From contig JAHLMK010000004.1 of NCBI GenBank assembly GCA_019915135.1, forward strand, positions 2,108,001 to 2,172,000: a stretch of DNA of 64,000 nt, written 5' to 3'. A model generated the notes under the pieces. That model saw only the letters and a program-made list of their open reading frames with translations. It was not told the DNA's origin and ran no database searches. Made by a program: the position numbers and the translations under genes. Below, in pieces: positions 1-64,000 of this stretch. Source of the DNA: Strobilurus pachycystidiatus. Lineage: Eukaryota > Basidiomycota > Agaricomycetes > Agaricales > Physalacriaceae. The first letter of the stretch is position 1. Every line of letters begins with the position of its first letter.

Positions 1-1595
1 AAGTCAGGCCACCAGTAGCTCCGGTGGTGCGAGTTCGAGTGGATGGTCGGATAGCTGTCAAACTTGGTAAGTATCCTCATCAGAACTGAGCTTGATACTA
101 GCGCTAGCGTACCAGAGACACTTCGAAAAGCAGAGGTATCTGTACCACTTCGACGCCGCTTGCCCTTTCCAGTTGATGTTCCGGAAGAAAGTGTACTCAA
201 TTTCGCTTGCTTGAAGGTCTTATAGGCCTTATTTGGGATAAAGTGCGGAACAGAGATTTCAACGGAGGGTTGGCCTTCTGAATCAATGCTGACCACTGCA
301 GTGCGGTCCAAAAACTGAGGATTGTTAAGTAAAGCCCCGCCACTAATCAGACATCATGACCTCACCTTCATAATGTCAATGAGTGCGCGCAAACACATGT
401 GGTTGCCTGTCGCCTTCTTGAGAGAAGGATGCAAGATCTTGTACATCGAGTTGTCTGGCATTGAGTGGTGTCGCTGATAGAACTGACCAATAGTTCCAGC
501 GTCACTGTTCTCCAAGATAGGCGTGTTAGGGTACCAGCGGATAATGATGTCCTCTGGCTCAAGACTGGATGAACAAGCGTCATCCCAGAGAACACTCATG
601 TGCGCTACAACTACGCTCTTGAACTCTAATTCATACATGTCAGCGTTCAAGTTATGATGTCAACATATGAGAAGCACATACCATCGAAGGACATCGACTC
701 GGACACGCTAGTAATCAACGTTCCAATGATCGGTATCTCCTCCAGCTTGGCACCCGCCTGAATAACCGGAGGAAGATGAACCTTGACATAGCTCGAGGAG
801 CCAGCTTCAGAGCGAATGGTGTTGAGGGAGGCAGTATCCAACATGGTTGTTGACGTGCGACCTTTGCCAAAGCGTGCTCGCGTCGCGAGGGACCGGTTTG
901 CAGCATTTTGATTTCCCAATTGCTGCAGAAGCTGTCGGTTATTGAGCTGAGCGCTGCCGTTGAGATCAAGTCTGGCGCTGGCGCCGTTAGCACTAACAGA
1001 GAAGCCACCACCGCCATTGAAGCTGTACTGCTGCAGGAAAGGAGCCGGAGGAGGAGGACCCATTGAAGAAGGCGGCGGCGGCGGTGGTTGCTGCTGCTGC
1101 TGTGTCTGTTGCTGCTGCTGCATCTGCAACTGCTGCAACTGCGACTGCGACTGCTGCTCAGCTAGTAGCGTGGCGTAATGCGCTGATGGAATGGTTAACC
1201 CGATGAAAAGATCAATAACAGACACCAATATACCTTGCAAAGTATTGAGACAGCCAGGGCAGTACTGATCCTCGGGCGCCATGTTGCGAATCACGGCGGC
1301 ACAGCCGCGACAATAATTCCAGACTGCCAGTTCTAGCACAATATAAATATGAGTCATCCAGAGGGGCAAGAATACGTCTATATACCTTCTTTTCAGCTAG
1401 TTCATCCTCCGTAGCAGCCTTAAGAAAGATGCACCGAGCGCATGCACCACTCGTGTCCTTCAAGGCAAAGACCTGGCGGCATTGGGTACCAGTGACATTG
1501 TCCGTACACAGGGCATGTTTGTTTTCCTCGAGAAGATGCTGAACGATGGCCTGAAGAGCGTCGGGAGTAAGTAGAGGATGAGAAAGCTGAGACAT
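1..1595 (-). CDS. Alpha-kinase-like protein, N-terminal part (partial, 3' end outside window)
   Basis: Multi-exon minus-strand gene whose 3' end runs off the window. It starts at 1595 (MSQLSHPLLTPDALQ...). The N-terminus has paired-cysteine, zinc-finger-like motifs: C-x7-C...CARC, then CRGCAAVI and YCPGC near 1250-1320. A glutamine run and a proline run follow (about 1065-1130). Next comes a conserved region (SVVVAHMSVLWDD, about 355-650) and a segment resembling FLDRTAVVSIDSEGQPSVE near 230-320. In basidiomycetes this order of cysteine pairs, Q/P-rich linker and 'DRTAVVxVDSEG' precedes an atypical alpha-kinase domain, which here would lie left of position 1. The kinase identity is inferred from that architecture; the catalytic domain is not visible. 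Donors include GTGAGC/GTATAT-type sites at exon ends. Confidence 0.55.
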
Positions 1596-2109
1596 GATGG
1601 GCTAAGTATAATGAGAATGAAAGAGGTGTACAACACACGCATTATATACTTACGCCCCGCATGTACCGCGTTGGGGCTGCAGTCCTATCTTGGCCATGAA
1701 TGGTCGCCACGAAGCCCCAACAAGATAAACAAAGTGACAAACAAAGAGACAAATAAGGTCCATTCAGTGGCCAAGAGTAGTAGTGGTCAACAAACTAGGT
1801 CACCTTTGATCACCTATTTGGGACGCAAAGTCCTGATCGGATCTTTCCGAACAAGGGTGCGCCTTACCATGGTCACTTGTTGTTTCGAATTCGAACAATA
1901 ACAATTGGACGCGCTTTGCTTTGCACCTTGCTATCTATCTGACAATGGTCATTGGGGCATTGCTATTGTTCCATTGTACTGTTGTGTATTGTGATGACGG
2001 GCGGGCCCTGCTGGTAGTGGTTCAAGCTATAAATACTCGGCTGACTGCCGCCAATGCTTCTACCCCATCACCATCATTTTGTCTCTATCTCTATCCTCTT
2101 CTCCTTGAG

Positions 2110-3740
2110 ATGGTGAATCCTACAGGCAGAAACGGTGTTGATAATGGAAACAGTACGCTGCCGCCTTGTTCATGTACCACACATTCTACTAGTAGTACTG
2201 ACACGACTCCAGCGCCTTCAGATGAAGTTTTTTCAGAGACACTCCAAGGCTATGCTGCTCGCGGACTGAAGCCCGACGTTCAGCTAAACTATCTTGAGCG
2301 CGATTTGGGAATGAAAATCAAGTAAGTTATTCTCCATCTCCGTTGCAGACTGATATTAAGGCTGATAACTAATACAGAGGCACTAAGTTGAAGTCACTCC
2401 GACAACGCTTTGGTATTCAGTCTGTACGCCGACCTCCTCCGCTGTCTGTTGTCACCAGCCTTGTAGCCGAGCAAGTCAGTAAGGATGTTCGTGGCCGAAA
2501 CGGAGTCAAAACGATCAAGCGCCTTATACTACAGGAGACTGGAACTCCTGTGCCTCGGTTAGCATCACCTGCTTTGCTTCATGTCTTCTATCTGTCTGAC
2601 TCGGCCGGAACTCTATATCTTAGGGAGCTAATCCGCAGCATTCTCCAAGTGATTGCCCCCAAAGGTTGCGCCCTACGTGATCCTAATACCAAGAAGTTGC
2701 CAAAGGTTCGGGGACATCTCACCGGTTATGCGGTCATGCAAGAGGTCCATGCCAATGGACATGAGAAACTTGGGTCTATGGCTCTCATGATGGGCGAAGT
2801 GGGTATCCCGATCTATGGCATTCGTGAGCACGCATCTGGTCGGATCATGTATCTCAAACCTGTTCCTAACGACCGCGACGCTGTGACTATTGGCCATGTT
2901 CATCTCGACTTCATTGCAGAGCATGGTGTGTCTTTATCCTCTGACTGACCTCTCTCCTCCTCCTCCTCGAGTCTGACTATCTCACCTTGTCAGGTCTGCC
3001 TATTCAGTGGACTATTGACGGAGGAAGCGAGAATGGGTACACCAATAGTCAACAGACTGCGTTGCGGTACGTAGTAAGATCTCCTTCTAATTCTCACCAT
3101 TATCTGATCCTTTTCAGCGAGATATACGTGCCAGATCTTGATATCAATACCTGGCCGGCTGTTATGAGGTTGAAGAGCACTGATAATATTGCTATCGAGT
3201 CTATCTGGTCATACTGGCTTGTCTTCCGGGGTGAATCCATCAAGACAGTCATCCTGTCTGGTCCGGCAGATGGTCACTTCTTTGTTGGAAATCAGCTTCA
3301 TACGTACGCCGCCCGCGTCTCTTCACTGTAAATTGACCACCAGGCTAATATCTCTTGTCAGTCTTCTTTTCCAATGGCTTTGGCCCAAGATTGTTGAAGT
3401 CGAACTCGATGCATTTGTCATGTACTGGAATGACAAGCCTACCCGACGTCAGAAGGAGAAGATACTCCCCTCTAGACACGCTCCTCAAGTTGTTTTTGAC
3501 TTTCCGGAGCAGTTCGACCTGGAGTACTGGGGCACGTCTATTGCAGAGGAAGCTATCAATGTCCTTAGGGCTCAGCTTCCCAAGTCCCGAGAGGATGTAT
3601 ATCGATGGGTTCCTGACGAGTTTGATGACCTAGCCTGGAAGGTGTATGAACAGATTGATGCTCCAAAATTGCAGTATACGTCGGGGTGGCGAATTTTCAA
3701 CTCGATGATGCAGGTCCTTCATGAGATATCTAGTCAGTAG
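2110..3740 (+). CDS. Integrase core domain protein (basidiomycete DDE-type family)
   Basis: Five exons joined in frame: 2110-2322, about 2379-2921, about 2993-3067, about 3119-3302 and about 3361-3740. The start is the ATG at 2110 (MVNPTGRNG). The central part reads GLPIQWTIDGGSENGY, then LKSTDNIAIESIWSYW, then LLFQWLWPKIVEVELDAFVMYWN. This is the pattern of the fungal integrase-core family that occurs in many copies in Agaricomycetes. The D of TIDGGSE, the D of STDN and the E of IES are candidate acidic catalytic residues. The frame is free of stops and all introns have GT-AG ends, so the gene appears intact. No terminal inverted repeats or target-site duplication were recognised around it, so it may be a host gene derived from a transposase, or a mobile-element gene whose ends I cannot see. 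Confidence 0.75.
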
Positions 3741-4854
3741 TGGCAATCTGTAGACTGTAGCTTACTGGATGGAAAAGTAATCACACAAATGTGCTATATT
3801 GGCTATTTCTAAAGCCTAGGATTAGCAGGCAACGTCGTTCGTCGTCAAGCCACAACAGCCCGTAAATGGTGGTGGATGGCATTGGTGTGCATGTGTGGTT
3901 GCGTAGTGCATGGTGGCCGGCACGTTTGGGGGGCCCCTTGCAAATCTGATGAGTGTGTGTGCATTAGTTCAGACTTCAGACATGGAGAGTGTATATCCCG
4001 CCCGGTAGGTGCCCAGCAAGCAGTCTGGCGCAGTGTTATTGCTGACCCGCCTTAGTGTGTACCCATTGCATCTCTCCGTGTCCGTGTTTGACCGCCGCGC
4101 CTCTCACAGGCTGCTAGCGCTAAACGGCGTCTCCCTCGGCTCGGCTCGGCCATCCATCGCCGCCAACATGTTTCTCCTGCTTAACTTTGCCCGGCGCATC
4201 TGCTACCGCATCGCCCAGCCTCAGCCGCTGACCACCCCGACGACCACCGTCCTGTGATACCTCTCTGCCGTCCTGCTCCTCGTTCCACTCTGCCTGCCTC
4301 ACCAATGAACTGCGCATTGAGCCGCGCTCCAATCACACGTTCTTGCAGTCCTACTACTATGCCCTCATCCTCATCTCAGTCGTGCTCAACCTCATCATCT
4401 CAACCTTGCTGCTCATCTCATGCACTCCATTAGCGCGTATTCCGCACGTAACCGTACCCGCGACGGTCTGTCGGCCTCGGATCAGACTTCTCCCTTATGC
4501 ATACCACCACAAGCAGGGCGGCTGCTCATCGCAGTTGGTGTCGACAACATCATGATGATTGGTCTCATCGTCGTCAGCGTACACGGGCTCAGCTCGTCCT
4601 TGAGCGCGCACCGTTGTGCGCATGGAGAAAGCACCTAGAGAAGGAGCGCGCGCAACGTGGGAATCAGATCGCCGCTTGTTGCACAGCAGCCGACTCCTAT
4701 CTTGGCAACACGCGGTGCAGTGCACGCACTTGCAACTTGCACCGCTCCCCAGCTCCTCACCAGTTAAGGGTAGTAAAATAGTGGAATAGCTTATTAGAAT
4801 AGAATCAATAGATAGCGCGAGTAATAAATACCAAAGTAGTAGGAATACAAGTTG
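3741..4854. other. Intergenic region, no gene recognised
   Basis: About 1.1 kb between two converging genes. Short open frames occur on both strands (about 4009-4257 and 4497-4781), but none has a recognisable motif or splice structure. The right end (about 4770-4860) is AT-rich. No repeat or RNA gene is visible. Confidence 0.4.
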
Positions 4855-7380
4855 TTACCTACTATAGAAGTCTTTCCGAGGTCGAACAGAAAGTAATGTA
4901 TCCTCACAATTCATCTGGACTAGTGCATGATCCGCCGAAGTTCGTCGTCTCTTGGGCTTGGGCCGTCCATTGACCTCAGAGACAAGGGGGTCCGAGCTGG
5001 ATATATCAGAGCTAGAAGATGGATCCGAGGAAGGTTGAGGCAGAGGAATATTCTCGTCTTCGCTCTTCTCTCCCTCCACCTCTAATAGCAGCCGCTTTGT
5101 GAGTTTCTTCAGATTGGGATTGCGGCCCTTCGAAGTACCGGGCTTTGCATATGTGCGTCGGTGGATGTGCTGCTCAAGACGGATCTGTGTATGCACATCG
5201 TGCTGAGGATCGTTGCGGCATATGAGAATTCTACAAAGTCGAAATTAGATCAACGTAAGCAAATATATGACACAAGGACAGTCTCACTTGTCTTTGATGA
5301 TTCGCCCAACACCGCAAAAGTCCAATGGTCCAACTGCGTAATTATTTGTGTAGTTGACGATATAGCTGAAATATTTTGTTCAGCGATCTTCCCAATCGGA
5401 CTCAAGATAGCTATTGGATACGGCTCTGTAAAGACATGATTCAAAGGATATTCACTAAGAGAAGACAAATAGACACGTTACCGTGAACCCTGCTTGATTG
5501 AACCGCTGTTCGAAGGAAGAGAGGTGTCCGGAAAAGGTGGTAGTATTGACCATACGTCAGATTTCTTGATGCGATAGAGTCGCGTTGAGACCCATGTCTC
5601 CTTAGCGCTTGGTAGGAATACGGGATCGTAAAGTGTCCAGTCGAGGTATGTGAGACCAGTAGCCGCCATTGACATCATAGTCGCTCTACACGTCAAGTCA
5701 ACTAAGCGCACGAGTCAGTCAGAATGCTCATAACGGAGGGAGAGGGAGGTGTGGTTGATAACACGTACGACGCTCTCGGAAGTACACCTCTAGTGGGTTG
5801 TCCTTCCAAACTTAGCCGCCTGTAGCACGCCACAGATCATCCGACCCACATATCATGTTACCAAGATTCTCCCGTTTCAATGTCAATGCCTGTTTGAGAA
5901 ATGTGGGCTCAAAGACATCGAGAAAGGCGCCCGGAGTTCTGATCCATCTGGGCGTATCCTCGTTCTCATTGATAGAGATCTTGTAACGCATTTCAGAAAC
6001 ACTGAGACCGTCTTTGAAGTAGGCTCATACCTGGAAGCGATTGAGAAGCTCCTTCATCCTTCTTGAGATCCAGGTGTTCTCCTTCGCATGAACATGTAAC
6101 CACTTAGTAAACCAAAGTCGGTCTTCATTGTGGGTAGCCAGAAAAAATTGGCGGTGTTGTTCGCGTTGCTGAGACTCGAGACACGGTTTGAGGATGTCGG
6201 ACCTAGTGGATACCAGTCAGATTGAGTGAGAAAGAATGTGGGCGAGTCTCACCAAAGGTACGCTTCCGCTAGTGAGGAATCGGTATAGTAAGCTTCACAA
6301 AGACGTGCAAAGCGCGATGGACAGTCGAAGACTTCCGCTTCTGTGAGGAAAGGCGAAAGGCCTGATGAGGTAGTCAGTCATACATGACAAAATCGGATGA
6401 TGTGAGATCAAGAACACACCAGCAAGAAAGAATAGTTCGTTAGCAGTGTAGACGCCAACACCTCCCCATATGTCACGCGCGTCTCGAACGGCAGAGATTG
6501 CAAAGCCAGCGCGAGCCGCCTTACCTCCGTTAGCACGCTTCTTCGCCCATTCGACTGCAGACTCCAGCCATCTCTCAAAATCCGTATAAACATCAAGATG
6601 CTGGGCGGGGAGTTCGTCGCGGCTAGATGCATAATACGGCTACATGTATATCAGCACAGGTGAGGTGCAGATATGGATGGACTGAGAAGCTCACCGTGAA
6701 GACATTATCCAGAGTCAAGAATGCAACAATCCAATCATCGAAATCTAGAGCAAGACCAACACAAAAACCCCGGATCTTGCATACTGTAAGAACAACGGAG
6801 TATCTGAACAGTATCACACTCACCGAAGACTTGGTCTTGCCAATACTATCCTCCCAGTCACTCTTACTATAGATCTGAACAATAGTATGCGTCAGAAACT
6901 GGATCTATAAGGCGGCGCGTCAGTTAGTTTGCGTCGGATGCGCGTAACTCGGATGCGCGTAACAATGGCGCATACCTGTAGCCAGAGTTCGCCTTCAGTT
7001 CCAGATGAGAAGTGAAAGATCAAGTTGCGAGGATTGAACTCAAAATCTATGAGCTCGAATGACGCGTCGCGGATTTCGGTTCTAGTCTGTGCAAGGGAAG
7101 GAGGATAGACGGGGCGTTGTGCGCTGTGGGGTCCGCGCTGCACAGAGCAAGTAGAAGTAATAGGAAAGGGGAGCTCAAGAGCAGAGTTGCTGGAAGCTGT
7201 GGCTTTGCTGGATCTTGCGTGTTCCGCCTCCTTGACAGTAGAGTCGATCCAGATGTCAGCCAACAGAAGATGGAGCATGCCTTGATCTCTGAGGGCCTCA
7301 AACCATGCCAGAATGAGCATGTAAGCAGCTCTCAGCTCCTTGTTCTCAGGCATAGCAGTAAAGTGAGAGTAGGAGAGCAA
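4855..7380 (-). CDS. Spliced hypothetical protein with basic/serine-rich C-terminus
   Basis: A chain of exons joined by good GT-AG introns on the minus strand. The first exon (start 7380, or the in-frame ATG at 7353, MPENKELRAAYMLILAWFEAL) ends in GELWLQ near 6977. Later exons read IQFLTHTIVQIYSKSDWEDS, then CVGLALDFDDWIVAFLTLDNVFT, then PYYASSRDELPAQHL, DVYTDFERWLESAVEW, LSPFLTEAEVFDCPSRF, RLWFTKWLHVHAKENTWISRR and LTYLDWTLYDPVFLPSAKETW. The last exon (4855-about 5230) is acidic/serine-rich with a KPKRRRT nuclear-localisation-like patch. I do not recognise the family. The long consistent frame with aromatic-rich conserved-looking blocks suggests a real gene, probably specific to basidiomycetes. 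Internal exon borders between about 5230 and 5850 are uncertain. Confidence 0.55.
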
Positions 7381-7619
7381 GGGTGAGAGCCAGAGCTAGG
7401 GTGATGGTGGTTGGAAGGAAAGTAAACGACGCGTCTGATCTGATCATGTGAAGACAGACCCGAGTAAGAGGGTCACTCATGGAAATCCTAGATAATCATC
7501 GTTTTCCGGAATGTAGGCTCAACAGATGTCTTCAATACTTCACATAAAATTAGTTTTACATTATATCTACTATATTCAATCATAATCCCGCTTAGATATA
7601 TGAGCCTGAGGAGTTATGT

Positions 7620-7705
7620 GCCCTCGAACGGGCAGGTGAGCGCATCCGTGACGGCTGTGACGTCGTGATGGGCCCCGGTTCAAACCCGGTCAAAGGCGGT
7701 CTCAT
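7620..7705 (+). repeat. tRNA-derived SINE-like or pseudo-tRNA remnant
   Basis: The segment has GAGCGCATCC, like the 3' half of a tRNA D-arm, then a T-arm-like CCGG-TTCAAAC-CCGG hairpin about 40 nt later. GGTTCAAACCC matches the Pol III box B consensus. Box A looks degenerate and no proper acceptor stem closes the structure, so it is not called as a functional tRNA. A SINE or tRNA relic is an inference. Confidence 0.3.
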
Positions 7706-8077
7706 TAATGCAGCACCACCAGCGATGTATAGGCAGCAGAAAAAATGATATTCTGCCCAAATTACAGTCTAAGTATTGTATGATACGCCACACTACTCAG
7801 CCATTGAGGCCTAGGTGTGTGGACAATGGCACAATGGTCAGGGACCACGTGGTCTTTGACTGAAATCAAAAATCGTTTTCAACCGCGTCCTATCCGGCTA
7901 CCGGAGAAGGGTACCGCGGAGGCTATTTGCCAAAGGATTGTTTGTAGCAGAAACATGCCTAGCAGTCAATGTAGTGTAATAAAAATGGCCGTCGTAATAT
8001 CATAAATTTCATAATTGCATGACTCTTGAACCACACTCCTTTGTTGAACCATACTCCTTTGAGTTGTGGGAAACCAG
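7706..8077. other. Intergenic, left edge of the duplicated segment
   Basis: No gene is visible. From about 7908 rightward the sequence is a diverged copy of 23176 onward, both starting at GGTACCGCGGAGG. The duplicated part here is the 3' flank of the ankyrin/membrane gene. Confidence 0.5.
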
Positions 8078-10923
8078 CTACTGCTCTGCCTGTGCTGCCC
8101 TACGATCTCTCTCTACATATGCACGGAGTCTATCTCGTTTCTGATGTAGTGGAATGAGAATATTCAATAAGGGTCCACATGTAGCAGGAGTTCTTACCTC
8201 CTGTTAGTGCCAAGGGGCGCAGATGGGGGGATGGATTCAGACTACAGAGGGTGAGAGGGTGCAGTAGCACTTACACGCTGTTGATGAACATCAGGAGTTT
8301 AGTCTTAACATGAAGGGTTGGAAGGCAGCACATACAAGCTGAACAATAAGGAAACATTAGTCAGCAGTCAGCATGCGTGAGGGACACAGGCCCACTCACA
8401 ATCTGAGAGGAGGGGCCGGTCAGCAGTTAGCATGCGTGACGGACACAGGTGCACTCACATCCTGAAGGGAGGAGCCGGTCAGCAGTCAGCATGCGTGAGG
8501 GACGCAGGCGCACTCACATACTAAAGAGAGGTGCCGGTCAGTAATCAGCATGCGTAAGAGACGCAGGCGCACTCACCTCCTGAAGGGAGGGGCCGGTCAG
8601 CAGTCAGCATGTGTGTCATTGTGTGAGGGATGCAGGCGCACTCACATACTAAAGAGAGGGACCGGTCAGCAATCAGCATGTGTGAGAGACACAGGCAGAC
8701 TCACATCCTGGAGGGAGGGACCGGTCAGCAGTCAGCATGCGTGAGGGAGGCAGGCGCACTCACATCCTGAAGGGAGACACCGGTCAGCAGTCAGCATGCA
8801 TGAGGGACGCAGGCACACTTACATACTGAACATCAGAAGAAGGGATCAATCAGCATCCAGTATGTGTTAGGGAGGCAGTGACACTTACGCTCTAAAGAGA
8901 GAGTTTAATCAGCATTCAACATGCTTAAGGAATGTGATGTTACTTACATTCTGAAGAGAGATAGTTGAGTGTTCAGCACACACAATGGATCCAACAGCAC
9001 TTACATACTAAACATTGAGAGAGTTAGCATTTAGTGTGAAGAAAATGCAACAGCACTTACTTTCTAATTATATCAAACAGTCAATGACTCAATGCACAGG
9101 AGGGTGGAAAGACATGATGGTACTGACCCGTCGCAGACCCATTTGATACAATAGGTCAAATAATTCTTGATTTTGGTTGTACCCGGCAACATCAACTGCT
9201 GATTCAATATCCATCCCTAGAATCCCTCTCTTAGTGCTTTAAACATGATATTGCACTCACTCACATTGCCAATCAGCTTCCTTTGGATTATTCTTCGTGA
9301 GGAGCTCAACAATATTGCGATTTCCCGTCAGTGTAGCTATGTGAAGTGGGGCGCCAAAGTGTTCATCTGATTCCTCTTCAGTACCTTCACTACTCGATGA
9401 TATTTATTTGCTTACCGTCACCTACATTCCGGCTTGCTCCGGCCTCCAGTAAAGCATTGACTACATCAACCTGTTCATTTGCACAAGCAGCGCAAAGTGC
9501 TGTTCCATAGTCTCCACCTAGTTACATATTATCAATATCTGAGCTGTTAACATGACCAGGCTCACCTATTTTGTCCAGTTCCAAAGACTCAATCTTTAGA
9601 AGGAATCGGACCAAGTTCATCTTCCCATAAAATGCTGACAGCTGAAAAGCACTACTGAACCGGTTGTCAGTGACCCATAAATGTGGATTTGCCCCTTTCT
9701 CGATTAAACGCTTGAGCTCCTGTTCCACCGGTGTTGCCTGACACTCCCGTAGAAACAATTCCTCCCACTGCTTCTGAGCACCTTCTAAATTTTCCCAAAT
9801 ATCTTGTAAGGCACCCCAAGCATCACGGAGTGGAATGACAAGAAGCAGAAGAGAAAGAACCTGTCCAAACCCCCATGCATTGTCTCCATTCTGACTGGCC
9901 TTGTTACGACGAAGGGTGAGTTCAATGTCAATGATGAAGAGGATGTTGATGGCAAAAAGGAGCACGAGGTTGACAATGAGGAAGGCGGTACGCGGGGAGG
10001 AATCAGAGACTGCTGAGATGGGAGGCAGGTAAGAAGTTGTGGTAAAACAATCCCCTGCGGAAAAGGGTTGAGAAAGGCCTACCTTGGTCACTAGCCGATT
10101 TTTTCCTCCGTGTGAAGACTCTTTGAATGCGGTCAACAGCCTCGTCGCACCATTTCCAAACTGATTGATGCCGCTCCCGAGACCAGTTATATGAGATGTG
10201 TAGAGTGAGGAAGAAGGCAAAGGGAGGGATGAGGTTGACACCAGGGATGAGAACAAGGGAATACATCACTAATGAAAAGATGCGCAATGGTTTCGATGAC
10301 AGACGCGCATGCGCTCCGACAACCGTAAGCGTGGGGTCACAGCTGGCATCAATGGGCTGGCCAAATTTGGATGGATCGCTCCAAAGCCATATCCCAACGG
10401 CGGCCATGAGCGAGAGGTGGATCGAACCGAGAGTAAGGACAGGCTTCCTAGATATGAAACGCCACGTGCGTTGAGCGATGCGCGATGGTCTCCATCCCCC
10501 CGACAGCAACTCCCGGAGAGGCCCAAACAGAGCTTTGCGCCATGCGCTCCAACTTGCTCTGACGGGGTCCGGGCCATCGCGTCTGCTTTGAGAGTGGACA
10601 TAGAGAATAAACCAAATCCAAGTGCTGGTGTTGTTCATCCAGCTAAGATCCAGGATGATGGCGGCATTGTAGCCGGTGATCCTTTGGTCTCCGGCGCCTT
10701 TGGCCAGGATGATGGTGGTGATGAGGATGGCGAAGGCGACTGCTAGCATGCCGATTGATTGGTCTTTGATGCCCTTCAGCTCGTCCCTAGAAATCTTGTT
10801 ATCCCAGAGGTACACGATGACCGGGAAGAAGCATAGGATATTTTGGGCATAGATGGCTGCCCGAACGCCAATGCCAGAGACGTCCGGGTTGGAGAGGAGA
10901 GTGCTGCATTGGTCGTCGGCCAT
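8078..10923 (-). CDS. Seven-pass membrane/ankyrin-repeat protein with 3-nt microexon tail (paralog A)
   Basis: Proposed exons in transcript order: 10923-10083, 10012-9566, 9517-9416, 9366-9265, 9216-9128, fifteen 3-nt exons, and 8140-8078. They total 1689 nt, or 562 residues in one frame. The start is MADDQCSTLLSN at 10923; an ATG at 10959 is also in frame. Exons 1-2 encode about seven hydrophobic segments (e.g. AAIYAQNILCFFPVIVYLW, SIGMLAVAFAILITTIILA, AFLIVNLVLLFAINILFII). Ankyrin-type units follow: GANPHLWVTD...LSAFYGKMNLVRFLL, GTALCAACANEQVDVVNALLEAGA, GAPLHIATLTGNRNIVELLT, then an LFDLLYQMG helix. The last exon encodes KRDRLRAYV...AAQAEQ and a stop. If the array is not spliced this way, the protein would read on to a TGA at about 9089-9091. 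The family is an unnamed multi-pass ankyrin family seen in Agaricomycetes; its function is unknown. Confidence 0.75.
8141..9127 (-). repeat. Intron/3-nt-microexon minisatellite, array A (15 units)
   Basis: Units of about 59-60 bp. On the minus strand each is an intron of 53-74 nt: GTGAGT or GTAAGT donor, CTGAC branch-like motif often doubled, pyrimidine tract, CTTCAG or TTTAG acceptor. Exactly three bases then follow before the next donor. Microexon starts (low coordinate) and residues in transcript order: 9061 K; 9005 Y; 8948 N; 8889 S; 8823 Y; 8764 D; 8705 D; 8646 Y; 8577 E; 8518 Y; 8459 D; 8400 I; 8336 L; 8275 R; 8198 E. None is a stop. The central units (about 8400-8825) are close copies carrying GCATGC and ACCGGT palindromes. 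The outer units are diverged in their interior yet keep the same splice layout. Confidence 0.85.
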
Positions 10924-12535
10924 GGTGGTGGAAAGGAAGATCAATAGTACCTTTACCATGCCTTTACCATGCGATGTCGAACGTCAACAAATGCCAGGGT
11001 CATATGTCTCCCATGACACCACTCAGCGGCCGACTGTTAAATGATCTTGTGAGGCGGCGTTGGTATCGGCCATACTGTATGTCTGGTCTTTTGAAGAAAA
11101 ATAGAGTATATTGCAACAGAAAGTGCGTCAAGTCGGCTCTGTGCCGGAGGCAAGTACGTGGAGACGCCTACGAATCCGGCAAACGAATGGGTGCGCTGAG
11201 ACGCTCGGATATCCTACGTGATGCCGAAACACTGTGTGCGCCAGGGAATGAAACAAGGCGGCGAGGTGATGGACCGGACGCAGAGACTGAGACCGAGGAT
11301 AGAAAAGATTAGAGATTAGAGGCAGAAACCAAAACCACCATGTACGCACCAACTAGCCTGTGCGCCCCATTCGTATACATGCCGATGGACCAGACAAAGG
11401 GCGACACGGCGAACGAACTGGCTTTGCGTTTTACCCGGAGATATCGCTAGTCCAATCATGAGGCTGGTGTCGAACACAGAAAATGCAAACATACCAGAAC
11501 GACAGCGGTTGGTGGTATCACACCCACCACATGCCGCCGTGCACTACTTATCGCCTCCCTCACTCTGAGAAGTAGTTTCCGAGAATATTGAGTCCACCGC
11601 CGTGGGCCGGACGGACGGCGGCGGCAGCGAGCTGGCAAAGAAGTGGTGCGACGGCGGCCGGAGTAAGTGGCAAAACATCAACTCAAAGTAGCGATCATCC
11701 TGCAGTCGAAGGAATGTAGAAAGACGACGTGAACGCGCCGCAGAGAATAAGGGGAGCGTCTGGACCGGGTGACGAAAGACGACATGGGAGACATCCTGCA
11801 TCGCCAGGCAAAGTGCTGCGTCCAAGGAGGCGTGAAACACGCCAGTCGTGACAACTGGCCAACGAATAAGGAGGAAAAACACGGTTAAAAACAATATATA
11901 CGCACCGGAATATCATGATAAGTGCATGACTGCGTATAATCACTCCGGCGGCCAAGGATACATGCGTCTAGCACCAATCTAAGGGCCCCATCGAGAGCGC
12001 CGCCCTCGTCCTCGTCGTTGGACGACTCGCGTTCAGAAACCGTACATCAGATGAGAACCCTGATCTGGTGCATGGTTTTTGGGGGGCGGGAAGTCGGGAC
12101 GATGACGAGGAGATATGGGTGGGTGCCTCACACAGGGCTGACCCGAATCTACAGAACTACTTATTAGCAAAAAGAAACGGATACGCCATGCACAGCTGAC
12201 GTATCCAATGGAAAATCGACAGAAAATCACCTTGCGTCGGGCGCCCGCCTCCAAGCAGCGCGCCCAGCTCGTTCCGCGCTCCCATTCATCACGCGGCGAA
12301 TTACTGTGTTCTCCGTCGGTGCCGTACTCCACCTTCGTAGGAGTCGTCGTCGTCTTGCGGACCGCGTGCGGTCCATGTTCATGTTGGTGACGCGTCATGT
12401 TCTTGGTGACCGGGGCAACCAAACCCAACGGCGCCGCGCAGCCGCGCCCAGAGACAGCCGGGGTCGACGACGGGGACGAAAGACGCACGACCTGCATCAA
12501 GCTGGTCGTGGTAAGTACGAAGGCAAGAGCTGCAG
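10924..12535. other. Duplicated 5' flank of paralog A, no clear gene
   Basis: This 1.6 kb is conserved in 27406-29012, but the open frames in the two copies are interrupted at different places by small insertions and deletions. That argues against a shared coding gene. The interval should contain the promoter of paralog A. Short GT-rich stretches resembling splice sites occur (e.g. GTAAGTACG near 12512), but no exon chain could be built. Confidence 0.45.
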
Positions 12536-12939
12536 CACAGCCTCACTCAGGAGTGTTTGCCGAAAGCAGCAGCCAAGTCTTAGTATGTGCATGCCTTGCT
12601 CTCTCCCCATCATCCGCAACACTTCAGATATATTCATATGTCGCGGTTTATGGGATACCGACCACTCTGTGTTGTGCATGAACTAGTGGCTTACCTGTAG
12701 CTGGGTCGACAGTGCTCAGACCATCAACTTAGGCCTAACGTCGAAACTGGTGACTTGATCGATATCTGTCCAGTTGAAGCGAATTCTGGGATAGGGACTC
12801 TAGCTGCTCTTTTGAAAACCCTGATCACATCCCATACTAGACTACGACAGGTGACATCCATCCGCTAGCTTTATCCCATCACAATCGTCTGCCTCCCAGA
12901 GCACGTTGTGATCCAGCATCAGTCGTGTGCCCAGTCAGT

Positions 12940-13165
12940 GGCTCTACAAATCGCGCATCAAGTGGCTCAACCAACCGCATTTCCAACGTCCCAGACGTCG
13001 ACTCTTTGCGCATCCCCGGCACGCGCCGCCGCGGACGCCGGCGGGAAAGATCAACATCAAAATTTTCTTCACGCCTTTGAAGGTGAGAAGCACGTTCGAC
13101 GTCCCGGGTGGGCAGGTGAGTACTCAGTACAACAACAATTCACAATTCAAGGTTGATGGATGTGC
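12940..13165 (+). pseudogene. Fragment of the NUD1/CDC11 scaffold gene (inverted relative to the parent)
   Basis: The plus strand reads ...HPRHAPPRTPAGKINIKIFFTPLK, then VRSTFDVPGGQ and a GTGAGTAC donor. The end of exon 2 of the intact gene (19899-20010, minus strand) reads HASLPRTPGAAGKIKMKDFFTPLK, then LESMFDPP and GGE with a GTGAGTGC donor. The match covers about 70 residues and includes the exon end. There is no start codon, no other exon and no continuation, so it is a broken copy. It lies immediately right of duplicated segment A. Confidence 0.75.
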
Positions 13166-13481
13166 GTTTAAATGTATATATCGCGGGCTGGTGATAGCGG
13201 CTGCGGGTGTTGGATGGGGTTGTTGGGTACACGGAAGGAGAGGGCAAAGTTGGTTAGGGGTGGATTGTTTTTCGGTTATCATTCCATTGTTCTGTATTGG
13301 GAATTGTGTTTGTCGGCAAGCAAGGGGAAGTGCGATTTGAGATTAAAAAAAATACCTCACTCATCGTGTACAGTCATTGAAGTTGTGCTATCGCGCCTCG
13401 TTAAACATAGGCTTTTGTTTACCTTGAACTTTTAGTCACTATCCTATGTACCTACCTAGTAAGAATATCCGCGCATACTGT

Positions 13482-13783
13482 TGGTTTAGTGGTTACCGTC
13501 TCTTAACAAAATGTCTCAATCCCCGCAAGGGGATGCTGTTAACATCCGGGGGGGTCTCCCCCTAGCCAGCGTCTGGAAGGGTCCGTCCAGACGCAAAGGT
13601 CTGCGGTCCACCATAGGGTAGCGTTCACAATGGTCAGAGGTGTTATTAACATGCCACGTCCTCGGCTGGGACTGAACAGCCGACCACGGGACCGCCTACT
13701 GTCCCTTGCGGGGATTGAGACATTTTGTTAAGAGACGGTAACCACTAAACCAGCGCTGGTTTAGTGGTTACCGTCTCTTAACA
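13482..13783. mobile_element. MITE-like element with 50-bp perfect terminal inverted repeats plus an attached half-repeat
   Basis: The left repeat 13482-13531 (TGGTTTAGTGGTTACCGTCT...) is the exact reverse complement of 13703-13752, giving a 271-bp non-coding element. Internal small hairpins include GCGTCTGGA/TCCAGACGC. A further 27 bases of the same terminus follow at 13757-13783, joined head-on through AGCGCT. This suggests a second, truncated insertion or a rearranged end. No transposase is encoded and no target-site duplication was identified with certainty. Confidence 0.75.
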
Positions 13784-14419
13784 CATACAGTACTCGGCCT
13801 TTGAAGCGTCGCGCCCTATCAGCTACGACATAACATCCAGCAGGCCCGGGGTGCGCAGAAATCAACGAATACGTAGACATCATCCAAGAGGCTAAGCTGC
13901 ATTCCGTCCACCGAGAAAATGATCTTGCAACCGCGTAGCCAGCGAGTTTTGTTTGGCCATCGCGTCACGAAGAGACAGAAGGAACGAGGATGGGGAGACG
14001 CAAGGACTACTTGCTGGGTGTGTGGGAAGAGTCAATTTCAGTTGCCAGACCTTAAGAACAAATGGCGCGTACGGTCCAAAGAAGAAAAAAGAAAATGCAA
14101 GACGCGCATACTTGTAGGCACCCTGCCGTCGCTTCATATGACCGCGAGCGGAAACCGTGGGTTGAAAGCACAGCACGATACAAGACTACGCGCAGATAAT
14201 CGTAAGCCACCCTACATATGAGCTGCAAAGGTAGTCCAGCAGCGATCCGGAGAAAAATAAATTAGACTCAACTGAACACCATGCCATCGCGTCACTCGTG
14301 ATATGCAGTTGATGGTACAGGAAGAAGGATGAGGAGACGAAAGAACTTGTCGCCTCCCTAAGAAAGAAAATCCAGCCAGCGAGCAAGTGATATAGGAAAA
14401 AGGAATTGAGACCCGGGCC
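13784..14419. other. Intergenic, no gene recognised
   Basis: About 640 bp downstream of the scaffold gene. Only short, motif-free open frames occur (about 13892-14221, both strands). Nothing else was recognised. Confidence 0.4.
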
Positions 14420-17400
14420 TCAGCTTGTATTCAACCGCCTAACCAACTCCCCCGCCTTCTCCCTCTCCTTCCTCGTGACCACAACCCCATCCAACACCCG
14501 CAGCCGCGGCGCACCAGCCATGACCAGCCCGCGATAGAGGAGCCGGCCGGCGTAGACAGAGTCGGGGAGGGAGCGCCGCCAGGGGGTGTCCAGGTCTGGG
14601 GCGGGGGTGGGCGTGGGCGTGGGGGGTTGATGGGAAGAGGGTTGGTGGGAAGAGGGTTGATGTGGTTGGTGGGAGGGTGGATGGGAGGGTGGATGGGAAG
14701 AAGGAGGTGGGGGCTGATTAATGGGCAAATACCACCCCGCGACACACGGGTTCCCCCTTAGGTCCACATCCTCCAGCTCGTCCCCCATCGCGCGCAGGTC
14801 TGCGACGAGTGCGCGTATCCCGCTTCCTTTCCCTTTCCCATTCTTCTCCCTCCCTTGCTTCTCTTCCTTCCTGTCCTTGCTCGTACTCCCCGCACCACTC
14901 CTCCTGCTCGTAGAACTCGCAGCGCCAACCCGATTCCCCACAAAACTAACCCTCCTCACCCTCGCACACCCGCCCAGCACACCCACGCTCTCGAAAAAGT
15001 TGTAGTTCAGGTTCACGCTCCGCACATTGGGCGTGATCGACGCCAGCGGCGGCAGGATCGTGCATCTGTGAAACGAACGAGCAGGGAACGTTAGCGACCG
15101 AGAAGGGAAAATCAGCGGAGAGGGAACACAGTACTCACCCCCGAATCCCACTCCCCGCATCCGTAAGCCCACACCTCGCCAGCTCTAAATACGTCAAACT
15201 ATAATACGTCGTCCCGGAGGAGGGGAAGGGCGGGCGCAGCGTCCCGCTCAAGTACAGCCGCCGCACGTCCCGCGGGATGTGCCCAGCGTTAGCGAGGTTG
15301 GGCGGAGTGTCAGCGAGGCCAGTGTTAGCGAGGCCGGGATCGGGGTCTTGCGGATTGTCAACGACGGGGTCTGGTACTGCCGGCCTCGCGACGCCCTGCT
15401 CCCGCAGACTAACCACCTCCACCCCTTGTCCCCCTCCCCCTCCCCCCGTTCCCCACACAACCCCCCCTCCCACACTCCCACCCAACAAACACCCATCGGC
15501 ATAAAGGACCCTCAACGCCCCAAGCATGCTCACATCCAGCGCGCGCAGCTCGTTCCGCGACGCTTTGAGCGTGCGCAGCTTCCAGCGGGTGTGGGTGTGG
15601 CCTAGCGCAATCAGGATCAGGATTAGGAGTTGTAATCGAGACACAAGCAGACGCGACTCACCCTGACCCTGCTCACCATCGAACAGCAACACCCCCAGCC
15701 CACACCCCTCCACCTCCAAGTGCACCAGCCTCCTCTGCCCCACTTTCAACGTCCCCATGGCGGTGTTGTCGGAGAGCTTGAGCACCTCGAGCCGCGGCCA
15801 GTCGCACGTCGTCAGGTCCACGGAGCCTGTGTAGGCGTTAGCGAACAGCGAACGAGAACAAATCCGCCACGGATGCACAACGTCCAACACTGAAGCAAGA
15901 AACACCCACCTCCAAGTCGATTCCCACTCAAGTCCAACTCCACCAAACACCGCATCTCCCTGATCCCGTCCAGGCTCCGGATGGCGTTGTGCGCCGCGTG
16001 GAGCACGGTCAGTTTCGTGAGGCAGGCGAGTTCTGTGGGCGGTGTATGTGTTGGTGAGGGGACAGGGAGGAAGGAAGGGGAAGGGGGGAAGGAAGGAGTG
16101 TTAGTGAGCGTAAAGGAGGGTTAGCGGAATGAGTCGAGGGAAGGAGCGTTAACGAAAGAAAGGAAAGGAAGGGAGGAACGACCGTGTATGTAAGCAAAAC
16201 CATCTCAAGGCGAACAATCAAACACTCACGTCTCAACCCCCTCAACACCCCGCCCCTCTGCCCCGTCACATCCACCCGCTCCAGCCCGCGCACCCCTCCC
16301 CATCCGCACGTGTCGCCTAGGAGGCAGCCCTAAAAGGGGGGAAGCGTCAGCGAATGAGGAACGGAAAAGATGGGAGTGTTAGCGAATGAGGAACGGAAAA
16401 AGGTGGGAACGAGGAAAAACGAGCGAGGAACGAAAGGATAGCAAAAAAGCAAACGAAAAAGGCGAGGAAACGAAAGTTGAGGCACGAGAAAAAGCGTCAG
16501 TGAGGAGCGAAAACAAGCGCCAGCGAAGTGAGCAAAGAACCAGAAAACACCAAACACCGGACACAAGACAGAACCAGGTGGATCTAGCACAAAAACAGCC
16601 AACACAAAACCACACTCACCCGTCCCTCCAGCACCCTCACACCCCCCGGGACACCCGTCAAATACGCCACCGCGTTCCCCGACACGTCCAGCTCCAACAA
16701 CCGCGGCGTGAACTCCGCCAGGCGCGCCAGGCTCGACAGCGGCGCCAAACCTACCACAATTCGTCAGCTTCATTGGGTTCTGGAAGTGATGTGGAGGGTA
16801 AACGGAAACGCACCTTGTCCAGATCCCGAAGCTCCCGCGATAATGGCCGTCGCACTCGTCGCGTTTGGATCCCTACTTGTACTCCCCGTGTCCCTACCAT
16901 CATTTGCAGGACTAGTATCCTCCTGCACCCGTCGAACAAACGGCCACCCCAACTCCAACCGGACGAGCCGGTCCCAGTAGAGCGTGTACGGCTCCACCTC
17001 TGTCAGGGCGCTCGTGAGGGCGTCGTGCGTGAGCACGAATGACGGGAAGGTGGATAGGGCGGTGGTGTTGTGTTGAGAGGCGGAGGAGATGTTTGAGTGA
17101 TTTTGTTGGGAGGCGGAGGAGGAGATATTCGGGTAGGGATGAGAAGCAGACGAAATGTTCCGGTGAGACGCATTGGGGTCGATTTGCGCATGCTCAGAAG
17201 CGCTCCTAAGCAGATAATTAGGATCGAACCACAACCAAGACCAAAACAGAAAAAACTCACCCATCCGCAGCAAGATCATCAACAAGCGCCCCAAGCCGCC
17301 GGCTCCGCGCGCTCAGCTCCCACCCCCTGCCCTTCACACCCTCTTCCTCCTTAATTACACCACCTTCCTCCCTACCACTTTCCCCACGTACACTTTCCCC

Positions 17401-20400
17401 ACCCCCACCCAAGCCACTCTTCCCCTCCTTCTCCCCACCACTTTCCCCACTCACCCCACCCGTCCCAAACCACCCCTCGTCCCCATCCCCGTCCAAATTC
17501 AAACGCATGTTCTCCTCATCCAAATCCAGGTCCTCGCTCTCGTCCCCCCTAATGGGCCCATCCAGCCGCCCATCCGAGAAACTCACACTCCTTCGCTTGT
17601 TCCTCTTCCGCTGTTGTTTGAGCGCGGAGCGGGGCGTGGCTGGCGGGGGCGGGGGCGGGGGACATGGTGGTTGGGTTTGGGTTTGGGGTGGTGGGGGTGG
17701 AGGTAGTCGTGTTTGAAGCGGAATCGATTGTGTAGAAGAGGAGGGCGGGATAGGCGGCGGGAGGTGCAGTAACGGCGGAGCAGCGTCCGGGATAGCCCGG
17801 CGCACCGTCGGGCTTCCTTCCTCCTCCTCCTCCTCGCTCTCGCTCTCACTCTCGCTTGACTCCGGTGCGGGAGTTGGCGACGGCGAAGCGCTCCCCTCCC
17901 AGCTCGGACTACTCGCCGGCCAGCCCTCGTCCCCACCCTCTTCACTCACACCCTCATCATCCCCACTCACCACACTCTCGACGCCCTCCTCGCTCCCAAC
18001 ACCCTCTTCACTGGAAGGGGTAGCATCCCTCTCTTCTTCACTGGCAGCACTCCCCACACCCTCCTCCTCCCCTTCCCCAACCCCCACACCCTCCTCCCTC
18101 CCTTCCCCAACCCCCACACCCTCCCCCACACCCACTTCCTCCCTCGAATCATCTACCCCACCCAAAAAATCAATCATAGCAACACCCACACGCAAGTTCA
18201 AGCACTCACCAAAAACCCAACTCCCCTCCGACCCTCCCCCCTCTCCCCCACCCCCCTCCCGGACCCAACACCCCCTCACCGGATCAAACACCATATCACC
18301 CACCCTTTCCGCAAGCACGTCCCGCACGTCCGCCGGGTGGATCGTCCGCAGCCCCGTCCCGCCGGGGCCGGGGTGTTTGGTGTACGACGGGATGAGCTGT
18401 GTGGATGTCGAGGACCCGGATGCCGTGCGGCCGAATTGAGAGGATGAACCAGAGGCTGTGCGCCCAAACGTGGAAGTTGTGGCGGCGGAAGGGGTGCGCC
18501 CAAATGCCGACGTCGTGGCAGAGGTCGTGGTGGCAGAAGAAGACTGCTGTGTGCTCGTCGTCACAGCAGAGCCCCCAGACGGCACCCTAAGCGCCAGCGG
18601 CGTGCTAGCGCCCTCCCTTCCCTGCGGCTCATCATGATGATAATAGCTCGCCTCCACGTCGCTCCCGCCGCTGAACACCCGCTTCTTGATCGCTGCCATC
18701 AGACTCGCCGCCTCTGTCCGCAGGTTCGCGTATCGCCGCTTCTCACCGGGCCCTTCGCTCCCACTTGTGTTCAAGCTTGCGTTTCGGTCACGGTATTCGT
18801 TCAAGGCTGTGTTCCGGTATTCGCTCGGACTCCCACTTGTGCTTGTGTACCCGTTGTATCCGTTCGAGTTGGAATTGGTGCTCGTGCTCGTGCTCAGTCC
18901 CGAAACGACGCTGCGCTCCCTAATATCATCCATCAGCGCACGCGCCTCCGCTGCCCGGTCCCGCCACCGGCTCTTGCTCGGCGTGGACACTACAGCAACG
19001 TGATCAGCACAAGATCGCCACGAAAGGCGACCAAAGATAAATCCAGCGAGCAAGAGAAAAAAAAGGCCCAAGAAGCACAAACTCAAAAAAAAAAAAACCA
19101 CTCACCCTGCCTAACAATCCTAGCCCCAACATCACTCTTCTCCCCTGCCCCTTCCCCTTCCCCACCCAAACCACTATACTCACTCGCAGGCGACAGCTTC
19201 ACCCGCTTCGCGCTCCGCACCGCCGCCTCCCCCAATCCCAATGCACTCGGTGTCCTCCCCAGCCCTAACCCACTAGGTCCCGGTGTCCGCCCTGGTCTTA
19301 ACGCACTCCCCCCTAAGCCTAATCGTGCTGCGCTCGGTGTCCTCCCCCCTAACCGTGCTGCACTCGCACCTAACCCACTTGGCCCTGGTCCTGGTCCTGG
19401 CGTCCTCCCCGCCCCCTTCCTCCCCCTCGGCGTCGCGATCTCGTCCACGAGCGCACTAAGGTGTTCCCGCGTGTACGTGTCGTACGTGAACTGGAACAGC
19501 TTCAGGGGTGTCCCCTGTCCTCCTTGTGCTGCTTGACTATTCGGATGTGCACCTCCTTGACTATTCCGGGCAGGCGGGCGAGGCGTCGTCGGGTTCGCAG
19601 TCGTAGTGGAAGGCGGATTAGTCGGCGGGCGAGGCGTAGACGGGATTCGTGCAGCCTCCTCCCTGGGCGTACTCGTCGCACACACAAACGTGAACGCCCC
19701 ACTTGGCGGAGGCGTAGGCTCTTTGAAGCCCGGCAAAGGCGTTTGTCCTCCTGGTGGCGGCGGTTCCAGCAATTGTTGTCGTTGCTGGCCTTCATCTTCA
19801 TCTTCATCTTCATCTGCTTCATGTTCATGTCGTTCCTGCGTCTACACAACACATCCATCAACCAATTGTCCGTCCTTTAAATTCGCTGTAGCACTCACCT
19901 CCCCACCCGTCGTCGGAGGATCGAACATGCTCTCCAACTTCAGGGGCGTGAAGAAATCCTTCATCTTGATCTTCCCCGCCGCCCCGGGCGTCCGCGGCAG
20001 CGACGCGTGCACGATGAACGTCCCTGTCTCGCCTGCGGGTGCGGGTGCGGGGGGACGTGTGTCGCTGGGAACACGACTGGACGAACCACTCGGAATGCGA
20101 TTGGTAGAGCCACTTGGAATGCGACTGATGCTAGATCCCAGAGTGCTTGGAAGACGCGAGCCAGGAACTCGTGTGTCGCTGGGAACACGGCTGGTGCTGG
20201 ATCCCAACGTGCTCGGGATACGCGATCCAGGAACTTTGGTGTCGCTGGTACTAGAGCCCAACGGGCTCGGGATACGCGACCCCGGAACTCTGGTACTAGA
20301 TCGCGTGTCGCTCGGTACACGACTGGTGGTGCTCGCAATCCCAGTCAGACCTAAGTTACATCCTCTATCAACCAACACGCCCAAAAGGCAACAAAAAAAC

Positions 20401-21149
20401 TCACTCTGCACGACGCCCGTGAAACTCATCATACCCACCCCACCCTCATCCTCCCCATCTTCCTCGTCGGCAGTAGGCCACTCCTCGCCCTCCCCGTCCT
20501 CAAACCCCCACGCGCGCCCGCGCCGCGTCCCACGAGCGTCAGCGTCGGAGTGGTTGGAGTGTTCATCGAAACCTAGGTCATTCTCTTGCGCAAAACTGTC
20601 GTTCTCTTGCGCCGAGTTGTCGTCGTCGCTGTCGTGTCCATGCAACAGCCCCGTCAGATCCCGCGTATCCTCTTCCTCTTCCTCCTCTCTGTAGGTGACG
20701 TCCAGGCTCATATCCACGCCAAAGCTCCGCCCTTCCCCGTGTCCCAAGTCAAAGCTCATTTCAGCGCCCCCATGCCCATGCCCATGCCCAAAGCTCCCGC
20801 CCTCGACAAAGCTCTCGTGTCCAGCGTATTCGTCCCCACTCGACCCATAGCTCCCATGCTCGTCCGTAAGCCCGGCGAGCCACTTTGCGCGTTCGTCTGC
20901 CGCGAAGCTTCTCTCTACGTCAAAACTCCGCTCCAAGTCCTCGCCCTCACCCATCTCGCCCTCATCCCGTTCCCCATCCTCGCTCACGTCAAAGCTCCGG
21001 TCCAACCGAAAACTCGCATTATCCCCCAAGTCCAGGTGCACGCTCGAATCCTCCAATTCCTCGCCCACGTCCGCGTCCAGGCGCACGCTCGGTTCCTCGA
21101 CCCATTCGTCCGCGAGCTCGGGTGTCTGCCAGGCCGGCGGGGCGGGCAT
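14420..21149 (-). CDS. NUD1/CDC11: Septation initiation network scaffold, Nud1/Cdc11 (centriolin-like LRR protein)
   Basis: Long minus-strand gene starting MPAPPAWQTPELADEWVEEP at 21149. Early exons: 21149-20405, 20350-19899, 19841-19106, 18989-18210, 18152-17261, 17205-16814, then LRR exons down to the TGA at 14420. The N-terminal half is acidic and disordered with conserved motifs: KIKMKDFFTPLKLESMFDPP, LFQFTYDTYTREHLSALVDEI and VGDMVFDPVRGCWV. The C-terminal third has leucine-rich repeats (LTVLHAAHNAIRSL, LVELDLSGNRLG, LEVLKLSDNTAMG, LTYLELARCGLTDAG) and ends LRVLDGVVVTRKEREKAGELV. Cdc11/Nud1 anchors the SIN/MEN signalling module at the spindle pole body; membership is supported by the FDP...W motif, the YDTYTREHLSALVDE block and the LRR C-terminus. 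Low-complexity SRVPSDTR/VPGSRIPS repeats fill exon 2. Fragments of this gene occur at 12940 and 22490-22990. Confidence 0.85.
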
Positions 21150-22489
21150 TGTTGTGAAGGTGGGTGGATGGTGGGTTCTGGTGTTGGTGGATGGTAGGAA
21201 AAGGTGTTGGTGCGGTGCGGTTGGGTTGGGTTGGGTTGATGTGGAGCGGTGTGTGCGAGTGAGCTGGATGATGTTGGTGTTGAGTGGTCGTGGTGGGTTG
21301 CGATTGGGCTTGGTTTGGTGGTGGTCGGCGAGGAAAATTATCGTTGGGGTGATTGGCGAGATATAGCTCGTCGCTGCTAGACTGTACCCATCAACACCGA
21401 CACCGCATACAACAAGCGCAATTTGGAACGCACCAGTTACTGTTCCAGTTCCGGTTTACAAATCGAAGTAAAAATCGCTCTCTGTCGTCTCGTCTTCAAG
21501 CGTTTGTCTGACGCGCAGGGCCCAAGTGAGTGGTAGTAGGAAATCGAGATAAAAAATCGCCCTCTGGCGTGTCCAAGTCGTGTCGGTTGATCTCCGCGTC
21601 GCCTGACGCGAGTGGTGGTGATGGTCTCAGTCCAACCCCCGATTAGGGTTTCCAATAATGTTTTGTTTATTTGTGTCACATGGGCGTTTCGTGCGAGTAA
21701 TTTCCTTTCCTCTTACTACTTAGTCTAAGTCTATCTTGAATGGAGGACCACGCCGCGTCAGGAGCTTAGACACGAACGACACGACAGAGGGTAATTTTTT
21801 GTTTTGCATTCGAATTTGTCAACAGGATCTGGGACTAGGCCCGGGACTGGAACGGGAACTGGTGCGTTCCAACGTACGCGGTTCGTTAGAACTTGGCAGC
21901 TATTGTCAATGTTATATTCCGCCTAACCCAATCACACCACACCACACCACATCATCCGACGCCAAAGTTAAACCTGGACCTTGGAACTTGGATGCACAAA
22001 AGGTACACCGTGATTATGACGAACAAGACACGACGAATGGGTGTGAGGATTGAATACGGATACGGATCGCCTCCCGTCGATGCAAGGTGAATAAGAATTT
22101 CAAGTCAAACGTGCAGATACCGCGAACGGTTCTGGCCCACCGTGACCGACAAAATGCGCGTAGCCAGGGGACGTGGGGTGAGACCTCAGCTGGAAAACAC
22201 GCAGGCCCAGCTGAAACACATACATCAACGTTCAAGCGTTGTCATTACTTACCATGCAAGCATCGTATATGAGCCAGCGAGAGAGCTCACACCGTGGCGT
22301 TGCCAATACTTACATACGCACAACTGAGAGTTTCCCGCTGTGTAGTGCGTATGGAAGCAAAACAATCTCCGAGTCCGGTGCAAAGAAATCATCCGCTTGA
22401 ATTTACCAGTAAACCACAAGCCTAACATGCTTCATGTCGTAGCCGCAAAATATTATGCTAGAGCACAGGCTAGCGATTCCGAGGACCCA
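21150..22489. other. Promoter side of the scaffold gene; no further gene recognised
   Basis: The 21150-21650 part is the 5' flank of the NUD1/CDC11 gene, and a diverged copy of it reappears at about 22500-22810. The rest, 21650-22490, has only short motif-free frames. A CACACCACACCACACC-type tract lies near 21935. Confidence 0.45.
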
Positions 22490-22990
22490 CTCGTGCTGTT
22501 GGGTTTGGTGTGGTGGGTGGTAGGGATGGGAGAATGGGAGAAAAGGTGTTGTTGGTTTGCGAGCGGATATATATGTTGGGCGGTGTGAGGAAAATGGTCA
22601 GCGAGAAAGGTGCATTATCGCTGGGCTGGGTTGGTGTTGGTTGGCAAGATATAGCGCGTCGCTGCTATCCAGTTCTCATCAACATCGACTCGCGAAGCGC
22701 AAGTCGAACGCACCAGTTTCAAGTTCCAAATCAAATGCGAATAGATGAAAATCGCTCTTTCGTCTCGCGTCGATTAGTCTCCGCGTCGCCTTACGCGAGC
22801 AAGTACTGCGAACGAGTGGCCAAGTGTGTATCTGGACACGAGCTGGGACGCGAGTTTTGAACGCGTCAACTTGGGCGAGGGCGAGAGCGAGGACTGGGGC
22901 AAGGGTGGGGATCACGATGAAAACGCGCAAGAGTCAAGCTTCGTGGCTGACGAAGACGAATGCGCAGAGTGGCTCCCGGAAGACATGGAC
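22490..22990. pseudogene. Degenerate copy of the NUD1/CDC11 5' region
   Basis: Bases 22490-22810 follow the flank at 21170-21640 in the same direction. Shared landmarks are GGTGTTG-rich runs, GGCGAGATATAG/GGCAAGATATAG, CGCACCAGTT and AAAATCGCTCTnTCGTCTCG. Bases 22826-22990 then read, on the plus strand, YLDTSWDASFERVNLGEG...SSFVADEDECAEWL. This resembles the scaffold N-terminus (VHLDLGDNASFRLDRS...ERSFAADERAKWL) but in inverted orientation. No functional frame exists. It abuts duplicated segment B. Confidence 0.55.
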
Positions 22991-23312
22991 GGAATGAGTC
23001 ACCGCCCAACAACACCATGGCTTCCACCCGCACTTCCAACAAATCCATCATCTGTCTGCCTTGCATCGGACGCGCTATGGCTGAGCGTTTCGCCACACAC
23101 GGCCAACATCATATTCGAGTCTGCAGGGCACGTCCCTCCCAACGTCACCTGGAGTTCGACACGACGAGCATGCAGGGTACCGCGGAGGCCATTTGTGCAA
23201 AGGGTTGTTGGTAGCAGAAACACGCCTAGCAATCAATGTAGCGTAATAAAAATGGGCGTCGGAATATCATAACATGACTCTTAAACTGCACTCCTTTGAG
23301 TTGGGAAACCAG

Positions 23313-26300
23313 TTACTGCCCCGCCTGTGCTGCAATACGATCTCTCTTCACATATTCACGGAGTGTATCTCGTTTCTGAAGCCGTGGTATGAGAACAAGG
23401 GTCTATTTGTAGCGGGAGTACTCACCTGCTGTTGGTGCCAAGGGAGAGGGAAATGGATTCAGACTACAGAAGGTGAGAAGGTCCAGTAGCACTTACTTTC
23501 TGTTGGTGAGCATCAGGAGTTCAGTCTTAACATGGAGAGTTAGAAGGCAGCACATACAAGCTGAACATTGAGGAAACATCAGTCAGTGTCCATCATGCGT
23601 GAGGAACATAGTTGGACTTACTAACTGAAGGAAGGGAGCGGTTAGGGTTCAGCATGTGTGAGAGATGCAGGGGCACTTACATCCTGAAAGGAGGGACCGG
23701 TCAGCGGTCAGCATGCGTGAGGGACACAGGCGCACTCACATACTGAAGGAAGGGACCGGTCAGCAGTAGCATGCATGAGGGACGCAGGCGCACTCACACG
23801 CTGAAGGGAGAGACCGGTCAGTGTTCAGCATGCGTGAGGGACGCAGGCGCACTCACACGCTGAAGGGAGAGACCGGTCAGCATTCAGCATGCATGGGGGA
23901 CGCAGGCGCACTCACACGCTGAAGGGAGGGACCGGTCAGCATTCAGCATGCATGGGGGACGCAGGCGCACTTACCTCCTGAAGGGAGGGACCGGTCAGCA
24001 TTCAGCATGCATGAGGGACGCAGGCGCACTTACCTCCTGAAGGGAGGGACCGGTCAGCAGTCAGCATGCATGAGGGACGCAGGCGCAATTACCTCCTGAA
24101 GGGAGGGACCGGTCAGCAGCCAGCATGCATGAGGGATGCAGGCGCACTCACACGCTGAAGGGAGGGACCGGTCAGCATTCAGCATGCATGAGGGACGCAG
24201 GCGCACTCACACGCTGAAGGGAGGGACCGGTCAGTGTTCAGCATGCATGAGGGACGCAGGCGCACTCACACGCTGAAGGGAGGGACCGGTCAGCAGGCAG
24301 CATGCATGAGGAACACAGGCGCACTCACACGCTGAAGGGAGGGACCGGTCAGTGTCACTGTTCAGCATGCATGAGGGATGCAGGCGCCTCACACGCTGAA
24401 GAGAGGGACCGGTCAGCAGTCAGCATGCGTGAGGAACATAGTTGGACTTACTAACTGAAAGAAGGGAGCGGTCAGGGTTTAGCATGTGTGAGAGATGCAG
24501 GGGCACTTACATCCTGAAGGAAGCCGGGACTGGTCAGCAGTCAGCATGTGTGAGGGACATAGGCGCACTCACAGGCTGAAGGGAGGGACCGGTCAGTGTT
24601 CAGCATGCATGAGGGACACAGGCGCACTTACATCCTAGAAGGAAGGATGTGTCAGTGTCCAGCATGTGTGAGGGAACATAGGCACACTTACATACTGAAG
24701 GGAGGGACCGGTCAGTAGTCAGCATGCATCAGGGACGCGGGCGCGCTTACATCCTGAAGGGAGGGGTCAGCAGTCAGTATCTGTGGGAGACACAGTTGCA
24801 CTTACATCCTAGAAGGAAGGATGTGTCAGCGTCCAGCATGTGTGAGGGAACACAGGCACACTTACATACTGAAGGGAGGGACCGGTCAGCAGTTGGCATG
24901 CATGAGGGACACAGGCGCACTTACATCCTGAAGGGAGGGACCGGTCAGCAGTCAGTATGTGTGGGAGATACAGTTGCACTTACATCCTAAAAGGAAGGAT
25001 GTGTCAGCGTCCAGCATGTGTGAGGGAACACAGGCATACTTACATACTAAAGAGAGGGACCGGTCAGCAGTCGGCATGCGTGAGGGACACAGGTACACTT
25101 ACAAGCTGAAGGGAGGGACCGGTCAGCATTTGGCATGCATGAGGGAACACAAGCACACTTACATCCTGAAGGGAGGGACCGGTCAGCAGTCAGTATATGT
25201 GGGAGACACAGTTGCACTTACATCCTAGAAGGAAAGATGTGTCAGCGTCCAGCATGTGTGTGAGAGATGAATCAGTCTGTGAGATGGATTATCACTCACA
25301 TACTGAACATCATAGGAAAGGGATTGATCAGCATCCAGTATGTGTGAGGGAGACAGTGACACCTACGTTCTAAAGGGAGAGTTCAATCAGCATTCAGAAT
25401 GCTTGAGAAATGTAATGTTACTTACATGCTGAAGAGAGATAGTCAAGTATTCAGCATAAATAATGGATCCACTAGCACTTACATTCTAAACATTGAGAGA
25501 GTTAGCATTTAGTGTGAAGAAAATGCAACAGCACTCACTTTCTAATTATATCAAATAGTCAATGACTCAATGCATAGAAGGGTGAAGAGACATGATGGTA
25601 CTGACCCCTCTCAGACCCATTTGATACAATAGGTCAAATAATTCTTGATTTTGGATGTACCTGGCAACATCAACTGCTGTTCCAATATCCTCCCCTAGAT
25701 TCCCTCTCTTAGTGCTTGAAACATGATAATTGCACTCACTCACATAGCCAATCAGCTTCATTTGGATTATCTTTCATGAGGAGCTCAACAATATTGCGAT
25801 TTCCCATCAGTATAGCTAAGTGAAGTGGGACTCCAAAGTGTTCTCCTGATTCCTCTTCAGTGCTTTCACTCCTTGGTGATGTTTATTTGCTTACCATCAC
25901 TTATATTCTGGCTTGCTCCGGCCTCCAACAAAACATTGACTACATCAACCTGTTCATTTGCACAAGCAGCACAAAGTGCTGTTCCGTAGTCTCCGCCTAA
26001 TTACATATTATCAATATCTGATATGTTAACATGACCAGGCTCACCTATTTTGTCCAGTTCCAAAAATTCAATCCTTAGAAGGAATCGTACCAGGTCAATC
26101 TTCCCATAGAATGCTGACAGCTGAAGAGCACTATCAAATCGAGTGTCAGTGACCCATAAATGTGGATTTGCCCCTTTCTCAATTAAACGCTTGAGCTCCT
26201 GTTCCACCGGTGTCGCTTGACACTCCCGTAAAAACAATTCCTCCCACTGCTTCTGAGCGCCTTCCAGATTTTCCCAAATATCTTGTAATGCACCCCAAGC

Positions 26301-27405
26301 ATCACGGAGCGGAATAACAAGAAGCAGAAGAGCAAGAACCTGTCCAAACCCCCATGCATTGTCTCCACCCCGACTGGCCTTGTTACGACGAAGGGTGAGT
26401 TCAATGTCAACAATGAAAAGGATGTTGATGGCAAAAAGGAGCACGAGGTCGACAATGAGAAAGGCGGTATGCGGGGAGTAATCAGAGACTGCTGAAACGG
26501 GAGGTAGGTAAGAAGTTGTGGTAGGACAATCCCTTGCAGAGGAGGGTTGAGAAAGGCCAACCTTGGTCACTAGCCAAGTTCTTCCTCCGCGTGAAGACTC
26601 TTTGAAGGCGGTGGACAGCCTCATCCCACCATTTCCAAACTGATTGATGCCGCTCCCGAGACCAGTTATATGAGATGTGTAGAGTGAGGAAGAAGGCAAA
26701 GGGAGGGATGAGGTTGACGCCAGGGATGAGAACAAGGGAATACATCACTAAGGAAATGATGCGCAATGGTTTTGATGAAAGACGTGCATGCGCTCCGACA
26801 ACTGTAAGCGTGGGGTCACAGCTGGAATCAATGGGCTGGCCAAATTTGGATGGATCGCTCCATAGCCATATCCCAACGGCGGCCATGAGCGAGAGGTGGA
26901 TGGAACCGAGAGTAAGGACAGGCTTCCTAGAGATGAAACGCCACAGGCGTTGAGCGATGCGCAATGGTCTCCATCCCTCTGACAGCAGCTCCCGGAGAGG
27001 TCCAAACAGAGATTTGCGCCATGCGCTCCAACTTGCTCTGACGGGGTCCGGCCCGTCGCGCCTGCTTTGAGAGTGGACATAGAGAATGAACCAGATCCAC
27101 GTGCTGGTGTTGTTCATCCAGCTAAGATCCAGGACGATGGCGGCATTGTAACCGGTGATCCTTTGGTCTCCAGCGCCGCCTTTGGCCAGGATGATGGTGG
27201 TAAGGAGGATGGCGAAAGCGACTGCTAGCATGCCGATTGATTGGTCCTTGATGCCCTTCAGCTCGTCCCTAGAAATCTTGTTATCCCAGAGGTACACGAT
27301 GACCGGGAAGAAGCATAGGATATTTTGGGCGTAGATGGCTGCCCGAACGCCAATGCCAGAGACGTCTGGGTTGGAGAGGAGAGTGCTGCATTGGTCGTCG
27401 GCCAT
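23313..27405 (-). CDS. Seven-pass membrane/ankyrin-repeat protein with 3-nt microexon tail (paralog B)
   Basis: Proposed exons: 27405-26562, 26491-26045, 25996-25895, 25845-25744, 25694-25606, thirty-six 3-nt exons, and 23375-23313. They total 1755 nt, or 584 residues, in one frame, giving 41 introns. The protein is highly similar to paralog A: the same MADDQCSTLLSN start, the same membrane segments and the same ankyrin-type units (GANPHLWVTD, LSAFYGKIDLVRFLL, LLEAGASQNI). The first intron has a GTTGGC donor here instead of GTAGGC. The terminal exon encodes KRDTLREYV...AAQAGQ and a stop. The tail between the LLYQMGLRG helix and the terminal exon would be 36 residues from the array, against 15 in paralog A. 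If the array is not spliced, translation would stop at a TGA near 25569. Confidence 0.75.
23376..25605 (-). repeat. Intron/3-nt-microexon minisatellite, array B (36 units)
   Basis: Thirty-seven consecutive introns of 50-75 nt (mostly 56) are separated by 3-nt exons. Microexon low coordinates in transcript order: K 25539; N 25483; H 25426; N 25367; Y 25300; D 25222 and 25163; L 25103; Y 25044; D 24984 and 24925; Y 24866; D 24806 and 24751; Y 24692; D 24632; P 24573; D 24511; L 24452; R 24393, 24329, 24270, 24211 and 24152; E 24093, 24034 and 23975; R 23916, 23857 and 23798; Y 23740; D 23681; L 23622 and 23558; K 23497; Q 23426. Donors are GTGAGT, GTAAGT, GTATGT, GTAGGT, GTAATT, GTGAGG and, first, GTCAGT. 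All introns end in AG. Most have CTGAC 17-25 nt before the acceptor. Confidence 0.85.
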
Positions 27406-29012
27406 GGTGGTGGAAACGAAGAATCAATTGTACACGTGGCAGACCTTGCGAAAGCTTACCATGCCTTTACCATGCGATGTCGAACGTCAAAGAACGCCAC
27501 GGTTTGACGGGTCATCTATTTCCCTAACATTGCTCAGCGGCCGACTCTTGAATTATCTTGTGTGGCGGCGTTGTTATCGGCCATATGTCTGTTCTTTTGA
27601 AGAAAGTTAAATTATATTGCAACAGAAAGTGTGTCAAGGCGGCTCTGTGCCGGAGGCAAGTACGTGGAGACGCCGACGAATCCGGAAAACGAATGCCCAT
27701 TAAGCTCGGTCATCCTACGTGACGCCGAAACACTGTATGCGCCAGGGAATGAAACAAGGCGGCGAGGTGATGGACCAGACGCAGAGACTGAGACCGAGGC
27801 AGAAGGCTATAGAAAAGATTAGAGGCGGAAACCAAAAACACCATGTACGCACCAACCAGCCTGTGCGCCCCCACTTCCGCATACACGCCGATGGACCAGA
27901 CAAAGGGCGACACGGAGAACGAACTGGTTTTGCGTTCCACCCGGAGATATTGCTAGTCCAATTATGAGGCTGGTGTCGAACACACCAAAACGCCAGCGGT
28001 TGGTGGTATCGCACCCACCACATGCCGTCGTGCACCATCGCCTCCCTCACTCCGAGAATATTGAGTCCACCGCCGTGGGCGAGACGGGCGGCAGCGCGGC
28101 GCGGCGGCGAGCTGGCAAAGGACTGGTGCGACGGCGGCCGAGTGACACAACGACAAGTCAAGATAGCGATCATCCTGTAGTCGAAAAGAATGTAGAAAGG
28201 CGACGTGACCGCGCCGGGTGACGAAAGACGACATGGGAGACATCCTGCATCGCCAGGCAAAGTGCTGCGTCCAAGGGCGGCGCGAAACACGCCAGTCGTG
28301 ACAGCTGGCTAGCGAATAAGGAGGAAGAACGCGGTTAAAAACAATATATACGCACCGTAATACTACGACAAGTGCATGACTGCGTATGAGCACACTGGCG
28401 GCCGAGGATACGTGCGTCTCGCACCAACCTTGGGGCCCATCGAGAGCGCCGCCCTCGTCCTCGTCGTTGGACGACTCGCGTTCAAAAACCGTACATCAGA
28501 TGAGGACACTTATCTGGTGCATGGTTTTTGGGGGGGCGGGAAGTCAGGACGACGACGAGGAGATATGAGTGGGTGCCTCACAGAGGGCGTACCCCGCGCG
28601 GAGATCTGAATCTACACAACTATCAGCAAAAAGAAACGGATACGCCATGCACAGCTGACGTATCCGATGGAAAATCATAAAAAATCACCTTGCGTTGACG
28701 CCCGCCTCCAAGCAGCGCGCCCAGCTCGTTCCGGCGGCCCCGCGCGCTCCCATTCATCACGCGGCGGGGAGTTGTGCTCTCCGTCGGTGCCCTACGCCAC
28801 CTGCCCGTCGTACGAGTCGCCGTCGTCTTGGACACCGCGTGCGGACCATGTTGGTCGCGTCATGTTAGACTTGGTGACCGTGGCAATCAAGCCAACGGCG
28901 CAGCGCAGCCAAAAGCGCCGCGCCCAGAGACCGCCGGGGTCGACGCCGGGGACGAAAGACGCACGAACCTGCATCAAGCTGGGCGTGGTAAGTACGAAAG
29001 CAAGAGCTACTG
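27406..29012. other. Duplicated 5' flank of paralog B, no clear gene
   Basis: Counterpart of 10924-12535. Open frames are not preserved between the two copies, so no gene is called. It should hold the promoter of paralog B. Confidence 0.45.
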
Positions 29013-29801
29013 TATCGAGTCCTGCTCATACAGTAGGTCAGGTTACCTGGCTATCCCTCAGGCCTATCGAACTGATTGTGACAAGGCTCCCAGTCCCTGA
29101 ATAAGTAAATTGCTCTACTTGAGCGGTAGATCCTGGGTACATAGATCGATCGGCGAGGAGATGGAAGTGATAGAAAACTTGGGAGAGTCATGTTGGAGCG
29201 CGCTTCCTCAAATCCGAACTTCCCTATGTACACCGAAAACTGTGACAATCATGCTCCGAGGGAACGTCGATGCACTTGCACTTGTGTTCCAATTACTCGG
29301 AACGCGATCAACCTTGATAGTGAACCGAAAGGTCTGAATTTTCCAGCGACGGTCATTTGGAGGTAGAACATTCACGCACTGGCACATCAATCGGTCGACA
29401 CGCTGAGGAGGCAGAGTTCTCAGTATGGAAATCATTACCGGGAGGGAAAGGAAAAAAAAAAACCTGCTTCCTCGAATTACAAGACGACCAAATACCGGAA
29501 AGCCACCTGCCGTCGCATTCTGGACTGAGAGCCGAAAACAAGGTGAAGTGGACCGATGTGTGGGTGTATGTCTGGCACGGACACAGAGGCAGGTAGACAG
29601 ACCGAACTGAGGGAGGTATGTCGATGTTGATAACGGCGAAGCCAGTTTGGTTTGCGTGCATGAGGCCCAGTATGAAACATTGTCAATGCCTGTATCGTGA
29701 AGTCCAGAAGTACAACGAGAGGTAGAATAGATAAATAAATGAAGAAGTAAACACATAGATAAAAGTACACCCAAAAAAAAGCCAACCAAACCATCCCATC
29801 A
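29013..29801. other. Intergenic, no gene recognised
   Basis: Unique sequence to the right of segment B. Only overlapping motif-free frames occur on both strands. A short A-run lies near 29450. Confidence 0.4.
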
Positions 29802-31351
29802 TCATGAAGCCGCATAATCCGGGGGGAGGTCCACCACCTCTGGCTCATCCTGATTTTGCAGCCGCAGACCGCTGTCCTGATGCTTTACGAACTGCACACT
29901 TGGACCAGATTGGGAGCCAGAGGCACTGGAGGAGTTGAAACTGGAGGCGCGATGGACAGCGTAGGATTGCTCGTTCTTCATGGCGACGAGCATGCTCTGC
30001 TCGGTTGGCGGGGGCGCCAGATGCACGGTGGGGAGGGGCGGAGATGACGGATTGTATACGGTCAAAGTTGACGGGGCAGACACACTAGCCTGGGACATCG
30101 CCACCCCGCCGCTGGTGCTGGCGCTGAAGAACGGATCGTATAGACCTGGTGCGGACGAGTTCTGCTGGTCAAAGTACGCAGTGTCGTCGCGAAGACCCGC
30201 TTCATTCTCCGCCACGGCTGAGTACCGCCTCCGTCTCCTCCACCACCACACCCCGGCTCCAATCGCCGCGAGCAGCAACACCCCTCCCACCGCCGCTGCG
30301 ATTATAGCGCCTATCGGTACGCTCACCCCGCTGTGCTTGCCGTCGCTCACACCACCACCATCACCGCTGCTGTTGGTGGACGACGAAGGGACGACCGGCG
30401 TGGTGATGTAGAAATTCTCAATCCCAAACCTGAGCTCGTCAGTCGGGTCGCCGTTCCACACGACCGTGATCGTATGCTCCTTGTCCCCAGCGAGATTTCC
30501 GCTCTCGAAGAGCGTCTGACTCCATATTATGGTTTCTGATTCGACGAATGTATCGATATTGAACGTGGATGCATCGCCGTCGTCGATGGTGTATGTCCCC
30601 TGGGATGAATAGTTCGCGTCCTGTATGGGCCCGGCCATGCGAATGCGGGTGCCTGTTGATTCGCGTCAGATCATGTACTGTATGTGTAAGATTGAACGCA
30701 TCCCGTACCATTGAACGTCGTCGACAAACTAGCGCCCTTCGCATTAACAATCCGTGCCCCATCAAGATCATCCCACCCGCCCTGGTACTTGATAGACGCA
30801 TCGCTCTGCGCCAGCCATAGCGTCGTATCATTGTACAAATCCCCATCAAACGGCGTATACACGATGTAGTCCACCCAGAAGTTCTGGTTAACCGTCGAGC
30901 CCGAGGTGATGTTCACGGTGAGGACGTGTTCCTCCTCCTTGTTATTGTCGATGACGAACTCAGTGCACAGAGGGTTCTGGTTCGTCGACGGAGGGAATGG
31001 GGTCTGTTTGTCGATTTTGGCGCCGTCCACATAGCACTCCCAGGACGGGAGGGTGCCATTGTTGTCGGTGTCCCAAGAACCGAGTATCTGAATGGAGGAG
31101 CCTACATACAGAGTGACTCATGAGAATGCAACGCAGGCGAGGGAGGACTCAGGAAATGATGACACACCGTTGAACGCAAATGAAAGACTAGCGCCGTCGT
31201 CCATCGTCCCATGTTGAGAATGCTGGAAAGTGGGGCCGTTCACGTCTGACATGGCATCATGCGCCCCATTCTCCGTGGTCCAGTCGCCGAGGAAATGTAT
31301 CCGGGAGGTATCAGCATCATCTACGGCAATGCGCCTCGTGCCGTTCACCAT
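29802..31351 (-). CDS. Single-pass membrane protein with extracellular beta-sandwich-like region
   Basis: Three exons: 31351-31168, 31101-30709 and 30652-29802. The start is MVNGTRRIAVDDADTSRIHF. The N-terminal half has two similar beta-rich halves, each ending in a glycan-site motif (SLSFAFNGSSIQILGSW and SLSTTFNGTRIRMAGP). A PVVPSSSTNSSGDGGG linker follows, then one transmembrane helix (IGAIIAAAVGGVLLLAAIGAGVWWW) with a stop-transfer RRRRRY, then a serine/proline-rich cytoplasmic tail ending DLPPDYAAS. This layout is common in mushroom-forming fungi, where such proteins resemble surface receptors or mucin-like sensors. No cleavable signal peptide is visible at this start. The ligand and function are unknown. 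Confidence 0.75.
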
Positions 31352-32449
31352 AGTGGAAGATGAAATATAGAGTTCAAAGAGTGCAAGAACCAGAACACCA
31401 GGTCAAACAGGTGAGAAGAAGAAGAACAAGAAGAGGAAGAAGAGGAAGAAAGAAGGTAGTCAGGGCAAGGCAGTGAGAAAGGTGATCTGTAACATTCTGT
31501 AACATAAGCGGCGGTGTATTACTATATGAAATGCCGAGAAGCCCTTGAAAGTTGATAATAAGTAGGGAGGATTGGCGTTGGACGAAAGAAACCCGTACTG
31601 ACCGAGAGCTGTGTGTATCGGCGGCGAGATATAGCGCCTGGCGCATGTTATAGCAAGACGACGGCAGGCCGCAGCTGCGAAGTACTGTCAGGATCAAGAT
31701 TCAACGTGACGTTCCTCCTTGTTCCGAACATTGTTCGCATCAACGCTCGGTGCCGCGTGGCGGCAGTCCGAGTCCAGATCACTGGTGTACATCCTCGGTC
31801 GGGAGCTGATAGTCTGAGAAATCGCTGGTACACACGCAAGTGCGACTCCATCGTTCATTGAGCCCAATTTCCCCGCCCAGTCTCAGCAGAGACCAGAGTT
31901 ATTCCAGTGATTGAACTGCCTCTTGGTGATCGTAACAGTAACAATGATGAAACACGAAAATAACAGATAACCCGCGCCTGGGCAGCGCTGGTGGACAGTC
32001 GACCTTCCGAGGATGTCAGTCGACATCAGTTGGAACAAGGCTGTCATGAACGTACTGGGACTTTCAAGGTGTTTTTGGCCACACTCCTGGTCCATCTGGC
32101 AACAGGACTTGGTCACCTGGTGCTGGGCTTGAAACAATACAGCCGCGATTGGCGACATATGATGACTTTGGACAGGTGCTTGTCTCCTTTTTGGAATTAG
32201 ATTTAGCACCTGCACCTGCACCTCTTCCTCATCTCATTCTCATGCTTCCTCTCATGATGTCGCCGTCGAACACACCCTCTCCCTGTCGATCGGCCGATGT
32301 CTACTCATATATCGGCCGATGAACGAGGTAAGCCTTCCAAGCTCATTGGAGGGTGCATCGGCCGATGGATATCCAGATCGCCGAAAGATAGACATTGGAA
32401 TGTTTTAAACCGAGTTCTGAGTCTCAGCAAGGGAACCAAGGATTCACAA
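31352..32449. other. Intergenic region between divergent genes
   Basis: No gene was recognised over 1.1 kb. It should contain the promoters of the membrane protein (-) and the methyltransferase (+). Three identical palindromes occur near 32289-32366 and are listed separately. Confidence 0.4.
32289..32366. promoter_or_regulatory. Three ATCGGCCGAT palindromes upstream of the methyltransferase
   Basis: The 10-bp palindrome ATCGGCCGAT occurs at 32289-32298, 32311-32320 and 32357-32366, within about 160 bp of the methyltransferase start codon. The core CGGCCG contains inverted CGG triplets like those bound by Zn2Cys6 regulators. Binding is an inference. Confidence 0.4.
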
Positions 32450-33420
32450 ATGTCCTCCACCGAACTCGACGCACAAGGCTGGTCAGCCTCTCTGTACAAC
32501 CGCCATGCTGCGTTCGTGTACTCGAACAAGTTCACCGCCCCAGTGGTGGGCATGCTCGCGCCCCAGCCCGGCGAGAAGATCATGGACTTTGGATGCGGAA
32601 GTGGAGAGGTGACACGAGAGATAGAGGAGATCGTGAAGAAGGTCGAGGGAGGTGTGGTCGTTGGGGTGGATTTCAGTGAGAGCATGGTGAGTGGCGGTTT
32701 CCCTGACGAGATCGCGAACCACCAGCTGAATATCGAGGGTGTAGATCCAAACCGCGAAAGAGCGCGGTCTTGAACATGCGTACATCGCTGATATCCAAGA
32801 GCTGCCGGATCTGCCAGGCGCGCCTGATGTCAAGTACGACGCGGTGTTCACGAACGCAACGTTACATTGGTGCAAACGGGACCCGGCCGGCGTGTTGAAG
32901 AGCGTCAAGCGCGTCTTGAAGCCCGGTGGCCGCTTCGTGGGCGAGATGGGCGGATTTACGAACTGCATCGGCGAGTCCTTGTTCGCGGAAGAGTGTGGGG
33001 TCTTCTGATAAGAGAACACAGGGCTACGGGGATCCTTGCACGGAGTCCTCAAGGCGAGAGGATATGACCCGGAGACATTGGATCCTTGGTTCTTCCCATC
33101 TGACGAGGACTACACAACGGTAAGTCTACTTTCTTGGAGGTGCTGGGTATCCACTGACATGCCTACAGCTCCTCAAATCGGAGGGCTTTGAGCCCATCTC
33201 CGTCGATTTAGTTCCTCGCTACACTCAGCTGCCGACCGACGTGAAGGGGTGGCTGTCCACGTTTGCGCGAGGTTCATTTTTGCAGGACATGCCAGACGAG
33301 GAAGCCGACTCGATTATGGACGAAGTACAGAATATCTTGACGGTGGATTGCCGAGATAGTCAGGGAAAATGGGCGGTGATGTACATGAGGTTGAGATTTA
33401 GCGCTGTGTGGAAGCCTTGA
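32450..33420 (+). CDS. SAM-dependent class I methyltransferase
   Basis: Exons 32450-32686, 32745-32970, 33022-33119 and 33169-33420 join in one frame (270 residues). Motif I is IMDFGCGSGEVTREI near residue 45, followed by VVVGVDFSESM. Later motifs are YDAVFTNATLHWC and LKPGGRFVGEMGGFTNCIG, then LHGVLKARGYDPETLDPWFFPS. This is the trans-aconitate/ubiquinone-type fold. The substrate cannot be told from sequence. Intron 2 (32971-33021) starts with GCGAGT and ends in ACACAG, so it is a GC-AG intron. Without it the frame is broken, and with it the conserved IG(x)R-LH-VL-ARGYDP block is restored. Confidence 0.85.
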
Positions 33421-33661
33421 GCGTTCAAACAGTATATAGAAAAATTGTAGACGACGCACCAGGGAAGCTAAGAAACACCTTTGTTTGATACCACAACGAC
33501 GAGTCATCATCGAGAACTTCCTAGACAGCGAGAGCCTCCATGAATGAGAGCTTGGAAAGTTTGCAAAGGCAAGCAAAGCGGACAAAATGGATGATGATGA
33601 TTGTTTTGGGACAAGATTGGGACGATGCCATAATCACGATCGCGTCTCTCTACAGGCGACC

Positions 33662-34962
33662 ATGTCCCTTCCGCTGTCCCAACTCTACGCTCGCGTTCTC
33701 ACAGGCGCCTCTGACGCATATGACCTCCCCACAATTGAGGATGACACCCAGGTGAGTATATCAGCGCCTTCCGATGCCACTAAATAATGATCTCTAGGAA
33801 CTCATCCAAGCATGCATCGCAGACCTTGACAAAATACAGCAGCGCATCTCCGATTTTTCCCTCTTTAGTAGCAACGAGACACTGGAGGACATCTCAACAA
33901 ACGATCTCTTGTATCTGAGCGTGCCATACATCTACGCAGAGGTCCAAGGCCGTGTTCGCACAACGGAGAGAGAGGAACGATTGCCCTCTCTCGTCAAAGC
34001 CCAGGTCACCCATTTCCCCACCAATTACCCGTCACAAATCTCACAATCTGTAGGACCTATATAAAGCCTATGTGTCCTCCCTCGAAACCTATGGCATCGT
34101 CACAGAAGCTGACACCAAGCTCTTTGGCCAGCCCCCAATCAACCCAGCCAGCCGACGTGAACTTAAAATCAAACAATACCAACATGAGAAGGATCTCAGG
34201 ACGCGGATAGATGTCATCAGAAAGCGACGACACCAGCAGGTCGAGTCAGGGAAGACGAATGATTTCACGCTGGTTCGCTCGTTGCTTCCGTCGCCCAATA
34301 ATGAAGAGGATGAGGACGATGAAGTGATACGAGAGACTGTTCTTCTTCTGCTCCGGCTCTTCCATGCGCTGTCGATGACCCAGTTGAAGAATATTTCGGA
34401 TGAATTAGAGCTGTTGAGGACGGCACCCCCAGCCTTAACCTTTTCGCCTCGTCCGGACAACGAGGAGTGGAAACTGGATTCGCCTTCTAGTATGCCATCA
34501 GGACCGCTTATGAGTCCATCCGGCAAGGTAAGAGTAATTGACACCCATGTACGACCTTGAAGAATCTAATATTGTTAACAGCCTCTTCGCCCGTTCACCA
34601 TTCTTCCCTCGGGATCGTCGACGGACCGTGCCCGCTTGCAATCACAAGTGTTTGGACCAGGCCACGTCCTTCCTTCTATGTCTATAGACGAATATCTGGA
34701 GATCGAAAGACAGCGAGGGAATATCCTTACTGGAGGAGGGTTAGTGCTTTGCTATCTTCTCACAGCTTTCATCTCAATTTTCCCCAGACCTGCCTCAGAA
34801 GCTCTGCCCACATCTTCGGAGCAACTGGCACTTGATGCAGAATTTGACGGCACCGCTGAAGGTGAAGACAAGGCAGAACAGAAGCGGTTGAAAGACGAGA
34901 ACTGGGCAAGATACACAGATGCGAATCCCAAAGGCGCAGGGAATACAATGAACCGTGGATAG
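33662..34962 (+). CDS. TAP42: TAP42-like PP2A-associated protein
   Basis: Exons 33662-33751, 33798-34004, 34054-34527, 34582-34739 and 34788-34962. The protein starts MSLPLSQLYARVLTGASDAYDLPT. Characteristic TAP42/alpha4 features follow: NDLLYLSVPYIYAEVQGRV, SLETYGIVTEADTKLF, REIKxxxQ-like RRELKIKQYQHEKDL, EEVIRETVLLLLRLFHALSM, LRPFTILPS, VFGPGHVLPSMSIDEYLEIE and the C-terminal DENWARYTDANPKGAGNTMNRG. Family members bind PP2A-type catalytic subunits downstream of TORC1. The intron before the last exon has a GTTAGT donor. All motifs are in place, so the gene looks functional. Confidence 0.92.
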
Positions 34963-35121
34963 CGCACAATTGTAGGCATAGTGTAGACTACTGTATCAGA
35001 ACCATATCCTCGCGTATACGTTACTTACAAGTTGAAGCCATGGGGCACAACGAGATATGACACGTGATTGCGGGGTGTTCGAAGGGACGCGTCCAACCCC
35101 AACCTACTTTTAACGACCATC

Positions 35122-36575
35122 ATGGAGGCCATGTTCGCCAACCCCCTCTTCGAAAAGGCCCGCAAGGCCTTTGCCATAATTGGCGGTGTATATGCTATCA
35201 GCGTTGGGCTGCTGGCAGTGCCATACTTCCAAAGCCAGTACGAATTGCTGCAAATTTTCGTTTCCTGTATACCTGACACGGCCAACAGCGCGTTGTATCT
35301 GAACGCCATAAAGTACCCATTCGGCGCCAACTATGATGCACCAGAGAAGTACGGTCTTGCCCGTGCGTAGCCTCCCGAACCCCACAATTTTGACTTGACG
35401 TGCTGCATGGTGACAGCGAACAAGACGTACAATTTCAAGATTCAGACTGCAGACGGTGTTAGCCTCGGCGCGTGGTTCGTCCTATCGGACTCCATATATC
35501 AAACCATCCCCTTCCCGCCCACCTCGGCAGACCTGTACATCTCCGACGCCGTCAAACACTTCCCTACAATCCTGTTCCTCCACGGGAATGCAGCAACCCG
35601 GGCTTTCAGCGTGCGCGTCCAACACTACACCGCATTTTCATCACGACTCCACGCGAACGTCCTTGCTATTGACTACCGGGGCTTCGCTGAAAGCACTGGT
35701 AAACCCAGCGAGGAGGGCCTGGTGGTGGACGCGCGAGCGGCATGGGAGTGGCTTATCAGTCGTGGCGCTCGTGGAGAGGACATCCTTATCGTCGGCCACA
35801 GTCTTGGAACCGGTGTTGGCGCTCGCCTCGCGGCGGAGCTTTCGGACGAGAACGTGCCCTACCGCGGGGTTGTCCTGATGAGCCCTTTCTCGAGTATCGA
35901 GGAAGTCATCAAGACGTACAACTTCTTTGGCACGGTCCCTTTGATGAAGCCTCTTGCTATGATTCCTTACGCGACGAGTATGTCAACACATCGCTTCTTG
36001 TTCATATAATCTGATAAATCCCTCCAGATCTTGTCAATTTCGCGTTGGTACATAAATTTGATTCTCTGAGTGTTGTTCCTGTACGTTTATCATTCATCTC
36101 TGTCTGTTCTTATCTGAGACCTTCGATAGCGTATCAAGGGAGAGGTCGTCATCGCCCACGCTGGTGAGTGAATTCACTCAACTGTCGCTTTCATCTCAAT
36201 GATACCAATCAATAACTTCCAGAGAACGACTGGGACATCCCATATACCCATTCCGAAGTGCTCTTCAACGCCTTCCTCGAGCACCACCTCCCTCCCGTCA
36301 AACTCCCCCGTAACCCAGCTTCCCTGTCCAAAGACGAATGGTCAGATTTCACTTCCCAGCTCGCGCGCCGCAAAGAGAAGCGGGAAGAGCTCGTCACCGA
36401 AACCAAGCTGCAAAATTTCGGTAGCATAGCCGAGTTTAGAGACGGAAACCGAGATATCACTTTCATCAAGCTTTTGGAGGGCGGGCATGATCATATTGGT
36501 ACACAGGAAGGCTTCCAGGATATCATCGGGACCAAATATGGATTTATCAGAGGGCGAAGGTACATCGAGAACTGA
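35122..36575 (+). CDS. ABHD12/BEM46-like alpha/beta hydrolase
   Basis: Spliced plus-strand gene. The start is MEAMFANPLFEKARKAF at 35122 (an in-frame ATG at 35068 is possible). A membrane anchor AIIGGVYAISVGLLAVPYF follows. The core reads ILFLHGNAATRAFSVR, VLAIDYRGFAESTGKPSEEG, ILIVGHSLGTGVGARLAAEL, GVVLMSPFSSIEEVI, then VVIAHAENDWDIPYTHSE and ITFIKLLEGGHDHIGTQEGF. The catalytic triad is Ser in GHSLG, Asp in ENDWD and His in GGHDH. Short introns fall after FQS, after KYGLA, after PYAT, after SVVP and inside AHAEND. ABHD12-like enzymes are membrane-bound lysophospholipid or monoacylglycerol hydrolases; the exact substrate here is not known. Confidence 0.88.
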
Positions 36576-36916
36576 TGCACTGATGGTAGGCCGCTCCATA
36601 CTCCCTCAGATTTTCTTTCGATGCTCAACAAAGTTTGCAGAGCACTTTGCGGATGAATGCAAGATCTTAGGAGATATTTACCCACTTATTGATGCCCTTC
36701 ATGCACCGACGATTTACATGAGAGATTAGGACTGCATGTATTGTGCACCTTGTAATAATAGTCCACACTTCCGACGCTTCTATCGTAGAGCCCGTGTGAG
36801 GTGTCAAGCGACCGTCCATTGTAGGTTATGAAAAGTGTCTGGGTAAAGGTGGAAGACGTTGATGGTAAGGGAAATGGTTCCGTCTACGTAGATTCAAATT
36901 GAGCGTCATGGATACC

Positions 36917-37257
36917 TCAGATCTTGAACCCCAATCCCCGCATGCACGCCAAATGGCTAGCAACAACATCCTTGCACTTCTCGTCCGCCGCGTCCGGCCC
37001 AAACTTGAGGAAACAGTCATCCCGCACGGACTTGGTCTGCGGGCAGGCGCAGCACCTTCGCGTATGCCATCAGCGTCGTCCTTCACGGCCGAAGAAGAAC
37101 GCACGGTTTCAGACCCTCTGGGTTCAGCGGGTTCATTTTCGGGTCAGTGGGATCGAACTTTGGCGGTGGTGGGGAAGGCGACCACCAGGACGTGATCTAG
37201 GAATGGGTCAGCCTAGTTGTATAGGCAATCAGTACCGCGACGCACTCTCTCGAACAT
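36917..37257 (-). CDS. COX17: Cytochrome c oxidase copper chaperone Cox17
   Basis: Three exons: 37257-37246 (12 nt, MFER), 37196-37105 and 37055-36917. They total 243 nt, or 80 residues. The protein reads ...SPPPPKFDPTDPKMNPLNPE, then GLKPCCACPQTKSVRDDC, then FLKFGPDAADEKCKDVVASH and LACMRGLGFKI. The KPCCACP copper site and the paired CX9C motifs of Cox17 are complete. Cox17 carries copper in the mitochondrial intermembrane space to Sco1 and Cox11. The gene is easily missed because no exon exceeds 140 nt. It lies between the 3' ends of the ABHD12-like gene and the nucleotide-sugar transporter region. Confidence 0.92.
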
Positions 37258-37396
37258 CTCGCGTGAAGGAAGGTGGTGGTGGTGGTTGATGAGTAAGTTA
37301 CAGTTTACGCGATCATCCGGAGCTCGGGGTCGGGGTCGGGACCATTCGATCGTCCCCGTCATAATTCGGCAGGAAGACGAAACTGGAATGGATTAT

Positions 37397-38622
37397 TCAC
37401 TCCTTTTTCTGCTTCTTCTTTTCTACAAACATGTGCGCAGAGCTGTACAGTAAACTACCCAAAAAAACCATCGCGGCGCCCACGCCAAACTGGGCGTTCC
37501 AGCCATTGTCGAACCACCATACGCTGAAGCATAAACTGACGGCCTTTCGGGTTGTTAGCACGACATTTGTCGACACGGATGATACGGTCTGTGATGATGA
37601 GCATGAATATGGTGGATTGAAGGGAATGAGACTGACAGAGGTCAATCGATTCACGCCGGATACGCAAACTAGTTGGGTGACCAGGTTGCCGGCTAGGATG
37701 AGCCACGCTGTTGTCGGGGAGCTTGGGCTTTCTGACAAGCTGTTCAGGCCTTGTTTAACATCATGCGCCAGGAAGATAAAGATGGGTAGCGACAGGAAAT
37801 GCTGTAACGTCGCGTGAGTTCAAGAGTATCGACCTTAACTCTACTGACCGTGTAAAACACCCCTTCTTTCCAACAAGGTCCGTATTTTTGGTACGTCCGC
37901 TCTTGCAGCATACCAAGAAATCCTGTACAGAGCAGAGACACGACAAGCATAACAATTCCAAGCGCGTATTGGTGCACATCGGTGGTGGACTGGGTGGCTT
38001 TCTTGTTGGAACTAGTCGCGATTGTCACCCCAATAGAGACCAATACCACGGAGAACTGTCAACGCATCCATTAGAGATTCGCTATGCGGTTGAAGGGATA
38101 TTTCACCATCTGAATGAGCGTATAACGTCTACTCATGAAGAAATAACCAAACAGCATAGAGACAGGAAGGCCTTGGATGATTTAAGGTATCGATAGTGTC
38201 GCAGAGCTGAGGTGCTTACCCGCTGATCTAAAGACCATAAGAACGCCCAAGGGTACATTATAAGAATACGCCCAGTTGTTCAGGAGTGATCCGGAGGACA
38301 GCACCACTACCTGAGCCGCCCAGTTCAGCAAAGGAACCTGGCGGGGCTTCAGACGCGGAAGATAGCTGTCTTTCGGGCGGATCAAGAACGACGGGAGCGA
38401 TTGCAGAGTGATGAAAACCATTTGTGAAAAGGTGAGAGCGGACCCTGGGGAACAGGCTCACGTCGCGGAACGGGAGAGAGTGGCGAGGTTAATCACCAAT
38501 ACGCGGGTTGAGAATGAGAAGATTCTCGTATAACCAGACGTTTCTGGACGTGTGCGTTGAGCGAGCCGTGACATCATTGGGAAAAGTAGCAGGACGTACG
38601 AGCAACATCCTCCGAACACCAT
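37397..38622 (-). CDS. YEA4: UDP-GlcNAc/nucleotide-sugar transporter, YEA4/SLC35B4 type
   Basis: Minus-strand multi-exon gene. Exons read MVFGGCCS / NVWLYENLLILNPRIG / SALTFSQMVFITLQSLPSF and LLNNWAYSYNVPLGVLMVFRSAG / VVLVSIGVTIATSSNKKATQ and YALGIVMLVVSLLCTGFLGM plus LQERTYQKYGPCWKEGVFYT / HFLSLPIFIFLAHDVKQGL and TNVVLTTRKAVSLCFSVWWF, ending in a lysine-rich EKKKQKKE tail. GGCCSN, YALNxN-like NWAYSYNVP, VFRSAG and TxRKxxSL are signature motifs of the UAA transporter family. The KKxKKE end fits ER/Golgi retrieval. The start at 38622 is the first ATG before GGCCS; a short upstream exon could exist. It is divergent from RCF1. Confidence 0.85.
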
Positions 38623-39025
38623 GGTAAATATCTGGAGGGAATGAGCGCGACTCAAGGTAGAGTAGGGCGAACTGACAGATGAATAATCAAACAAGACCGA
38701 CAGCGTCTGGGCTGGGGTCAAATCAGGTATTCCATTCAGCGAGACATGTCTCAGCCCGTCCGTTTGATCCTTGGTCATGGAAAAGAAATCACGTCGTTCA
38801 CGTCGACGCGAACAGCGAACCGATCAAGAATAGCCCGCGGAAAAGAAGAAAGGAAATCCGATGGTCAAGCGGAACGGTGAAGGTGAGAGGGAAACAGACA
38901 TCAAACACGTCAGTCCTCCGGTGATCCAGCCGCGCAAGCCGAGAATTCCTCCCATCTGACCGTCACCGAGGTACGCCAATCCTTGGCCACATTGCACCAA
39001 TGGATAATAGCAGCAACAGTCAACG

Positions 39026-39632
39026 ATGCCGGTGGACGAAGCTGAGCTCAGGAGATATCTCGACCAACCCGACAACCCGCGCGCCTTCCGCCGAGTTCCT
39101 GGTCAAACTAATGGACAACTCTTCATGAGTCGCATGAAGCGGGAGCCGCTCATTCCCATAGGTAGATCACCTCTTCAGCATTTCGCCCATTATGAATGCA
39201 CATCTTCCAGGTATGGTGGGGACGGCGTTTGTGTTCTGCGGCATCGTATATCACTCCCGGCGCGGCGACTCGCGCAAAGTGCAATTGTGGATGCGCGCTC
39301 GCATCGTTGCCCAAGCTCTCACCGTCTGCGCGGTCGTTGTCGGGATGTACCGCCTACAGAAAGACACTGAGGATTACAATAAGAGAGCGGAATATGTACG
39401 GGGAGTGCTGGAGGAGGAAAAAGCGCGCGAACGAGCAGAATTCGAAGAGCGGCTGAGGCAGGCAGAGGAGGCACACGAGGCGGAGCAGTCCTTGTTGAAC
39501 AGATGGTGGAAGAAAAAGAAACCAGGTCCGGTGGAGCAGGAGGCAACCTCGTCGAAGCGGTGGTACCATTACCTTTGGTGGTCAAGGTCAACCCCAGAGG
39601 CGGAACAAAAAGACGACAAGCCCAATTCATAG
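39026..39632 (+). CDS. RCF1: Respiratory supercomplex factor 1 (HIG1-domain protein)
   Basis: Two exons with a small intron around 39162-39211. The N-terminus is MPVDEAELRRYLDQPDNPRA. The HIG1 domain reads MKREPLIPIGMVGTAFVFCG, then RKVQLWMRARIVAQALTVCAVVVGMY, with two membrane segments and the QxWMRxRxxxQ motif. A charged coiled-coil tail rich in E, R and K follows (VRGVLEEEKARERAEFEERLRQ...). Rcf1 acts in the inner mitochondrial membrane in cytochrome c oxidase and supercomplex assembly. Length and layout fit the fungal family. Confidence 0.85.
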
Positions 39633-39696
39633 TCATGTTCATCTCACAATTGCATATCGTACATCATAGCTCCCGCATCCCGTCCCTATCTCCCCT

Positions 39697-40052
39697 CTAG
39701 TTGTCGCCCCGCGTCAGCAGCTCTTCTGCGTTCTTTGGTGTCTCTTCGACCGCAAGCTTCCATCCTCCATACAGCTGGTTGACGATTGCGCTTCGTCGCA
39801 GTACGGCCAGATCCCTCACGGCCTCGGAGTACATGGATGTGACGCGTGCTGGATCAGTTTCGGTCTACATCGAAAGCCTTCAGCCAAGGCATGGATAGGG
39901 CCTAAAACAAACGCACCTGAATGCTTCGGAATGTATCCTGCGTTTTGGCAATAAAGTAATTGCGGAAGTTGTATGAGCTGAACGACCGCGACGTGCGTAG
40001 CATGGAGTGATATAGGCGCAAAATCGTCTGCTTGCTCGGTTGTGTGGCCATG
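39697..40052 (-). CDS. ISD11: Iron-sulfur cluster biogenesis LYR protein Isd11
   Basis: Exons 40052-39917 and 39864-39697 (101 residues). The protein starts MATQPSKQTILRLYHSMLRT with the LYR motif region, continues SFSSYNFRNYFIAKTQDTFR, and the second exon gives VTSMYSEAVRDLAVLRRSAI plus VNQLYGGWKLAVE. These are the Isd11/LYRM4 signatures (YNFR, K.RD...LxRxxxVxxLY). Isd11 stabilises the cysteine desulfurase Nfs1 in the mitochondrial matrix. It is tail-to-tail with RCF1, with 64 bp between the stop codons. Confidence 0.92.
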
Positions 40053-40389
40053 GTGGGTGGACGCAAAAGCTTTGACGAAGCAGTCTTTAGTAAGGCGACC
40101 ATGCAACGCCCATGCAACGTCATCGGCCCGATTGTCCGACCGCGCCAATGTAACGCCCCTGCTAACTTAGCTCATTTCCTGCTCAATTTGCTGGATACAT
40201 ACTGGGAAAGAATCGCAATGAACATCCCTCAATCACGTCCGACCTCTCTAACGTCGGGGACAAGGAATGGGCGAATGAGCATTGACGGATGCTCACTGAT
40301 CATTCATATCCGAGCGTGAACATCAGGATTCAGGACGACATGGGCACACACAAACTCACTTACTTTCCGCGAAGACGCTTGAATACGAG

Positions 40390-40565
40390 CGCAGAGACTA
40401 TCTGAGAGAACGAACAGGCGGACGCATAACCTCCAACCCTCCCTCCTACCTCGACGACTTCAATCAATTTGACCTCGCCTTCTCGTTTAGTGGCCTCTGA
40501 AGCGGGTCCAGATAACATTTAATGCTAATGGGCGCCCGGACTAGAACACAGAGGCGAGGGCCACA
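40390..40565 (+). pseudogene. Fragment of the hypothetical gene found at 50779-51582
   Basis: CCTCTGAAGnGnGTCCAGATAACATTT and AATGGGCGCCCGGACT are shared with the minus strand at 51250-51350. The similarity extends left to TACCTCGACGA...TTTGACC. Translated, the parent reads EYLDDCPFDRTFLVYRPLKS; here the frame is broken by a stop (TAATGCTAATGG region and CGGACTAG). It is a short relic without start or other exons. Confidence 0.7.
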
Positions 40566-40576
40566 GTGGAGCACTC

Positions 40577-42871
40577 TCAGCTAACAACCATATGTATCGT
40601 ATCATTATGTGAGTCCGAGCTGTCTGAGTACGTCGAAAGTGTATCATCTTCCCCAATGACTGGCCGTTCGTCAATGTACTCCCCAGCAGCGAAAGATTGG
40701 AATCTCTCCTTTTCGGCTTTGAGATCGTCGGCAGATTTTCGAAGAGTCGCTCGGTCGAAGTCCGTGATGAACACGTCTCCTCGACTATCCATCATCATGT
40801 TCCACGTTCGAATATCACGATGGATAATCCCAGCTGCGTGAATACCATCCAATATGATCCCAAGACTTTGACTGAGCAGATTATGAGGATAATCATGGAA
40901 GTGCAAGAAGATATTCACATACATCTTGTCGTTGCCGATGTCTAGCTTTCTAGATTCGTCGAGCAGTTCTCCAAGAGGACGGCCGACATGGGTGATCATG
41001 AGAGCCGCCATGCTGTTAGGATCTTCCGCCTCGTAATACCCCAACAAGCGCGGTACACCAGCCACTTGATTCCGTTCCAAACATCGATATATGGCATGTT
41101 CATGGCGTAGGCGTCGTACATCATCAATGTTCCACGCTAGCTTGGCAACAAACGGTGAACAGAAACGAGGTTTGGCAAGCGATGCGTCGGGCTCGATGAA
41201 TGCACGGCAGACAGTCCCTGTCGCCCCAGCGCCGATCTGCGAGTCAAGAACAACAACAAGATATTGATCCTCCTTGTAGACATCTTCCAGGTCCATCTTC
41301 GGTTGTCGGAGAAGAGCAGGTGCAGGAGAATCGAGGTTCTGCGTCTGGAAGTATATGGCGGTCACCGGCCGTGATGAGATGACGGCCTGTGTGTTCTGTA
41401 GGGCGGCGCCCGATTGTTAGATAAGTATGTATAACGTCGATGAAAGTCTGATACCTTCTCCGCCGTTTTACGCCTTTTCCTTTCGCCACGTTCACTCTGC
41501 ACACGGGGTGGGCTAATTTGATAGACAGATCTTTTGATCCCACGAGACTCGGTTCTGCCCCGTTCTTCCAGAAATGGCAGACGCTCCAATGCATCGAAAA
41601 CTATTGCTAGATGTAAGCCCACCCATAGCCGCCCATACGGCGGATTGCAGGTTCTAATATCAATCAGGTTTGAGAGAAATAGAGTCTGAGTTCGACGATG
41701 TCGAATGCCTATGAGAACAAAGTTGCCACAGTCCCATATGATAGTCGAAGAATCTATTTTCACAGCTTGTGCCCATCCCTGTAGCCCACCGGTGAGTGAC
41801 AAGTGTTATGCATGTTTGACTGGTTTTACGCACCCTTTGCACAAAATCTTTCGCGGTGGGAATGTAGTCACTGTTCTCGACGACAGTAGGGGTCTTCTTG
41901 ATTTGGCCAGGCTGGGGTCGTCTGTTGATGACTTTGCCTTTTCTATGAGTGCGGCGCAGAAAGGCCTCCTCCGTTGGGGAGAATGACGACCGGCTCTCTT
42001 CTGGGAGTTCCCATAGACTTTCAGGCGCATCAGCGGGCTGCATATCTGAGGGCGCAGGAATCTGCTTTCCCGAGCAATCAGATGCGAGCGTCCAAGGAAA
42101 CACTTCGTGATCCGCAAGATGAACCATGTCGTCCAGCAATGGGTGCGCGTCTGCCGTGAAGAGCATCGCAACTGCGAGGAAGCGTGAATGCTTCAGAAGG
42201 CTAGTGATTTTAGACTGAACTTCGTCTGAATAAGCAGACAGAACCCTTTTCCGGAGGGAGGTGCAATGAGGAATGTCAATGACGGAATCTGGAATATGGA
42301 GACCGTAGTTTTGGACAAGATATCTATCTCCAGGAATCTCTTTAACGAGCTGCGACTCTCCCCAGCCAAGAATGGCTGAGGCCAATTGGTCGGGTTTGTT
42401 TCGCGGAAAAAATATGTCGGAAGCTAAACGGCAACATGGATGGACAATACCCGCCTCACGGACAGTCTGCAGAGACAGGGCATCTGTTTCCTCGGCCAAT
42501 TCGTATTGAAATGCACTGAAAGAGTACCGGCCTTGGGGAATCTCATCCAGTTCTTCGCTGTATTCGTCGACGAGCGCTGCAAGATCAGTGGTGAGATTGG
42601 GGAGGCTGACGACGCGTTTCAATGTGAGATTGTTGGGAATATGGTAGTCGAAGAACTGCAGAGGGCAGGACGGGGTTGGCAACGGAGGCTCAACCGATTC
42701 GGATTGTCTAACAAAAGATGGCGGGTGAAAGTTGAAGAGATATTCTTGACGCTCTTGCAGCATGGGTATACAGCTATAATGTGGCGAGAAGACAAGTGAA
42801 CCGCGCACCTTCCCACGGACTGTACGGCATTCATATCGGCATTTCGGACCGTAAACTTCAGGACGACACAC
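40577..42871 (-). CDS. Kinase-like protein with long N-terminal extension
   Basis: Minus-strand gene of at least three parts. The 5' exon (42871-about 41830) reads MCRPEVYG... or starts at MLQERQEYLFNF; it has no recognised domain. A middle part reads GWAQAVKIDSSTIIWDCGNF and PPYGRLWVGLHLAIVF. The 3' exons form a kinase-like fold: IGAGATGTVCRAF (glycine loop), FVAKLAW (lysine), GVPRLLGYYE, GIIHRDIRTWNMMMDSRGDV and FITDFDRATLRKSAD, ending at 40577. HRD, the N of WNMMM and a DFD in place of DFG are visible. Similar DFD kinase-like proteins are abundant in basidiomycetes. Activity is plausible but untested. Confidence 0.7.
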
Positions 42872-43531
42872 TCTGATTCATTCCGCGGCGAAGCTTCAAG
42901 GATTCAGCGATTCAGTCTTGAAACTCCTTCAGGACCGTCGATAAGCGCTAAGCGTACAGTCTGAATCGAAAATGTTCTCTCCTCTACATGAGGTGGGTGC
43001 GCCAAGCCTAATAATTGGACTCGGATCTCCAATGCCAGCGTGACTATCTTATAATCTAACAAACGCTGCAACGGTTGACTCAGACTGCGATGAATACAAG
43101 TGCAGGGCTATCAGCGAATTATCTTGCCGTCGACGTCTTTGGTCCATCTTTCCGCAGTTCCATTTATCTGCACTTCAGTGACACCAGGCGTCGAAATGAA
43201 TACGAACCTTTTGTGGGACCTCTTGGCACTTGCCATCCGAGTTCCTTGCACAGGTATGTATGGGCCATCAAGATTTGAACACTGACTCTATTGACCACGC
43301 ATGGACAATCATAGGCTGCTTCCCCTCATCACTCAGTAAGTAGGCTCACAGGGTGTTGATCCTGATGTCTTCGATAAGTAACCTGAAAAGTATATGCTTT
43401 GACTCATGAGTCTACTCCGCAGTGTCGCACGGGCTTCACGGACTTCAACCAACAACAATGAGTATGGGCGGCATCACCGCGCCATAAATACCGAAGAATC
43501 AGCTCATCTCCTCTCCAGAAAGACACCATCC
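42872..43531. other. Intergenic between divergent genes
   Basis: No gene was recognised. It should contain promoters of the kinase-like gene (-) and the first GNAT gene (+). The GNAT frame is open back to an ATG at 43406, but the tandem paralog supports the start at 43532. Confidence 0.4.
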
Positions 43532-44184
43532 ATGTACACAACACAAAACCTCCTCCTCCGCGGTGTCCTTAACTCCGACTCCGACCCCCTACGCGCAATC
43601 TTCAACGACCCCCACGTCCAATCCAACGGCAACACATCATACCCCAGACCGTTCAGCGAAGCGCGCTTCGCTTCCGCCCTGGGAACAACAGGAGAGACCG
43701 ACACAACCTTGCTCATCAACGTGGTGATGGAGACACTGGACACGCACGAGGTCATCGGGAGTATGTCACTGAGGATGTCCAATGCCAAGAACCGAGACGC
43801 TGAGCTGGGGATGTTCATCGGGCGGAAGTGGTGGGGGAAGAAGTACGGGACGGAGGCCCTCACTTGGCTTGTCGGGCACGCTTTCTTGGAATTGGGGTTG
43901 CATCGCGTGAGTCTGGTGGTGTTTGGGGGAAACGAGCGAGCGAGGAGATTGTATAAGACGATGTGAGTGCGCATTTGCTGATGATGAGAAACACGGAACT
44001 GATAAGTATGGGTCTTAGTGGATTCCAGGTCGAGGGAGTCAAAAGGAAGGCAAATTGGATACATGGTCGATGGGAAGACCTGATAGACATGGCGATGTTG
44101 GAAGAAGATTATGAGGCTCTGCACGCTGGAGCAGAAGATGGGAACCTTTCGACAAGTCACAGTGCTGTAAATCAGACCCATTAA
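43532..44184 (+). CDS. GNAT-family N-acetyltransferase (RimJ/RimL type), tandem copy 1
   Basis: Exons 43532-43962 and 44019-44184 (198 residues). It starts MYTTQNLLLRGVLNSDSDPL. The central fold reads HEVIGSMSLRMSNAKNRDAE, then LGMFIGRKWWGKKYGTEAL (the acetyl-CoA-binding R/Q-x-x-G-x-G/A-like loop) and HRVSLVVFGGNERARRLYKT, then GFQVEGVKRKANW. The start was chosen by alignment with copy 2. The C-terminal tail is longer than in copy 2. The substrate is unknown; homologs often acetylate amino groups of proteins or small molecules. Confidence 0.85.
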
Positions 44185-44550
44185 ATGGTAGTTTATCACA
44201 AGTAATTGCGTACGCAGAAAAAACAATGAGATCTGGAAGCTGGAAGCTCAAGAGAGGATGGCATTGTGGTACTTACGGCTTATCGTCCATCCTCTTTGAA
44301 GAATTACCGGTTGCTTCGCACAATGAATAAGAAGCTGCTTCGTGTCAGTCGCGTCGAGCCAATATATGGCTTGATACAACTTTTGACAGGAATCTACCCC
44401 GCAGTTCACTCGGTAGTTCATGAACATTTGCATTCGTCAGCTGCGCTCGTCATTGAGAATTGAGATAGCTCAGCGCAGCAAGCTTAGAGTCACCGCGATA
44501 CGACATAAATACTGGAGGACCATCAGGCCATCTTCAGTAAGACGCCATCC

Positions 44551-45159
44551 ATGTACACAACACAGCACCTCCTCCTCCGCGGTATTCTTGCATCCGACTG
44601 TGAACCTCTACGCGCCGTGTGGAATGACCCCCACGTCCAATCCACTGCCAGCACCTCATACCCCGATCCCCTCAGCGAAGCGCGTTTCGCCGCACTATTC
44701 CGCTTGACAGCAGAAACCGACGCGACCGTGGTCGTCAAAGTGGTGCTGGAGACACTGGACACGCACGAGGTCATCGGGTGCATGGGGCTGAGGATGTCCA
44801 ACCCGAAGAACCGCGACGCGACGCTAGAGATGTTCATCGGGCGGAAGTGGTGGGGAAAGAAGTACGGGACGGAGGCCCTCACCTGGCTGGTTGAGCACGC
44901 TTTCTTGGAACTGGGGATGCATCGCGTGAGTCTGGTGGTTTTCGGAGAGAACGAGCGAGCGGTGGGATTGTACAAGACAGCGTGAGTGCGCACCGGCAAT
45001 GATGAGAGACGTGGAACTGACATGGGTTTCAGTGGATTCCAGGTCGAGGGTGTCAAGAGGAAGGCAAACTGGAGACAAGGTCGATGGGAAGATTTCATAG
45101 ACATGGCGATACTGGATGAAGATTTTGAAGCTCTGCACGCCGGAGCAGAAGATGCATGA
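44551..45159 (+). CDS. GNAT-family N-acetyltransferase (RimJ/RimL type), tandem copy 2
   Basis: Exons 44551-44981 and 45033-45159 (185 residues). Exon 1 is exactly 431 nt as in copy 1, and the intron phase is identical. It starts MYTTQHLLLRGILASDCEPL and shares GRKWWGKKYGTEALTWLV and HRVSLVVFGENERA. It ends shortly after DEDFEALHAGAEDA. The pair is a recent tandem duplication. Differences cluster in the first 60 residues (SARFA region), which could shift substrate choice. Confidence 0.85.
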
Positions 45160-45320
45160 CCATCGCTGTAGATAGAATCAGTAGACTTTTTTCCATCGAC
45201 CCTCGGGATGACTTGAGTTGACAGATTTGCGGTTCACACCGACGTGGTCCCGATCATAGGCGCATATATTGAACAAGACATGGAACATATGGGATGTGGT
45301 GGTCGTCGCCATGCTCGCGC

Positions 45321-46018
45321 TCATGCCTTTGTCTTGACCGCCTTGCGGACAATATCCCTCCTCTGCTTCTTCAACAGCATCACCTCGAAGCGTCCAAAGT
45401 CGTTTAGCGAGCGCCTCTTCTCCAGAGCGGCGCGGCGGGTCGCCCATGAGCTCTTCTCCCACTTTGCGACGGTGGCCTCCTCCTCGAGCTGCTTTTTGAT
45501 GACGCCCGAGCCGGCAGCGCGGGGGAGTTTCGTCAGGGAGAGAGGGGTGAGGGTGAGGTGCTTGTAGGGGAAGGATTGCCGGGGGACATCGGTTGTGGGA
45601 CCGTCGATGATTGCCTGGATAATGCCATGAGTTGTCGAGCCTGTACGCATACGACGCCGCCACGCACCCGGTTGTGGTCGATGATCTCGGCAATGACAGC
45701 GATTTTCCCAGCGCTGGGTCCGGCCTTGAGGAGGACGACTGTTTCGCATATCAGCGAGAATTTCTTGCATCTGGAACCTGCAACGCACCGCGTCCGACCT
45801 CCACGAATCGCTTGAAGTTTGAGTCCTACGCCAAGAAGTTCAGTACACGCCCTGCGACAGAATGGAGGCGTTCCAGGTCGCCCGCCAAAATTTCCCCGAT
45901 CGTCATCCAACTTCCATCCGTCCCATCCAGCGTCCCTCCCGCTCCGTTCGTCGCCACATTTGTCCTGCGGTTTGGCGGCACTTCCTGGAACGCCCGAGCA
46001 GCAGCGACTCACCGACAT
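45321..46018 (-). CDS. RPL14: 60S ribosomal protein eL14
   Basis: Four exons: 46018-46013 (6 nt, ATGTCG), 45825-45789, 45738-45668 and 45614-45321. They total 408 nt, or 135 residues. The protein reads MSDSNFKRFVEVGRVVLLKA, then GPSAGKIAVIAEIIDHNRAI, then DGPTTDVPRQSFPYKHLTLT, KLPRAAGSGVIKKQLEEE and RRSLNDFGRFEVMLLKKQR. All are typical of eL14. The first intron (about 187 nt) is long for this genome, as often seen in ribosomal protein genes. The 6-nt first exon was found from the GTGAGT after ATGTCG and restores the expected N-terminus. Confidence 0.9.
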
Positions 46019-46364
46019 GGCTTTTTTGTCTTGAGGATGCGACCGGTGTGCTTGGGTGTCGGCGATGCAGCGTGTCCGAAAGTGGCAACTTGTTTGGCTG
46101 TGGCCTCGGAGCACTGCCACAAGCAAGGCCGCCACAATTCCGGAATCAGCGCTTGGACGTGCGGCTCTCGCGTAAGGACGGGCAAGGGAGGCAAAGGAGG
46201 GCATATACATGTATGGGGCTCGTTGATTATTAGATTCTTCTCTACGATATTGCTACGATTTACAGTCCATATCCCGAGATTAACAACCCACTTTCTATCC
46301 TCGCTGGCAATCAGCACGGTCTGCAGTTCTGTCAAGGGACGCGACGTACTAGGAAAAATCCACC

Positions 46365-47139
46365 TCACGGCCACGGGCTGGCGTATTTCGTGTCCAGTAT
46401 CCGTGGCACCTCGCCAGCGTACTCCACCGCGCACGCCTTTTCATTCAGGTCCATCTCCAGCGCATCCACGTCCTCGCACAGCACGAACAGGCCCGAGTCG
46501 TTCAGGCGGCGGATCGCCTCCTTGAACCATACCCGGCAATTGAAGACAGGCTCGTTGGCTCTGTCGCGGTCGGGCACCCTCATGGGGATCGGGCTCAGGT
46601 ACTCGTCCAGAATCTCGTAGTCCAAGCCCTCCATGATGTCGCCGATTTTGGTAAACGTCACGGATAAGAGGTCCTCGGGCCCCCGCCATGCAGTACACTC
46701 GTACGACGGGTCTTCGCTGTCGTCCGCGGGATGGAACTTGTATCCGTTCTCCTTGTCCTGTCATGGCGTGTTCGTCAGTATGTCTGGCTGGATTTCCTCG
46801 TCGACGTACCACGCAGACGTATATGATCCAATGGAAGAATCCTCTCTCCCTCGCCCTGGTCAAAGCCGCGTAGATAGAGTTCGTTTCGAGGATCCTCCTG
46901 CTGTCTGTGAATATAGCCCTACGAATATGCACCAAGGTACGTACATGTTTCTGGATCCCTTCCTGTTTTCCCGATGACTTGATGTTTGGTGGTTGCACAG
47001 ACGTTGCGCTTGAAGTTGTAGGAGCCGCGCCTAGAGCAGCGTAGACCAAAGGAAAGTTATAGACGGAGCTAGAAGGTTCAAGCATATGATCTGATGATGT
47101 CGGCAACGTCCACTGCATTATCATACATTTATCATACAT
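46365..47139 (-). CDS. DUF6914-like protein
   Basis: Two main exons separated by a small intron (donor GTACGT after FFHWIIYVCV near 46806; acceptor before DKENGYKFHPADD near 46757). Features are NSIYAALTRARERGFFHWII, GYKFHPADDSEDPSYECTAW, VTFTKIGDIMEG, VPDRDRANEPVFNCRVWFKE and ending YASPWP. The pattern HWxxxV...GxxFHA...W...D/NC..W(V/F)K.A is that of DUF6914, a basidiomycete family of unknown function. The N-terminus is uncertain: the frame is open to 47139, with another ATG at 47085. Confidence 0.55.
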
Positions 47140-47309
47140 GGAGTATTACGGTTCTCACTCCATTATTTTGTAAGGTACAACAAGTAGAGATATGCATATG
47201 TATAGTCCAAGTTTTGACGGAGATAGAATGAAACTTATCATAGAGGAATGGAGATCAAATCGCTGGCTCCGAGCTTAGCGTCGGGCAATAGTACCTGTGC
47301 GGTTCTACC

Positions 47310-47828
47310 CTAGCACAGACGCGTCAACCCAGTCTGTGGAGCAGGAAGAAAAGAACACACCATGTAATATTCCTCGATGGCCTGGTCTTCACCCTGTTTA
47401 CTGTTTCGCCTTCTTCTCAACGTCGAGTAGATAGCGATCGCCAATAGCAAGGTCGTTTCAATGGCAATCGTGACGTCCACGGCGACTTGAAAGCCCCCAC
47501 GGGATGCCTTATGACCCCGACTGGCCAATCCCAAGTCCAGCAGCCAAGCGCATACGAGGGCGTATGAGAGTATTATCCCCGACATGGACGAGTAGCCCAT
47601 CTCGGGTAACGGTGCTGCGTTGGTTCGTTCATGCGAGGTTCGGCGACTTTGCAGACACATTCGTGTTATGCATATGGCGTGGTGTGCCGCAGTGGCGAAG
47701 AGGAGAGTCCCAGAAATGACGGTGATCAACTGATCAACGGCGAGGATGGCGAAGACGAGAGGCAGAGGGGCACATAGAGAGGATATTGCGATGAGTATAG
47801 ATAAGGTGATGGTGAATCCCGCTTCCAT
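47310..47828 (-). CDS. Small four-pass membrane protein, hypothetical
   Basis: A 172-residue frame starting MEAGFTITLSILIAISSLCA at 47828. Four hydrophobic stretches are visible: residues about 5-30, 28-50 (LVFAILAVDQLITVISGTLLFAT), 83-103 (MSGIILSYALVCAWLLDLGLA) and 115-136 (VAVDVTIAIETTLLLAIAIY). They are followed by RRRRNSKQGEDQAIEEYYM. A GTGTGT donor after EEYYM may mean that a short last exon replaces the final residues. I do not recognise the family; it resembles the many small tetraspan proteins of Agaricomycetes. Confidence 0.55.
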   Translation of the reverse strand: MEAGFTITLSILIAISSLCAPLPLVFAILAVDQLITVISGTLLFATAAHHAICITRMCLQSRRTSHERTNAAPLPEMGYSSMSGIILSYALVCAWLLDLGLASRGHKASRGGFQVAVDVTIAIETTLLLAIAIYSTLRRRRNSKQGEDQAIEEYYMVCSFLPAPQTGLTRLC

Positions 47829-48428
47829 GGTGGATTAGAAGACCTTGCGACAGAGTCACTTCCAGGACCATTGGTGGCTTATATAGCGGAAAGGCCTTCT
47901 CGGCCATCACACCGCATAGCGAAGGTCAATATCGACACTGGCGTGACTGATCTATGTCGTCGCGGGGAATGGACGCACCCAAGAGGACGCCACCAACTTG
48001 CAGATCAAAGTGAATGAGTGATCGCTGACGTCCGTGAGGCAAGTGACACTGTGTAGAGTCGGGAATGCGACTTAGACATACTGTGGGACCATGTAGACCC
48101 TTGCATTCAATGCCACAGGCGCTCGAAGTACCGGCGAACAAATCGCTCGCAGAGACCGCAACGGGTAACTCAGCAGAAGTGAGCGCGTTCCTGCTCCATG
48201 CAATCGCCGAGTGAGTATATTGGCACGACGACGACAAGGCACAGTGATTGTCCAGTTCTGAGTTAGCATTGACTGATCAAGATGGCAGTTGGTTGGCAAG
48301 AAGGAACGGAACTTTCGGTGCGGTGCCAGGCCTATGCTTAATCTTATCGCCCACGTGCACCGTGCCGCCGAGAGAAAAAATGTTCGTGCCGAAACCCGAC
48401 GTTTCCTCTAACAGCTACACTACCACCA

Positions 48429-49552
48429 ATGGCAAGCGCAGAAGCATCCTCGTCCAAGTCTGTTATGCCCAGCCAGTCATGGCGGCACTTTGTTGCCGGA
48501 GGGTGCGCTCTCAGGTCTAAGCATTGCTTCCGCAGCTAATCCTTCGCAATAGACTTGGCGGGATGTGTGGGGCAATTGTCACCAGCCCATTCGACGTGGT
48601 CAAGACCCGGCTCCAGTCTGACTTGTTCCGCGTCAAACACGCAGCGGTCTCCGTACAGACTGGAGGTGCAGGTGTTCTAGTCGGCAGTGCACCAAAGCCC
48701 GGAGGATTGTTGTGGAACTTTGTGGAGACAGGGCATATTCTTCGGTACGCAATCAGCCTGCCTCCTTGGAACGCCAGCTGAACGCTAATACAGAGACATA
48801 TACCGCGACGAGTCACCGCGCGCGCTCTTCAAAGGTCTCGGACCAACGCTCGTCGGCGTCATTCCCGCGCGCTCGATCAACTTTTTCACATATGGCAACG
48901 GCAAGCAAATCATCGCGAACACCTTCAACGACGGCAAGGAGAACAGCTACGTTCACCTGTGCGCCGCTGCCTTTGCCGGTATCGTGACGGGTAGCGCGAC
49001 AAATCCCATATGGGTCGTCAAGACGCGTCTCCAGCTAAGCGCGGAGCACCAGCATCGTATGACCAGCGGTACTATGATCAAGCAAATCTTCCGGGAAGAG
49101 GGTATCAGAGGCTTTTACAAGGGTCTCAGCGCGAGCTATCTCGGGGTGACAGAGGGCACCATCCAATGGGTCCTCTATGAACGACTGAAGAAGTTGAGCG
49201 CCAGCACCGAAGGGCAGGGCGGCGTTATGGAATGGGTAGGCATGGTTGGCAGTGCAGGAACAGCCAAGTGTGTCGCCAGCTTGATCACCTACCCACACGA
49301 GGTCGGTCGCCGCGTTTTTCCACCTCTACTGCATGCTGAAATTACGCCTAGGTGATCCGGACTCGTCTGAGACAACCCAACATCAACGGCGTCAGGAAGT
49401 ACACTGGCCTACTGCAAACCCTGCAACTTGTCCTCAAGGAGGAGGGTGCAGCATCCATGTACGGCGGTCTCAGTGCTCATCTGATGCGTGTGGTGCCAAA
49501 CGCTATCGTCATGTACTCCATATACGAAGGTGTTCTGCGCTGGGGGCGGTAG
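48429..49552 (+). CDS. RIM2: Mitochondrial pyrimidine nucleotide carrier, RIM2 type
   Basis: Exons 48429-48502, 48553-48744, 48794-49301 and 49352-49552. It starts MASAEASSSKSVMPSQSWRH, then FVAGGLGGMCGAIVTSPFDV. Three carrier signatures are present: SPFDVVKTRLQ, NPIWVVKTRLQ and YPHEVIRTRLRQ. GLGPTLVGVIPARSINFFTY, RGFYKGLSASYLGVTEGTIQW and MYGGLSAHLMRVVPNAIVMY are also seen. These match the Rim2/SLC25A33-36 group, which exchanges pyrimidine (deoxy)nucleotides across the inner mitochondrial membrane. The extended first matrix loop (ALFRVKHAAVSVQTGG-type insertion) is typical of this subgroup. Confidence 0.9.
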
Positions 49553-50388
49553 TGGGCACGTCGCACGTCTATTTATTCGGCCTTGCGCTCAAGGAAAAGT
49601 ACACACGTTACACATCTTGCAGTACATTAATGTTGGGCCCGCCACTCCTCTTATCATCTCTCGTTTATCTTACAGGTTAATATTGCATAGATCCCATGTA
49701 TTCTAGTCGCTATCATTGCAGCACGAAACTTCTCAACCGGAAGCCATCCTCTGTCATGTTCAAAAAGTACATCCTCTTTGGAGATGCCTTCTCGTCGAGT
49801 GGTATCCAGCGACCAAGACTGCGGCTATTGAAAGCACTTCCCTCGAAGTTATGTTCCAAGATATGGCTCATCTAGAGGAATCGGGCTCACGACATACATT
49901 TTGGACTCGCATGATTGGTCCGGTGGTCAAATTTCTGTACAGTCGAGCAGTCCACCTGATCTCACAGTAGGGGAATGAAACTCGGCACTTACATTCGTGG
50001 CGCACCTCCAACCGTCCCACCAAAATGCTGGTCTCGCCACAACGATGATATCGACGGTATGGGAAAGTTTTAAAGCTGAACAGAATTCGCTCCGAGCCTG
50101 TACCACGTTGATATTGTCGAAAATATCAATCTGTTGACCTCCATTCGAAGCTCAGACTGAGAAACAGTTTGTAGCCAATATGATTGCTATGGACTGGTAC
50201 GTCGTTGGGACACAAGGGTACATGTTTAAAGCAAAAGCAAGAGAAGAAACTCTGCACGATAGCAGAAATTGGCAACATGAACAGCAATCCAGGATAGCAA
50301 GACTCATAAATACAGGTAAGATTGAGATTCGAATTCCGCTTTGGGGGCTAGATGTTCCAGTTCAGCGTCGCCTGCGTGAGCGTGCTCT
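49553..50388. other. Intergenic, no gene recognised
   Basis: Frames at about 49716-49970 and 50180-50443 (+) have no motif. Nothing else was seen. Confidence 0.35.
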
Positions 50389-50778
50389 TCTAAGCCAGTG
50401 CACTCATGTTCCCAGCGGCGGGCAGCAAGACCATGGAGCGTAGAGTGTACGAACTTTCGTCATCCCACTGGTGATACGCGTCCTTGTAGGAAGACGACTG
50501 CGTAGCACCAGGGTGCCAGTACTAGTATCGTATAATCCAGGGCCACCGTAGACACTACTGCTCGAGGACGAGCTCGAAGGAAGTGGCCTGATGTACTGGC
50601 CTGGGGGAATGAAGAAGCAGCATAGCCCCATTGCGGGTCCTGCGCCTCCGAAGGGTAGGCTTAGCCTTGAGTCTCAAGTTGAGAGGGATAGAATTTATGG
50701 AAGCCGAAGGGTAGGCTTGTGTGGTGAGACTGATGGTCGCGAGTGGGTGCGAGTCCGTAATTGGGAGACGCTAAGTAA
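50389..50778 (-). other. Possible extra coding exons, unresolved
   Basis: The minus strand holds coding-looking pieces in different frames: AYPSEAQDPQWGYAASSFPQ near 50600-50670, SSVYGGPGLYDTSTGT near 50510-50550, and GATQSSSYKDAYHQWDDESS ending MVLLPAAGNMSALA at about 50389-50510. They could be exons of a gene overlapping or following the hypothetical gene at 50779. No intron set of normal length joined them, so no CDS is called. Confidence 0.3.
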
Positions 50779-51582
50779 TTAGAGAATTGGCCCAGAGACA
50801 GACGTATAGTCTGGAGGTCCAGGAGGAGCAGAAGTACCGTCACCAGGATTATCCAGGATGACACCGCTCGGTCGACAGTTCATGTCGCGGAGCCTGACCT
50901 AGACAGAGTGAGCTTCGACATCAACTAAGGCCGCAGGACTCGCAGATACCTTGACAATGGCTGCCTCGTCTCTAGGTGTCATAGGCGTCGTGACTGCGGA
51001 GGCAGTCCAGGTCTCAAAACGCACTGCCTAGCATCAGACACTGGCAGTTATAATCATAAATTGACCAGGGCACATACTACCCAACTTGACAAGAGCTAGC
51101 ATTTTACTGTCAGATGCAAGTTCCTCCAACGCCCATCGTCGCTTGAAAGGCTTTCGTGAATGAATTGTTGTTGAACCAGATTTGGGTCATGAGGCGTAGA
51201 CAGGTATTTAGCATCAGCAATCGATGCGAGTCTGCTTCGGTCGACCTCGACACACGCCTTGAGATATGCACTCGCCTCGGTCTTCCAGTCCGGGCGCCCA
51301 TTAGGATCAAATGTTATCTGGACACTCTTCAGAGGCCGATAAACGAGAAAAGTGCGGTCAAATGGACAATCGTCGAGGTATTCCAGAGCAGCGGTGACAT
51401 AGGTAGCAGCGGATAGAGTGCCGACCGAGATGAGGAGGGACAGTTGGAGGTTCTGCGTCGCCAGTTCGTTTCCTCGGAAACTCCTTCAGCTCGGGTTGGC
51501 CGGGAGTTCTGGAGGCTCGAAGTTTTGAGGCAGACGACAAGCCGATCTCAGTAGCTGATCGGCATTGGAGGGGTGCAGCATG
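50779..51582 (-). CDS. Hypothetical spliced protein
   Basis: It starts MLHPSNADQLLRSACRLPQN at 51582. An exon then reads LATQNLQLSLLISVGTLSAA, EYLDDCPFDRTFLVYRPLKS and VQITFDPNGRPDWKTEASAY down to a GTAAAA donor near 51115. Next exons are AVRFETWTASAVTTPMTPRD, then VRLRDMNCRPSGVILDNPGD, ending SVSGPIL and a TAA at 50779. The join between the first piece (which meets a stop after LPANPS) and the second needs an intron near 51490 that I could not fix. The family is unknown. A broken copy of its central part lies at 40390-40565. Only 60 bp separate it from the divergent TMA46 gene, so the two may share a promoter. Confidence 0.5.
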
Positions 51583-51642
51583 ACGTAATCATCTTGCCTC
51601 CCACTTCCATCTCTCTGCGCAACCGCCTTTCTAGTGTCCACG

Positions 51643-53101
51643 ATGCCTCCTAAAAAGCAGCCACCTAGCGGTTCGGCCAACAAAGTCAAGGATGACAAGG
51701 TGACTCTGTCCGTGGCCTTGCCCAACCACGCTAATAGGTTAAGATCCGCAGACTTTTGGAATGAAAAATGTTAGCAGCTAAACCTCCCAACGCCCCTGGC
51801 GATCCTAACGCTGCCTTTGCAGAAAAACAAGTCTGCGAGAGTCCAGAAAGAGGTAGCGCGTATCCAGCAGCAATCCGCCACGGCAGGCAAGTCTCGTGCT
51901 GCCCTCGAAAAGGACAAGGAGAAAGCCCTGCGCGAGAAGGAGAAACTGGATGCAGAGAAGAGGAAGAAGGAGGAAGCCGAGTTTTTCAAGCCCGTGCAGT
52001 CGCAGAAGGTGCCCTTTGGTGTCGATCCGAAGACGGTACTGTGTGTGTACTACAAGACGGGGACGTGCGACAAGGGCAACAAGTGCAAGTTCAGTCATGA
52101 CATGAATGTTGGGAGGAAGGTGGAGAAGAAGAATTTGTACGAAGATTCGAGAGAGGAGAAGCTGAAGGGTGCGTGTTCTGCTTTTCTTGCTGTATACGTG
52201 GGCTGATCTCGTTGATGTAGATACCATGGACTCGTGGGACGACGAAAAATTGGCGCAGGTCGTCCTGTCGAAAGCCGGTAATCCGAAGACCACCACTGAT
52301 GTGCGCCAATGCATCAAACTGTTCAGCTTTGAGCTCACACTGCTTCCTTTAGATCGTGTGTAAACACTTCATTGAAGCAATCGAAAGCGAAAAGTGCGAC
52401 GAAATCCTCTGAAGGAGAGCTCGACGATCTGACGATCTTTAGGTTCGGTTGGTTCTGGGAATGTGCCAGCGGGGACAAGTGCATGTACCGACACGCACTA
52501 CCGGCGGGCTTCATGCTCAAATCCCAGAGGAAAGCAGCGGAGGCCGCCGCCAAAGCTAACACCATCTCGCTTGAAGAGTTCCTGGAAGTCGAGGTTTGTC
52601 TCTTCACCAAGGCAACCGTGTACACACATAACTCGGTCTACAGCGACATAAATTGGGCACCAACCTCACGCCTGTAACCCCGGAAACTTTTGCGCATTGG
52701 AAGAAGACACGAATGGACAAGAAGGAAGCTGAGCAGGACGCTCTTCGCAAAGCCAAGGATACCCAAAACGCGGCTGGCAAGAACTCTGGCATGAGTGGAC
52801 GTGATCTCGTAAGTGTACATCTTCATACTCAAGTTTGCAAGGTACTGAGCGTGTCATACAGTTCCAATACAACCCCGAGTGGTTTATCGACGAGGACGAC
52901 GAAGCTGATGACGACGATTGGGAGTTCGAGAAATACCGGAGAGAGAAGGCTGAGGCCGACGCGATGGAGGAAGGATTCGACTATGAGAAGCATACACAGG
53001 ATTACGCGAAATCGCCAGGTGCAGAGGATCCGGATGTCCCACCAGACTCGGAGGCGGAACCGGAACCGGAGGCTAGTGGGAGTGGTAGTAGCAGCCAGTG
53101 A
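51643..53101 (+). CDS. TMA46: Tma46/ZC3H15-like CCCH zinc-finger protein (DRG1 partner)
   Basis: It starts [19 protein letters not shown], then an 18-nt exon (TFGMKN, about 51754-51771), then [21 protein letters not shown] lysine/glutamate-rich helix ([20 protein letters not shown]) precedes CCCH finger 1 ([20 protein letters not shown]-x7-C-x5-C-x3-H) and finger 2 ([30 protein letters not shown]). [39 protein letters not shown] and the acidic tail with [20 protein letters not shown] are hallmarks of the DRG-family-regulatory protein 1 group. The protein binds the GTPase Rbg1/DRG1 and associates with ribosomes. Confidence 0.92.
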
Positions 53102-53504
53102 AACGTTCAACGTAACACCAAAGTATACATTTCGAATGAAGAGTGCGCCTACGTGTACTGTGCAGCGTGCACAGATTGGTAGGTATGCCAAGAGGGTGAT
53201 TCATAGCGACTGCCCGCTCAGCGCTCAATGACAGTCTTTTGGGAGATGTATGTACTATGCGCAAAAATTCCCATACGACGTTCAGTTTTCCTCGATTCGT
53301 CATCGCTCAATCGCGTTCTTCGAGATGATCCCTCGGTAAGTATATGAGACTATCTGTAGCCCAATCTTGTCCCTGACAACGTTGTCTTCGACAGTTGAAC
53401 TTGAAGTCGTGCAGGTAGTGCTGAGCCAATCAGCTGTCCCATATTTGGCCGGGGTAGGCCGGCGTAACCCGGAAACTGTCTGTTCCTTTCCTCCTCCAAC
53501 GGCA
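53102..53504. other. Intergenic
   Basis: Short region between TMA46 and QCR2. No feature was recognised; it probably holds the QCR2 promoter. Confidence 0.4.
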
Positions 53505-54894
53505 ATGCTTGCCTTCAAGTCGTCGACACGCAATGCGCACCGCATAGCGCGCACCTTTGCCACCGTGGTCGACAGTGCCGGCTACAAGGTCGCTTCGGTT
53601 GACGCCAACCAGCCCACGTCGTCTGTTACTTTCCTGGTCAAGGGCGGACCCCGATTCGAATCCAAAGCCGGTGTTGCCCATGCTCTCAAAAACTTTGCTT
53701 TCAAGGTCTGTTGCCCGTCCTTGCCGTCGTCCACGACTAAATAGCGTGGTAGAGCACCAAATCCCGCTCGGCTTTGGGCAGCATCCGCGAAAGTGAACTG
53801 TACGGTGGTGTGCTGTCCGCGTCCTTGACCCGCGAGCACCTTGCCCTGACTGCCGAATTCCTCCGTGGCGATGAGTGCGTATCTCCTTGACCTGAAAACC
53901 GCCCTCTCATTGTCCACAGGGAGTTTTTCGTCAAACTTCTTACCGAATTTGTGCAGACTGCTAAATACAGCCGCTACGAGTACGAAGAAAGCGTCGCACC
54001 TACCGTCGAGAGTGAGACCGCCCAAGCCTCCCTGGACCCCGCAGTGACCGCCGTCGATCGCGCCCACGCTATTGCCTTCCGCAACGGTCTCGGCGCGTCC
54101 CTCTTCGCCAACCATCATGTCACTGTCGGTGATGTTTCCGAATTTGCCAAGAGCGCCTTTGGAGATATCGCTGTTCTCGGTACAGGCATCGACCAGTCTG
54201 TCCTTTCCGAGCTCGTCAAGAAATTCAGCACCAGCCAGGCAGCCACCTCCTCCTCTTCCTCCCCTGCCTCGAAATACTATGGTGGTGAAACTCGTGTTTC
54301 TGCACATGGTGTTCCGACGGTGTTCATAGGTTATGGCGCTACTGGTGCCAGCAGTCACGATATTGCTGCTTTGAACGCGTTCCTCTCGCCTACCCCCTCC
54401 ATCAAGTGGTCGAATGGTGTTTCTCCCATTACCGCCTCCATTCCCTCCGGCACCAGCGTCAAGACCGTCTATCTCCCTTACTCTGATGCGACCTTATTCG
54501 GTTTCCTTGTCCAAGGACAGGACGTGAAGGCCGCCGGTTCCGCTGTCGTTTCTGCCTTGAAGGCTGCCGCGAAGGGATTGTCGAGCGAAGACTTCACCAA
54601 GGCTTCGGCCAAGGCCAAATTCACCACTGCCTCCGCCATAGAAAGCAGGGATGGACTGGTCAACCTTTTGGGATCAAAGGTACATGGTTACAACTTGTAC
54701 GGGTCGTGTTTCTAATTCTGTTGCAGGTTCTGTTGGGATCGGACGCGTCTGTTGAAGCTCTGATCAAGCCATTTGACGCTGTCACCAGCGCATCTGTCTC
54801 TAAAGCGGCCTCTGCTCTAATTGTGTCGAAGCCTACCTTCGTCGCAGTCGGTGACATTGGCTCCCTTCCTTACGTTGATGAGCTCGGTCTATAA
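53505..54894 (+). CDS. QCR2: Ubiquinol-cytochrome c reductase core subunit 2
   Basis: Exons 53505-53705, 53753-53874, 53920-54679 and 54727-54894. A mitochondrial presequence-like start MLAFKSSTRNAHRIARTFAT is followed by VTFLVKGGPRFESKAGVAHA, LKNFAFKSTKSRSALGSIRE, LYGGVLSASLTREHLALTAE and FLRGDEEFFVKLLTEFVQTA. Later parts are GETRVSAHGVPTVFIGYGAT and FTKASAKAKFTTASAIESRD, ending SKPTFVAVGDIGSLPYVDEL. This is the Core 2 subunit of complex III, an M16 peptidase fold without the zinc-binding HxxEH. It is consistent in length with fungal Qcr2. Confidence 0.93.
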
Positions 54895-55797
54895 TGTAAT
54901 AGATTAATGGTAGGATGGGGGCGCCACCTGCCCCGAGAATGCAAAAACCTATTCTTTCATTCTAATCGTGGTCTGTTGTGATTCCTGAATGTATGATCAC
55001 ATCAGGTGCATGCGATGCGCTGCGTGGCGGGCGCAGGTTGACCATGTCTGCCGTCAAACATCCCCTCGAGCAACCCTCGAGTCTCGGTCCTCTTCGACAT
55101 CGGCCATGGCCGTAGCGTTTCCGAAACCGTTTAGGCCGTATCTTCCCGGTCATATGCCGGTCATATGCTGTCATCACAATACTCACATCATTTTCTTGTG
55201 CCTTGGGACTGGTATCCCCCAGGTAAGTTAAGTAGTCTGTCGGTGATGACCTTTCCAGCCAAGCCAAAGATTGTCAAGGCTACCGTAGGGATCATCGATT
55301 GAAAATTGCGTCTCTGTCAGTGTTCCAGTCTCTAGCGAAGTCAGCTGCCTATGTTGACTCGATGCTGAGTGTTTTACTTCACTTGTCTATTCCCGCCTGA
55401 CCTTTACAGTTCCTGTGTAAATCCGACCGGTGACCCACCCTCATTGGAACATCGCAGCTCTTCTCAAGGGCGAGGAGCTGACGGGCCGCTTTAGATCGAC
55501 GGTGATATGTCAGAAGCTGCTCTTAACACTGACGGGTTGAAACCGTTATAATTTATTTGCAGCCTTTTTTCCTGATGTGGGTCCGGTCCCTAGCCGCAAG
55601 AGATCACCAGGTGGTCCTGTGGCGGACACCCCGCTCCTACTGACCTGCAATTCTCATTCCACCTACGCGGTCCGGGCGCGGTTGAATGCCGACGTGACCA
55701 TGGACACACGACTCTTTCTGTGTAAATTTCGGATTTTCTGGTCCAACAGGGGTACTTAAGTCGTGTAGGTTTTCGTGAACTCGCTAACCATCCGACA
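54895..55797. other. Intergenic upstream of the GH43 cluster
   Basis: No gene was recognised in 0.9 kb. A TTAAGT/TACTTAAG stretch near 55754 may be part of the core promoter of the first GH43 gene; the start codon follows about 40 bp later. Confidence 0.35.
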
Positions 55798-57430
55798 TGA
55801 AGATCATCGTCGCATTTTTTCTGTGCTTCATCGCGCTCTGTAAGGCGACAGTTGGTCCCGGTACTGTCACCGGTAACACTGCCGTCCACGATCCTACGAT
55901 TTGCAAGAACAGTGCCGGTCTCTACTTCGTGTTTTGTGCGTGTATTCGGCTGTCAAAATACGCAAGAGACGATCTAACGGTGTTTGCAGCGACTGGCGTC
56001 GGGATAGAGATTCGTACATCTCCGGACAGAATCGCCTGGACCTATCAGGGACTCGTTTGGCCCAGCGGTGCTAGCTGGACAAACACATACACTGGAACGA
56101 CTAATGGGTAATCCGATACTCGAGCGCTTGCTTCTAGTCTAATGCGTTTATCAGAAACTTGTGGGCCCCGGACTGTTATTACGACGGAAGTACCTTTCAT
56201 GTAAGATATCTCTCAGTCGTTGCCACGGTGCGACGCTCATGTCAAACATCTAGTTGTACTACTCTGCATCTAGCTTCGGCTCTTCTGTCGTAAGTCAGAT
56301 AGCCTACACCGGCTTAGAGACTGAAGGCTGACGGAACATGCAGTCGGCCATCTTCCTCGCTACGTCCTCCACAGGACTTCCAGGTATGCCCTAGGGTCGA
56401 TGTCATATCATATGTAGTCCTCAATTCAATCTCCAGGATCTTTCACCAACAAGGGTCTTGTGACCTCCACTACGGCCTCAAGTACTTACAATGTACGTCT
56501 CGTTTCTACAATTTCTCACTTCCTCGACTGACGCAATTTCAGGCTATCGATCCCAAGTAAGCTCAACCAAGCCAGAATCGTCTTGTCCTGCTAATGGTCG
56601 ATTCGTTTAGCCTTCTCGTCGGTATGTCCTCTCCGACGGGAACATCATTCCCTTGCTGACTTGAACCAGATGGTTCTAACTGGTATCTGTCGTATGGTAG
56701 CTTCTGGAGTGGCATCAAAGTGCAAACGTCGGTGATTTCAATGCGTACACCTGATGTATGCTGATATTTTTGAAGCGCCTCCACCTCGACCGGGCTGCCC
56801 ACCGGTTCCGTGATCTCCGTAGCTGAACGCTTCGTCAACAGCGACGCCATCGAAGGCAGTGTCATCTACAAATACGGAAGCTATTACTACCTCTTCACGT
56901 CTTGGGACTTGTGCTGTCAAGGTACCTCGTCGACATACAACATACGTGTGGGGAGATCGACATCGTGTGTAGACTTTTGCTGCCTGAAACGTTATAACTG
57001 ACCGCAAATACAGTCCCACCTCGGGCTACGTGGACGCCAGCGGCGTCTCGCTTCTGAGTGGTGGTGGTACTTTGGTACTAGGGACCCACGACTCCGTATG
57101 TTCTCTTCTCTTGTGGCTGCCATGGAGGCATGTTGAACTTGTGTATCTAGATCATCGGACCGGGTGGCCAAGATATCATGACTGATTCCGACGGGCCTAT
57201 CATAGTCTATCGTAAGTTCTTTCCTGCTATATCACCGGCTCAACGCTAACGGATCGTCAGATTACTATACTTCCTCTGGGAGCTGGGTGAGTGTGCTGTG
57301 CCCGTTGCTTGTTGATACTCATATGTGCAGCTCGGAATCAACCGTCTTGACTTCTCCAGTGGCTGGCCGGTAAGTTGAATCCATCTTTATCATTACATTT
57401 CTGATATACGAACGTTAGGTCGTCGCGTAA
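55798..57430 (+). CDS. GH43 endo-1,5-alpha-L-arabinanase, copy 1
   Basis: Secreted enzyme with signal peptide [17 protein letters not shown]. It is spread over many small exons: [138 protein letters not shown], ending FSSGWPVVA. GH43 five-bladed-propeller catalytic acids fit D in VHDPT (base), D in WAPDCYYD or AIDPN (pKa/orientation) and E in AIEGS (acid). One exon is only 11 nt (56611-56621). The family cuts arabinan side chains of pectin. The stop at 57430 lies 27 bp from the convergent dehydrogenase stop. Confidence 0.85.
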
Positions 57431-57457
57431 GAACGTGTCTACAAGTTTCCTTCATGT

Positions 57458-59091
57458 CTACTTCCAGGGATCGAATAAGATTTTGCCAACTTCGCCTTTA
57501 TCGAACGCGCTGTACAAATCCACAGCTTTGTCGAACCCGACAATCCGATCCACAAGACTAGCTTCGTCACCGACACCTCCGAAGACATCTTGCCTCTTGA
57601 CTAAGCGAGAAGGCTTCAAGTCAGATAATGAACGGCGCAGAAGTGAGATTGAAACGGACCCAATAGATCGAACGCCATTGGCAGCATGGCTCTGGCCGGG
57701 CAGCGTCCAAAGTCCATCGACACGTTCTTGTCGTACAGATTCGCACCCGTCAGCGGGAATGGCCGTTCACCGTGTACGCCGACAGAAGAAATCACGCCAA
57801 AGGGGCGAACAAGATCATACGACAAGGTCAATGCGCTATTGTGGCCAACAATCTGCGGACGTCTTTCAGAACATAACGCGGTCTAGGGACAGGGAGAACT
57901 TTCCTCGAGAACAGCGTTGCACCCAACTCCGGAGGTCCACTCCTTTACAGTCACTTTAGCCTCGTCTATGCTCTGAGCGACAAATTTTCCTGTGTAATGT
58001 TCGGTCGCATTGATCTTCTCGTAGATTGCCATCATCTTGTTCCTCCTCGACTCCACGAGGTCGATTCCAACAACACGGTAACGAAGTTGTTTTTTGGCAA
58101 GTTGGTCAAGGAGGGCAATACAAGCGCAAACGCCGACAGGCCCAAGCCCAATGATAGCGAAGGTCAAGATGGTGTCCTCTGGCTGAACATTTGATGAAGG
58201 ACCCTCGCGCTCAAAGTGATCAGGCCATGGAGTGCCGAGGATTGCGGGGAGGAGTTTGGGATGATTGAGCGCCTGAACGGCTGCAAATAGTCCAGTCGGT
58301 AGAATGTCACCGAGGAATAAAAGAGAACTGTCGGAGATGGAAGATAGGTTGGGGTACTTCCCCTGTAGGCTGGGGTCGGACAGATCGAACAGCGTTCCAC
58401 CTGCTTTGGGAACGCGCACATATTGGGCCTGAGCACCCTCCAGCGATGGAGAGCCAAACAGTTTACTGTCTAGGCAACGGCAAGTGACGCCTAGGCGACA
58501 GAATCTACATGAGGACTACGCGTCAGATGATGCCTCTTCGCGAGACAAGTGCATCCTCACTGGCATTCTCCGCAGTTCACGGTGAATGGAGAAACAACCT
58601 TGTGCCCGACCTTAAGTGTCGAGTACAGACTGGGACGCCCGGAGGCATTTTCCTTGAAATTAGACCCAAGTTCGACTATTTCTCCGATGAACTCATGACC
58701 ACAGGTATGTCTGCGCGCCGCCGAGCGGGAGTAAGCAAAGCGGTCCGGAACACGGGCCAGGCAGTTTCGCTCACATCTGATCAACGGTTTCATGTCCCCG
58801 GTAGACGTGGAGGTCGCTTCCTGTATGATCAACCAGTAAGTCTAAAAGATTCGCCGAATGACCAGATTCTGACCGCATAGGCCTGCAAACTAGGCGTCTT
58901 TTTAGAAGATGCGATGCTATTCCGGTAAAGTATTACCTGTATTTTCACGATCGCATCATCTGGATCACAGAGACTGAAGTGAAGGCTAAGTGATCTTGAT
59001 TAGTATAGAGATGAAGCACTTACGCAGGAGCAGAGATCTGCTCGACTCGAATATCGTACGAGGGAGGGTGAAACCGTATGGCAGACTGCAT
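57458..59091 (-). CDS. Zinc-containing alcohol dehydrogenase (MDR family)
   Basis: It starts MQSAIRFHPPSYDIRVEQIS at 59091. A chain of small exons gives DPDDAIVKIQ, then FAGLCG (16-nt exon), then SDLHVYRGHETVDQ and HTCGHEFIGEIVELGSNF, then VNCGECQFCRLGVTCRC with structural-zinc-type cysteines. The Rossmann core reads ILTFAIIGLGPVGVCACIAL and VVGIDLVESRRNKM. The 3' exons end GFDKAVDLYSAFDKGEVGKI and LFDPWK. The catalytic-zinc Cys (LCGSD) and the GHE motif are present. The substrate is unknown. The gene sits inside the GH43 cluster on the opposite strand, convergent with GH43 copy 1. Homology to fungal Adh-like glutathione-independent dehydrogenases is likely. Confidence 0.8.
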
Positions 59092-59853
59092 GTCAAGACT
59101 CGAGAGAGAAAAAAAGACCCTATAGAAAGATGATCGAGATGATCGAGGTGAAAGGTGCACTTGGGATTATCTATCGTCGGAGTTGTCGGATTAAGTCGTT
59201 GCGCGTATTCGAGGCCGGGGCGAACGCCAGACAGAAGCAGACAGGAACTCGCCTCTGAAGCTCCTCTCAGCTGGATAACGGATTGTCCTTCAGTAAATTA
59301 TCTGTGGCGGAAAAAGGGATCCGTTTACGTTTACGTACCTGACGTTGACGTCGTTCTTCGCGACCCCATCTCACGTGCGCCTACTGGTATGAGGTGATGA
59401 AATTCAAGAATTACAACTGCCTTCTCTCTCTACCAGTACGATCTAAGTACGCTCAATTCGAAACTCTGGAAAAGAGCCTATCGATCTGCATGCTTTGGGC
59501 ACAGCAACGTCTGCTTGGGATTGGTGGCACCTGGTGGCACTGGGAGAACTCAACATGAAGTGATCCCGCGGCCGTCGTCCCGAGTTCCCATGATCTCATA
59601 GTCAATTCCGAGTTAGATAGAAAGTCCATCTTGGGGTACTTATTAGCTCTAGGGCCGCGGTGGCACGGTAGGAGCACCGGCACCGTGTTGAGTCCTCGTG
59701 TCTCCATGTCGACCTTCACCAGACCTCTGACCTCCAGTGGCTCCACTGGGCGAACCACGAGACCGTTGTTTCTTGGATGTCGCGATATAAAAACATTGCA
59801 TTGGGACTGCCTGGTCCTCGTATAACCCTTTCTTTCCCCGAACTCCTTTCGCC
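59092..59853. other. Divergent promoter region between the dehydrogenase and GH43 copy 2
   Basis: No gene was recognised. A TATA-like GATATAAAAAC lies at about 59783-59793, some 60-70 bp before the GH43 copy 2 start codon. Confidence 0.4.
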
Positions 59854-61571
59854 ATGGCGTTTTCGCGTCTCCTTGTCCTGGCTGCTAGTCTGGCCGCTTC
59901 TGTCGCTGCCTATCCTGACCCGGGCGTCGTCACCGGTTACACTTCTGTCCATGATCCTACTATGTGTAAGGATAGCTCTGGAACTTACTTTGTCTTCTGT
60001 ACGCGGTCGACACGACTTAAATTTGCTCCACCTGACAGCCTGGATTACATAGCTACCGCTGTTGGAATCAACATCCTGACATCCACTGACCGGACTGCGT
60101 TTACCCTCCTTGGCCAAGTCTGGCCAGATGGTGCCTCGTGGACTGACGAGTACACATTGACCACTGACGGGTACGGTCCTTGTTCTTCTTCAAGTGACCC
60201 ACTGAAAAAACGTCCAGCAATCTCTGGGCACCCGAATGTTATTACGATGGATCTAAATTCTGGGTACGTTGCCCCTCTAGATCAGCCTCAGCTCTGATCG
60301 TGTTTCTAGCTTTATTACGCCGCATCATCCTTCGGATCCCAGAATGTATGCTCTTTCTTTCTTCCAGAGTCAAGCTCAACTGTAACATGACCTGTCCCTA
60401 GTCTGCAATTTTTCTGGCAACCTCCACCACTGGTCAACCAGGTAATTGCTTTCGAAACTTCCTAGAGGATTGCACCAAAAGAGATACACAGGCGAGTGGA
60501 CCAACGAGGGTTTAGTCACCTCTACAGTGACCGGAGATACTTATAACGTATGTGAATCCTCCTCCGTCCTCCGATGTAGACATTGAGTGGCTTTCGCAGG
60601 CCATTGACCCTAAGTAAGAGGCATCTGCTACGTATGAGCTGAGTATTCTGACTGGGGTTACCTATACTACAGCATATACGTCTGTTCGTTGTCTCGGTCT
60701 TGTATACCCGCTCGAATGAGGCTGATTCCCCCTCAGCCGGCAGCACTTGGTACCTCAGTCTCGGTAGCTTCTGGACTGGTATCAAAGGAACCACGTTAGT
60801 CCTGCCGTTCCTGGTTTGCTCGTATCTCAATCATCATGACAGCGTTTCCTCTTCGACTGGATTAGGTGCAGGCTCCATCACAGCTCTCGCAGAACGCACA
60901 GCCAATGGCGGCGCGATCGAAGCTAGCAGCATCTACAAGTATGGTGATTATTACTATCTATTCACGTCCTGGGACAACTGCTGCGAGGGTGTTGACAGCA
61001 CGTACAATATACGTGTTGGACGCGCCACGAGGTCGGCTATTCCTGCTTCCGTCTTCTGCACCTAGTGACATAGCTACCAGTATCTCTGGGACGTACTACG
61101 ATGCCGATGGTGTCTCACTCCTGGAAGGTGGCGGTAGGTTTTTGCTCCCAGATCCTATGACGGTCCATTGAACTGAGCCTTAGGCACTCTTGTCTTGGAG
61201 ACCCACGATGGCGTAAGGATCATCCAGATATCTGACTCTCTGGCTCCGATGTCTGATATTTTACACTATCCTAGATCTATGGTCCTGGCGGACAGGATAT
61301 TTTTGACGACGCGGACGGCACATTGCTTGTATACCGTATGTTTTTCACATCTTGACTCTCTTCCAGAAGCACATTCTCAAACGGATGACAGACTATTACA
61401 CCGCGGCAGGCAGTTTCGTACGTTTATGAATCCTCTCTGCTCTAATCTGCTTCTCATCCACTACTTATAGCTGGGCATCAACCTTCTTGATTTCTCGACT
61501 GGCTGGCCTGTGAGTGAAGTGTGATATCTATGCTCCATGGTGTTCTGAACGTTGCTTAGGTGGCCGTTTGA
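59854..61571 (+). CDS. GH43 endo-1,5-alpha-L-arabinanase, copy 2
   Basis: Signal peptide MAFSRLLVLAASLAASVAAY, then [174 protein letters not shown] and FSTGWPVAV. The catalytic pattern is as in copy 1 (VHDPT, APECYYD, AIEAS). About ten or more introns are implied. Several exons are under 45 nt, so borders are approximate. Confidence 0.85.
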
Positions 61572-62610
61572 AAGCTAACACTGCCTAATATACCACTTCC
61601 TTTGCCTGAAGAAACAATGTTACATCTGTTCTTGGAACCTCGACTCAACGCTGTTACACTCCAACGCAAGAGGTGAGGGGGTCCGAATTAGTAGTAGTTC
61701 CTGACAAGCGCAAGGAGTGAGATGCTTCCGAGTCGGAAGGAGGCTGCGCAATTCTCAAGTGAACATGGTTCACTCTAGGCACGGGAGGTTGACTACGAGT
61801 AGGGTCGGCGAAACCCTGGATGAAAGCAAGTCCGCGACCTCCCTCCATATCCTCGTCCCGATAGTCAGTGCTTGCCCTTCCCCGTCGTTGCGCCGAGTAT
61901 GGTGCTCTCCAATAGACAGAACAACGTTGATTTTTCGGCAGTGTTTCGCGTTTACAGTGGCTACAGAATGATTAAGATACTTAGATAGTTGTGTGCTCCC
62001 TACCATATCCGGGTGAAAATCCAGGGTTTCGCTGACCCTACTGAACCTCCCGTGCCTGAAGTAAACCATGGACCCTTAAAATTTGAGCAGTTCCCAGGAC
62101 TTTCCCAGGAGTCCAGAAGAGTACCTTGAAACGCGGGAAACGCGGTACGCAACCCAAAGGTCCCAAACGCAACCGGTACCGTTTTCTTCTGATGGACAAT
62201 CCGTGGGACAAGTTACAACGGTTGATCCACTGCGGAAACTTCCGTCGCGATTTGGATTCGAAGCTTGCCTGACGCCACGTTCTTTTCAAAAACTCATACC
62301 GCAGTATCTTGAAGTCCCTCAATTGAAGCCAGCTCAATTCTCGCAGGGCGAAGATCCCCAGCTTCCTGGTCACCGTGCGGCGGCGGCAAAGAGCAATTCA
62401 GTCAGTCACCAGTCTCTGCACAGTGTACCCGCCGTCCATCGTTACCGGGCCTTTGGTCAAGTCGACCGCGTTCCTAGCGTAATTTGTTTTGCCCGACATG
62501 ACTAAAAGCACCGGAGGCCATTATAAGGATGCAGAGTCCAAGATGCTTCTCAACTACTCATCCTTCAGAGTTCCACTTTTCACCCACATTCATTTAAAGC
62601 ATTTCTCGCA
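61572..62610. other. Intergenic between GH43 copies 2 and 3
   Basis: Contains the inverted-repeat element listed separately. Otherwise no gene was recognised. The last 60 bp before the start codon are CT-rich with CATTTAAAGC. Confidence 0.4.
61748..62095. mobile_element. Inverted-repeat (MITE-like) element
   Basis: Bases near 61766-61825 (CATGGTTCACTCTAGGCACG, then GGAGGTT, GTAGGGTC and GGCGAAACCCTGGAT) recur in inverted orientation near 62018-62075 (GTAGGGTCAGCGAAACCCTG on the minus strand). This gives arms of about 55 bp at roughly 85-90% identity around a 200-bp middle. No coding capacity exists. A degenerate MITE is the likeliest reading; no target-site duplication was fixed. Confidence 0.5.
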
Positions 62611-64000
62611 ATGGCATTCCTGTCGCGCCTACTTGTCCTGGTGATCAGTGTAGTCGCGTCTGTCATGGCCTATCCCGGCCCCGGCCTTGTCACCGGAGAC
62701 ACCGGAGTGCACGATCCTACGATGTGCAAGGATAGCTCTGGCAAATACTTCGTCTTTGGTGGGATCTCTAATTCACTGTGAAACCGACGGGACTGAAGGC
62801 GATATCACGGCTCTAGCCACCGCCGTCGGTATCAACATCATCACGTCCACGGACCGTACTGCTTGGAAGCTCCAGGGCAAGGTCTTCCCGAATGGCGCAC
62901 CTTGGACTGATGCGTACACTCTGACCTCGAATGGGTAAGACACCCGGATTTCAACTTCCAATCGCTGACTCACTATGACTGCCACAGCAATCTTTGGGCG
63001 CCGGAGTGTTACTACGACGGATCTCAGTTCTGGGTGGGTCCTTCGTGGCTCGGATGGCGCCTCAGTCTGGTTACTTACCGAACACTTCGTGACAGCTTTA
63101 CTATGCTGCTTCAAGCTTCGGGTCACAAAAGGTACGCGTTGATCCTTCTGCTCGCTTGTGGTCAGGCGATGATGAAGTGATGACCTAGTCTGCCATCTTT
63201 TTGGCTACCTCTACCACTGGCGCGCCTGGTACGTGGTGAACTATATATCAGGCATAAGGATACTATGCGAATGACTCACGTTGATAGGATCATGGACGAA
63301 CAAGGGTCTTGTCACCTCCTCAAAAGCCGGAGACTCTTTTAACGTGCGCTTCCTCGCCTCTTCTACGTACGAATCGTGGTCTGATTCTATTTCATACAGG
63401 CCATTGACCCCAAGTAAGCTTTTTGCGCGATCTTTGCTCTTGTGTTTACCGATTGACCGATGTATGCAGCATCTACATCGGTTCGCGACCCTCTTATATG
63501 AATCAGTATTCTTACAAGTCTGATCACGATTTCTATTAGCCGACAACTCCATGTATCTTAGCATTGGAAGCTGGTGGAGCGGTATTGTGGGAGCAACGTA
63601 CGATTTCTGTTTTCATTATCACTCTGACCTGAACGTCATCTTCAGCGTCTCCCCCTCCACGGGTATGAGCCCAGGTGCTTTCACCGGTCTTGCCCAGCGG
63701 CAGGCCGCAAGCGGCGCCATTGAAGGAGCGAGTATCTTCAAGTATGGCGACTACTACTACCTGTTCGCCTCTTGGGACGTCTGTTGCCAAGGCGTCTCGA
63801 GCACATATAGCATCCGTGTCGGACGTGCCACCAGGTTGGTCAATTGCGGTTCACAAGATTCACCATCAGCTTACTGGCTCTACCTATTCCAGCATTGACG
63901 CGACTTATTACGACGCGGCTGGCGTTTCCCTTAAGAAGGGAGGAGGTACTCTGGTTTTGGCCACTCACGATGGGGTACCGCTCTACCACTCCGATATCGC
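62611..64000 (+). CDS. GH43 endo-1,5-alpha-L-arabinanase, copy 3 (3' end outside window)
   Basis: Signal peptide MAFLSRLLVLVISVVASVMA, then [140 protein letters not shown] and TYYDAAGVSLKKGGGTLVLA, up to the window edge. It is closer to copy 2 than to copy 1. The catalytic residues D (VHDPT) and E (AIEGA) are present. The visible part appears intact. Confidence 0.83.

Follow-up and report, generated by a model that had tools for sequence, protein, structure and literature searches.

A gene on the minus strand of the 64,000 nucleotides of Strobilurus pachycystidiatus DNA analyzed here (the window) carries a minisatellite in which each repeat unit has the anatomy of a short spliceosomal intron followed by a single codon. 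We consider it probable (roughly 0.72) that these one-codon exons are spliced under intron definition, and that they encode a hypervariable protein tail to which every repeat contributes one residue. The initial annotation had proposed this gene structure, a minisatellite of introns and one-codon exons, and it is well supported: three paralogs have it, the splice sites are conserved, and the edge introns are old and mutually unrelated. Two findings go beyond that proposal: a third paralog lies outside the window, and the codons are hypervariable relative to their introns.

Anatomy of gene A and its array

Gene A (27405–23313, minus strand) was modeled with 42 exons and a CDS of 1755 nt, which starts with ATG at 27405, ends with TAA at 23315-23313 and would encode a membrane-ankyrin protein of 584 aa. 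The exon total of 1755 nt given by the initial annotation, a multiple of three with sense codons throughout, was confirmed, with 0 internal stops. Exon 1 (26562..27405, 844 nt) encodes hydrophobic segments according to the gene model, hydropathy and Mycena homologs, and is followed by exon 2 (26045..26491, 447 nt), two ankyrin exons of 102 nt each (exon 3, 25895..25996; exon 4, 25744..25845) and the last ordinary exon, exon 5 (25606..25694, 89 nt), which ends in phase 0 with ...MGLRG. An alternative in-frame acceptor is located 9 nt upstream of exon 4, so the 5' part of the model is not unique. A tandem acceptor CAGCAG is present at exon 2 (26489-26494) in all three paralogs, and its use would add or drop one codon.

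The array itself (23376..25605, minus strand, 2230 bp) comprises 37 introns separated by 36 microexons of exactly 3 nt, and the microexons together would encode KNHNYDDLYDDYDDYDPDLRRRRREEERRRYDLLKQ. Intron lengths range from 50–75 nt, with a first intron of 64 nt, a last intron of 50 nt and the longest of 75 nt. The terminal exon (23313..23375, minus strand, 63 nt) encodes KRDTLREYVKRDRIAAQAGQ followed by the stop, and its frame and stop position are as in paralogs B and C. Every countable statement of the initial annotation on the region from 25606 to the terminal exon (23375-23313), including the 37 introns and 36 microexons, was reproduced by the gene model.

Most of the array is a young minisatellite core (23625..25232, minus strand; TRF period 59, 27 copies) that corresponds to core units A6-A33. 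It is flanked by an old left edge (25300..25605, minus strand) with introns 1-5 and the microexons AAA, AAT, CAT, AAC and TAT, and by an old right edge (23376..23621, minus strand) with introns 34-37 and the microexons CTT, AAA and CAG. Both edges correspond one-to-one with those of B and C; the counterparts in C of right-edge introns 35, 36 and 37 are unrelated in body. Signs of multi-unit duplication are visible within array A, both in the blocks 24513-24393 and 23683-23558 (introns 19-20 and 33-34, with TTA between) and in units 10-16, where intron subtypes recur with a period of three. A reading of the whole array as one open frame was rejected: on both strands, the longest stop-free stretch of the unspliced sequence is 102 aa in A, 81 aa in B and 69 aa in C, and the period of 59 is not divisible by three.

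In the favored reading, the repeat unit would be a complete spliceosomal intron of ~56 nt plus one codon, and the short introns would be removed in turn by intron definition while the codon stays attached. Short introns are normally recognized across the intron, and single-codon exons thus need not be recognized as exons. Each unit would place one more residue between the ankyrin domain and the short charged C-terminal tail. Since an intron and 3 nt in phase 0 make up every unit, the frame is preserved whenever units are duplicated, deleted or skipped, and arrays can therefore lengthen or shrink (36, 15 and 32 units in the three paralogs). An exon of 3 nt offers little space to two splice complexes simultaneously, and skipping may consequently be common; partial skipping would let one gene yield tails of various lengths.

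Three paralogs and genome-wide specificity of the unit

Paralog B (8078..10923, minus strand) was modeled with 21 exons, 15 of which are microexons of 3 nt (KYNSYDDYEYDILRE), and a CDS of 1689 nt; its array (8141..9127, minus strand, 987 bp) consists of these 15 microexons and 16 introns. As had been claimed for the paralog, the stop lies at the same position as in gene A, with TAG in place of TAA. Paralog C is located on the same contig, ~24 kb before the start of the window (contig C4 from 2079819; locus L036, G000:C4:2078500-2085500), on the strand opposite to A and B, and has 32 microexons and a CDS of 1743 nt. Of the three arrays, C has the most homogeneous core introns. The A/B alignment (85% identity, 24813-29008 versus 8348-12531) reaches ~1.6 kb upstream of the start codon, and hence the promoter region was probably duplicated too.

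Arrays were delimited by a parser that sought AG-NNN-GT stepwise, with loose requirements at donor positions +3 to +6 and with +6 widened to take GTAAGC. As GT, AG and the 3-nt length are imposed by this parser, only the unbroken chain counts as evidence. Such a chain extends from the last ankyrin exon to the terminal exon in all three paralogs (83 microexons and 86 introns). A strict pattern, consisting of a donor, a branch-like CTRAC, an acceptor, three bases and a donor, had 58 matches in the 51.8-Mb genome, of which 56 were in the three arrays (23 in A, 8 in B and 25 in C) and two elsewhere; the reversed control had one match. With a DNA query of two core units, at least 47 matches were obtained, all at the three paralogous loci and none elsewhere. 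With the pattern nearly confined to the three loci and all matches of unit DNA located there, the arrays belong to this gene family in this genome and not to its introns generally.

The distantly related loci L037 (contig C7) and L038 (contig C10) were considered as further array genes and rejected: both match the N-terminal region only, the exon 5 query misses both, and a scan for short exons revealed no array at either locus. L038 looks like a fragment. When a spliced (processed) retrocopy was sought across the genome with a 35-residue tail query, only the three genomic terminal exons matched.

Exons 1-5 of A, B and C are under purifying selection, with dN/dS of 0.23-0.26 over all three pairs (0.24-0.26 for A versus B and C). 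For the terminal exon, dN/dS was 0.9-1.2 on 5-8 changes, without clear purifying selection. The constraint on exons 1-5 bears on the idea that the gene is dead or dying and its array a degenerating repeat, regular only through recent descent. While the core units are indeed young and alike, above all in C, purifying selection acts in all three pairs, and the edge units are old (20% of body columns variable) and have kept GT and AG intact, which makes decay extremely improbable.

Intron-like behavior of the units

Across the 86 array introns, U2-type features prevail: GT-AG in 86 of 86 (imposed by the parser), GTRAGT donors in 73 and CTRAY in 76. The GTRAGT donor was found in only 3 of the 12 ordinary introns 1-4 of the same genes. 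A CTGAC in each unit, as described in the initial annotation, is thus the usual state and not a universal one. Retention of any single intron would cause a frameshift or a stop in 81 of the 86 cases.

Nine edge introns (five left, four right) pair one-to-one between the paralogs. None of their 36 GT/AG columns is variable, compared to 89 of 454 columns in the intron bodies (P = 0.0011), and 5 of 36 columns vary at donor positions +3 to +6. Matched edge introns differ by indels (68, 74 and 73 nt, or 50, 57 and 50 nt, in A, B and C, respectively), and the exons are constant at 3 nt. The outermost introns of C (L1, R3, R2 and R1) have no mutual body similarity (z −0.2 to 1.2 against shuffles), and neither do L1 and L2 (z −0.1 against shuffles). 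Despite these unrelated bodies, GT-AG and one-codon exons persist between L1 and L2, R3 and R2, and R2 and R1. Of the 56 core columns, 12 do not vary among the 59 units, all four GT/AG columns included (chance 0.0013); the parser would have failed upon a change in these columns, and it did not fail. The most variable intron column is donor position +3 (A/G), with 17.2 held-out steps. The conservation of the edge introns and the 3-nt spacing between unrelated introns argue that the units function as introns.

These data also bear on the possibility that most or all microexons are skipped and that the array leaves as one or a few large introns, the internal sites being cryptic or stepping sites. 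Exons of 3 nt are hard to recognize, and such a transcript would keep the frame, since the junctions at the end of exon 5 and at the start of the terminal exon are both in phase 0. In that case, however, the internal sites should decay, and they are intact, including those of old edge units whose bodies are unrelated. The ordinary introns between the exons of these genes also measure 48-70 nt, far below 2.2 kb. We regard removal of the array in this manner as unlikely, and the variability of the codons described below speaks against it as well.

Variability of the single codons

The 83 microexons represent 18 different codons and no stop, where 2.4 stops are expected from position composition. 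This absence of stops is weak evidence of translation and not significant. For a comparison of codons and introns, 28 core units of A, 7 of B and 24 of C were used together with 56 intron columns. Diversity at codon positions 1, 2 and 3 was 0.67, 0.60 and 0.32 in the A core (intron mean 0.19) and 0.71, 0.62 and 0.08 in the C core (intron mean 0.05). In both arrays, none of the 56 intron columns reached the diversity of codon position 1 or 2, whereas 16 columns in A and 18 in C reached that of position 3. The core of B, with seven units, had a codon excess at position 1 only, intron columns as high numbering 1 there, then 22 at positions 2 and 3.

For a count of parsimony steps, one half of the intron columns served to build trees and the other half was held out. 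Codon positions 1, 2 and 3 required 24.1, 17.8 and 5.7 steps, respectively, and the held-out intron columns a mean of 3.5 and a maximum of 17.2. As recombination between units can inflate held-out parsimony counts, allele counts were made as well; they showed an exon excess with P = 0.00024 in C, P = 0.025 in A, P = 0.058 in B and P = 0.0098 in the pooled data.

The relation between codons and adjacent introns differed among the arrays. Five introns of C are identical over their 56 nt and are followed by TAT, CCT, TAT, TAT and GAT; neighboring core units have the codon in common in 0.04 of cases, while their introns are 94% identical. Neighboring units of A have the codon in common in 0.41 of cases, and runs of CGT and GAG look like fresh duplicates. 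Codon and intron similarity were uncorrelated in A (Mantel r = −0.03; 1120 of 2000 permutations as high) and C (r = 0.13; 186 of 2000) and correlated in B (r = 0.70; 10 of 2000). With its seven core units and this correlation, B is either against codon hypervariability or silent on it. The eight edge microexons had 9 of 24 columns variable versus 89 of 454 in the intron bodies (P = 0.064), and their dN/dS was 2.8 (A-B), 0.7 (A-C) and 0.55 (B-C) on ~4 synonymous sites, without a consistent signal of positive selection.

The difference of codon positions 1 and 2, and not of position 3, from the introns in A and C suggests that the codons are read, and it is this difference that further weakens the case for skipping of the microexons. 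Since the core introns are young and alike and the hypervariability of the codons falls on the two positions that largely determine the amino acid, we infer diversifying selection on the encoded residues. The arrays could then act as codon-by-codon diversity generators, in which the intron is homogenised and each unit holds one hypervariable codon, unequal exchange changes the length in one-residue steps, the residues diversify under selection, and very many tails per gene arise when any subset of microexons is skipped in frame. We put forward this extended scenario tentatively, and consider it possible rather than probable.

Identical introns beside different codons would be explained without selection if introner-like elements had been inserted repeatedly into a once continuous coding stretch. 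Both the identical introns between different codons in C and the uncorrelated codon and intron similarity in A and C are compatible with such an origin. Insertions would not, however, always land every 3 nt in phase 0, as found for 83 of 83 microexons, and the repeated multi-unit blocks in A (around introns 19-20 and 33-34) are a mark of tandem duplication. Moreover, introner-like elements are described, in the accessible text, at hundreds of copies in unrelated genes (PMC4457414), and a dispersed introner family was rejected here with the confinement of unit-like DNA (the at least 47 matches) to three loci. Introner insertion is the least probable of the explanations considered, and tandem growth of intron-plus-codon units is retained as the preferred one.

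The encoded protein and its relatives

The predicted protein consists, in this order, of a hydrophobic region, ankyrin repeats, the array-encoded residues and a short charged C-terminal tail. Hydrophobic segments were located in residues 18-351 of the gene A protein by simple hydropathy. In a Pfam search with the paralog B protein, only Ank_2/Ank scored above the cut-off, and no NACHT/NB-ARC or NOD domain was found. The array-encoded tails are predicted to be polar and rich in Tyr, Asp and Arg, which account for 22 of 36 (A), 8 of 15 (B) and 21 of 32 (C) residues.

A protein search yielded 258 proteins with E ≤ 0.001, and the four best named, among the best 120 of these 258, are from Mycena (61-69% identity). 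Further searches were performed with the ankyrin region (all 65 matches) and with an alignment query (the best 120 of 255 matches). The protein family, with its N-terminal hydrophobic region and ankyrin repeats, is frequent in Mycena and related mushrooms. A motif scan for the C-terminal tail found none among the 262 relatives listed, the sole match (P0234) being an unrelated stretch and rejected. The boundary pattern at the ankyrin end was found in 10 of the 262 listed proteins; P0128 and P0197 are among those that it overlooked. Two Mycena proteins, P0121 and P0122 (both labeled partial), end at the exon 5 boundary or within two residues of it, and others with the boundary pattern continue into differing short tails. 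Such stops and divergences at the boundary fit a loss of the gene by the annotation at that point.

The same relatives can be read as favoring an earlier end of the protein, at the TGA at 25569 in intron 1 (GLRGVSTIMSLHPSMH stop), with the array as a 3' untranslated minisatellite. In-frame read-through of intron 1 (25605-25567) gives VSTIMSLHPSMH and then this TGA, an in-frame stop occurs at the identical place in A, B and C, and several Mycena gene models finish at or shortly past the boundary. This reading would, on the other hand, place 36 further intron-like units downstream of the stop, and a stop upstream of many introns is a classic decay signal. It also gives no reason for 83 of 83 spacers to remain at 3 nt, and the frame and stop position of the terminal exon are common to the three paralogs. 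We therefore consider termination in intron 1 very unlikely.

One relative may carry an array of its own. After GLR, P0201 (Mycena vulgaris) continues with PLLSSIQQDI, PLPSSIQQLI, LLPSSIQQII, PLPSSIQQEI and LLPSSVQQRI, and then VSAVASF. These are five 10-residue repeats at the corresponding position of the gene, each with a Pro/Leu/Ser stretch that ends in Gln-Gln, then a variable residue (D, L, I, E or R) and Ile. Pro, Leu and Ser possibly reflect pyrimidine-rich codons, as in a translated pyrimidine tract, QQ would correspond to CAGCAG, and VSA fits GTGAGTGC, from which we infer a homologous array. Judged by its protein sequence alone, P0201 may thus be a mis-annotated array with exons of 6 nt, the first codon of which is variable; the alternative is a continuous coding repeat of 30 nt. 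The array system may extend to other Mycena species. In P0209 (Mycena leptocephala), GLR is followed by twelve residues (PHNRDRDPHYRD) with a make-up like that of the array-encoded tails.

Comparison with known systems and biological meaning

The micro-exon genes (MEGs) of schistosomes are the nearest known design. According to the accessible text of two accounts, they possess 10-20 short exons, the majority of 15 bp, separated by introns of 0.1-5 kb, and encode secreted proteins; alternative splicing generates protein variants, dN/dS is high, and automatic annotation had difficulty with them (PMC10526429, PMC4350168). The fungal arrays resemble them in their runs of very short exons, whose length is mostly a multiple of three in MEGs and always so here (36, 15 and 32 exons, all in phase 0). 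Whereas the coding region of MEGs, as far as those accounts describe it, consists largely of microexons, these make up 108 of the 1755 nt of the gene A CDS. Further differences are the uniform 3-nt exons, the introns of 50-75 nt, the minisatellite and the membrane-ankyrin gene of a fungus.

Isolated microexons of 3 nt and 1 nt have been described in Drosophila homothorax (PMC7392893) and in plant APC11/VPS55 (PMC8831610), in the parts of these papers available. They demonstrate the splicing of such tiny exons in animals and plants, but they are isolated and do not form an array of dozens. Human RPS24 has three consecutive microexons, and a 3-bp exon is mentioned (PMC11162997, PMC12686416); the similarity lies in consecutive microexons, and the difference in three as opposed to dozens, apparently without a repeat array in the text available. 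Among fungi, a functional microexon has been described in Trichoderma Xlr2, in an account that calls knowledge of fungal microexons limited (PMC11121469); this is one microexon in one gene, in contrast to the dozens found here. Fungal introner-like elements also form families of near-identical introns, but as described in the accessible text they are dispersed (PMC4457414), while the arrays are strictly tandem and occur at three loci. The initial annotation had called a gene that grows by one codon per repeat undescribed in fungi. This agrees with the open-access literature, in which we found no chain of one-codon exons (most subscription papers lie outside this scope), although absence is not provable thereby.

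For fungal NLRs whose repeats are highly conserved internally, among them the Podospora hnwd family, the available text reports homogenised tandem repeats that vary in number and contain hypervariable sites subject to diversifying selection (PMC4986451). The repeats of NLRs (WD40, ANK, TPR) are fully translated there, whereas the homogenised part is the intron here and the exon is the variable codon alone. Since the conserved part is intron, the likeness of the internally conserved repeats with hypervariable codons in A and C is an analogy only. A diversifying binding or recognition surface like the repeat domains of fungal NLRs (PMC4986451) is a reasonable guess and no more, and the arrays may have a role in non-self recognition, as for repeat proteins of other fungi.

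A repeat that is an intron, with an exon that is one hypervariable codon, would be a new kind of system if RNA bears out the splicing. The array genes illustrate why genes of this type would escape annotation pipelines. Should the microexons be included by splicing, the gene would gain exactly one amino acid with every minisatellite repeat, the repeat being the intron, and dozens of consecutive 3-nt exons would form an extreme series of tiny exons and a natural test of intron definition without exons. The arrays would also represent a way for tandem repeats to expand inside coding sequence with the frame always preserved, and a compact system for the diversification of single codons within homogenised surroundings.
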